From a virus, in IMG/VR virus record IMGVR_UViG_3300024520_000278, positions 1-34,345 of that record: a DNA stretch of 34,345 nucleotides; one strand, given 5' to 3'. Position 1 is the first letter of the stretch. The number at the start of each line of letters is the position of its first letter. The notes under the pieces are model-generated. The model was not told the DNA's origin. It was given only the letters and a program-made list of their open reading frames with translations, and did not search any database. The position numbers and the translations under genes were made by a program. Positions 1 through 34,345 of the stretch are shown piece by piece.

Positions 1-16
1 GCCCAGACGTCCGCAT
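1..16 (-). CDS. 5' end of a gene leaving the window (possible portal side)
   Basis: An ATG on the minus strand at 16-14 follows an AATA context like that of neighbouring late genes. It opens a frame reading MRTSG up to the window edge. It lies 18 bp after the stop of the preceding late gene, so it is probably the next gene of the packaging operon. In many tailed phages the portal gene follows the large terminase gene, but five codons cannot show the product. Confidence 0.3.
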
Positions 17-33
17 TATTAGCAACGAAGAGC

Positions 34-435
34 CTACTTGGCTGGGTATCGGTAGTATGCTGTTCCATTTTGATCTACTTTGTTGACCTTTAGGCGCTTT
101 CCGACTTGATTGATGATGTCTTTGTGACGCGCAGGAACTGACACGCAGACTTTCTTGCGAGTGTCGGGATCTTCCGCGAACAGGAAGCGAGGATTGTTAG
201 TTTGCTGGTGAAGTACGCGCACAGTGACGACCGCTGGGGCTGCTGCCTCAATAACGTCGATTTCACCCTTGATTTGCGCTGTAATCTTCAGTACACCCGA
301 CGGAAGGATGTATTTTCCGTCTAGGTCTTCTTCTGAGCATGTCGCGGCACGTAGTTTGCCAATTGACATAGCTGTGTATGGTTTACCTAGCTGTTCCGCC
401 AGGGACTTGCATGTTTCGTGTTCTGATTCTGTCAT
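34..435 (-). CDS. Hypothetical protein downstream of the large terminase
   Basis: This encodes a 133-residue protein beginning MTESEHETCKSLAEQLG. I chose the ATG at 435 because it lies two bases after the terminase stop in a TAATTATG context, typical of this operon. An in-frame ATG 10 codons upstream would overlap the terminase gene. The N-terminal 30 residues look helical and could form a helix-turn-helix. The remainder is a beta-rich mix of basic and acidic residues ending in YYRYPAK. A GGAGG-like stretch lies about 8 bases upstream, which is rare in this window, but it also encodes the end of the terminase. I do not recognise a family. Its position between terminase and an exiting gene suggests a packaging or head role. 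Confidence 0.7.
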   Translation of the reverse strand: MTESEHETCKSLAEQLGKPYTAMSIGKLRAATCSEEDLDGKYILPSGVLKITAQIKGEIDVIEAAAPAVVTVRVLHQQTNNPRFLFAEDPDTRKKVCVSVPARHKDIINQVGKRLKVNKVDQNGTAYYRYPAK

Positions 436-437
436 AA

Positions 438-2099
438 TTAATATCCTCCCGACCTGACTAAGCATTTTAGCTTGCCACCCGCGTAGTGTTCTGGTCCTTG
501 ACCGTAGTTTGCTGTTCGCAAATAGCGAAGGCAGTCAATGAAGTCCTTTAGAGCCTCATCTTTCTTCTTTTGTGCGCCATAATTGATAATGGCGTAGATT
601 AAGTTGCCGCAGTCCTCGTGTATGTAGACTCGCGGGCGATTTACTGCATCGATAGGTAGATTTACGTTGTAGTAGAACCAATCGTCGATAGCAGTCAGTC
701 CTTGCTCCTCCTGTGACCCCATGGACGGCACATAATGAAAATCGTGTGCAGAAAACTGGTCAAATAGGTCTGTATTGTCGGCATTCTCGTTAGCGAAGAA
801 GCGGGAGTCACCGATACGCTCAAATGGGTCGATTCCCAGCTCCTCTTCGATGTCTGAGAACAATTTGCAGTATCCCACGACATCATAGCCCAGTTTCTTT
901 GATGCTGGTCCAAATTTCCAGTGCGGATCGCCGAACTCAGCCCACGGTCCGTAGGTTTTACGGTCAGGCCACTCTCTGCGTATGTAAACTGCCGTATCTG
1001 AGCCTACGCCCGTCACCCCAGCCCACAAACTAGTGTAATTACGCGCACCAGCGGGGTCAACCACTTGGTAGCAGGTAAACTTCTGCTTGTCTGACAGGTC
1101 TGGGAAGTCTTCATGCTCTAGGACGTGTACGCTTTGGCTAAATAGCGGGAATAGCGACGTCATTGACTTGACGGGGACACCATAGGCACGTGTGAGGATC
1201 TCATCTCGCGTACTGTGCCTCAATTCCTTGGCAATACGGTCATATCCGCCGAACGGATTGAATTCCGAGTGGAAATACACGATACCAGCGTCCTTTTCGG
1301 GGCTATACTGCGTCACTGGCACTTCCTCGCCGTCTAGCAGCGGTGCTTTGCGTGTTTTGCGTGTCTCAGCGCCCTTGAGGAACTCAGCGACGAACGGAGT
1401 GTAGCCGTCAATGGGCGTGAAGGTCAACATCATCTTAGCGTCCCGTGTGGCTAGTCGGAATCGCATGGTACGGATCAAATCACCGTCCTCAAGGTACTCG
1501 TCTGGCCATAGACCGATGTTATGCCACTCTGGAGTCTTAGAGCCTAGCTCAAGACCCTCAAACTTACTACGATTCGCGATGAACTGGCTATATGTGTGGA
1601 ATAGCACCTGAGAACCGTTCGGTAGGATGAATGATTGCCCTGTAAAGCCGTTCTTGACCGTATAGTTGAGGTATTCCAGCACACCCTTGGTCTTTTGCTT
1701 GAACTCTGGCGGCAGATAGCGGTAGACGGCTGATTGCTGCGTTCTGATAGACGCGTCAGCGTCCTGCGCGAAGCATACGATGATGGACTTAGGGTTTTCT
1801 AGCGCAGCCTTCACGACCGTCCTAGCACCATACTCAGTCTTTGAACTACGATTGCCCCCGAAGATCATCAGAGTGTCGTATTCCTCAAGCATCTTGTCCG
1901 CATATACCCAGCCCTTGAGCGATACACCGAAGTTTAGCGGATCTTCGTCGGAGTTAGCCACTGCATCTTCGTGCATGCGGTGCATCTCGACAAGTGCCTT
2001 GAGTCCCTCTGGCTTGGAGGAACCGTCTTCGTTAAAACAAAGGCGCTTAATCTCCTCTGGAGTCGGCGGCTTTAGGACTGGGTGCGATGTGAACTTCAT
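438..2099 (-). CDS. terL: Terminase large subunit (packaging ATPase/nuclease)
   Basis: This 553-residue protein is the DNA-packaging motor. It would sit on the portal vertex, use ATP to drive DNA into the prohead and cut concatemers. A Walker A-type motif GGNRSSKT is at residues 81-88. The Walker B-type segment IGLWPDE at 195-201 ends in the expected acidic pair. A nuclease-type strand with VDPA lies at about 347-350, with further acidic residues near 430-445 (GDSRFF, ENADNTD). Length and motif order fit the TerL family. The likely small subunit lies just upstream (2 bp gap) and a small unknown gene follows. The start at 2099 is the only sensible ATG. The assignment is strong; the packaging strategy (cos or pac) cannot be told. 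Confidence 0.93.
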   Translation of the reverse strand: MKFTSHPVLKPPTPEEIKRLCFNEDGSSKPEGLKALVEMHRMHEDAVANSDEDPLNFGVSLKGWVYADKMLEEYDTLMIFGGNRSSKTEYGARTVVKAALENPKSIIVCFAQDADASIRTQQSAVYRYLPPEFKQKTKGVLEYLNYTVKNGFTGQSFILPNGSQVLFHTYSQFIANRSKFEGLELGSKTPEWHNIGLWPDEYLEDGDLIRTMRFRLATRDAKMMLTFTPIDGYTPFVAEFLKGAETRKTRKAPLLDGEEVPVTQYSPEKDAGIVYFHSEFNPFGGYDRIAKELRHSTRDEILTRAYGVPVKSMTSLFPLFSQSVHVLEHEDFPDLSDKQKFTCYQVVDPAGARNYTSLWAGVTGVGSDTAVYIRREWPDRKTYGPWAEFGDPHWKFGPASKKLGYDVVGYCKLFSDIEEELGIDPFERIGDSRFFANENADNTDLFDQFSAHDFHYVPSMGSQEEQGLTAIDDWFYYNVNLPIDAVNRPRVYIHEDCGNLIYAIINYGAQKKKDEALKDFIDCLRYLRTANYGQGPEHYAGGKLKCLVRSGGY

Positions 2100-2101
2100 A
2101 G

Positions 2102-2638
2102 CTAATCTACAATCTCTGCTTCCTGGATACCCTCAAGCATCTTACGGGCATACTCCTCAGCTTCGTCTAATGTGGTCTTATGCTCCACAACCACGCGCTG
2201 GATATTGTTGCCCGTCAATTTACTGTGAATGTCGTTGAATGCCTGCAAGCTCTTTCCCTGCTTGAACAGCTCATTGCCATCAATTTCGATCTCACCGTTC
2301 TCAACGCGACTAGAATACTGATCCTGCGACTGGCGATATGTATCTAGCCCTTGAAACATCACCGATGAGATCTCAGACGCCCACGCATTGCGGATCTCCG
2401 ATGACTCTGGATCTGCCATAAGCTCCGTCTGCACGTCGTAGTAGAAGTTTCGGGTGATCTTATTCTTGCGCATGAACGTGCTTACCTCATCTGGCTTCTG
2501 GATGATGTGGTTAGCCACTAGCGCCCACTTCTTCGGGTCGCGGTTACACCATGCCTGACCATGCTTGTGAGCCTCCTGAGCGTCCACAAGCTTCTTGGCG
2601 ATGTAGTTCTTGGTATCTACCTTTAGTTCATCACTCAT
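2102..2638 (-). CDS. terS: Probable terminase small subunit
   Basis: This 178-residue, mostly helical and charged protein begins MSDELKVDTKNYIAKKL. The start at 2638 overlaps the end of the upstream gene by 8 bp (ATGAGTGA), a coupled arrangement; an earlier ATG at 2653 would overlap more. Residues around 40-75 (KPDEVSTFMRKNKITRNFYYDVQ) could form the DNA-binding helix-turn-helix of a small terminase. The C-terminal part (TTLDEAEEYARKMLEGIQEAE) resembles an oligomerising or TerL-contact helix. The call rests mainly on position 2 bp before the large terminase gene. No diagnostic motif is visible. Confidence 0.6.
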   Translation of the reverse strand: MSDELKVDTKNYIAKKLVDAQEAHKHGQAWCNRDPKKWALVANHIIQKPDEVSTFMRKNKITRNFYYDVQTELMADPESSEIRNAWASEISSVMFQGLDTYRQSQDQYSSRVENGEIEIDGNELFKQGKSLQAFNDIHSKLTGNNIQRVVVEHKTTLDEAEEYARKMLEGIQEAEIVD

Positions 2639-2855
2639 CGTCGTCTTCCTCAAGGTCGTCCCATATAATGTCGCTCATGATGGACTCTTGCGTCATATCT
2701 ACCAGACTGTCCGAGAATAGCATACGACCAATACGCCAATTGCTGTAATCGTAGCGCAGGTCTCCTTCTTCGTCAATAATGGCAAATGCGTAGTTCATGG
2801 AGTGTTCCGCCATGATTGCATTGATCTTTTCAAGCACTTCGTCGGTTTCTTCCAT
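2631..2855 (-). CDS. Small acidic hypothetical protein
   Basis: This 74-residue protein is strongly acidic and ends DDLEEDDDE. It begins MEETDEVLEKINAIMAEH. Its ATG shares a base with the stop of the preceding gene (TAATG) and its own end overlaps the next start, so it is translationally coupled on both sides. It has no membrane segment or known motif. The family is not recognised. Confidence 0.65.
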   Translation of the reverse strand: MEETDEVLEKINAIMAEHSMNYAFAIIDEEGDLRYDYSNWRIGRMLFSDSLVDMTQESIMSDIIWDDLEEDDDE

Positions 2856-3028
2856 TATTTCTTACCTCCATATATGGTGCGCGACCTTACCCCCGTAGGA
2901 AGATCGCTTTTGTCCACGTCGTACTTGTCAGATGCCTTGCGCGTGTCCTTCTTAATGTCGTCGAAATTGCGGCGATACTTAGCCGCATCTCGGTTTAATG
3001 TCCTTGGTTCACTTCCTTTTGTACTCAT
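2855..3028 (-). CDS. Small basic hypothetical protein, first gene of the leftward operon
   Basis: This 57-residue, Lys/Arg/Asp-rich protein starts MSTKGSEPRTLNRDAAKYRRNF. The frame could also start 6 codons earlier at 3046, but that ATG lies inside the duplicated 16-mer of the control region, so 3028 is preferred. It is the first gene leftward from the divergent control region and is followed by the terminase genes. Nothing in the sequence indicates its function. Confidence 0.55.
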   Translation of the reverse strand: MSTKGSEPRTLNRDAAKYRRNFDDIKKDTRKASDKYDVDKSDLPTGVRSRTIYGGKK

Positions 3029-3038
3029 TCCTGAATGG

Positions 3039-3054
3039 TATACCACGTGTCAAG
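3039..3054. repeat. Operator-like 16-mer, copy 1
   Basis: The sequence TATACCACGTGTCAAG differs at one position from the copy at 3143-3158. It contains the palindrome CACGTG and overlaps the start region of the leftward operon. It is a candidate repressor or activator site. Confidence 0.55.
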
Positions 3055-3142
3055 TGACCAAAAAAAACTGCACGAATCGAAATCCGAACAGCTAATCTTA
3101 AATCAAAAACTTGTGGAAGAGTCTTGGTTTGAACTCTTATTA

Positions 3143-3158
3143 TATACTACGTGTCAAG
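3143..3158. repeat. Operator-like 16-mer, copy 2
   Basis: The sequence TATACTACGTGTCAAG lies 4 bp upstream of the -35 box of the rightward promoter, a position suited to control of that promoter. It is one base different from the copy at 3039-3054. Confidence 0.55.
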
Positions 3159-3161
3159 GTG

Positions 3162-3190
3162 TTGACATATCTTGACTTTCGTGGTAGAAT
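3162..3190 (+). promoter_or_regulatory. Sigma70-type early promoter with leaderless geometry
   Basis: TTGACA at 3162-3167 and TAGAAT at 3185-3190 are separated by exactly 17 bp. The usual start point, 7 bases after the -10 box, is base 3197, which is the A of the ATG of the next gene. The mRNA is therefore predicted to have no 5' leader. Confidence 0.8.
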
Positions 3191-3196
3191 TTAGAT

Positions 3197-3577
3197 ATGG
3201 ATATACTAAAAGGCAAGTGGCTATACAACCCAGCGTGGATGCTGGACGACGACAGTACAGACGAGTCTATCTGGCATGACTCCGCAATCTCAATGAAGGC
3301 TAAGGGTCTGTTTGGCTACATGAAGACTAAGCCCGCGAACTGGGACTTCTCCTGCAAGCGTATATCAATGGAGATGCGAGACTCTGTTGATGCCATCAGG
3401 GCAGCCATGAAGGAGCTTGAGGGGTTCGGCTACCTAGATCGTGTCAAACTAGGCTCAGGGAGGCTTGTACATACCATATCGCCGTCCCCGTACATCGGCA
3501 TAGAGCCCAAGATAGAGAAGTCTAGCCTTGACAGTTATGAGATTATCATGCATGTTGAGGACTCACTCTATTCTTAA
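3197..3577 (+). CDS. Winged-helix DNA-binding protein, first early gene
   Basis: This 126-residue protein is the first gene of the rightward early region. Residues about 27-75 (HDSAISMKAKGLFGYMK through AIRAAMKELEGFGYLDRVK) have the pattern of the winged helix-turn-helix found in phage replisome-organiser and DnaD-like N-termini: a 'kAKGLfgYm' helix, an NWDFS strand, a recognition helix and an 'LEGFGYLDR' wing. No C-terminal replication domain is present, so it could be a regulator rather than an initiator. It lies between operator-like repeats and a methyltransferase gene, which fits early control. The predicted transcript starts on its ATG. The exact role is inference. Confidence 0.75.
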   Translation: MDILKGKWLYNPAWMLDDDSTDESIWHDSAISMKAKGLFGYMKTKPANWDFSCKRISMEMRDSVDAIRAAMKELEGFGYLDRVKLGSGRLVHTISPSPYIGIEPKIEKSSLDSYEIIMHVEDSLYS

Positions 3578-3585
3578 ATAAAATT

Positions 3586-4629
3586 ATGATTAACCTACTA
3601 CACGGCGACTGCCTAGAGCAGATGAAAACACTAGAAGATAACTCGGTTGACTCCATCGTGAGCGACCCTCCCTACGGCATTAGCTTTATGGCTAAGAAGT
3701 GGGACTATGACGTGCCAAGCGTAGAGGTCTGGAAGGAAGCTATGCGAGTGCTGAAGCCTGGAGGTCATGCGCTGATTGCTTGTGGCACACGGACACAGCA
3801 CCGAATGGTTGTGAATATCGAGGATGCTGGCTTTGAGATTCGTGATGTGGTGTCATGGATTTACGGCTCAGGCTTTCCGAAGAGCCTGAACATTGGTAAG
3901 GCAGTTGACAAGTTGCAGGGGAATGAGAGGAGGGTTGTGGGTAAAAGTCTAAGCCATGGAAAAGCCTTCAATTCTAAAGTTCCTGGGGTTGTTGGTACCA
4001 ACCCGAATGAAAAAGCCGCCGATGAAACCAAGGGCAACTCACCTCATGAAGGCTGGGGAACAGCACTCAAGCCAAGCAGCGAGTTCTTCACCCTATGCCG
4101 CAAGCCACTATCAGAGAAGACCGTTGCAGCCAACGTGCTGAAGTGGGGGACTGGTGGGATTAACATTGATGGGTGTCGGGTGGGGACTAGCGGAGCAACT
4201 AAGAAGGTAAACACCGACGAGTGTAGAGATTCCCTTGGCAAATATGGCGACGGTCTTAACGGTGGAACCGTATCAAAGTTAGACAAAGGCCGCTTCCCAG
4301 CCAACCTAATCCATGACGGCTCGGAGGAGGTGCTGGAGCTGTTTCCTGAGAGTAAGCCTAATGAGTCCGCAGCACGCTTCTTCTACTGCGCCAAGGCAAG
4401 CAAGAAGGATCGCGATGAGGGCAACAATCATCCCACAGTCAAGCCAACAGCTCTAATGTCCTATCTATGCCGCCTCATCACCCCCACAGGTGGCGTTGTC
4501 CTAGACCCTTACATGGGGTCAGGTTCCACAGGTAAAGCCGCTGTACGCGAAGGATTCAGCTTCGTAGGCTGCGAGCTAGACCCAGACTACTACGAGATCG
4601 CAAAGGCACGTGTAAACCATTCGCAATAG
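3586..4629 (+). CDS. Site-specific DNA methyltransferase (amino type, permuted motif order)
   Basis: This 347-residue protein should transfer a methyl group from S-adenosylmethionine to an exocyclic amino group of DNA (N6-adenine or N4-cytosine). The catalytic motif DPPY is at residues 27-30, near the N-terminus. The cofactor motif DPYMGSGSTG is near the C-terminus at about 307-316, preceded by HPTVKP. This catalytic-before-cofactor order is that of the beta-type amino methyltransferases. The middle segment (about 110-270) is likely the target-recognition region. No restriction endonuclease lies beside it, so it is an orphan enzyme, probably protecting phage DNA from host restriction or acting in regulation. 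It starts 8 bases after the preceding gene in an AAAATTATG context. Confidence 0.92.
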   Translation: MINLLHGDCLEQMKTLEDNSVDSIVSDPPYGISFMAKKWDYDVPSVEVWKEAMRVLKPGGHALIACGTRTQHRMVVNIEDAGFEIRDVVSWIYGSGFPKSLNIGKAVDKLQGNERRVVGKSLSHGKAFNSKVPGVVGTNPNEKAADETKGNSPHEGWGTALKPSSEFFTLCRKPLSEKTVAANVLKWGTGGINIDGCRVGTSGATKKVNTDECRDSLGKYGDGLNGGTVSKLDKGRFPANLIHDGSEEVLELFPESKPNESAARFFYCAKASKKDRDEGNNHPTVKPTALMSYLCRLITPTGGVVLDPYMGSGSTGKAAVREGFSFVGCELDPDYYEIAKARVNHSQ

Positions 4630-4678
4630 TCGTAGTCACAATACTACAAAAGGATATAAACTAATCCTTAGATACACC

Positions 4679-4891
4679 ATGAAAAAAGGAATACTAACAA
4701 AGAAGGTAGAATGGGCTAAGCACTTACGTCCGTGGCACAAACGATTGCAATGGCACAAGGAACGACAAGCAGAGATCATCGAGATTGACACAGAATATGA
4801 CGATCTTATAAATGGAGTAGAAGTGGTCTTTGATGACCAGATATACGACATATACGAGCAGGACAGCAAACAGCCATACCCGCACATCTAA
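4679..4891 (+). CDS. Small hypothetical protein
   Basis: This 70-residue protein has a basic, His/Trp-rich N-terminal half (KKVEWAKHLRPWHKRLQWHKER) and an acidic C-terminal half. It follows the methyltransferase by 49 bp. That gap contains an inverted repeat, AAGGAT...ATCCTT. A terminator lies directly after its stop. The family is unknown. Confidence 0.6.
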   Translation: MKKGILTKKVEWAKHLRPWHKRLQWHKERQAEIIEIDTEYDDLINGVEVVFDDQIYDIYEQDSKQPYPHI

Positions 4892-4896
4892 CCACC

Positions 4897-4926
4897 AAAA
4901 GCCTCAGCACTCCACTGGGGCTTTTT
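4897..4926 (+). terminator. Rho-independent terminator after the first early block
   Basis: An 11-bp stem (AAAAGCCTCAG pairing with CTGGGGCTTTT, one G-T pair) encloses a 7-base loop and runs into a T tract. It closes the 3197-4891 gene block. Confidence 0.85.
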
Positions 4927-4934
4927 CGTGCATA

Positions 4935-4969
4935 CCCACAACTGGATTTTCCATACCATAAGGTATAGC
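4935..4969. repeat. 35-bp repeat with internal inverted repeat, copy 1
   Basis: It matches the segment 4981-5015 at 30 of 35 positions, 46 bp apart. It contains ATACC-ATAA-GGTAT, an inverted repeat that could bind a dimeric protein. Confidence 0.6.
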
Positions 4970-4980
4970 TAAATAATGTA

Positions 4981-5015
4981 CCCACAGTTGGATTTTGCCC
5001 ACCATAAGGTATAGC
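4981..5015. repeat. 35-bp repeat with internal inverted repeat, copy 2
   Basis: This is the second copy of the repeat at 4935-4969. The core ACCATAAGGTATAGC is identical in both, while the left inverted-repeat arm is shorter here. Confidence 0.6.
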
Positions 5016-5129
5016 GGAATAACGCTCGCAGGTCGGATATCTGAAATGTATTTTTTGTAGGGTGGTATATGTATAGCAATCCACCGAGATTCCCCCCTCC
5101 CTCGACCCCCTCCACCCCCCTTGATATAC

Positions 5130-5200
5130 CTTGACGTCGAGATACTTCACGTCGAGATATTTACCTTGGCATCGAGACATTTACCTTGATGTCGAGACAC
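5130..5200. repeat. Array of four iteron-like 16-bp direct repeats
   Basis: Copies start at 5130, 5145, 5165 and 5185: CTTGACGTCGAGATAC, CTTCACGTCGAGATAT, CTTGGCATCGAGACAT and CTTGATGTCGAGACAC. The shared core is CTT..C.TCGAGA.A or similar. The spacings are 15, 20 and 20 bp. Such arrays are typical of replication-initiator or partition-protein binding sites. Confidence 0.7.
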
Positions 5201-5623
5201 GTGGGGATGTTTGTTTTTGGGGCGTGTGGGATACATTCCTAGCACCTTCCCAGCACCCTTCTGAACAATCAATCAATCATTCATCCACCCTCACCTGCTC
5301 ACCTTCGACAGACCCGCTTTGCTGGGTGTTGCTTACGTCAGCAAGCTGCCGAGCAAGTTCACGTGTTCACTAGTTTCTTGCTTTACATGTGTAATGTAGT
5401 GAACAAACGCGCTGTGTGGCTCTGTGCGGGCTTTGATGTTCCTACAGGTATGTTGACCCTCGCGATGATTTCAAAGCGTTTTTCGGTTTTAAGCCCTCTG
5501 ACGGGGTTGAGGGGTCGAAATGGCGGTTTGAGTCTAAAATGTTGCTGGGAGGCTTTCTGGGCGATCGGCGTGAAAATCGTTAGTTTGAAATCTACCTTTT
5601 GATGGTTTTGGGTGATTTGGGTC

Positions 5624-5659
5624 GGCTGATTGAGTTGATCGGGCTGATTGAGTTGATCG
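5624..5659. repeat. Tandem 18-bp repeat, two exact copies
   Basis: The unit GGCTGATTGAGTTGATCG occurs twice in direct succession and is followed by a partial third unit. It lies in a G/T-rich part of the intergenic region. Function unknown. Confidence 0.75.
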
Positions 5660-5908
5660 GGCTGGGTTGGTCGACTGGTTTGGGGTCGGGTCTGGTTTGC
5701 CTTATATATGCGGCAGCAGGTGGTCTGGCATGTTGGACTATATACGGCGGATGGATGCCACCTTGACGGCCTCACGGCCTTCTGTGGGGCGTGTATTCTA
5801 TGTGTGGTGAGTTGATTCTTAAAAAACTTTCGGCTTCTAGCCCACTGTTTAAGCGGCTTCCTAAAATTTCTTCACTTTTCGCCCTTTATTTTCATTTTAG
5901 GACTTGCA

Positions 5909-6034
5909 ATGCCATTTCACGTAGTCATGTTGGTGGATGTAGCAACGTTCTTTGACAGTCCAACAACCACCAGCCCGCGGGAGATACTCGCGGTGCGGCG
6001 CTCGGGAGAGAGTGCTAGCGATTCGCTCGCTTGA
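5909..6034 (+). CDS. Possible 41-residue small protein
   Basis: An ATG opens MPFHVVMLVDVATFFDSPT and closes at TGA 6034. Its C-terminal part is charged (REILAVRRSGESASDS). It is the only frame in the long intergenic region that looks somewhat protein-like, but it covers hairpin-forming DNA and has no neighbour support. Weak call. Confidence 0.25.
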   Translation: MPFHVVMLVDVATFFDSPTTTSPREILAVRRSGESASDSLA

Positions 6035-6111
6035 TGACGTGGGGACGGGACAACAGTTAGTAATGCAGCCTCATACTGAGACGGTTCACAGCCCGTTGAA
6101 TGCAGATGACT

Positions 6112-6147
6112 AACCAACACCAACCAACCAACACCAACCAACACCAA
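6112..6147 (+). promoter_or_regulatory. C/A-rich CCAAC-repeat leader
   Basis: The leader is built almost only from CCAA and ACACC units (for example CCAACCAACACCAACC) and ends four bases before the ATG at 6151. Similar tracts precede the starts at 7009 and 7595. The tract has no Shine-Dalgarno sequence and is free of G, so it would be unstructured. It may act as a translation enhancer. Confidence 0.55.
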
Positions 6148-6150
6148 ATT

Positions 6151-6450
6151 ATGAATAACGCAAAAAGCACGACAACAGTTGACCTCCCATTTGGCTCTAT
6201 GATCTTCAAACACGGCGAGTGGCAAGGTCGCCTACAGACCACTTATCAGTTCAGCTTTGAGGAATACTTTGACGCTGATCAGATGCAGCCGACACCTTGG
6301 AGGCATAAAGGCAACAGGGATGACGTTCGAGACTGCATGATCTCGGAGGGTGGAGCTACCCTCGAAGAAGCAACCAATTACATCAAGTTGCTCGTCAGAA
6401 ACCAGTGGAGTCGCCGCAAGGGTCTTCACTCAATGATCATTAATAAATAA
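6151..6450 (+). CDS. Hypothetical early protein
   Basis: This 99-residue protein begins MNNAKSTTTVDLPFGSMIF. I chose the ATG at 6151 (CAAATTATG context) over an in-frame ATG at 6100 because the upstream codons are the C/A-rich leader. The C-terminal part (ATLEEATNYIKLLVRNQWSRRKG) is helical and basic. It is followed by the first copy of a 57-bp terminator-like module. No family is recognised. Confidence 0.65.
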   Translation: MNNAKSTTTVDLPFGSMIFKHGEWQGRLQTTYQFSFEEYFDADQMQPTPWRHKGNRDDVRDCMISEGGATLEEATNYIKLLVRNQWSRRKGLHSMIINK

Positions 6451-6456
6451 CATAGC

Positions 6457-6513
6457 AGCCTCTCAGCCTAACACGCTGAGGGGCTTTCTGGGTATAAGCA
6501 ACCTGCTTACAAT
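6457..6513 (+). repeat. 57-bp intergenic module, copy 1 (terminator hairpin plus inverted repeat)
   Basis: An 11-base arm AGCCTCTCAGC pairs with GCTGAGGGGCT across a short loop, followed by TTTCTGGGTATAAGCAA. A second inverted repeat TAAGC...GCTTA follows, then ACAAT. The same module occurs at 6927 and 7301. The first half looks like a terminator. The TACAAT at its end could be the -10 box of a new promoter, although the -35 box is poor. Confidence 0.8.
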
Positions 6514-6536
6514 TAACACACATATATATACAAACT

Positions 6537-6917
6537 ATGAGCATTACACTAAATCACGGCGACCAAGTAAAAACTTCAAGCGACCGCCACGAGACAGTTT
6601 TTAAAGTCGGATCAGTCGAAGGGTATAAATCTAAATGGGAGACTTCAGAGGAGGCTCTGGAGCGTTCAATAGGATTCCGCCACCCATTGGCTTGGGTCAA
6701 CGCAAGCGGTGCTTGTCTGACCGCTGACTATGAGGGTAAAGCAGATGACCGCCGCAGGGCGTCCGAAGCATACAGGGATGCCACACTCATCAACAGCGGC
6801 GACCACGTCATTGTAGAGGGCAGAGAATACACGGTTGAGGTGCTAGACAGACATGAGTCATACAGCGATGGCATCAAGTTGATCCCACTAGCCAACCACC
6901 CTTACATCAACCCATAG
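6537..6917 (+). CDS. Hypothetical early protein
   Basis: This 126-residue soluble protein begins MSITLNHGDQVKTSSDRHETVFK. The two segments 'NHGDQVKT' and 'NSGDHVIVEGREYTVEVLDRHESYSDGIKLIPL' look like small beta-barrel strands and resemble each other, which hints at a duplicated SH3-like fold. It lies between copies 1 and 2 of the 57-bp module and so may be a one-gene transcription unit. Function unknown. Confidence 0.65.
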   Translation: MSITLNHGDQVKTSSDRHETVFKVGSVEGYKSKWETSEEALERSIGFRHPLAWVNASGACLTADYEGKADDRRRASEAYRDATLINSGDHVIVEGREYTVEVLDRHESYSDGIKLIPLANHPYINP

Positions 6918-6926
6918 TGCAGCAAC

Positions 6927-6983
6927 AGCCTCTCAGCCTAACACGCTGAGGGGCTTTCTGGGTATAAGCAATCCGCTTACAAT
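6927..6983 (+). repeat. 57-bp intergenic module, copy 2
   Basis: It differs from copy 1 at only two positions (loop of the second inverted repeat). It is followed by a CCAACACCAACC leader and the ATG at 7009. Confidence 0.8.
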
Positions 6984-7008
6984 CAACCAACACCAACCAA
7001 CCAACACC

Positions 7009-7290
7009 ATGAAAACATCTAAGGCACTCGACTTGATCGACACAATACGGCTGACCTACAGCATTTGCACTGAGTCTAACGGCGAAAGCGTGACAAGCGT
7101 GTTCGCCAGATCCCAATACAAACACGGCAGCCTTCACTCAAGGTCTTGCGTTTCGGTAGTGCATGACAGAAAAACAGGAAAGACCCGCTTAAGGATCGGC
7201 GAAAGGGTCGCGACAGTGTCGAGCTTTAAAAGCCATCTAGCTCAAGTGTCGGCCGACTTCAAAAAAGGCTTCCTCGAGCGCCCCAAATAA
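7009..7290 (+). CDS. Hypothetical early protein, basic
   Basis: This 93-residue basic protein begins MKTSKALDLIDTIRLTY. It has a beta-rich centre (SCVSVVHDRKTGKTRLRIGERVATV) and a basic C-terminus. The ATG directly follows a CCAACCAACACC leader. It is flanked by copies 2 and 3 of the 57-bp module. The net charge would suit nucleic-acid binding, but no motif is visible. Confidence 0.65.
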   Translation: MKTSKALDLIDTIRLTYSICTESNGESVTSVFARSQYKHGSLHSRSCVSVVHDRKTGKTRLRIGERVATVSSFKSHLAQVSADFKKGFLERPK

Positions 7291-7300
7291 CCAACACCAC

Positions 7301-7357
7301 AGCCTCTCAGCCTAACACGTTGAGGGGCTTTCTGGGTATAAGCAATCCGCTTACAAT
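7301..7357 (+). repeat. 57-bp intergenic module, copy 3
   Basis: It matches copy 2 except for a C-to-T change in the right stem arm (GTTGAG instead of GCTGAG). The change keeps the stem as RNA through a G-U pair, which supports a function as RNA structure. Confidence 0.8.
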
Positions 7358-7372
7358 CAACCAACATAGAAC

Positions 7373-7567
7373 ATGGACAAAGAAACCAAAAACAAATTCA
7401 AAGAGAACTACACTTTTAAACTTAAAATAAACGAAGGCATCCACCAAATATTATTCGACGATTTCACATCAACCAAAACTAAAACAACTCGCAAAGCCCT
7501 TAAAGAACTAAACAAACTAGAAAAAGATATTAATAAACTCAAAGAGCTTATTAAAAAATACAGCTAA
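7373..7567 (+). CDS. Small Lys-rich coiled-coil protein
   Basis: This 64-residue protein is rich in Lys, Asn and Thr. Its C-terminal 30 residues (TRKALKELNKLEKDINKLKELIKKY) show a clear leucine/isoleucine heptad pattern. Its DNA is much more A-rich than that of its neighbours, which may indicate a different origin. Function unknown. Confidence 0.6.
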   Translation: MDKETKNKFKENYTFKLKINEGIHQILFDDFTSTKTKTTRKALKELNKLEKDINKLKELIKKYS

Positions 7568-7594
7568 CCAACCAACACCAACCAACACAATATT

Positions 7595-7936
7595 ATGAAA
7601 CATACACTTACAACATCAGAAGCAGCATCCTTATTAATGGCAGACGAAAACGCCGCGTGGTCAATGGCTGGGGCTTTCGCCCTTGTAGAATACCTTGAAC
7701 AAATCGAAGACAATTGTGGCGCGGAAATCGAGTTCGACCGCGTTGCCATCCGATGCGATTACTCGGAGCATGAAAGCCTGCAAGAGTGGGCGCGGTGCTA
7801 CTTTACCGACGATCAACTAATAGACGGCTATTTCAGCAAAAACGATGATGATCACGAGGAAAACATCCGCGAATACATCTTAGACTATGCTCAACTGATC
7901 GAGTTTGACGGTGGTATCATCGTTTCAGAGTTTTAA
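7595..7936 (+). CDS. Conserved-looking phage hypothetical protein
   Basis: This 113-residue acidic protein carries segments 'ENAAWSMAGAFALVEYLEQIEDNCGAEIEFDRVAIRCDYSE'-like in order, which I recall as the core of a hypothetical family common in prophages and plasmids; the family has no agreed function as far as I know. It is preceded by a CCAACCAACACC leader and an AATATTATG start. A strong terminator lies just after the stop. Confidence 0.75.
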   Translation: MKHTLTTSEAASLLMADENAAWSMAGAFALVEYLEQIEDNCGAEIEFDRVAIRCDYSEHESLQEWARCYFTDDQLIDGYFSKNDDDHEENIREYILDYAQLIEFDGGIIVSEF

Positions 7937-7945
7937 ACCAATCTG

Positions 7946-7972
7946 CCCCGCATTTAACCGATGCGGGGTTTT
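7946..7972 (+). terminator. Rho-independent terminator
   Basis: A perfect 8-bp stem CCCCGCAT / ATGCGGGG with a 7-base loop is followed by TTTT. It ends the transcript of the gene at 7595-7936. Confidence 0.9.
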
Positions 7973-8053
7973 GGGGTGTAAGGTGACGGAACACCCGCGC
8001 CATTAACCCAAAGCCCTTTAAGGGGCATTTAAATCCAACCCAAACCAATACAA

Positions 8054-8131
8054 ATGATCATAATCCACCTACTAATTCTTGCGCACTGCTTAGCGGGCGC
8101 TTTCTTCCTCTTTAAACTCTACAAATCATGA
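8054..8131 (+). CDS. Tiny membrane peptide, 25 residues
   Basis: MIIIHLLILAHCLAGAFFLF followed by KLYKS forms one complete hydrophobic helix with a basic end. The stop overlaps the next start (ATGA), which supports real translation. It could be a small membrane-acting phage peptide. Confidence 0.5.
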   Translation: MIIIHLLILAHCLAGAFFLFKLYKS

Positions 8132-8346
8132 GCTTACTTAAGTACAATAAAAGCCAGCTTGCCATCCTTCGCACCGTAAAGGATGAGCTTAAGCATTACC
8201 TTGGCGAAGAAATCAACCACGACCCGCAAGGCGATCCAGAAGCCTTAGCAGAGCTAGAAACACGCCTCGCCGTCTGGCTAACCGATGGCGGTGGCGGGGC
8301 TTGGCTCAGAAGTTTACCAGAAATCGACAAAAACCTAACCAAATAA
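8128..8346 (+). CDS. Small hypothetical protein
   Basis: This 72-residue protein begins MSLLKYNKSQLAILRTVKDEL and has mixed charge. It is helical at the N-terminus with a GGGG turn near residue 55. Its start overlaps the stop of the tiny membrane peptide by 4 bases, so it is translationally coupled. Not recognised. Confidence 0.65.
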   Translation: MSLLKYNKSQLAILRTVKDELKHYLGEEINHDPQGDPEALAELETRLAVWLTDGGGGAWLRSLPEIDKNLTK

Positions 8347-8357
8347 CCAAAAATAAC

Positions 8358-8471
8358 ATGCTAAACCTAATATCACTATCAATAACCATCGCCCTTATTG
8401 TTGGCGCTTTCGCAATCCATCCAGTACTTGGAGTTATAGCCGTCTTCTCACTAATCCGCGTGGCGGTCTAA
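8358..8471 (+). CDS. Tiny membrane protein, 37 residues
   Basis: MLNLISLSITIALIVGAFAI continues with HPVLGVIAVFSLIRVAV, giving two closely spaced hydrophobic stretches. It lies in the same direction between two other small genes, 11 bases after one stop and 25 bases before the next start. Low evidence beyond hydrophobicity and packing. Confidence 0.45.
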   Translation: MLNLISLSITIALIVGAFAIHPVLGVIAVFSLIRVAV

Positions 8472-8496
8472 AAACAATCAACCAAGTCAGATAATT

Positions 8497-8787
8497 ATGA
8501 AACCAACTAAACTACACGCTTATAAAAATACACCGTTCGGTCTTGAAAGGGTCAACGACAACGCCCTAAACATCGAGGAAGCGAGGGCAATGCTGGCAGC
8601 TAACCCCAGCTTGACTGTCAGAGACGCCGAAAGCGCATCTTATGAGGTGCTACACATGCCGATCGACTGGCAAGACGAAGAACCGACACGCCAAGAGCTG
8701 GCAATTGCAAGTAACCTGTCGGTCGGTCTAAAGATAGCAGCATGCGCGGCAATTTTGCTGTTCATCGTCGATAAGATCCTACCCTAA
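8497..8787 (+). CDS. Small protein with C-terminal membrane anchor
   Basis: This 96-residue protein has a soluble, acidic N-terminal part and one C-terminal hydrophobic helix (about residues 76-93, LKIAACAAILLFIVDKI), which suggests a tail-anchored inner-membrane protein with its body in the cytoplasm. It starts with AATTATG. A terminator follows. No known family. Confidence 0.65.
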   Translation: MKPTKLHAYKNTPFGLERVNDNALNIEEARAMLAANPSLTVRDAESASYEVLHMPIDWQDEEPTRQELAIASNLSVGLKIAACAAILLFIVDKILP

Positions 8788-8817
8788 CAAAGCCAACCGT
8801 TGACACCCCACCCAAAC

Positions 8818-8853
8818 AGCCCTCAGTTGCCTTTAGCGGTCGCTGAGGGCTTT
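8818..8853 (+). terminator. Rho-independent terminator-like hairpin
   Basis: A perfect 9-bp stem AGCCCTCAG / CTGAGGGCT is followed by TTTC. It resembles the hairpin half of the 57-bp modules and the one at 11588. Confidence 0.8.
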
Positions 8854-8923
8854 CAAGGTGCAAAGGCATAGCAATGCCCCACCAACCAACCAAAACGCCG
8901 CACAAGGCAAACCAGAGCAAACA

Positions 8924-9091
8924 ATGAAAACCAAAGAAGCATTCAAATCACTACACCCGACACTGAGCCAAATGCAATTGCAGGCGGCTTACCAACTGTC
9001 AGAGATTGACGGCTGGCACGTTGAAGGCAAGACAGCCTCCAAAGACGGAATGACATTACAGTTGCTAGAAAACGGCAACGCACTAAAATAA
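8924..9091 (+). CDS. Small hypothetical protein
   Basis: This 55-residue protein begins MKTKEAFKSLHPTLSQMQLQ. An earlier in-frame ATG at 8858 lies inside the region after the terminator and would encode C/A-rich leader codons, so 8924 is chosen. Mostly helical; function unknown. Confidence 0.55.
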   Translation: MKTKEAFKSLHPTLSQMQLQAAYQLSEIDGWHVEGKTASKDGMTLQLLENGNALK

Positions 9092-9111
9092 ACCTAAACC
9101 AAAAAAATACA

Positions 9112-9417
9112 ATGAACGAAATACAATCAGCAATCGCCTATCTATCATCCAAAAAAGCCGAGATTGAAGAAATCTCTGCATTTGACCGCATGGCCGCCAG
9201 GATCAAAGCCGACATTCAAAGCGGCGTTTTCGGTGACATGCTCAAACATCCAGAGCCAACCTCACCGCTGGCAGATGTCGCCGATTCGGTGGCAGATGTC
9301 AACGAGCTAAGAGGACAAGGCATGACACTAAAGGAGGCATGCGAAGCAATGGGCGTGGCTACCAGCACTCACCAATCCAGAGTTCAGCGCCTGCGGGCTA
9401 ACCTCGTAACAGCATAA
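9112..9417 (+). CDS. Putative helix-turn-helix protein
   Basis: This 101-residue protein has a C-terminal segment (ELRGQGMTLKEACEAMGVATSTHQSRVQRLR, residues about 65-96) with the helix-turn-helix pattern of 'LKEACEAMGVATSTHQSRV'. It could be a small transcription regulator or DNA-binding accessory protein. Its stop overlaps the next start (TAATG). Confidence 0.6.
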   Translation: MNEIQSAIAYLSSKKAEIEEISAFDRMAARIKADIQSGVFGDMLKHPEPTSPLADVADSVADVNELRGQGMTLKEACEAMGVATSTHQSRVQRLRANLVTA

Positions 9418-9593
9418 TGCCAGCTCACGTTATAACATTCACCCATTCCCGCATGCGCTCGGACTATGTCGGCAAGGTAGTTAAGTATGCCAACACAAGA
9501 GACGACGCAATTAAGCTTATCGGCAAGTATGACAAGAAGGCGGGCGTAATCATCGACAAGCGCGGGAGCGTATTAACCCTAATACAAGCATGA
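9417..9593 (+). CDS. Small hypothetical protein, coupled on both sides
   Basis: This 58-residue basic protein begins MPAHVITFTHSRMRSDYVGK and ends SVLTLIQA. The ATG overlaps the previous stop by one base (TAATG) and its stop overlaps the next start (ATGA). The tight double overlap is good evidence for translation. Not recognised. Confidence 0.65.
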   Translation: MPAHVITFTHSRMRSDYVGKVVKYANTRDDAIKLIGKYDKKAGVIIDKRGSVLTLIQA

Positions 9594-10048
9594 CAAGAGG
9601 AAAAATAGATCCAATTACAGGCATCACGGAGGGTGCAATGCGCACACTTTTGAAGTCAGCGCTGCGCCCTTGCTGGAGGCGCACAAGCCGCAAGACGTTT
9701 ATTGCGTCCGTTCGCTATCAGTCAGAGAATCCAAAGACAGGCCGCAATTGGTTTGTTGTCGATTGCTGCGACTGTAAGCGCGTAATGGGATGCAGTGAGA
9801 AGGAGCGGCGACCGCTAGCAAGCGGGGGGATCAGCAAAAAGGCTCGATCCGTCTTTGAAATTGACCATGTTGACGGCATCACGCCATTGGCAGACATCCG
9901 CCAGACGCTCGGGGAGCATTTCCACGAGCTTATCTACGGCAAGATGGAGGTGGTCTGCTACACATGTCACAAGAAACGGACAGCAAGGCAGACAAAACAG
10001 CGAAACATCGATAAAAAGCTTGCAAGCAAGCAAAACTCAACTAAATAA
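9590..10048 (+). CDS. HNH-like / zinc-ribbon nuclease-type protein
   Basis: This 152-residue basic protein has the arrangement of a small HNH-type domain. A first Cys pair (CCDCKRVMGC, residues 59-68) is followed by an IDHVDG segment with the general-base-like His at 93 and then CYTCHKKRT (residues 123-131). In the HNH family, the DH-type strand and a later C..CH knuckle bind metal and cut DNA. Final catalytic residues are not certain, so it may be a degenerate or purely DNA-binding member. It is coupled to the previous gene by ATGA. A role in DNA processing near the recombination genes is possible. Confidence 0.65.
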   Translation: MTRGKIDPITGITEGAMRTLLKSALRPCWRRTSRKTFIASVRYQSENPKTGRNWFVVDCCDCKRVMGCSEKERRPLASGGISKKARSVFEIDHVDGITPLADIRQTLGEHFHELIYGKMEVVCYTCHKKRTARQTKQRNIDKKLASKQNSTK

Positions 10049-10055
10049 CATAACT

Positions 10056-10565
10056 ATGGATACAATAAGAAACCAACTCTACAAACTGAAACCAGCACAC
10101 AGGGACGCAGCCCTTACAAATATGAGTCCTTTCGGGATGACCGAAAAAGCTGACTCAATAGCCGAGGCTCTGCGCGATGCGTTCAAGTGGGACGAAACCC
10201 CCGAAGGTCATGACTTCTGGCGGGGCATCCACAAGGATCTTTGCATGGGTCTCTACTGCTTCACCGAGGAGGAAAGCGCGGGGCGGGCACTGCCAACAGA
10301 TGCAGCCGAGCGCAAGACACACCCAGTGTATTCTGGCTTCATCAAGTATTTCCCCCACGCCGTCGCTGCCGTGTCTCACCTTAGTTACAAGGGCAATCAG
10401 CAGCACCACCCAGACAAGCCCCTCCACTGGGACATGAGCAAGTCTACTGACGAACTTGACGCCATGATGCGGCACGTTATCGACGAAGACTGGGAGCAGG
10501 TGGCGTGGCGAGCGATGGCCAATCTAGAACGCAAACTCACTGGCAAGTGCCAATACGACAAATAA
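10056..10565 (+). CDS. DUF5664-like protein, possible dATP/dGTP diphosphohydrolase
   Basis: This 169-residue protein begins MDTIRNQLYKLKPAHRDAAL. I chose the ATG at 10056 because the upstream frame overlaps the HNH-like gene. The C-terminal half holds 'FPHAVAAVSHLSYKGNQQHHPDKPLHWDMSKSTD' style segments, ending 'MMRHVID...WEQVAWRAMANLERKL'. That pattern (GN.QHHP..PLHWD, then RH and a helical AWRA.A.LE) is what I recall for the phage DUF5664 family, whose Pfam entry I recall as dATP/dGTP diphosphohydrolase. If right, it would adjust the deoxynucleotide pool. It sits just ahead of the recombination genes. The biochemical role is from memory of the family and not shown here. Confidence 0.55.
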   Translation: MDTIRNQLYKLKPAHRDAALTNMSPFGMTEKADSIAEALRDAFKWDETPEGHDFWRGIHKDLCMGLYCFTEEESAGRALPTDAAERKTHPVYSGFIKYFPHAVAAVSHLSYKGNQQHHPDKPLHWDMSKSTDELDAMMRHVIDEDWEQVAWRAMANLERKLTGKCQYDK

Positions 10566-10567
10566 GC

Positions 10568-10596
10568 TTGACCCATTCACCGCAATACTATATAAT
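10568..10596 (+). promoter_or_regulatory. Sigma70-type promoter with leaderless geometry before ERF gene
   Basis: TTGACC at 10568-10573 and a perfect TATAAT at 10591-10596 are exactly 17 bp apart. The start point expected 7 bases after TATAAT is 10603, one base before the ATG at 10604. The -35 box begins 2 bp after the preceding stop codon. Confidence 0.85.
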
Positions 10597-10603
10597 AAAG
10601 ACC

Positions 10604-11161
10604 ATGAATAAATCCGATACTATCGCCAGCCTAGCCGCTGCACTAAACAAGGCTCAAGCAGAAATGTCTGGAGCTAAGAAGTCCGCAAAAAACCCATTTT
10701 TTCGCAGCAACTACGCCAACTTAGAGGAGGTGATCAATTGCGTAAAAGAGCCATTCGCCAATAACGGATTGAGCTTCGTGCAATTCCCGATCTCTGGAGA
10801 CGGTCTTGCTGGAGTTGAAACAATCATCATGCACGAAAGCGGCGAATTCATCGCAAATGAATTCATGCTGAAGTGCGCGAAGAACGACCCGCAGGGCATG
10901 GGCAGTGCTATCACCTACGCTAGGCGTTACGGTCTACAATCGGCTGTTGGCATCCCCTCTGAGGATGATGACGGCGAAGGTGCAATGCAGCGAAAGCCTA
11001 AAGCCCCGCTCATGACAGCAAAGGACGCAGAGACCAAGCTAGAAACAGCGAAGACGGTTGAAGACCTAGTGAAGGTCTGGAACAGTTTACCAATCGACCT
11101 AAAGCAGGTTGACACAGTAACAGCAGCAAAAGACAAGAAAAAAGCAGGACTAACTAAGTAA
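10604..11161 (+). CDS. erf: ERF-family single-strand annealing recombinase
   Basis: This 185-residue protein belongs by pattern to the ERF family of single-strand annealing proteins, used for phage recombination and circularisation. Diagnostic stretches are KNPFFRSNYANLEEV (about 26-40), the mid-domain 'MHESGEFIANEFML', and 'DPQGMGSAITYARRYGLQSAVGI' (about 90-113), which matches the ERF hallmark 'qa.GsAiTYARRYaL.s.lGi'. The C-terminal tail is Lys-rich and helical. The ATG at 10604 is favoured over an upstream in-frame ATG because a perfect promoter places the transcript start one base before it. The SSB-like gene follows, a usual pairing. Confidence 0.9.
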   Translation: MNKSDTIASLAAALNKAQAEMSGAKKSAKNPFFRSNYANLEEVINCVKEPFANNGLSFVQFPISGDGLAGVETIIMHESGEFIANEFMLKCAKNDPQGMGSAITYARRYGLQSAVGIPSEDDDGEGAMQRKPKAPLMTAKDAETKLETAKTVEDLVKVWNSLPIDLKQVDTVTAAKDKKKAGLTK

Positions 11162-11205
11162 CTAAGAGCATCACCAACAATAACTAAGAATAGAGAAAAA
11201 TAACT

Positions 11206-11556
11206 ATGTCAGAAGGATACAAAGTAACAGGTACGATCACAGCAATCAACCAACCAGAGTCGATCTCTGGCGGTAAATACAACAAGATGTCATTCGCAGT
11301 GACCAATCAAGACGGATACGAAGGTTCAGATAAACTCTGGGGCTTTGAGATCTTCGAGAAGTCAGACGGTGAGAAGATTGCCAACTTCCAGAAGTACAAT
11401 AAAGTTGGCTCTGTCGTGGACGTGTCCTTCGAGATTCGCACAAATGAGAATAACGGGCGTTACTTCACTAGCCTATCAGCTTGGAAGGTATTTAAGGCTG
11501 AGGGTGCTGGTGAGACAGTAGCCGACGAGGCAACAGAGGAAGAGCCTCCTTTCTAA
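11206..11556 (+). CDS. SSB-like OB-fold protein (DUF3127 type)
   Basis: This 116-residue protein is predicted to bind single-stranded DNA during replication and recombination. The N-terminal 95 residues have the strand order of an OB fold: 'YKVTGTITAINQPE', 'NKMSFAVTNQDG', 'DKLWGFEIFEKSDGEKIANFQKY', 'GSVVDVSFEI', 'NGRYFTSLSAWKVFK'. This fits the DUF3127 pattern. The last residues are acidic and end EEEPPF, which resembles the DDDIPF-type tip by which bacterial SSB recruits partner proteins. It follows the ERF gene by 44 bp. A terminator lies 32 bp after its stop. Confidence 0.75.
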   Translation: MSEGYKVTGTITAINQPESISGGKYNKMSFAVTNQDGYEGSDKLWGFEIFEKSDGEKIANFQKYNKVGSVVDVSFEIRTNENNGRYFTSLSAWKVFKAEGAGETVADEATEEEPPF

Positions 11557-11587
11557 GCCACCCTACTTATTAAGTAACCCCTATACT

Positions 11588-11625
11588 GCCCCTCAGTTGC
11601 CCTTTAAAGGCCGCTGGGGGGCTTT
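11588..11625 (+). terminator. Rho-independent terminator-like hairpin, variant of the 57-bp module
   Basis: A long stem with CCCCTCAG / CTGGGGGG arms and an inner CCTTTAAAGG is followed by CTTTCTGGGTATGAGCA. The trailing 16 bases are nearly the same as in the three 57-bp modules, and the stem sequence differs. Confidence 0.8.
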
Positions 11626-11631
11626 CTGGGT

Positions 11632-11820
11632 ATGAGCATGCCAAAAGAGCACAACCGATTCTGGTGGAGAACACTATCACCATCAGAGCAAGAGAGAATC
11701 CTGCTCAGAGAGACACAGGAACCTTTTGCAGTTAAGTGCATTAAGGACATTTTCAAATCGCAAAGAAAACTAACCCGCGCCGAACTGGAGACAGCCGAGG
11801 CACTAACAGAAGAACTATAA
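11632..11820 (+). CDS. Small hypothetical protein
   Basis: This 62-residue protein can start at 11632 (MSMPKEHNRFWW) or at 11638 (MPKEHNRFWW). Both ATGs lie within the trailing part of the terminator module, so the start is uncertain. It is basic and helical, with a leucine-rich C-terminus (RAELETAEALTEEL). Not recognised. Confidence 0.55.
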   Translation: MSMPKEHNRFWWRTLSPSEQERILLRETQEPFAVKCIKDIFKSQRKLTRAELETAEALTEEL

Positions 11821-11824
11821 AATT

Positions 11825-12094
11825 ATGAACATCAAAGAAATCGAAGCAGTAACAGAATCCGCCAAACTCCTGTCATCAAGTCATTACGACATGACCGTTC
11901 AAGCGATCAGTGACGAGTGTGGCATTTTAAAGTACGAATACGGCGTTGCAGTAAGAAACGCGACACTTACCATTAACTCAAACTCGGAAGACCGTGAGCG
12001 GCTTCTAAGGGCTATTGCTGAGTGCGATAGCGCAATGAGGGACGCTGAGGATTGTCTGGAGATCAATTATAACAGAATTCCGACCAATCTTTGA
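11825..12094 (+). CDS. Small hypothetical protein
   Basis: This 89-residue protein begins MNIKEIEAVTESAKLLSSSHYD and starts 4 bases after the previous stop in an AAAATTATG context. Its second half is helical and acidic (SEDRERLLRAIAECDSAMRDAEDCLE). Function unknown. Confidence 0.65.
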   Translation: MNIKEIEAVTESAKLLSSSHYDMTVQAISDECGILKYEYGVAVRNATLTINSNSEDRERLLRAIAECDSAMRDAEDCLEINYNRIPTNL

Positions 12095-12136
12095 TAGTTT
12101 CCGCAATAATTCACAAAACCACGAACCAAAAACATT

Positions 12137-12694
12137 ATGACACAAGGCTGGATAAAACTACACAGGGGCTTTACTAAGTTTGAGTGGTATCAAGACGCCA
12201 ACACCATGCGGCTTTTCTTGCATCTACTCATTATGGCGAACCACAAAAAGGCTAAATGGCAGGGGAATGTCATTGAGCGAGGTCAGCTAATTACGAGCAG
12301 AGGACACCTCTCTAGAGATCTGGGGATGACAGTGCAGGTCGTAAGGACTTCACTTGCCAAGCTGGAAAAGACCGAAAATATAACCATCAAAACAACCAGC
12401 AAATTTACCATGCTAAGTATCTGCAACTACGACACTTACCAATCTGAGGGAAGTGAAAATAACCAGCGACTTAACCAGCACTTAACCATCAAACAACCAG
12501 CACTTAACCATCAATTAACCATAAACAAGAATGATAAGAATAAAAAAGAAGAAAAAGAAGAGGGCGGAGAGTTTGTTTTTTTTGGCATTGACGTCAGAAC
12601 ATTAAACCAGAAAACTCAACGGGGCAAGCAACGCACACTTGAAGAACTCAAGCAGGTTGCACAATTCAAATCACAAGGCTATCCAGTCGACTAA
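12137..12694 (+). CDS. Replication initiator-like (replisome organiser type) protein
   Basis: This 185-residue protein begins MTQGWIKLHRGFTKFEWYQD. Residues 1-100 follow the pattern of phage replisome-organiser N-terminal domains: 'GWIKLHRGF..FEWY', 'MRLFLHLLIMANH', a 'GQLITSR' strand, a winged helix 'LSRDLGMTVQVVRTSLAKLEKTENI' and 'SICNYDTYQ'. These domains bind origin DNA and recruit the helicase. After residue 105 the protein becomes a repetitive Asn/Gln stretch coded by iterons (see 12461-12520), then a Lys/Glu-rich linker. The DnaB-type helicase gene follows 4 bases after the stop. Layout and internal repeats resemble lambda O. Confidence 0.75.
   Translation: MTQGWIKLHRGFTKFEWYQDANTMRLFLHLLIMANHKKAKWQGNVIERGQLITSRGHLSRDLGMTVQVVRTSLAKLEKTENITIKTTSKFTMLSICNYDTYQSEGSENNQRLNQHLTIKQPALNHQLTINKNDKNKKEEKEEGGEFVFFGIDVRTLNQKTQRGKQRTLEELKQVAQFKSQGYPVD
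12461..12520. repeat. Putative replication-origin iterons inside the initiator gene
   Basis: TTAACC occurs at 12471, 12482, 12504 and 12515, so start-to-start spacings are 11, 22 and 11 bp (whole helix turns). A 20-bp unit at 12473-12492 recurs exactly at 12495-12514. A degenerate unit lies upstream near 12381-12409. A very A-rich stretch follows at about 12520-12562, like an unwinding element. The arrangement is that of a phage origin within an initiator gene. Confidence 0.65.
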
Positions 12695-12698
12695 AACT

Positions 12699-13967
12699 AT
12701 GAACACATCAGAAGCCACATTACTAGCAACAATCATCCAAGGCGGATCTACTGGCGTAGGCGGGCAGCTGCTCAGCGAATCCGAGGAACTGGGCGTCACC
12801 CCAGAATGTTTCACAAGCAACATCTGCCAAGACGTCTGGGAGATCATTAACAAGATTGACCGCAGTGGTCGCCAGATTGACGAACAGGACGTTTTGACCG
12901 ACATCCAGATCACTGGCAAGAGCGCAGCAGACTTCATGGCTCTTATGGATCACGCCAAGACATCCCTGCACCTCTCCACTTACGCGACTAAGGTTCTGGA
13001 GCAATACAAACTTCGTATGCTCAACAGAATGTCCCGCGAAGTTCAAGAGAAGACAGCCAACGGCGAAGAAGCCTCCGAGATTATGATCGGAATCGACCAA
13101 ACCACCAAGAAGCTCTCCGAGACTGGAGCAAAGCAAAAGCCAATCTCAGAAGCCATTGATTCGTTTGTCGCTGACTTCTTTGGAGACTTCGACAAGACCG
13201 CATACGTTCCGACAGGCATCAAAGCCTATGACTCTTCGCTTAATCGCGGCGGGTTCGGTCCGAGTCAATTGTGCGTCTTTGCTGCACGTCCAGGTTGTGG
13301 AAAGTCCGCAATGGCACTGAACATTGTGCATAGGGCGGCAAAGAAGGGTCTTCCAATCGGCATGTTTTCGCTTGAGATGGGTTCAGAGGAGCTTATGGGG
13401 CGAATGGTGAGCATGGAGTCTGGAGTTGACTGGGAACGCGCTAGAGACGGCGTAGCGTCCAAGGAACAGAACGATTCGATCAAGAAAGCTATTGCCGCGG
13501 TCAAGAAGTGGCCGATACAGCTTTGCGACGATGCCTTCAACCTACCGCTAATTCTATCGATCGCCCGCAACTGGAAGCGCAAGCATGACGTCAAAGCAAT
13601 CATCATTGACTACTGCCAGCTTATCCGAGCCAACCCCAAGCTCCCTCGAGAGCAGCAGGTGGCAGAGATCAGCCGAGAGTGCAAGTTGCTTGCAAAGTCT
13701 CTCAAAGTTCCCGTAATCCTACTGGCTCAAATTAACCGAGAATCAGAGAAGGAGAACCGAGAGCCGAGAATGTCAGACCTCCGAGAGTCTGGTGCGCTGG
13801 AGCAGGACGCAGACTCAATTACGTTCCTGTTCCAGAAGTCAGACGATGACAAAACTGGACCGATGGTTCGGTGGGTTCGACCAAAGCAACGCGGTGGCAC
13901 TGGCTACGACGCAGGCAAGCTTGGCTTTATTCGCCAAACAGGTGCAATGATTGACTTCCAAGGATAA
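12699..13967 (+). CDS. dnaB: DnaB-type replicative helicase
   Basis: This 422-residue protein is a hexameric replicative helicase by motif. The N-terminal domain (1-140) is a short DnaB-N-like helical bundle. The RecA-type core has the P-loop AARPGCGKSA (about 195-204), a 'GMFSLEMGSEELMGRMVSM' motif near 221-239, the Walker B strand IIIDYCQLI (301-309), the QINRE segment (344-348) and 'LRESGALEQDAD' (361-372). It ends near FIRQTGAMIDF. The ATG at 12699 is chosen over an upstream frame overlapping the initiator gene. Together with the initiator it should load host or phage primase and polymerase at the origin; no primase or polymerase is seen. Confidence 0.93.
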   Translation: MNTSEATLLATIIQGGSTGVGGQLLSESEELGVTPECFTSNICQDVWEIINKIDRSGRQIDEQDVLTDIQITGKSAADFMALMDHAKTSLHLSTYATKVLEQYKLRMLNRMSREVQEKTANGEEASEIMIGIDQTTKKLSETGAKQKPISEAIDSFVADFFGDFDKTAYVPTGIKAYDSSLNRGGFGPSQLCVFAARPGCGKSAMALNIVHRAAKKGLPIGMFSLEMGSEELMGRMVSMESGVDWERARDGVASKEQNDSIKKAIAAVKKWPIQLCDDAFNLPLILSIARNWKRKHDVKAIIIDYCQLIRANPKLPREQQVAEISRECKLLAKSLKVPVILLAQINRESEKENREPRMSDLRESGALEQDADSITFLFQKSDDDKTGPMVRWVRPKQRGGTGYDAGKLGFIRQTGAMIDFQG

Positions 13968-14185
13968 TGAAAATACAAAAACTAAACGAATACCAGTATC
14001 TCGTGACGGGGGATGGCAGTGGCACTTACGAAGTTGACCTTATGGCTAATGGTCGTAAGGGCAGCTGCACCTGCAAGCACTTCACCATGAGAATCAATCC
14101 TCAGTGGAGGCGCGGAAATCCCGCCGAACCCTGCAAGCACATCCTAGTCACCCTCGGAAATGTCGTGTGGAATAAGATCAACTAA
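13967..14185 (+). CDS. Small SWIM-type zinc-finger protein
   Basis: This 72-residue protein overlaps the helicase stop by one base (TAATG). It contains 'GSCTCKHFTM' followed after 18 residues by 'CKHIL', giving the SWIM pattern CxC...CxH, with Cys at about 34 and 36 and Cys and His at about 56 and 58. SWIM domains bind zinc and often nucleic acid or protein partners. It follows the helicase gene, so an accessory role in replication or recombination is plausible. The family call is from motif only. Confidence 0.7.
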   Translation: MKIQKLNEYQYLVTGDGSGTYEVDLMANGRKGSCTCKHFTMRINPQWRRGNPAEPCKHILVTLGNVVWNKIN

Positions 14186-14189
14186 ACCC

Positions 14190-14217
14190 TTGACAAAACA
14201 AAAACAAACCATAGAAA
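14190..14217 (+). promoter_or_regulatory. Sigma70-type promoter with leaderless geometry
   Basis: TTGACA at 14190-14195 and TAGAAA at 14212-14217 are separated by 16 bp. The expected start point, 7 bases after the -10 box, is 14224, one base before the ATG at 14225. The -35 box starts just after the preceding stop. The -10 box is less perfect than at 3185 or 10591. Confidence 0.65.
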
Positions 14218-14224
14218 TAAGACC

Positions 14225-14503
14225 ATGAAATACACAAAACAACTCACTAAAATATCTGAAGAACTTGAAGATTACAACGCGCCAGAGTTTGACGACTCAA
14301 CCCTTGAGGGTCTTGTGCTAGACCTTGAAGCTATCAACGAAGAGTTTGATGACAGCACCTCGGACGCAGACTTTGCTCTGTACGACGAGTGCCACGTCAA
14401 GGTTGCCGTAGCTGAAAGATTCTTTGAGGACGTCTACGCACAGGAAGAGCGAGACCAGCGCATCGACGAGGCTCGCTACGAATCATACCGACACCTTCAG
14501 TAA
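14225..14503 (+). CDS. Small acidic hypothetical protein
   Basis: This 92-residue protein is rich in Asp and Glu (YNAPEFDDSTLEGLVLDLEAINEEFDDSTSD) and mainly helical. Such strong acidity is common in small phage DNA mimics and host-enzyme inhibitors, but no family is recognised and this is only a composition-based guess. It is the first gene of a promoter with leaderless geometry. Confidence 0.65.
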   Translation: MKYTKQLTKISEELEDYNAPEFDDSTLEGLVLDLEAINEEFDDSTSDADFALYDECHVKVAVAERFFEDVYAQEERDQRIDEARYESYRHLQ

Positions 14504-14570
14504 TCGCGGGGCGGCGGGGACATCTTTCAGCTCAACTTAATTCAACTCAACTAAAATCAACCAACATATC

Positions 14571-14738
14571 ATGCAAGACATCACGGAACAGCTAAAGATG
14601 GCACGCGTATTAATTCGCAACACCATCGGCTCTCACCAAGGGACGCCAGAATCAGCCGCTCGGTACGCAATCAGACAGTTAGACTTGCCCGCCGACGTTA
14701 AACACTCTCTCATCCAATACGCAACAGAACTAAAATAA
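14571..14738 (+). CDS. Small hypothetical protein
   Basis: This 55-residue protein starts at ATG 14571 in a CCAACATATCATG context and reads MQDITEQLKMARVLIRN and onward to ATELK. It has a helical pattern and ends 7 bases before the next gene. It has a C/A-rich leader like other early genes. Unknown function. Confidence 0.55.
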   Translation: MQDITEQLKMARVLIRNTIGSHQGTPESAARYAIRQLDLPADVKHSLIQYATELK

Positions 14739-14745
14739 AGAAACT

Positions 14746-14949
14746 ATGAAAGCACTATTCAAACCATCCGAACACACACTCCTCACTCGCGGTCTCAACA
14801 GCATGGCAAGAGCCTGCGAGGCACAAGAGAAGCTAATTGAAGTAATCAAAGCAGATCTTGCAGCCTCCCAGTTGCGCTGCGAAGAGCTAATTGCCCGCAA
14901 TGCACAGCTAGAGGAGCGCCACAACCTGAATCGGGGCGAAGTTGAGTAG
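14746..14949 (+). CDS. Small coiled-coil protein
   Basis: This 67-residue protein has a helical C-terminal half (QEKLIEVIKADLAASQLRC, then EELIARNAQLEERHN) with heptad spacing, predicting a coiled coil. It begins MKALFKPSEHTLLTRGLN. No known family. Confidence 0.6.
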   Translation: MKALFKPSEHTLLTRGLNSMARACEAQEKLIEVIKADLAASQLRCEELIARNAQLEERHNLNRGEVE

Positions 14950-14980
14950 ACACTATATTAATTAAAATACTGGACAATAA

Positions 14981-15005
14981 AGCCCGACAGGGCGCACACA
15001 TTATG
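14981..15005 (+). repeat. Leader repeat with GCCC-loop-GGGC stem, copy 1
   Basis: The sequence AGCCCGACAGGGCGCACACA runs into TTATG at 15003. GCCC and GGGC form a small stem with a 4-base loop, placed 9 bases before the start codon. It recurs at 15154-15178 and in part at 15424-15441. Confidence 0.65.
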
Positions 15006-15179
15006 AAACCACTAAGCAAAACACTAAAAGTATCATACATCGACTGGCAAGATGACGAAGGAAACTGCGGCACAAGCTACGCAATCATCCTTGAAGCTGA
15101 ATCAGAGGAGGAAGCTGAGGTCGAGCTTTCTGCTCTAACAAACAACAACCAACAGCCCGATAGGGCGCACACACTATGA
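15003..15179 (+). CDS. Small hypothetical protein
   Basis: This 58-residue protein begins MKPLSKTLKVSYIDWQDDEG; its C-terminal codons (QQPDRAHTL) are read from the second leader repeat. Its stop overlaps the next start (ATGA), so the leader and the end of this gene are the same sequence. The central segment is acidic (EAESEEEAEVELS). Unknown function. Confidence 0.55.
   Translation: MKPLSKTLKVSYIDWQDDEGNCGTSYAIILEAESEEEAEVELSALTNNNQQPDRAHTL
15154..15178 (+). repeat. Leader repeat with GCCC-loop-GGGC stem, copy 2
   Basis: AGCCCGATAGGGCGCACACA followed by CTATG differs from copy 1 at only two positions. One change is in the loop. It lies inside the end of the gene 15003-15179. Confidence 0.65.
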
Positions 15180-15403
15180 AATCACTACCAATAAAAGTAA
15201 GCATCAAGTCAGCTAGCCCTGGCTGGAATCCAATCTTCAATAGCGTCCAAGTCGGACCCGAGGACGATGCCGCTGGCTCTTTCCTGACCATATGCGGGAA
15301 TGACGAGCAAAACAACAGTGCTAAAATCGCCCTCGATTGGGAGGAGTGGGACGAGCTCGTAAAAGTTGTTCGTAAATATCGCAACGATTGGGATTGGAAA
15401 TAA
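15176..15403 (+). CDS. Small hypothetical protein
   Basis: This 75-residue protein begins MKSLPIKVSIKSASPGWNPI and ends VRKYRNDWDWK. It has a beta-rich pattern with Trp-rich ends (EWDELVKVVRKYRNDWDW). The start overlaps the previous stop by ATGA. Not recognised. Confidence 0.65.
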   Translation: MKSLPIKVSIKSASPGWNPIFNSVQVGPEDDAAGSFLTICGNDEQNNSAKIALDWEEWDELVKVVRKYRNDWDWK

Positions 15404-15423
15404 TTATCAAATAAAACCAATAT

Positions 15424-15441
15424 CCCAGTAGGGCGCACATA
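15424..15441 (+). repeat. Partial leader repeat, copy 3
   Basis: CCCAGTAGGGCGCACAT keeps the stem (CCC/GGG) with a different loop. Unlike the other two copies it is not directly before a start codon and instead precedes a promoter at 15456. Confidence 0.5.
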
Positions 15442-15455
15442 CGATAGAATAACCC

Positions 15456-15484
15456 TTGACTTATCGATCTAAACCTGCTATGCT
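15456..15484 (+). promoter_or_regulatory. Sigma70-type promoter of the PEP-CTERM cluster
   Basis: TTGACT at 15456-15461 and TATGCT at 15479-15484 are exactly 17 bp apart. The expected start near 15491 gives a leader of about 26 bases that opens with ACACCAACCAC and ends at the ATG 15517. This is a C/A-rich leader, unlike the leaderless starts at 3197 and 10604. Confidence 0.75.
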
Positions 15485-15516
15485 CACCAAACACCAACCA
15501 CAAAACACTAAAAAAT

Positions 15517-15717
15517 ATGATATATCCCAAAGGAACAACACTTAAAGGTCTCGGTCTCAAATTAACACTGGAAGATACGGAGCTAACGACGCCACCAGGA
15601 AGTTGCGCAGGCGACGAGTTTCTATATCACTGGAGGACGAGTGATGACCGCTCGCACCTAACAACTCACGTAGAACTTGCCTCACTGCTTGCAGACGGAG
15701 CGACACTTAATTACTAA
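15517..15717 (+). CDS. Small hypothetical protein upstream of PEP-CTERM gene
   Basis: This 66-residue protein begins MIYPKGTTLKGLGLKLTLED and has a single cysteine (PPGSCAGDEF). It is the first gene of the promoter at 15456 and is 7 bases from the PEP-CTERM gene. No signal peptide or membrane segment is seen. Function unknown. Confidence 0.6.
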   Translation: MIYPKGTTLKGLGLKLTLEDTELTTPPGSCAGDEFLYHWRTSDDRSHLTTHVELASLLADGATLNY

Positions 15718-15724
15718 AAACCAC

Positions 15725-16219
15725 ATGATGAATAAACTAACACTACTGGCACTGGTTGCCTTCTCAAGCGTGGCATCTGCCTCTGTCTTCAACGTTAATT
15801 CGGGCGTCTTAGCTAACACTCCAGACGTAGCCTTCAACGGCGGATCTTCAATGGTTCGCTTCAGTGACGGCAACTTCTTCCGCATGAAGGGTTTCGGTGA
15901 TCGCGTTGAGATGCAAAGCTTATCTACCATGGATTGGTCATTTGACGTCAAGGTCATCTACCCAAACATGCTACCGCTCGCAGACCTCTACAACATCGAG
16001 AAAAGCGACATCAAGACAATCGTGGCAACGGCTCGCCACAGTAACATGCAGGAATACAACGTGGGGGTCATTAAGTATATCAAGAGCGGGAAGCTGAGGT
16101 TAAGGGTGGTGTCGGCGCACATCATACCAGAGCCAGAAACCTTCTCGTTAATAGCGGGTCTACTAGCCCTTTCCTTCATCGCAATCAAGCGACGCAACAT
16201 AAACCAGAACCAACCATGA
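15725..16219 (+). CDS. Secreted PEP-CTERM domain protein
   Basis: This 164-residue protein has two hallmark sorting signals. An N-terminal signal peptide (MMNKLTLLALVAFSSVASA, likely cleaved after ASA near residue 19-20) directs export. The C-terminus carries PEP at 135-137, a hydrophobic helix (about residues 140-154) and the basic cluster KRR at 155-157, then a short polar tail. In known bacteria such PEP-CTERM proteins are processed by an exosortase (EpsH/XrtA type) and linked to extracellular polysaccharide or surface. The mature region of about 115 residues (SVFNVNSGVLANTPD onward) is not recognised. A start at 15728 is also possible. It overlaps the next gene by ATGA. Presence in a phage is unusual; anchoring presumably uses the host exosortase. 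Confidence 0.85.
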   Translation: MMNKLTLLALVAFSSVASASVFNVNSGVLANTPDVAFNGGSSMVRFSDGNFFRMKGFGDRVEMQSLSTMDWSFDVKVIYPNMLPLADLYNIEKSDIKTIVATARHSNMQEYNVGVIKYIKSGKLRLRVVSAHIIPEPETFSLIAGLLALSFIAIKRRNINQNQP

Positions 16220-16410
16220 GAAACACAATACTAATCACCTACATCCTAATATCATCAGCATCCATCTGGCTATTAGATAACTCACTGCGAGATGCCCAAA
16301 GCAACATAGACATACTTGCCGAATCAATTACCAGCCACGATTCCGTCCTGCGGAATCACAAGTCAGCTATACAAATCATCTTGGAGTCAATCCGAGGACT
16401 ATACACCTAA
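16216..16410 (+). CDS. Small membrane-anchored coiled-coil protein
   Basis: This 64-residue protein has an N-terminal hydrophobic segment (ILITYILISSASIWLL, residues 5-20) followed by a helical, hydrophilic region (about 25-60) with leucine/isoleucine heptad spacing. It resembles a signal-anchored membrane protein with a periplasmic coiled coil. It overlaps the PEP-CTERM gene by ATGA, so the two are co-translated and may work together at the envelope. It could also be a spanin-like or immunity-type protein; no motif decides. Confidence 0.65.
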   Translation: MRNTILITYILISSASIWLLDNSLRDAQSNIDILAESITSHDSVLRNHKSAIQIILESIRGLYT

Positions 16411-16445
16411 CACAAGCCAACAAAAAACAAACCACATCAAAAATT

Positions 16446-17129
16446 ATGAAAAAACCAAAACCAGTTCTAGTTATCGGCGACACTCACGCTCCAGCAATGC
16501 TCGACGGATACATTCCGTTTCTCAAGAAGATCTACAAGAAGCACAACTGCGCTCGCGTCGTGCATATCGGAGACTTAGTAGATTGGAACTCGATCTCCTT
16601 CCACGAGAAAGATCCGTCAATGCCTTCTCCAGTTGAAGAGTTTAAGCGTGCGTTTAAGCAGGTTCAGAAGCTCCACAAGGCGTTCCCGAAGGTTGACTAT
16701 ATGACAGGCAACCATAGCTCCCTCCCAGCCCGTAAAGCCCGCATGATTGGCTTGCCCGATGATGTGATGAAGAGCTTTAAGGATCTCTGGAAGCTTGAGG
16801 GCTGGACAATCCACCCTCGCTACGCCGATCTTGTGATTGACAACGTGGTTTACCGCCACGGCGACAAAGGCAAAGGTGGGGCAATGTCAGCTCACAAAAA
16901 CGCCATCTCCGAGTTCAAGTCGGTTGTCCAAGGTCACCTACACGCACAGGCTGGTGTAGTTTACCACGCCAACCAGAATGACTGCATCTTCGGCATGCAG
17001 GTGGGTTGCGGGGTTGACCACAACGATCCAGCAATGGCGTATGGCAAGGTCTACAGCAATAAGCCAATCGTTGGCTGCGGGGTTGTCTACAGTAGCAAGC
17101 TCGCTCACTTCGAGCCAATGTTCCTGTAG
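16446..17129 (+). CDS. Calcineurin-type metallophosphoesterase
   Basis: This 227-residue protein has the full set of metallophosphoesterase motifs: GDTH (11-14), GDLVD (42-46), GNH (88-90), RHGD with His 138, and GHLH (163-166). These bind two metals for hydrolysis of phosphoesters. Substrates in the family range from phosphoproteins to nucleic acids and nucleotides; the sequence does not tell which. The C-terminus ends EPMFL and shares a 22-bp DNA repeat with the next gene. It starts after AAAAATTATG. In phages, such enzymes may act in signalling or in DNA/RNA end processing. Confidence 0.88.
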   Translation: MKKPKPVLVIGDTHAPAMLDGYIPFLKKIYKKHNCARVVHIGDLVDWNSISFHEKDPSMPSPVEEFKRAFKQVQKLHKAFPKVDYMTGNHSSLPARKARMIGLPDDVMKSFKDLWKLEGWTIHPRYADLVIDNVVYRHGDKGKGGAMSAHKNAISEFKSVVQGHLHAQAGVVYHANQNDCIFGMQVGCGVDHNDPAMAYGKVYSNKPIVGCGVVYSSKLAHFEPMFL

Positions 17130-17134
17130 TCACC
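17113..17134 (+). repeat. 22-bp direct repeat, copy 1
   Basis: This segment covers the last codons (PMFL and stop) of the phosphoesterase gene and 5 bases after. An identical 22-bp copy ends the next gene at 17960-17981. The following 13 bases are still 9/13 identical. Confidence 0.85.
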
Positions 17135-17144
17135 AAAACGAAGT

Positions 17145-17164
17145 GCCCCCTGTAAAAAGGGGGC
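17145..17164 (+). other. Hairpin after the phosphoesterase gene
   Basis: A perfect 6-bp stem GCCCCC / GGGGGC with an 8-base loop lies 10 bp after the 22-bp repeat. It has no T tract, so it may be an mRNA 3' stabiliser or a weak terminator. Confidence 0.65.
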
Positions 17165-17199
17165 TGATCAAAAAAAAGACCTATACAACCAAAATTAAT

Positions 17200-17976
17200 A
17201 TGAAACTAATACACGGAGACTGCATTGAGGAGATGGTAAAGATGGACGAAAACAGCGTTGATCTAACCGTAACATCGCCACCATACGACAACCTACGAAC
17301 CTATGAAGGTTCTTTACAATGGAACGAGGGCATCTGGAAACAAGTGCTAGAGGGACTATATCGAATCACTAAAGAGGGTGGCGTGGTAGTCTGGGTTGTC
17401 GGAGACGCTACAATCAAGGGCAGCGAGACTGGGACATCATTCAAGCAGGCGTTGTATGCTATGGAGTGTGGCTTTCGGCTGCATGACACTATGACCTACC
17501 AGAAACATAACTTCTCCAATCCATCATCCAACAGGTATCATCAAATATCTGAATATATGTTCGTTTTCAGCAAAGGGAAGCCGAAGTCGTTTAACCCGAT
17601 AAAGGATAGACCAAACGTATGCGCTGGACAGGTAGGTAGCTGGGGAAAGAATACTACCCGAAATTCAGACGGCAGTATGTCCGAGCGAGCGAAGGGTAAG
17701 GTTAATACCGAGTTTGGAATGCGATATAACATCTGGCGCATGAAAACCGAGATGAATCCACTTCACCCAGCGGCATTCTCGGAGCAACTAGCACACGACC
17801 ATATCATCTCATGGAGCAATGAGGGCGACACCGTATTTGACCCCTTCTTAGGATCTGGAACAACAGGCAAGGTGGCAGTTCAACTTAATCGTAACTTTAT
17901 CGGCATCGAGAAGGTAGAGAAATACTACGACATCGCAAAGGAGCGAATCGGCAAAGTTCAGCCAATGTTCCTGTAG
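17200..17976 (+). CDS. Second site-specific DNA methyltransferase (SPPY type)
   Basis: This 258-residue protein begins MKLIHGDCIEEMVK. The catalytic motif SPPY is at 26-29 and the cofactor motif DPFLGSGTTG is near 214-223, again the permuted beta order. SPPY is usual for N4-cytosine methyltransferases but also seen in some N6-adenine enzymes. It is shorter than the first methyltransferase and has only weak similarity to it beyond the common motifs. The gene, with its 3' tail, lies between the 22-bp direct repeats at 17113 and 17960, so it may be an inserted cassette. No restriction partner is visible. The ATG at 17200 is chosen over an upstream frame overlapping the phosphoesterase gene. Confidence 0.9.
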   Translation: MKLIHGDCIEEMVKMDENSVDLTVTSPPYDNLRTYEGSLQWNEGIWKQVLEGLYRITKEGGVVVWVVGDATIKGSETGTSFKQALYAMECGFRLHDTMTYQKHNFSNPSSNRYHQISEYMFVFSKGKPKSFNPIKDRPNVCAGQVGSWGKNTTRNSDGSMSERAKGKVNTEFGMRYNIWRMKTEMNPLHPAAFSEQLAHDHIISWSNEGDTVFDPFLGSGTTGKVAVQLNRNFIGIEKVEKYYDIAKERIGKVQPMFL

Positions 17977-17981
17977 TCACC
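17960..17981 (+). repeat. 22-bp direct repeat, copy 2
   Basis: Identical to 17113-17134. It covers the end of the methyltransferase gene (PMFL and stop). The two copies are 847 bp apart start to start and flank the methyltransferase gene. Confidence 0.85.
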
Positions 17982-17990
17982 CAGATGAAG

Positions 17991-18023
17991 CGCCAACTGT
18001 CAGAAATACCTTGACAGTTGGCG
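17991..18023 (+). other. Perfect 12-bp hairpin after the methyltransferase gene
   Basis: Arms CGCCAACTGTCA and TGACAGTTGGCG with a 9-base loop form a perfect 12-bp stem. It lies at the same distance behind the repeat as the hairpin at 17145 but has different arms. TTGACA in the right arm with TATAAG at 18032-18037 could be a weak promoter (15-bp spacer). Confidence 0.75.
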
Positions 18024-18064
18024 GGAAGCAGTATAAGTTAGCAAATTAACACCAAATACCAATT

Positions 18065-18286
18065 ATGAAAATCACAATAAGCGACGAAAACCTTACAGTA
18101 AGCATCGACAATCACGAGGATGGCGTAACAGCCACAGACGCTCGGGAGCTATGCGTATCAGCCCTGCTAGCTATGACGTATCACCCAAATACAATAGCAA
18201 GAGTATTCCCTAGCGATGACGATATCGACGATATTGTTCGGACGGAACTCAAAGCCGCACTAAAAGACACCGCCGACAGCATTTAG
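18065..18286 (+). CDS. Small hypothetical protein, last early gene
   Basis: This 73-residue acidic protein begins MKITISDENLTVSIDNHED and ends LKAALKDTADSI. It is the last plus-strand gene before the convergent terminators. The start is in a CAATTATG context after a C/A-rich leader. Unknown function. Confidence 0.65.
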   Translation: MKITISDENLTVSIDNHEDGVTATDARELCVSALLAMTYHPNTIARVFPSDDDIDDIVRTELKAALKDTADSI

Positions 18287-18317
18287 ATTTGTTTCATAGT
18301 AGTCGTGGTTGACGTTG

Positions 18318-18350
18318 AAACCCTCAGCTCTTAGGAGTTGGGGGTTTTTT
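18318..18350 (+). terminator. Terminator closing the early region
   Basis: AAACCCTCAGCTC pairs with GAGTTGGGGGTTT (two G-T pairs) around a TTAG loop and is followed by TTT. It ends rightward transcription. The TTTTTTCGTGC at its end is also seen behind the terminator at 4897. Confidence 0.85.
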
Positions 18351-18501
18351 CGTGCCTAGATCCAAGGATTGAGTGAACAGTGGCATCACTACGGGCTTCT
18401 ATTGCGCCTAGAAGGGCTTTGAAATACTCGCGAGTATCAAGTGTCCAGTTTATCGCAAAAAAGCCTTGTAGGGCATATAAAACTACACAAAGAAGCCACA
18501 C
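18331..18501 (-). CDS. Possible GTG-started small membrane protein
   Basis: An uninterrupted minus-strand frame of 56 codons begins GTG TGG and reads as a hydrophobic start (WLLCVVLYALQGFFAINW) then a charged helix (TLDTREYFKALLGAIEARS). It looks like a real small membrane protein. The start codon lies in the stem of the terminator at 18490-18530 and its stop lies in the loop of the terminator at 18318-18350. No ATG start is available. Weak call. Confidence 0.35.
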   Translation of the reverse strand: MWLLCVVLYALQGFFAINWTLDTREYFKALLGAIEARSDATVHSILGSRHEKTPNS

Positions 18502-18530
18502 AACTTATCGTCGTGTGGCTTTCTTGTTTA
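18490..18530. terminator. Bidirectional terminator between convergent blocks
   Basis: AAGAAGCCACAC pairs with GTGTGGCTTTCTT (one bulge) around an 11-base loop. On the plus strand it runs into TTCTTGTTTATT, and on the minus strand into CTTCTTTG. It ends leftward late transcription from the gene at 18546 and backs up the early terminator. Confidence 0.75.
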
Positions 18531-18545
18531 TTAATTTAATTTAGG

Positions 18546-21311
18546 CTACTGACCCTGCATGGATAGTTCTTCTACTATCGTTCCGCGAGCATCTGGATCT
18601 TCCGACGTGGCGTGATCTAGTGCCTGCAAACCTTGGCTAGTCCCGATCATCTTGCCGAGTGCCTTGTCCCAAGCTTCTTTTGATGCTTTTTGACTTCCGC
18701 CCACAAACAGATCCTTGAGTACTCCAGTTCCGTAAGCCCATCCGTAGAATCGATTGCCAATACTCTGCATGATATCACCAGAGAGGTACGCAGCGATCCC
18801 GACTGGCGTAACAATTACCCGAGGTCGAACTTCTCCAGTGCTGGAAACCGTGAACTGCTTCTGGACTCGCTCCATGACGTCATTAATGCTGTTGATAAGC
18901 TTATAGTCGTCCTCGCCCAATACAGCCTTGAGTGTTCCGCTCTGTCTCTTTAATAGCTTTCGCATTGACTTTGAGTCCCACCCAGCACCAGACTCTCCGC
19001 CAGACTTAGCAACCAAGCTTTCGATGACATTCTGGCGAATAAAGGGAGCGTCCTCGGCTGGAACGATGTCCCTCATGAACTGTTTGGCTTGACCCTCGGT
19101 GGTTTGACCGACGATTGCATCTCCAAACTTCTTTGATCGAAGGTGATCACCAGCCTCCCCCTTGAGAGCCTTCTTGATTAGGGTGTTTTCTTCAAATATA
19201 CGAAGCTCCTCCCTTTTCTTAGCCCTCGCAACAAGCTCGTTCTTCACCTTGTTTCTCTTGTCGATTGAAAATGCCGACAGATATTCGTCAACCTCATCAA
19301 CCCCAATCTGTGGTACTTTAACGCCAGACTGCTCAACCTTTTTCATTAGTTGCTCATACTCAGCAACCTTGCGTCTTCCCTTGCTGGTGATTTCCTTGGC
19401 ATTTGGTCCAGACCATAATTGAGCCATGACTTCCTTCTGGTTCTTGTTGAGCTTTGCTGCTGATGCGGATGTTGTCCCCTTGTCAAACCCAAGTTGCGAC
19501 ATGAACTGACGGCGAAGATCCTTCTCCATTTGAGATGCACTTCGCAATGGATCTGCCGTACGCCCTGCTCGCGCTTCGGCTTGAACGAAGGCATCGGCAT
19601 TAGAAGCAGTTTGCAAAACCTCACGGACAGTCTCAGCGTCCTTGAATACCGCTCTAGCCACGTCCTGGTTGGTTGCAACGTTGTCTCCAACTTGCTCCTT
19701 TAATGCTCGACCAACTGCTCCACGACGAAACCCAAGCGCTTCCTCCTTGACAAACTTATTGGCGTCTAGGAATGCTCGGTTGAAGTCGGTTCCAGCATTT
19801 CGAGCTGTCTTACTTCGCAGCGATCCAACTTCCTCGGCTACAAGCGATGCGAGTCTCTGTCCAGTGCTTTTGGTTTGTGCGCCATCTGGGATTGCGTCTC
19901 GGACAAGTGCAAGCTCAGCGTCAAGGTCATTGAATGGGATAAAATCATCTCCATCCTCCACCCTTTGACGTGCTGCCTTCATTGCTGCATTATTGAACTT
20001 TGGCTCTTTCGCGATGCCAGCATCAATTGATGCAAGTAGTTTCTTTTTAGACACGCCTACATTTAACTGCTCAGCGAGTTGGTCGCGTAGTGCGTACTTC
20101 TGCTTGACCGTTTCGTCTGCCCCTTGACCTAGCTTAGTAAGCAACTCTTTGTAGTCACCGCCGAATCGATCCATGTCATCGGTTAGTGTTGAGAATCGCT
20201 CCAAGCTACCAAGCTTTGCGTCTGAGATGATCTTACTAGCGCGGGTATCTGCCCCACGAATGAAGTCCTCTAGGTCAAGTTTCCCTGCTTTGGCGTTCTC
20301 TGCGATCCTCGCTGCGGCTTCAGAGGGTGTTGACTTACCAGACATTTCATCCGCCAAATTGATCATGGAAGCCCTTGTCTTGTCGTTGATCTTGGCAACC
20401 TTGGATGATGGTCGTGCTTGGGTGATCGACATTTCTTTCTCTAGTGTCTTTCCGCCGCCCTTTACTCCAGCGGTTTCACCTACGTCACCACCAGCTTGGC
20501 GGACGGTTTCCACGGAATCAGCAAACGCATTACCAGAAGACTCCCGAAGTCCAGACTTGCGAAGAAACTTAGATGCCACTCGACCGCCACCGAGAAGGGC
20601 AACGTCCGCAACTCCACCAATTAAGGCTTCCTTGCCGCGTCGACCAGCAATCTCTCCGAGCTGAATGTCCTCGTCGGACAAGGCACGTGTAGCAACGTCC
20701 TGCGCGGTTGCGGTAGCAAAGCCTCCGCCAGCAGCACCCAATACGCCGCCTATAACAGTGCCTACGGGTCCTCCAGCTAGGGTTCCTAGTGCAGCACCTT
20801 TAATACCGCCAGCGACTGCTCCAGCGACCTCTGGGACGTACCCAGCAAGGTCTGCCGTAAAGTCAGCAAATGAAGCACCCTGCTCGTCCACCATTGTCAT
20901 CTTTTTTGAGCTAGGATCTCGGAAAAACATCTTTGGAGTTCCGCCAACGTCCAACATGGCAACGCCATCCTTGCCGTAGGTATCCTCCAGTTGCTTCATC
21001 TTGTCCGCATCTGTCGGCTGCATACTGAGCTTCGTACGATTCCAAAAGCTCATTCCAGAGTCAATGTCCACATTATCAATAGAAACCCCAAGGGCAGCAG
21101 CAGATAGTTGCTGTATGCGCTTTCTTTCGGTCGCCTTGTCTACTTCCGAGAAATCTGCATTCTGCTTGAACTTTCCAGTGCTAAGTTGCTCTTGAGCATC
21201 CTTTCTGGCAGCAGCAAACAACTGAGGCATGTCGTCCTCGGTTGGCATAGATTCACCATTAACCCTGATTTTTAATCCTGTTTCGTTGTCTTCTAAGTCA
21301 AATGTAGCCAT
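18546..21311 (-). CDS. Large internal virion / DNA-ejection-type protein
   Basis: At 921 residues this is the largest gene. A glycine/alanine-rich hydrophobic segment at about 148-200 (LAGYVPEVAGAVAGGIKGAA...GGVLGAAGGGFATATAQD) is typical of phage proteins that pass into or through host membranes during DNA ejection. The remainder is long, charged and helical, with many coiled-coil-like stretches. Its place at the far end of the late operon, after another long low-complexity protein, fits an internal core or ejection protein. No lytic transglycosylase motif was seen. Starts at 21311 in an AATAATATG context. Confidence 0.6.
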   Translation of the reverse strand: MATFDLEDNETGLKIRVNGESMPTEDDMPQLFAAARKDAQEQLSTGKFKQNADFSEVDKATERKRIQQLSAAALGVSIDNVDIDSGMSFWNRTKLSMQPTDADKMKQLEDTYGKDGVAMLDVGGTPKMFFRDPSSKKMTMVDEQGASFADFTADLAGYVPEVAGAVAGGIKGAALGTLAGGPVGTVIGGVLGAAGGGFATATAQDVATRALSDEDIQLGEIAGRRGKEALIGGVADVALLGGGRVASKFLRKSGLRESSGNAFADSVETVRQAGGDVGETAGVKGGGKTLEKEMSITQARPSSKVAKINDKTRASMINLADEMSGKSTPSEAAARIAENAKAGKLDLEDFIRGADTRASKIISDAKLGSLERFSTLTDDMDRFGGDYKELLTKLGQGADETVKQKYALRDQLAEQLNVGVSKKKLLASIDAGIAKEPKFNNAAMKAARQRVEDGDDFIPFNDLDAELALVRDAIPDGAQTKSTGQRLASLVAEEVGSLRSKTARNAGTDFNRAFLDANKFVKEEALGFRRGAVGRALKEQVGDNVATNQDVARAVFKDAETVREVLQTASNADAFVQAEARAGRTADPLRSASQMEKDLRRQFMSQLGFDKGTTSASAAKLNKNQKEVMAQLWSGPNAKEITSKGRRKVAEYEQLMKKVEQSGVKVPQIGVDEVDEYLSAFSIDKRNKVKNELVARAKKREELRIFEENTLIKKALKGEAGDHLRSKKFGDAIVGQTTEGQAKQFMRDIVPAEDAPFIRQNVIESLVAKSGGESGAGWDSKSMRKLLKRQSGTLKAVLGEDDYKLINSINDVMERVQKQFTVSSTGEVRPRVIVTPVGIAAYLSGDIMQSIGNRFYGWAYGTGVLKDLFVGGSQKASKEAWDKALGKMIGTSQGLQALDHATSEDPDARGTIVEELSMQGQ

Positions 21312-21315
21312 ATTA

Positions 21316-23076
21316 TTAATCTATTACTGCGGTTGCTGTGAATCGTCCATTGGCAGTTGTTACCGATTTGCCAGATGGAGCTTGATTTGATTGACCTTGG
21401 GCTTGTTTGCCGCCCATCATTGATCCGTAGACACCATCGGCAGCTTCCTTGCCATACTCGGCGGCGTGTGTGTTGTATGCATTTTGAATTATTCCTTCAA
21501 ATCGCTCGTTCAATTGCTTTAGATTCTGGCGAACCAGCTTTGAATCTGTAAACGGGTCTAGGGTAGCAAATTGATTTGTCAGGACTTTAAGCTCTTCCGT
21601 GTTCAATGCACCAAATCCAGTTGAACCCGTTGGTGAGTTAGCTTTTAGTTCCATCATTGCATTTAGGGCAACGTTGGACTTCAGGAACGCAAAGTCAGCC
21701 TCTTGGGCATCAGCGTCAGACCCCTTCCAGAAGGAGGCGGCTTTTCCGACCATATCGGTCGAGAAGAACCCATCGAGTCTGCCTGAAGCTCGACCCATCA
21801 CGTCTCGCATATCAGCCACTGAACTAGCTAAACCTCTGCCCACTGACTCTGCTTTGGCTTCTGCTGTTTGAGCCTCCTTGGCTTCAGTCAAGCTTTTGTC
21901 ATATAGTTCTTTGGCATCCTTAGTTGTTTCATACTCAAACTTCCCCTCGTTGAATTTCTGGGAACGAAGTTTTAGCTGTTGGTCGAATGTCAAGCCATCG
22001 CCCTCAAGTGGTTCTCCAGTCCTGCGATCAATGCCATTTAACGCAGCAACCTTGTCGCCACGTGCAATGTCGCTCGCACTAGCACCTCGCTGGTTTGCCT
22101 TGGCGATGTCTCGCCGATCTGCATCGCTGATACCATCACCACGTGCTGCGCGACGCTCACGGTCAGTTACTGTACCTGCTGCACGTGCCTGAGCCTCACC
22201 AAAGTCTGGTCGAGCTGCTTGACGTGCTTCGCGGTCTGCTGATGCTTGCTCAAACGAGCTACGATCAACATTAGGGTCAATCATGCGACCCTGTGCGTCT
22301 GTGCGCAGCCCTAGACCCTCTTCTGCTGATTGGATACCAGAGATGGTAGGTGATCCGAAACGCTCTTGTAGCATAGCCTGTGTTGAGTTAAGGCTTTGCG
22401 GCGCCTGTGCCTGTGGTGCTGCTGGTGCTGCCTCGGTAATTGCTTCTGGCGTTACGACGTCGGTTCCATTAACTGAAAGATCAGCGATAGATTCTGGTGT
22501 AGCCATGACCTCTGGAGTTACTGCTGCTGCTGTTGGTACTTCTGGTGCTGGTGTTGCCGCTGGCTCTGATGCTGCCGCTTCTTCGTTTAACCCAGACAGA
22601 AATGCACGCAGTTGAGATGCGTCGGTAATTGGAGCGCCAGTGTTGTCCCTTGTTGCTACACCAGATGTCAATGGTGATTGTAGGTTGACGCGACCGCCAG
22701 TTGATTGGCTTAGTAGATCAGCCACAACGTCGGAACTAGAGTTTACAAAATTACCGCCAGCCTCTGACGCGGCAAGTCCCGCGTTAAGAACGGCATCTGA
22801 TGCAGACTTTACTCCACCTACAAGTCTTTGCTCAGATTCGGTAGACTGAAACAGTGGCGTCTCGGGCTGGATCGACGGAGCTTGAACGTCAAGTGTGCTT
22901 GCCATGGGGTCTGGCTGCACTTCACTTGCGAGTGTGGGACCAACCTGCGGGGCTGATAGTTCCTGTGGTGCTTGAGGCTGCATGCCAGGAGCAACGGGTG
23001 CTGGGGCATTAAAGCCGCCTTGCTCTGCTTGTTTCGCCTTAAGGCGTTCTAGTTCTTTTATGAATTCTTGTGACAT
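21316..23076 (-). CDS. Long Pro/Ala/Gln-rich virion protein, likely internal or ejection type
   Basis: This 586-residue protein has three parts. The N-terminal region (1-240) is rich in Pro, Ala, Gln and Glu (for example QAPQELSAPQ, EPAATPAPEVPTAAAV). The middle (about 265-330) is rich in ADRR repeats. The C-terminal third is helical ('ALNAMMELKANSPTGSTGFG' followed by 'LNTEELKVLTNQFATLDPFT'), a pattern I recall from phage structural or injection proteins. It precedes the largest late protein by 4 bases and likely works with it. Exact function inferred. Confidence 0.55.
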   Translation of the reverse strand: MSQEFIKELERLKAKQAEQGGFNAPAPVAPGMQPQAPQELSAPQVGPTLASEVQPDPMASTLDVQAPSIQPETPLFQSTESEQRLVGGVKSASDAVLNAGLAASEAGGNFVNSSSDVVADLLSQSTGGRVNLQSPLTSGVATRDNTGAPITDASQLRAFLSGLNEEAAASEPAATPAPEVPTAAAVTPEVMATPESIADLSVNGTDVVTPEAITEAAPAAPQAQAPQSLNSTQAMLQERFGSPTISGIQSAEEGLGLRTDAQGRMIDPNVDRSSFEQASADREARQAARPDFGEAQARAAGTVTDRERRAARGDGISDADRRDIAKANQRGASASDIARGDKVAALNGIDRRTGEPLEGDGLTFDQQLKLRSQKFNEGKFEYETTKDAKELYDKSLTEAKEAQTAEAKAESVGRGLASSVADMRDVMGRASGRLDGFFSTDMVGKAASFWKGSDADAQEADFAFLKSNVALNAMMELKANSPTGSTGFGALNTEELKVLTNQFATLDPFTDSKLVRQNLKQLNERFEGIIQNAYNTHAAEYGKEAADGVYGSMMGGKQAQGQSNQAPSGKSVTTANGRFTATAVID

Positions 23077-23113
23077 AATTATTTTGTGTTTTTAGTTTAG
23101 CAGGTTTGTCAAA

Positions 23114-23920
23114 TTAGTAAGTGTAGAAGTCGATGGAGTTAAACGTTACCTCTGCGTCAGCTTGAATTTCATCGTCGGTGGTACGCCTGGAGATAGACCT
23201 TGCTGCAAGAGGGTTTATTGATGCTGTAGCGTCGTAATAAAAGTTTCCTCCAGTTGATGACCTAGCGGTAGCAGCTGCGCAGAAGTGAAAAGTGTTTGAG
23301 TTAGATGATATGGCCTTATATCCGTATGCTTCTTCCAGAGAAGAGCTACCCTGTTCATTCAGGTATCCCCCTAGATGAACCCCACAATAACCTCCCCACT
23401 GCGCATAAACTGATGCTGTATTGGCAGTTGGAGTACCATCATTTGGTTCTACCCTTCCCGATCCGTATCCAACAAATTCTCCTTCATTGTACATAGCAAC
23501 GACCTTACAGCCAACCAGAGCGCGAACGGCCCTAAAGAAACTCTCACTATTATCATATAGTGTGTGAATTGTTGTGTAAGAATTACACACTCTTTGGCGT
23601 GGAGTCATTGGGTCACGTGTATCGTATTCATTTTTATAGGCAAATCCACTTGGTTCCTTTAGGAATATGTCCCCATCAATAGATACTTCGCTGGTTAAAT
23701 TGGTAGCTTTTGCCTCACAATTTACACTGGCAATGTTCCAATAAATCATCATTGCAAGTTTTAGTGACTCTAAGATCAGCGCATCCGAAGTCGCTGGACT
23801 ATCTTTGTTTACTCCACTAAGTGTGGTCCAGTGGTCGTAATCATTAACATTAACCTTCGTCAAACACGATGTAAACCCGTTGCCCGCACCCAGTGCTGTA
23901 AATGGTGTTGCTGTTGGCAT
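23114..23920 (-). CDS. Hypothetical virion/tail protein
   Basis: This 268-residue protein has many Tyr, Ser, Asn and Gly, typical of virion proteins. It begins MPTATPFTALGAGNGFTSC and ends DAEVTFNSIDFYTY. It contains 'TPRQRVCNSYTTIHTLYDNSESFFRAVRAL' and 'GGYCGVHLGGYLNEQG' segments. The start overlaps the stop of the upstream gene (ATAATG). I do not recognise a fold; it lacks visible catalytic motifs. Likely a late structural component. Confidence 0.6.
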   Translation of the reverse strand: MPTATPFTALGAGNGFTSCLTKVNVNDYDHWTTLSGVNKDSPATSDALILESLKLAMMIYWNIASVNCEAKATNLTSEVSIDGDIFLKEPSGFAYKNEYDTRDPMTPRQRVCNSYTTIHTLYDNSESFFRAVRALVGCKVVAMYNEGEFVGYGSGRVEPNDGTPTANTASVYAQWGGYCGVHLGGYLNEQGSSSLEEAYGYKAISSNSNTFHFCAAATARSSTGGNFYYDATASINPLAARSISRRTTDDEIQADAEVTFNSIDFYTY

Positions 23921-24681
23921 TATGTGACTTTAATCAAGGAGGAGCGAGGACTACCGTTAATGCAAAGCGTAACCTCTCGATATTGACCATACGCACTAAT
24001 TCCAGAACTGACGGTATCGCCGTCCCCATTGGTGTATTGTGTAATTAACCTCAGTCTGTATTTAGTCTGAACTTCATTGGGTGCAGTTCCAGTGGTCGTA
24101 AATATGTCGGGAGTTGCATCGTAGGCTAATGTCTTGTCAAAGGAACCAGATGAGACAGTGAGAACCAATGACCAATAAGCTTCATTGTCATATGTGTCAG
24201 TTAGGTCAGCGGCTTCAATAAACTCAATGGTTTGATCTGCCCAAATGATTTCAATGCCAGCTAGACCACCACCGCCACCACCACCGCCAACATTATTTGT
24301 TGCGGTAAACTCATCGTTACCCAACGGAGTTCCTACGGGCGGAAAGTCTGGGTTAGTTGCTCTTGATGCTACTCGTCCAGATGTTGTATTAGTTAATCCG
24401 TTGGCAGCTTCACGGTCCGCAAAAGACGGACCAGAGCCACCGCGACCAGAGGACTTAGTGCTATTGCCAGCAAGGGTAAGTCCAGCATTCGCTTCACGCG
24501 CTGCAAAACTAGCGTCACGACCCGCTGAACCCTCATCAACGTTGCGACCCTTTCTCTGCTCTGATCTTTCCTGTGCTGCTGCGGCAGAATCACGGCGACC
24601 TTTCGTTGCGGCAGCTCTTGCGGATTTCTCTGCTGCTCTCTTCTGTCTGCCCTGCTCGGTTTTATTTGGTTTTTCAGCCAT
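23920..24681 (-). CDS. Two-part virion protein with Gly hinge
   Basis: This 253-residue protein has a basic N-terminal part (1-90) rich in Ala, Lys and Arg. It contains a repeated short motif: ASFAAREANAGLT and PSFADREAANGLT. A run of eight glycines near residue 132-139 separates it from a beta-rich C-terminal domain (IEIIWADQTIEFIEAADLTDTY...). The layout suggests a hinge between a flexible binding tail and a folded domain. It overlaps both neighbours by one base (TAATG). No known family. Confidence 0.6.
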   Translation of the reverse strand: MAEKPNKTEQGRQKRAAEKSARAAATKGRRDSAAAAQERSEQRKGRNVDEGSAGRDASFAAREANAGLTLAGNSTKSSGRGGSGPSFADREAANGLTNTTSGRVASRATNPDFPPVGTPLGNDEFTATNNVGGGGGGGGLAGIEIIWADQTIEFIEAADLTDTYDNEAYWSLVLTVSSGSFDKTLAYDATPDIFTTTGTAPNEVQTKYRLRLITQYTNGDGDTVSSGISAYGQYREVTLCINGSPRSSLIKVT

Positions 24682-26309
24682 TAGAATGTGACGATTGTTT
24701 TTAAGTAAAGCTGAGTGCCATCTGCTGCTCGCGTGTACTTCTCTAGCTCTACCCTGTAGATCCCAGTTGTAGTATATGATGTATCTCCAGCACCATAGCT
24801 ATTTGCAAATGCGGCATACACTCCAGCGCGAGTTGCATAAGCAGAGTCAGTAGTGCCGCTTGAGTTTAAGTATTGAGGAAACGACCTCCAACTGGATGAA
24901 ACCGACGCAGTAGACTCCGTGTCGTTTGTGTAGAATGAATCAAATCCAACAGAACACCAGTCAACCCCCTCTTCAGTAAAGGCAACCTCGGTCTCCGTAA
25001 TTAAATTTGCGCTTGTCAGGTAAACATCGACCGTCGCTTTCTTTCGGTATGTGCTGGGCTGGGACAATGCTTGCGGGTATCTGGTTGCAGCCCCAGATTT
25101 TGCGTTGGAGTTGAAGGAGCCTCCAGTAGACATAACTCCTGGCTCTGTTATTGTAAAAAACTTATCAACACTGTGGACCTTTACGGTAGTTGCTGGAGCA
25201 ATGGACAATACTTGCTGTGTGTAAGTAGAGAATCCCTCGACATTCTGAACCTTTGGCTCAAACCAAGTGACATTAGTTCCCAGTGCTGTGCCGTTCGGCT
25301 TTACCAGTCCAGTCATTGACGATGCTGGAGCGCCAGTAGTAACATACACGTATGACGGAGCAAGGGAAAACCCGTCCTCTTCTAGTGGGCTAATAGATAA
25401 AACACCTGCCTCACTGTATCGACTGGTGCGCTTCTTGATCGTGTTGCCATTGTCGATGTTTTCTTGTGTGAGAAAAAGTGTCTTGTAGGTGTCTGTCCCG
25501 ATTACTCCACTTGTAAAGTTAGTTGCACTAAGCTCTGTTCGGACAATGATCTCCATCCCGTCCTCCGCTTGAGACTCAATCTCAAAGTCATCAACTTCAT
25601 AGGTAAACTGGCTAGTTATGATGCCCTCGTAGTCACGCTCGGATTGGCTGATAAGTATGTGCGATTCAGTGACCTCAGACAGATCAGAATCAACTTGCGC
25701 CTCCGTCATTCCAAATGCACTTACTTGGATGGTAGTAGCTCCACCAACAAACTCTTGCGATAGGCTCAATACTCCAGCCTCAAGCCACACCTCAGTCAGC
25801 TCCCACTTTGCTTCCGTCTTTTCGATCTTGAAGCTGCCTAGATATAGAGTTGTTCCATCACTATTAATCGTGCTAGTGCCAACAACCTTATCGTATGCGG
25901 TTCCTGGAAGGGCAACGAATGTGCGTGAGACGCGCTTCAAGCCGTTTAGTTCGTAATCTGTGTCCTCGGACTTCTCCTCAACCCAAGAGGCTGTGAGCGT
26001 CTCGTAGGTGAGCTTAACGCGCTTATCGCCCATCGAAGGGATATAGACGTACTCAGTCTCAACAAGCCGCATGTCTGGGTAGACGGAAGCTGGAATCGCC
26101 TCCCAGTCCTCGCTTACTCCAGAGCCAAAGTTTGTTTCCTGCAATATGCCATAGTCGGGGAGTATTGACGAGATATTTTCATAATACCAGTCCTCCTTGG
26201 GGCTATTGTTATCGCAGAGAAACTCTAGCTTGAAGCGTCCGTTCCACAACTTTTCAATTGCAGGTGCGCCGTTGGTGACCTTTAGTCTAATTGTACCTTG
26301 ATTTGACAT
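24681..26309 (-). CDS. Large beta-rich virion/tail protein
   Basis: This 542-residue protein is rich in Ser, Thr and beta-strand-forming residues. It begins MSNQGTIRLKVTNGAPAIEKLW and ends TQLYLKTIVTF. It has repetitive beta segments but no visible enzymatic motif. Context (after the LRR/PKD protein, before the hinge protein) fits a tail or adsorption component. Not recognised. Confidence 0.6.
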   Translation of the reverse strand: MSNQGTIRLKVTNGAPAIEKLWNGRFKLEFLCDNNSPKEDWYYENISSILPDYGILQETNFGSGVSEDWEAIPASVYPDMRLVETEYVYIPSMGDKRVKLTYETLTASWVEEKSEDTDYELNGLKRVSRTFVALPGTAYDKVVGTSTINSDGTTLYLGSFKIEKTEAKWELTEVWLEAGVLSLSQEFVGGATTIQVSAFGMTEAQVDSDLSEVTESHILISQSERDYEGIITSQFTYEVDDFEIESQAEDGMEIIVRTELSATNFTSGVIGTDTYKTLFLTQENIDNGNTIKKRTSRYSEAGVLSISPLEEDGFSLAPSYVYVTTGAPASSMTGLVKPNGTALGTNVTWFEPKVQNVEGFSTYTQQVLSIAPATTVKVHSVDKFFTITEPGVMSTGGSFNSNAKSGAATRYPQALSQPSTYRKKATVDVYLTSANLITETEVAFTEEGVDWCSVGFDSFYTNDTESTASVSSSWRSFPQYLNSSGTTDSAYATRAGVYAAFANSYGAGDTSYTTTGIYRVELEKYTRAADGTQLYLKTIVTF

Positions 26310-26315
26310 ATTGTA

Positions 26316-27104
26316 TTATAAAACGTAATTAACTGTTAGACCGCCGTACGTAGAGCCATAGCCCGTTGCTCCAACTGGAACGTCAATTGTGGTGGCAGGA
26401 ACGCTATCGAAAACACTGGTGCCGAGAGTTGGGGCTGTTGTGGCAAGGCAGGAGATGGACCCGAGGCTTGTGCAGTCCTTAAATGCGTAGGTAGCGATGT
26501 TATTTACACCACTGCCGATCGCCACACTTGCTAGGTTTGTGCAGTCTCGGAACGCAGAACCGAGAATTTCAACAAAATTATTAGAGATTACGAAATTTGT
26601 CAGGCTAGTGCATCCTCGAATTGCACTAGTGCTTATGTTCATGGGGCTTGAGCTAGGGAGCTGAATGCTTGTCAAGTTAGTGCAACCAAAAAACAAGCTA
26701 ATTCCAACGTCGGGAGCGTTGTTTCCTGTTTTAGCACTCACTAGGTTTGTGCAATTCCTAAACATTGTACCTGTACCTACCAACCCCAAGTTGCCCATGC
26801 TCTCAAGAGATACGACGTTTGTTTGACCATCAGCACCAATGAATGGCACCGAGTCCCCGCTTACCCTTACCTGAAATGTACCAGTCGAGGCAAAGGTGTG
26901 GGATATACTTCCAACGGAGAGCTGACCAACGAGAGGCGTAGTGGCACTCCCGTCGCCCCAATCAATTAATCCCGAGTAAATGTAATTTGAGCTTGTTGTT
27001 AAATTGGTGATGACGAGCGTTGTGTTGATAGACGCATCAACAGTAAACAGTAGGTCCTGATTCGTGTCCCTGTGTCGAGATGAAATAATTGAAGATAATC
27101 TCAT
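26316..27104 (-). CDS. PKD-like plus BspA-type leucine-rich-repeat protein
   Basis: This 262-residue protein likely displays on the virion and binds host surface structures. Residues about 45-83 contain DWGDGSATTPLV...HTFASTGTFQVRVSGD, the pattern of a PKD domain. Residues about 114-237 carry five repeats of the type 'F..CT.L......' (FRNCTNL, FFGCTNL, IRGCTSL, FRDCTNL, FKDCTSL), the BspA-type leucine-rich repeat also known as LRR_5. I chose the ATG at 27104 because it lies one base after the tail-fibre stop (TAGCATG); an earlier ATG would overlap the fibre gene. No export signal is visible, as expected for a virion protein. It sits after the tail fibre, so an adsorption role is likely. Confidence 0.8.
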   Translation of the reverse strand: MRLSSIISSRHRDTNQDLLFTVDASINTTLVITNLTTSSNYIYSGLIDWGDGSATTPLVGQLSVGSISHTFASTGTFQVRVSGDSVPFIGADGQTNVVSLESMGNLGLVGTGTMFRNCTNLVSAKTGNNAPDVGISLFFGCTNLTSIQLPSSSPMNISTSAIRGCTSLTNFVISNNFVEILGSAFRDCTNLASVAIGSGVNNIATYAFKDCTSLGSISCLATTAPTLGTSVFDSVPATTIDVPVGATGYGSTYGGLTVNYVL

Positions 27105-27105
27105 G

Positions 27106-28998
27106 CTAGATAATGTCCCAGACGTTGCTAGAAACCCACTGCAACGCAAAGGTGCTACCCTCCTCTAGTGCAGCAATGACACCAAGCGCGTCATTAACTG
27201 TCACCCCAGCATTAGACAGTGTGGGGACGCCAGCAGCAGCAACCCGAACATATATTATGGGTGGCTCTGCCTCTCCTGCCCAGTCCACCGTTGAGTTGGT
27301 CGGGATTGTGATGGTGCAAGATGACGCATTAGTTAAACGTATGTATGCACCGATGTCCGTCAACGATAAGCTGCGTGCTGTGGTCGATTCAGTGATAATT
27401 GAGATCGGAGTGTAACTGTTAGCAACTGGGGTTGACCAAGTATTGTCTCCCCGCAGAAAGGTTGTTGAGTCAGCAGTTCCAGTTGCTGATAGATTTGCTA
27501 CGTCAACTGCACCTGCTGCAATAGTTAATGCAGTGTCTCCTGTAACATCACCCGTATGCGTGGCATTGGTGACCTTGGCGGTGTTTAGTGCAATGGCAGC
27601 TGTGTTGGCATCAACTACTTGCTCTAGTTCATGTACCGCAGACTCATTGTTAATGTTTACGGACAAGATGCCGTTTGTGTTACCGCCATTGCTTGTTGCC
27701 AGTACGTGTCCAAGCTCGACGCTAATGTCTGGTTGAGTTAAGGTAATGCCACCAGCCACTGTGCTGCTAAGGTAAACCACATCGCCCTCAGTGTATGTTC
27801 CGTCATCCAGAACTAGGTCGCGAACATTGCCTATTAATGTAATGAAGCCGTTGCTGTTGTTTGGTATAGGTTGGGTTGCGACACCAATTGTCTTTCTTGC
27901 GTTGGCTACCGTGTCAGCCTGAGCTAAGGTGATGGTCGGCTTGTTGCCCTGCGAACCATTAACCATGACGACTTCTCCGTCAGATATTTGCGATCCAGTG
28001 GTGTTTCGTACATACATCACAACTTCTTGACCGAGTTGCAGTGTTACGTTGTCAGATCCAGTGACTAGGTCTAAGGTCTTTTCTGTGTCATTCCAGGATA
28101 GCTCTCCGCCAGTGTTACCATCATTAAAATCAACTCCAGTTGCGGATGTGCTAATAGTTCCTGTGAACGTTGGGTTGTTGATTGGAGCTTTGAGGGCAAT
28201 ATCTGCTGTGTTGGTGGTTATTGCTGTTTCCTTAGCTGTTGTAAAGCTTGCCGTTGTTGCGTCTAGGACTGCGCTGTGTGCTTGAACGTCCGTTCCAATT
28301 GCAACACCAAGGTTTGTTCGTGCATCCAGTGCTGTGGATGCCCCAGTGCCACCCTCAGTAATAGCTAGGTCATTGGCGAGCGTTAAGGTCTGATTAACGT
28401 TCATTCCTGAAGCATTGCAATACCACTGCTGGACATTGCCCCTGTAGTACCCAAAGTCCTCTGGTCCAGCCCCAACTCCCTTGAATCCAGTTTGGGTCCC
28501 AATGTCAATGCTATATTCCTGGGAAGATGCTGTTCGGTCTGTGGTGATTGTATTAAACGTAACATCATCCGCAGTGCCTAATCCAAGGTTTGTGCGTGAC
28601 GTAGAGGCACTGCCAAGGTCGCTCAGGTTGTTAGACTTGCGGACGAAAAGTGAAGAAACAACGGGAACCTGCTCACTTGTGCTGCCGTCTGCTTGGTAGT
28701 TCTCGATTAGATCCCATAGCTCAATACTTGCTGTGCCAGTCGGGATAATGACGGTCTCTGCCTTCGATCCATCTACGGTAATCTCAAGGATACTCTTCTT
28801 TCCGCTGTCCCCGTTATTCCATACGTCAATTGAGAAGTCTCCGTTGGCGTCTGTCTGAACGGAGTCTACACTCTGAGCTACTGTTGCAGTTGCGGTGGCG
28901 TCTGTGCCGAGTTGAACTAGGCGGAAGGTGATCCACTTATTGGCAATAGCCGCATTATTGACACCGTTGATTGTCCCTGTGATAGTTGTTGTAGCCAT
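27106..28998 (-). CDS. Tail fibre protein
   Basis: This 630-residue protein is a tail fibre by repeat pattern. An N-terminal virion-attachment domain (1-110) resembles 'TTITGTINGVNNAAIANKWITF..VD'. Then come fibre repeats: 'NNLSDLGSASTSRTNLGL' (about 123-140), 'EGGTGASTALDARTNLGV' and 'GTDVQAHSAVLDATTASF', which are classic fibre signatures. The C-terminal half is beta-rich, ending SSNVWDII, with a putative receptor-binding tip. The start follows ACTTAAAAATG. The adjacent LRR/PKD protein and a lectin-like protein may also take part in adsorption. Confidence 0.88.
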   Translation of the reverse strand: MATTTITGTINGVNNAAIANKWITFRLVQLGTDATATATVAQSVDSVQTDANGDFSIDVWNNGDSGKKSILEITVDGSKAETVIIPTGTASIELWDLIENYQADGSTSEQVPVVSSLFVRKSNNLSDLGSASTSRTNLGLGTADDVTFNTITTDRTASSQEYSIDIGTQTGFKGVGAGPEDFGYYRGNVQQWYCNASGMNVNQTLTLANDLAITEGGTGASTALDARTNLGVAIGTDVQAHSAVLDATTASFTTAKETAITTNTADIALKAPINNPTFTGTISTSATGVDFNDGNTGGELSWNDTEKTLDLVTGSDNVTLQLGQEVVMYVRNTTGSQISDGEVVMVNGSQGNKPTITLAQADTVANARKTIGVATQPIPNNSNGFITLIGNVRDLVLDDGTYTEGDVVYLSSTVAGGITLTQPDISVELGHVLATSNGGNTNGILSVNINNESAVHELEQVVDANTAAIALNTAKVTNATHTGDVTGDTALTIAAGAVDVANLSATGTADSTTFLRGDNTWSTPVANSYTPISIITESTTARSLSLTDIGAYIRLTNASSCTITIPTNSTVDWAGEAEPPIIYVRVAAAGVPTLSNAGVTVNDALGVIAALEEGSTFALQWVSSNVWDII

Positions 28999-29000
28999 TT

Positions 29001-29537
29001 TTAAGTTTGTAAATATTCTTTGGCGGCAAGAACCGCAATTTGGTGATATTCTGGTGAGTTGTCTATGCTTGTGTGGTCATAGTTAAAAGTCAGCTCTTTG
29101 CAGATGGATTTACCACCCACCAGCTTGTCCCCGTCTAGGCGATCGCCTCTTTGAGATAGCCACCCCACTACTGTAACATTTTTGTCAAGCTTGATCTTTC
29201 GATCGAAGAATGCCCACCAGCGACCAAGTATTGTCGGGCTATGGTAGACAGGATCGCAAGCAACCACTCTCACGTCGCACTGAAGGCGTTTTGATAGTTG
29301 AGGCATACCAAAGCCGCCTCCCCAACTGTAACAGCATATAAGGACCTCTGAAGGCTCAAGACTGTTGATGTACTTTGCGTAAGCTTTCCAGTCCGAGTTC
29401 CACTCCTTCAACTGAATCAGTGAATCCTGACCTTCGCACAGGTCGTCCAGCAGGCGTAGCTCGCGCCACAATTGCTTAGACCCAGTGTTCTGGTAGTTCT
29501 TCTGGGTAAAACCCGATATAACGACAATAACCTTCAT
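29001..29537 (-). CDS. Alpha/beta-hydrolase-like protein in the lysis cluster
   Basis: This 178-residue protein begins MKVIVVISGFTQKNYQNTGS. The segment 'EVLICCYSWGGGFG' (about 64-77) resembles the nucleophile elbow of alpha/beta hydrolases, with Ser 71, but the first glycine of the usual GxSxG is cysteine (CYSWG). A possible acid (Asp 95 in ACDPVYH) and base (His 155 or 165) follow in the right order. Such enzymes are lipases or esterases. The gene lies one base-overlap behind a small lipoprotein gene and a holin-like gene, in the place where lysis enzymes lie. No lysozyme or amidase motif was found. A lipolytic lysis function is speculation. Confidence 0.55.
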   Translation of the reverse strand: MKVIVVISGFTQKNYQNTGSKQLWRELRLLDDLCEGQDSLIQLKEWNSDWKAYAKYINSLEPSEVLICCYSWGGGFGMPQLSKRLQCDVRVVACDPVYHSPTILGRWWAFFDRKIKLDKNVTVVGWLSQRGDRLDGDKLVGGKSICKELTFNYDHTSIDNSPEYHQIAVLAAKEYLQT

Positions 29538-29680
29538 TATGGCAATACGGGGAGATCAATCTCTGCGGCAACTTCTTTTTCAATGACGTTACCAGCGCCT
29601 TGCGGTGAGTAGAGATATACATCCCCCTTGTATGCGCAACTTGGCAACAGTAAAAATAAAGCTAGCAGTATGATTCTCAT
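29537..29680 (-). CDS. Small lipoprotein, spanin-like
   Basis: This 47-residue protein is MRIILLALFLLLPSCAYKGD followed by an acidic, proline-containing tail. LLPSC at residues 11-15 is a lipobox, so Cys 15 would be lipidated and the mature protein of 33 residues would sit in the outer membrane or inner leaflet. Small lipoproteins next to holins are often outer-membrane spanin subunits (Rz1 type). An inner-membrane partner was not found here. It overlaps the following gene by one base (TAATG). Confidence 0.65.
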   Translation of the reverse strand: MRIILLALFLLLPSCAYKGDVYLYSPQGAGNVIEKEVAAEIDLPVLP

Positions 29681-29684
29681 ATTA

Positions 29685-29846
29685 TTATTTATTTAATAGT
29701 TCTTTGATTATTTTCGTAGCCGATGCTGTCATGTAAACCAGCGTGGCAATACCGACCACCAGGCCCAGGATTTCGTTTATGTTGCTTAGTTCAATAGTAG
29801 CGATGAAGCCCCCTGTTCCGATTGTAGATTTGTATATTGCGTCCAT
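29685..29846 (-). CDS. Holin-like small membrane protein
   Basis: This 53-residue protein begins MDAIYKSTIGTGGFIATIEL and has one hydrophobic helix (about residues 25-40, EILGLVVGIATLVYMT), then a basic C-terminus (KIIKELLNK). Size, single helix with charged tail and position before a lipoprotein and a hydrolase fit a holin. With one helix it could also be another membrane lysis regulator. The proposed start follows TATCAACAATG. Confidence 0.55.
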   Translation of the reverse strand: MDAIYKSTIGTGGFIATIELSNINEILGLVVGIATLVYMTASATKIIKELLNK

Positions 29847-29854
29847 TGTTGATA

Positions 29855-30259
29855 TTATGCTGCGGGTAGACTCCCCGTTGTTTTATAGGCACGCACCTCG
29901 TCGTGCGCTAAAATTACCGGCTCAAGGTCAAAGCCCAGTGCATCTGCTGCCGCTAGAACTTCTTTAATTTCCTTCTGCGATAGGTTTGGCAGGGTAAGAA
30001 TCTGGTGAGTTGAACCCTCGTATGCTGCGCCCCACTCAAAGCCATCTTCACTTGCCTCGTTCACGCTGAGTCGCATATTGGGATACTTAGCTTCGTAAGC
30101 TTCCTTGATGCCAGCGTTAAGTGGTGTCATCTCGATTGGATCGTCCTCGCCCACTGCTGGGAAGTAGATTGGTCCACGCTTGTCGAGGAACGCTTGAGGG
30201 ACTGGGATCGCCTCGTAGTTAGCTGTGGAGATGCGAAGGTATGTATTTGCGAATGCCAT
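29855..30259 (-). CDS. Hypothetical late protein
   Basis: This 134-residue protein begins MAFANTYLRISTANYEAIPV. The C-terminal half is helical (SQKEIKEVLAAADALGFDLE). The start is in a TATAATATG context two bases behind the upstream stop. It sits between the lectin-like protein and the holin-like gene. Not recognised. Confidence 0.6.
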   Translation of the reverse strand: MAFANTYLRISTANYEAIPVPQAFLDKRGPIYFPAVGEDDPIEMTPLNAGIKEAYEAKYPNMRLSVNEASEDGFEWGAAYEGSTHQILTLPNLSQKEIKEVLAAADALGFDLEPVILAHDEVRAYKTTGSLPAA

Positions 30260-30260
30260 A

Positions 30261-31904
30261 TTATAGTCCGTAGAGTGATTTCTGTGTATCGTAATTAGTC
30301 AGCACCTCGTCTGCTGTGAGTGCGCGGTTGTAGATTTTTGCGGAGCCGATTTTACGATCCCAAAACCTATCCGCTACAGTTGAGCCAGTGGCATTTATCG
30401 TAACTGGAATTGAGCTTTGAAATAGCGATGCTGGAACTGAGGAACCTGCTACTGAAACGGAGACTCCATCGACATACGCGACAACTGTTCCTGCGGCATA
30501 GGTGAACGCGATGTGCGATACCTTATCCGCTATTGATATGATAGAAGAGCCCACTGCCACTCCAGTAGATGGATCGCCCCAAAGCATTGAAAGGTCACTA
30601 GCTAAGCTAGATGGGTTTTTAATAATTGCCCAAGCTCGATTTTGACCATCTACGAAATCCCATTTTGCAAAAAGGTATTTAGTGCTACTTGCAGGAACCC
30701 CATGAAAATTACCCCAAAGCTCCCAGGTCGCCTCAGTCGTCACGTCCAGCGAATCACTGTCAGGTGTGCGGCTGTATTCCCCTTCACCGAATAGATTGAG
30801 CTGCTGAGTGTTGCGACGTGGCTCAAGGATTGCATTGCCGAGTGCGTCGATCTGGTCGTTTGCGTCGGAGGCTGAGACTAGATGTGTATTTTCGCTAGGT
30901 GCGTCTAAATACTCTACGCTAATATTTGTGATTCCTATGCTTGCAGGAGAATCGCCCTCCGAGAAAGTAAAAGACGGAGCCGTCGCCGTCGCCGTTAATG
31001 TTATCTCATTATAGCCAGAAATGACCGAAATGTTATCTGAAGCGGCAGCAGCAGGGGTTGGCAGAGTTCCTTGTCTGAGCTGGATAAGCGGAGATTCATC
31101 GAATGTCGCAAAGAAGCGCACAGTGACACGTTCGCCAATTCCGACTGATGCGGGAAGATTCCACCCAGCGATTCCAACGCCTGCCGCCATACTACCAACA
31201 AAACCAAGAGGTGTAGTAGAAAAAGTATCCCACCCAATGTTGGATGGAGAAGCGTTGATTGCCTGAACCAGACTTGCTGCCTTGTTCCAGTTCCTGTCTG
31301 CGGTCTGCGGGATGGTTGCTTCGCCCGTAAAGCCAGAGCAGCCTGTGCATACGCCGTGCAGCTGATTAGGTCCACTGTCCACGATGGTCTTGCCATTGCT
31401 TGTGTTGCCCGCTGGATTGCTCCAGTCGTTGTGCGTCCAATGCTCGGTGCCTACGCGAAGGTCGCTAATGTCGCAGTCACTACCCGCTGTCCAAGCTAAA
31501 TCACCAGAGACGGTAGCTGTGCTGCTTAACTTTTCCCATACGCCTGTTGCCGTCGGAGTGAAGGTGAGTGTACCAGTTACCCCGTTAAGTGTCCTTGCCC
31601 CAAGTGAAGAGACCCGCATCCATACCGTAGCTGTGCGAGACGATGAACTGTACCCAGTACCGTAAGTTACAGTGTCATTGACCACATCCATCGTTAAGCC
31701 ACGACCGCTGTATAGCGTTGCAGTGTTATCTTGACCAGACTGATCGATAATAGTGAACGGACCTACATCTGTGCTGTAATCAAGTATTAACCCCTCTTTG
31801 GTGTACTGAGGTCCCCGTGGACTCAATGGATCGCCAAAGCGTGCGCCACGAAACTTGCGTGTGCCGATATTACCAAATGCTCGTCTGTCTCTAAGATGTG
31901 CCAT
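30261..31904 (-). CDS. Virion protein with C-terminal LamG/concanavalin-like lectin domain
   Basis: This 547-residue protein is beta-rich. The C-terminal about 170 residues show a LamG/ConA-like jelly-roll: 'TPDSDSLDVTTEATWELWGNF', 'YLFAKWD', 'HIAFTYAAGTVVAYVDGVSV' and the end signature 'RFWDRKIGSAKIYNRALTADEVLTNYD'. Such domains bind carbohydrates. The N-terminal part includes Cys-containing stretches ('HGVCTGCSGF') and may attach to the virion. It follows the adaptor gene, so it could be a decoration or tail appendage that holds to host surface sugars. Confidence 0.78.
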   Translation of the reverse strand: MAHLRDRRAFGNIGTRKFRGARFGDPLSPRGPQYTKEGLILDYSTDVGPFTIIDQSGQDNTATLYSGRGLTMDVVNDTVTYGTGYSSSSRTATVWMRVSSLGARTLNGVTGTLTFTPTATGVWEKLSSTATVSGDLAWTAGSDCDISDLRVGTEHWTHNDWSNPAGNTSNGKTIVDSGPNQLHGVCTGCSGFTGEATIPQTADRNWNKAASLVQAINASPSNIGWDTFSTTPLGFVGSMAAGVGIAGWNLPASVGIGERVTVRFFATFDESPLIQLRQGTLPTPAAAASDNISVISGYNEITLTATATAPSFTFSEGDSPASIGITNISVEYLDAPSENTHLVSASDANDQIDALGNAILEPRRNTQQLNLFGEGEYSRTPDSDSLDVTTEATWELWGNFHGVPASSTKYLFAKWDFVDGQNRAWAIIKNPSSLASDLSMLWGDPSTGVAVGSSIISIADKVSHIAFTYAAGTVVAYVDGVSVSVAGSSVPASLFQSSIPVTINATGSTVADRFWDRKIGSAKIYNRALTADEVLTNYDTQKSLYGL

Positions 31905-31905
31905 A

Positions 31906-32787
31906 TTATATGCTGTTGTCTACACTATATTGTGTCTTGAGCTGGTTGGTAAGTGCTGCAATAGCTCCAGACCGACTGACCTTCATTAGCGCCCGCTCAA
32001 GGGCATTGTTTACATCACGCAAAGCAATTGGGTTGAAGCCATCTTCCCCGCTCTGTGATGCTCTGTATGATCGCGCAGCGTCATAAGCCATGAACTCAGC
32101 CCATTCCGACGGAACTGTTGCTAGTGTGCCAGACTCTCCGTTGCCGTATGTGTCTGTCCAAGCTTTCTTGTATGCTACGTAAACTGTTCCAGTGACATTG
32201 CTTGCCACGCGGATTCCATTGCTGTCTGGGTATGCTGTAAGTGTCAGGGGATCGTTTCCAGACCACTTTGCTGCGCTCCAGTATCCAATGGCTTCGCCGA
32301 TCTCAGATAGTGCCTGCACTACTGGAGCTGGGGACTCTCCGCCTGCTTCCACTGCCCACACTCCTTCTGGAACCGTTGCGCCCCCAACATTGGAGTATAG
32401 GACGTCTGAGGATACTAAGTCCTGAATTGCCCAGAGCGAACCAGCTGTGCTAGTAATTTGATAGACCGCCACGCCGTCCTTATACAGGGTGTATAATGGG
32501 TTCGTGTCTACACTATTGCCGTTGCGGACATACAGCCCGTTAGCTTCCACAGTCCCAGCTCCATATACATTGATGCTGTCCTCTGTCGCGGCAATATACC
32601 CACGGGCTGCTGTGCGAGGCTCAAGCACCAAGTAACGATCCCAGTATCGGGATTCGTCGTAGATTGTGCGAGCCGCTGAGTTTAGTAGAAATCCAATGTT
32701 GGTCAGCTCAGTTCCCGATGAGAATGCTGCTCCTGCTCGCGCTTGAGTTAGACCGATGACTTCCGCCCATGTTCTTGTGTTTGCCAT
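31906..32787 (-). CDS. Probable head-tail adaptor with inserted beta domain
   Basis: This 293-residue protein begins MANTRTWAEVIG. I chose the ATG at 32787 because it overlaps the upstream stop (ATAATG), whereas an earlier in-frame ATG lies within the upstream gene. The N-terminal helices ('TELTNIGFLLNSAARTIYDESRYWDRYL') and the C-terminal part ('VPSEWAEFMAYDAARSYRASQ..ALRDVNNALERALMKV') fit phage adaptor or gatekeeper proteins. Between them (about 80-165) lies a beta domain (GTVEANGLYVRNG...LYTLYKDGVAVYQITS...WAIQDL) similar to small surface domains seen in several phage proteins. Position three genes after the capsid supports the call. Confidence 0.62.
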   Translation of the reverse strand: MANTRTWAEVIGLTQARAGAAFSSGTELTNIGFLLNSAARTIYDESRYWDRYLVLEPRTAARGYIAATEDSINVYGAGTVEANGLYVRNGNSVDTNPLYTLYKDGVAVYQITSTAGSLWAIQDLVSSDVLYSNVGGATVPEGVWAVEAGGESPAPVVQALSEIGEAIGYWSAAKWSGNDPLTLTAYPDSNGIRVASNVTGTVYVAYKKAWTDTYGNGESGTLATVPSEWAEFMAYDAARSYRASQSGEDGFNPIALRDVNNALERALMKVSRSGAIAALTNQLKTQYSVDNSI

Positions 32788-33107
32788 TATGTGAGCCAAT
32801 CTCCTGTAAGACCGCGTGCCTTGAAGTCTTTTTGTTTAAATTTTAGGTAGTCTGGATTTACGAAGTCTGTGCCATCTATGGCTTTACACTCATGCTCCAT
32901 TTCCTTTTGTTCAAAGACGTCATAGCAACCCGCGAAGTTTAGCACCCCGCCATTGCTCGTCTTGTTGCCATTGTAGGTCTTCTTCATGTACTGGCGCATT
33001 ACTTCATCGCGACGCGCCCGTCCTGCTGGAGACATTAACCATTGCCGACGCAACTCCATTTTTGCTGCTAGTGCTGTCAACTCCTCATCTGTTAATATCT
33101 TCCGCAT
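32787..33107 (-). CDS. Hypothetical late protein near the capsid gene
   Basis: This 106-residue basic protein begins MRKILTDEELTALAAKMELRR. It contains Arg/Lys-rich helices and ends KARGLTGDWLT. It overlaps the next gene by one base (TAATG). No known family; may be a head-completion protein by position. Confidence 0.6.
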   Translation of the reverse strand: MRKILTDEELTALAAKMELRRQWLMSPAGRARRDEVMRQYMKKTYNGNKTSNGGVLNFAGCYDVFEQKEMEHECKAIDGTDFVNPDYLKFKQKDFKARGLTGDWLT

Positions 33108-33111
33108 AATT

Positions 33112-33183
33112 CTAATACTTACTTTTTACTTTACCTGCTGTGTTGCCCTTTTTCTTGCACTTCGGTTTGTTCATTGTTCTCAT
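33112..33183 (-). CDS. Tiny Lys-rich peptide
   Basis: A 23-residue frame, MRTMNKPKCKKKGNTAGKVK followed by SKY, ends 5 bases before the next start. It is very basic and has a single Cys. It could be a small DNA-binding or virion peptide, or a chance frame. It lies after the capsid terminator. Confidence 0.35.
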   Translation of the reverse strand: MRTMNKPKCKKKGNTAGKVKSKY

Positions 33184-33217
33184 AGTGTATTTCGGTTTAT
33201 TGTAACATGTAAGTAAA

Positions 33218-33248
33218 GGGAGGCGGCTGAATTGATCAACCGCCCCCC
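33218..33248 (-). terminator. Hairpin terminator behind the capsid gene
   Basis: On the minus strand GGGGGGCGGTTGA pairs with TCAGCCGCCTCCC (with mismatches) around a short loop and is followed by TTTACTT. It lies 17 bp downstream of the capsid stop and would set a high ratio of capsid to later transcripts. Confidence 0.7.
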
Positions 33249-33264
33249 GAAACTAACTAACTAA

Positions 33265-34224
33265 CTACGCTTCGTCGCTGAAGGCCACCTTGCCCAATCC
33301 ATTAGGTCCTGTGGTCATGAGAGCGTAACGTGTGTCAACCGCACCCTTGTAAGAGCCGCCGAGGAACGGATAATTCTCCGACTCGATGCCTTGGTACTCT
33401 GCAACGTGCAGAAGACCTGGGTTGATGAAGTAGCCGCGATCCGAAGAAGGCATGCAATTAGGGTTTGCGCTCTTCATCTTGATTTGACCGAACTGAGAGT
33501 CAATGATCTCAACCATCCAAGGGATAGTAGTAGTACCATTCACGTTGTAGTCAACTTGAGATGCTGCACCAGCAGTGCGTGTGAACGAAGCAACGATATG
33601 CTCGCGGAGACCTGGACCAGCAACCAACCAAAGATCTTGCATGGTTGTGTCTTGGCTCCACATCGAAGCGATTTGTGCGCCCATTGCTGCATCATCGTAA
33701 GAAGCCTTAAGACCACCGTAGATAGATGCTGCTGGAGTTACATAGAGTGCGTCAACACCATTTGCTGCTGTGTTGGAGATAAGAGCGCCGATACCAGCGG
33801 TTGCACCACCAGTAACACCTGGAACGTCAGCGGTTACGCCTTGGTCGCCGCAAAGAACGAACTCTTTGTCGATCGCAACTTCAATAGCAGACTTGTCGGC
33901 TGCTTTGATCATGTTGGATACAACAGCGGAGTCTTCTTGCTCTTGCTCTTTGGATACTGCGTACTCAACAACTGTGCGCTGAGCTTGACCTTCAAACTCG
34001 CGAACTTGCGAGAATGCGTCACGACCGCTGTTTGTGTCAGCACCTTCAACGTGTGGTGTATTTGCCACAGCCTTGAGCTTGTCCATGAGACAGCGAGGGC
34101 GCTTGTTCTTGGTTGCTGTGTGGTTCAGCAAGCCTGTTACTGGTGTGATGTCTGCTGCTAGCAATTCTGCGGTCTGTTTGAGAGACTCGCGATTACCGAC
34201 TGTACTTGAATATGTTTCTGCCAT
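33265..34224 (-). CDS. Major capsid protein (SU10/DUF5309-like)
   Basis: This 319-residue protein is predicted to form the head shell. The N-terminal pattern 'MAETYSSTVGNRESLKQTAELLAADITPVTGLLNHTATK' (G..E.L...I..I.P.TPLL-like) and the following E/V-rich stretch ('FSQVREFEGQAQRTVVEYAVSKEQEQEDSAV') are what I recall for the SU10-type major capsid family (DUF5309). The middle includes 'ELFVLCGDQGV'-like strand and 'IDKEFVLCGDQ'. Length fits an HK97-fold capsid. It is the first complete late gene, followed by a terminator. The start at 34224 follows the end of an upstream gene by 4 bases. Confidence 0.82.
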   Translation of the reverse strand: MAETYSSTVGNRESLKQTAELLAADITPVTGLLNHTATKNKRPRCLMDKLKAVANTPHVEGADTNSGRDAFSQVREFEGQAQRTVVEYAVSKEQEQEDSAVVSNMIKAADKSAIEVAIDKEFVLCGDQGVTADVPGVTGGATAGIGALISNTAANGVDALYVTPAASIYGGLKASYDDAAMGAQIASMWSQDTTMQDLWLVAGPGLREHIVASFTRTAGAASQVDYNVNGTTTIPWMVEIIDSQFGQIKMKSANPNCMPSSDRGYFINPGLLHVAEYQGIESENYPFLGGSYKGAVDTRYALMTTGPNGLGKVAFSDEA

Positions 34225-34228
34225 GATA

Positions 34229-34345
34229 TTATGTTCTGTTTAAGATTCTGATTTGCTGGTCAGCGTCGCGCCGAGCAGCGATTGTTTGCCTCGGATCACT
34301 GATGATCTTTTGGAGTTTTTTGATTTTTACACTAGAACTATCTGA
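34229..34345 (-). CDS. 3' end of a gene entering from the right (possible scaffold)
   Basis: The minus-strand frame from the window edge reads SDSSSVKIKKLQKIISDPRQ then TIAARRDADQQIRILNRT and stops at 34229. It is charged and helical, and it ends 4 bases before the capsid start. Scaffold proteins often lie just upstream of the capsid gene and have such ends, but 38 codons cannot prove this. Confidence 0.55.
   Translation of the reverse strand, partial: SDSSSVKIKKLQKIISDPRQTIAARRDADQQIRILNRT

Follow-up and report, generated by a model that had tools for sequence, protein, structure and literature searches.

The virus record analysed here (the window, 34,345 bases) carries at 15725-16219 a gene for an exported protein, P0001, that ends in a PEP-CTERM tail. 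Taken as a whole, we consider it an even call that this is a mobile accessory gene whose product would be sorted to the cell surface by the host exosortase and there most likely excludes competing phages. The PEP-CTERM sorting tag itself is known; its recurrent use by phages appears to be undescribed. The features of the locus are:

15725-16219, plus strand: gene of the PEP-CTERM protein P0001, 164 aa (translation, profile matches, homologues)
15725-15781, plus strand: signal peptide, residues 1-19, predicted from sequence and hydropathy, with cleavage of the SVASA/S type that is kept in homologues
15782-16123, plus strand: mature domain, residues 20-133, predicted to be periplasmic or at the surface, without known family (omega 0.02-0.09; pLDDT 52)
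16124-16195, plus strand: PEP-CTERM tail, residues 134-157, with IPEPETF, hydrophobic helix and KRR (profiles and homologues)
16216-16410, plus strand: 64-aa protein with an N-terminal hydrophobic helix, its start codon overlapping the stop of the P0001 gene
16446-17129, plus strand: calcineurin-like phosphoesterase, the conserved right-hand flank of the slot
15718-16445, plus strand: variable accessory slot, flanked by a 66-aa ORF (15517-15717) on the left and by the phosphoesterase on the right
16345-16460, no strand: recombination boundary between the window and contig 3300024518_001340

The plus-strand translation reads MMNKLTLLALVAFSSVASAS, continues with VFNV and finishes with VVSAHIIPEPETFSLIAGLLALSFIAIKRRNINQNQP and the stop codon. 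In the protein the signal peptide MMNKLTLLALVAFSSVASAS is followed by a soluble region of some 114 residues and by the tail IPEPETFSLIAGLLALSFIAIKRRNINQNQP, with 7 residues left after the basic cluster. The only hydropathy peaks lie near residues 1-20 and 139-154, with nothing between them that resembles a membrane segment; together with the conserved SAS site this predicts an N-terminal signal peptide and no helix before the tail. The combination of signal peptide, C-terminal PEP, hydrophobic helix and KRR cluster in a single protein, noticed earlier in the sequence-only reading, was confirmed by translation, hydropathy, homologues and profiles. For the mature domain there was no match in Pfam, PHROG or PDB, the PDB sequence search giving chance-level hits only. 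An AlphaFold model from five family sequences was poor and showed the domain mostly as strands, at low confidence.

The gene belongs to a plus-strand cluster with a DnaB-like helicase and the late genes are on the minus strand, which is consistent with the early phage region in which it had been placed. On the minus strand, the terminase (438-2099) is located near one end of the window and the capsid protein (33265-34224), recognised by its homology to a protein of phage C75C1 that is annotated as major head protein, near the other. Comparison with sister contig G014 suggests that about 3.8 kb are missing between the window ends. The 64-aa ORF downstream of the P0001 gene had no homologue beyond a near-identical phage and is a possible co-translated partner of P0001. 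Elsewhere in the window, a 62-68 bp repeat with 95-98% identity occurs at 6456-6517, 6925-6992 and 7299-7366, each time in the gap that immediately precedes one of three consecutive small early ORFs; these copies are possibly regulatory elements of the phage.

When the tail was compared with the generic PEP-CTERM models, TIGR02595 matched residues 134-157 with 12.9 bits (cut-off 16) and PF07589 matched the correct place with 12.6 bits (cut-off 20.7). The homologues likewise stayed below both cut-offs, with 14.1-14.4 bits for TIGR02595 and 14.7-15.3 bits for PF07589. By curated cut-off P0001 is thus outside the family, and by the tripartite tail of PEP, hydrophobic helix and basic cluster near the C-terminus it is inside. 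Since the generic models are presumably dominated by clades other than Opitutae, a clade-specific profile was made from 13 PEP-CTERM tails of one Opitutae (Verrucomicrobiota) MAG, retrieved with TIGR02595 alone, and was run against 6798 six-frame ORFs from the window and 14 related contigs. Among these ORFs the score of P0001 was 34.5 bits (E 4e-9) and its four complete, distinct homologues ranged over 33-40 bits (E 1e-8 to 1e-10 for the family), and no ORF beyond the P0001 family was matched, the next unrelated one reaching 8.4 bits. About 2000 shuffled P0001 tails scored at most 4.1 bits with the same profile. An earlier, larger tail profile was partly circular, its loci having been fetched with a phage profile, and was excluded as a test.

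The comparison was also made in the opposite direction. A profile of five phage proteins only (A2) found dozens of host proteins in 12 of 113 Opitutae genomes, and almost all of these matches were confined to positions ~120-160, i.e. to the tail, as in the pair of phage IPEPETFALIAGLLAFGSIMMKRR and host IPEPSTFALLAGLLAFGAIVTRRR. Because the Opitutae profile gave an E value of 4e-9 and the shuffled tails stayed so low, the match of the P0001 tail to PEP-CTERM is not due to chance; P0001 does match models of this signal, below the cut-offs of the generic ones and strongly with the Opitutae-specific one. A mere transmembrane anchor that resembles PEP-CTERM by coincidence, as the scores under the curated cut-offs might suggest, is highly improbable in view of these profile results and of a PEPETF and a KRR that are invariant in five proteins while the helix varies.

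Homologues of P0001 were detected on five other viral contigs, complete in G002 (L006), G003 (L007), G004 (L008) and G005 (L009) and cut by a gap in G001 (L010); contig 3300024518_001340 has an identical copy. The complete homologues share 77-83% identity with the window protein, and every one of them retains the PEP-helix-basic tail, IPEPETF[AS]LIAGL...KRR, in which IPEPETF (flank excepted), LIAGL and KRR are invariant and the remainder of the helix is variable. Nei-Gojobori omega was 0.02-0.09 in the mature domain and about 0.07-0.19 in the tail where dS could be estimated; these values are approximate, as several pairs come close to saturation at synonymous sites. The family, including the tail, is under purifying selection.

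Outside these contigs no relatives of P0001 were found: tblastn of P0001 and two tail sequences against INPHARED (50,697 phage records) gave no match, repeating the viral scan with five members of the family added no further homologues, PHROGs contained no family and a PADLOC search found nothing. A GTDB genome scan with the P0001 family and a search of 384 Opitutae genomes at E 1e-7 likewise gave no homologue, and hence no lysogen is known from the bacterial genomes searched, nor did they give any sign that the gene as a whole came from a host. One or several small repeat proteins adjoin the homologues (L006:6198-6919, L007:4287-4799, L008:2622-4463 and L010), with the pattern MKPLSE..KELGIAFSFPI..DANG..TYYEDSDGYW.RYERDANG; two that were checked had no Pfam or PADLOC match. 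A remnant of such a protein seems to be present in the slot of phage G036.

The slot that holds the P0001 gene is empty in sister phages G014 and G017 and is occupied by different small ORFs in G035 and G036; the gene is therefore an exchangeable, 'moron'-like accessory gene. The window is about 100% identical to contig 3300024518_001340 upstream of the boundary at 16345-16460, just downstream of the P0001 gene, and 63-90% identical beyond it. The carrier phages are unrelated in their replication genes. G003 and G005 encode a T7-like RNA polymerase, and the gene order in G003 is tyrosine integrase, directly followed by the P0001 homologue and then by the polymerase; G005 starts with a fragment that, compared by eye, matches the integrase region of G003. 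In G002, which has a BT4734-type primase/AAA protein, the homologue comes after a secreted cell-wall hydrolase (PF07486), and the DnaB of G004 shares 39% identity with that of the window.

To look for the host, an alignment of the phage lineage's terminase was used in a GTDB genome scan, which gave one close relative (50% identity) in an uncultured Opitutae MAG, on a 10-kb contig that could be mis-binned, and distant relatives in five more Opitutae genomes. The MAG encodes 2 exosortases and 16 PEP-CTERM tails over the cut-off. Exosortase was present in 89 of the 113 sampled Opitutae genomes and in all 12 with A2 matches, only weakly above the 79% expectation; none was found in 16 phage records tested. 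The T7-like RNA polymerase of G003 had no match in 384 Opitutae genomes, and thus they offer no such prophage to confirm the host. Because of the terminase relatives, the exosortases and PEP-CTERM tails of the MAG and the class-wide exosortase, Opitutae (Verrucomicrobiota) are the likely host of the marine phages that bear P0001, judged from sequence comparison, in which the link consists of the one close terminase relative plus tail similarity.

In the published sorting model exosortase (EpsH) acts at the PEP motif (Haft 2006, PMC1569441). Like the proteins of that system, P0001 combines a signal peptide, a homology-free soluble domain and a C-terminal PEP-helix-basic cluster; it differs from them in being phage-encoded without an exosortase of its own, in scoring just below the generic cut-offs and in having PEPE instead of PEPS or PEPA. 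With a host-type tag on an exported protein, the phage probably uses the host exosortase to place P0001 on the surface of the infected cell. The gene, which we infer to be expressed early, would give a protein that is exported by Sec and anchored in the inner membrane through the C-terminal helix. The host exosortase would then recognise the PEP motif, cut, and re-attach or release P0001, and the conserved 114-residue domain would end up on the cell surface or within the exopolysaccharide layer, where it would most likely block the entry of competing phages by superinfection exclusion or receptor masking. As a phage-encoded exosortase substrate, which the sequence-only reading had proposed, P0001 is well supported by its sequence, its conservation and the host context; the missed TIGR02595 and PF07589 cut-offs and the poor fold model count against the reading as a whole.

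Phage exclusion proteins are displayed via lipoprotein or plain membrane anchors. One of them is Ltp of TP-J34, a superinfection-exclusion lipoprotein of 142 aa whose gene adjoins int (PMC3952083). Compared by description, Ltp resembles the P0001 family as a small, exported, surface-anchored phage accessory protein with an integrase neighbour (in G003 and apparently G005), and differs in its lipobox anchor and Gram-positive hosts. An Ltp-type lipobox lipoprotein was considered for P0001 itself and ruled out: P0001 contains no cysteine and therefore no lipobox, and it has no family match. Of the uses suggested in the sequence-only reading (superinfection exclusion, receptor masking and biofilm change), exclusion is favoured because the homologue adjoins the integrase in related carriers, as ltp does; this genomic position is the one observation that speaks for it, and we propose the function tentatively, at somewhat less than even chances. 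The lack of a recognised integrase in the window phage weighs against it, and the cell-wall hydrolase next to the homologue in G002 could point to lysis instead.

The position after the integrase in G003 would also suit lysogenic conversion without phage exclusion, P0001 modifying the surface or matrix through adhesion, floc formation or altered attachment. PEP-CTERM proteins do contribute to floc formation by Zoogloea and Aquincola (PMC9850573; for the role in flocs also Gao 2018, as cited in PMC12642866). However, P0001 is small and without known adhesin domains, and the missing integrase of the window phage counts here as well; we regard such a role as unlikely. The close imitation of host tails and the small, accessory gene agree with a decoy or inhibitor, in which the phage protein, made in abundance, would keep the host exosortase busy at the expense of the host's own PEP-CTERM proteins and of exopolysaccharide assembly, with the consequence of a thinner matrix from which progeny escape and reach new cells. 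The mature domain is under stronger constraint than the tail, which implies that the domain has a job of its own and argues against a pure decoy, and this possibility appears to us distinctly unlikely. Finally, the hydrolase before the G002 homologue and the small membrane-type protein encoded by the 64-aa ORF might indicate a lysis accessory, anchored in the inner membrane or periplasm, that helps to disrupt the outer layers and for which the PEP tail would be just a membrane anchor. An invariant PEP would be superfluous for a plain anchor, the gene is in the replication/early cluster of the window as well as of the T7-like phages, and beside the homologue in the other phages no lysis gene was recognised, making this role improbable.

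If the host exosortase is indeed used, phages have a further display route, one that links the biology of phages with the way environmental bacteria form exopolysaccharide and biofilms. To our knowledge, most PEP-CTERM proteins are still without an assigned function. A phage family that is both conserved and mobile would be a defined exosortase substrate with an easily scored effect, infection or not, and exosortase processing would thereby become directly testable.

In the largely open-access literature searched, papers that combine PEP-CTERM or exosortase with phages, prophages, viral contigs or auxiliary metabolic genes describe no phage-encoded PEP-CTERM protein. The previous statement that no phage case of this layout had been described agrees with that literature, but the layout is not unique, since it recurs on many other viral contigs. 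A tail-only IMG/VR scan revealed further viral contigs encoding proteins with signal peptide and PEP-CTERM tail, some over the curated cut-offs. Among them, an adjacent gene pair (L137/L141) has phage genes for helicase, primase, polymerase and exonuclease as neighbours and scores 22-24 bits with TIGR02595 and 27-34 bits with PF07589, over cut-off. The L123 family, on low-GC contigs of up to 69.9 kb, is below cut-off, and L135, a contig of 138 kb that also encodes a phage thymidylate synthase and a fragment of a multi-subunit-type RNA polymerase, has a PEP-CTERM protein over cut-off. These contigs resemble the P0001 case in signal peptide, PEP-CTERM tail and, mostly, phage replication genes nearby, whereas their mature domains are unrelated, some pass the cut-offs and the hosts are presumably others (GC 36-68%).

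A second, broader tail scan confirmed 125 contigs (80 kept); a signal-peptide-like start was present, by a crude rule, in 79 of the 90 proteins examined, which formed 52 clusters when grouped by mature domain. Singletons, many of which may be host flanks of proviruses, were not counted as phage genes; the recurrent clusters beside phage genes are not likely to be such flanks. It is conceivable, if short of probable, that phages whose hosts possess exosortases have gained PEP-CTERM-tagged proteins on repeated, independent occasions as a general route of surface remodelling, mainly for competitor exclusion, with P0001 as one mobile family that passes between unrelated phages sharing a host group.

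Some of these contigs show peculiarities of their own. Two adjacent, different PEP-CTERM genes recur on high-GC contigs (L137:4440-5715, L141:3756-5090, L120:4464-5768 and L121:81-1356), close to genes for phage helicase, primase and polymerase, and one member of the L137/L141-type pair matches the FxDxF PEP-CTERM family NF038126 with 76-77 bits (cut-off 50). On the low-GC contigs (L123:2761-4536, L124:4452-6227 and L134:146-1969) the PEP-CTERM protein is followed by a downstream exported protein that is outer-membrane-barrel-like (weak Porin_4 match, E 0.016). Additionally, L135:4665-5078 encodes a 138-aa protein of near-identical 'AIQTAYSYSW' repeats with a PEP-CTERM tail over cut-off at its end.
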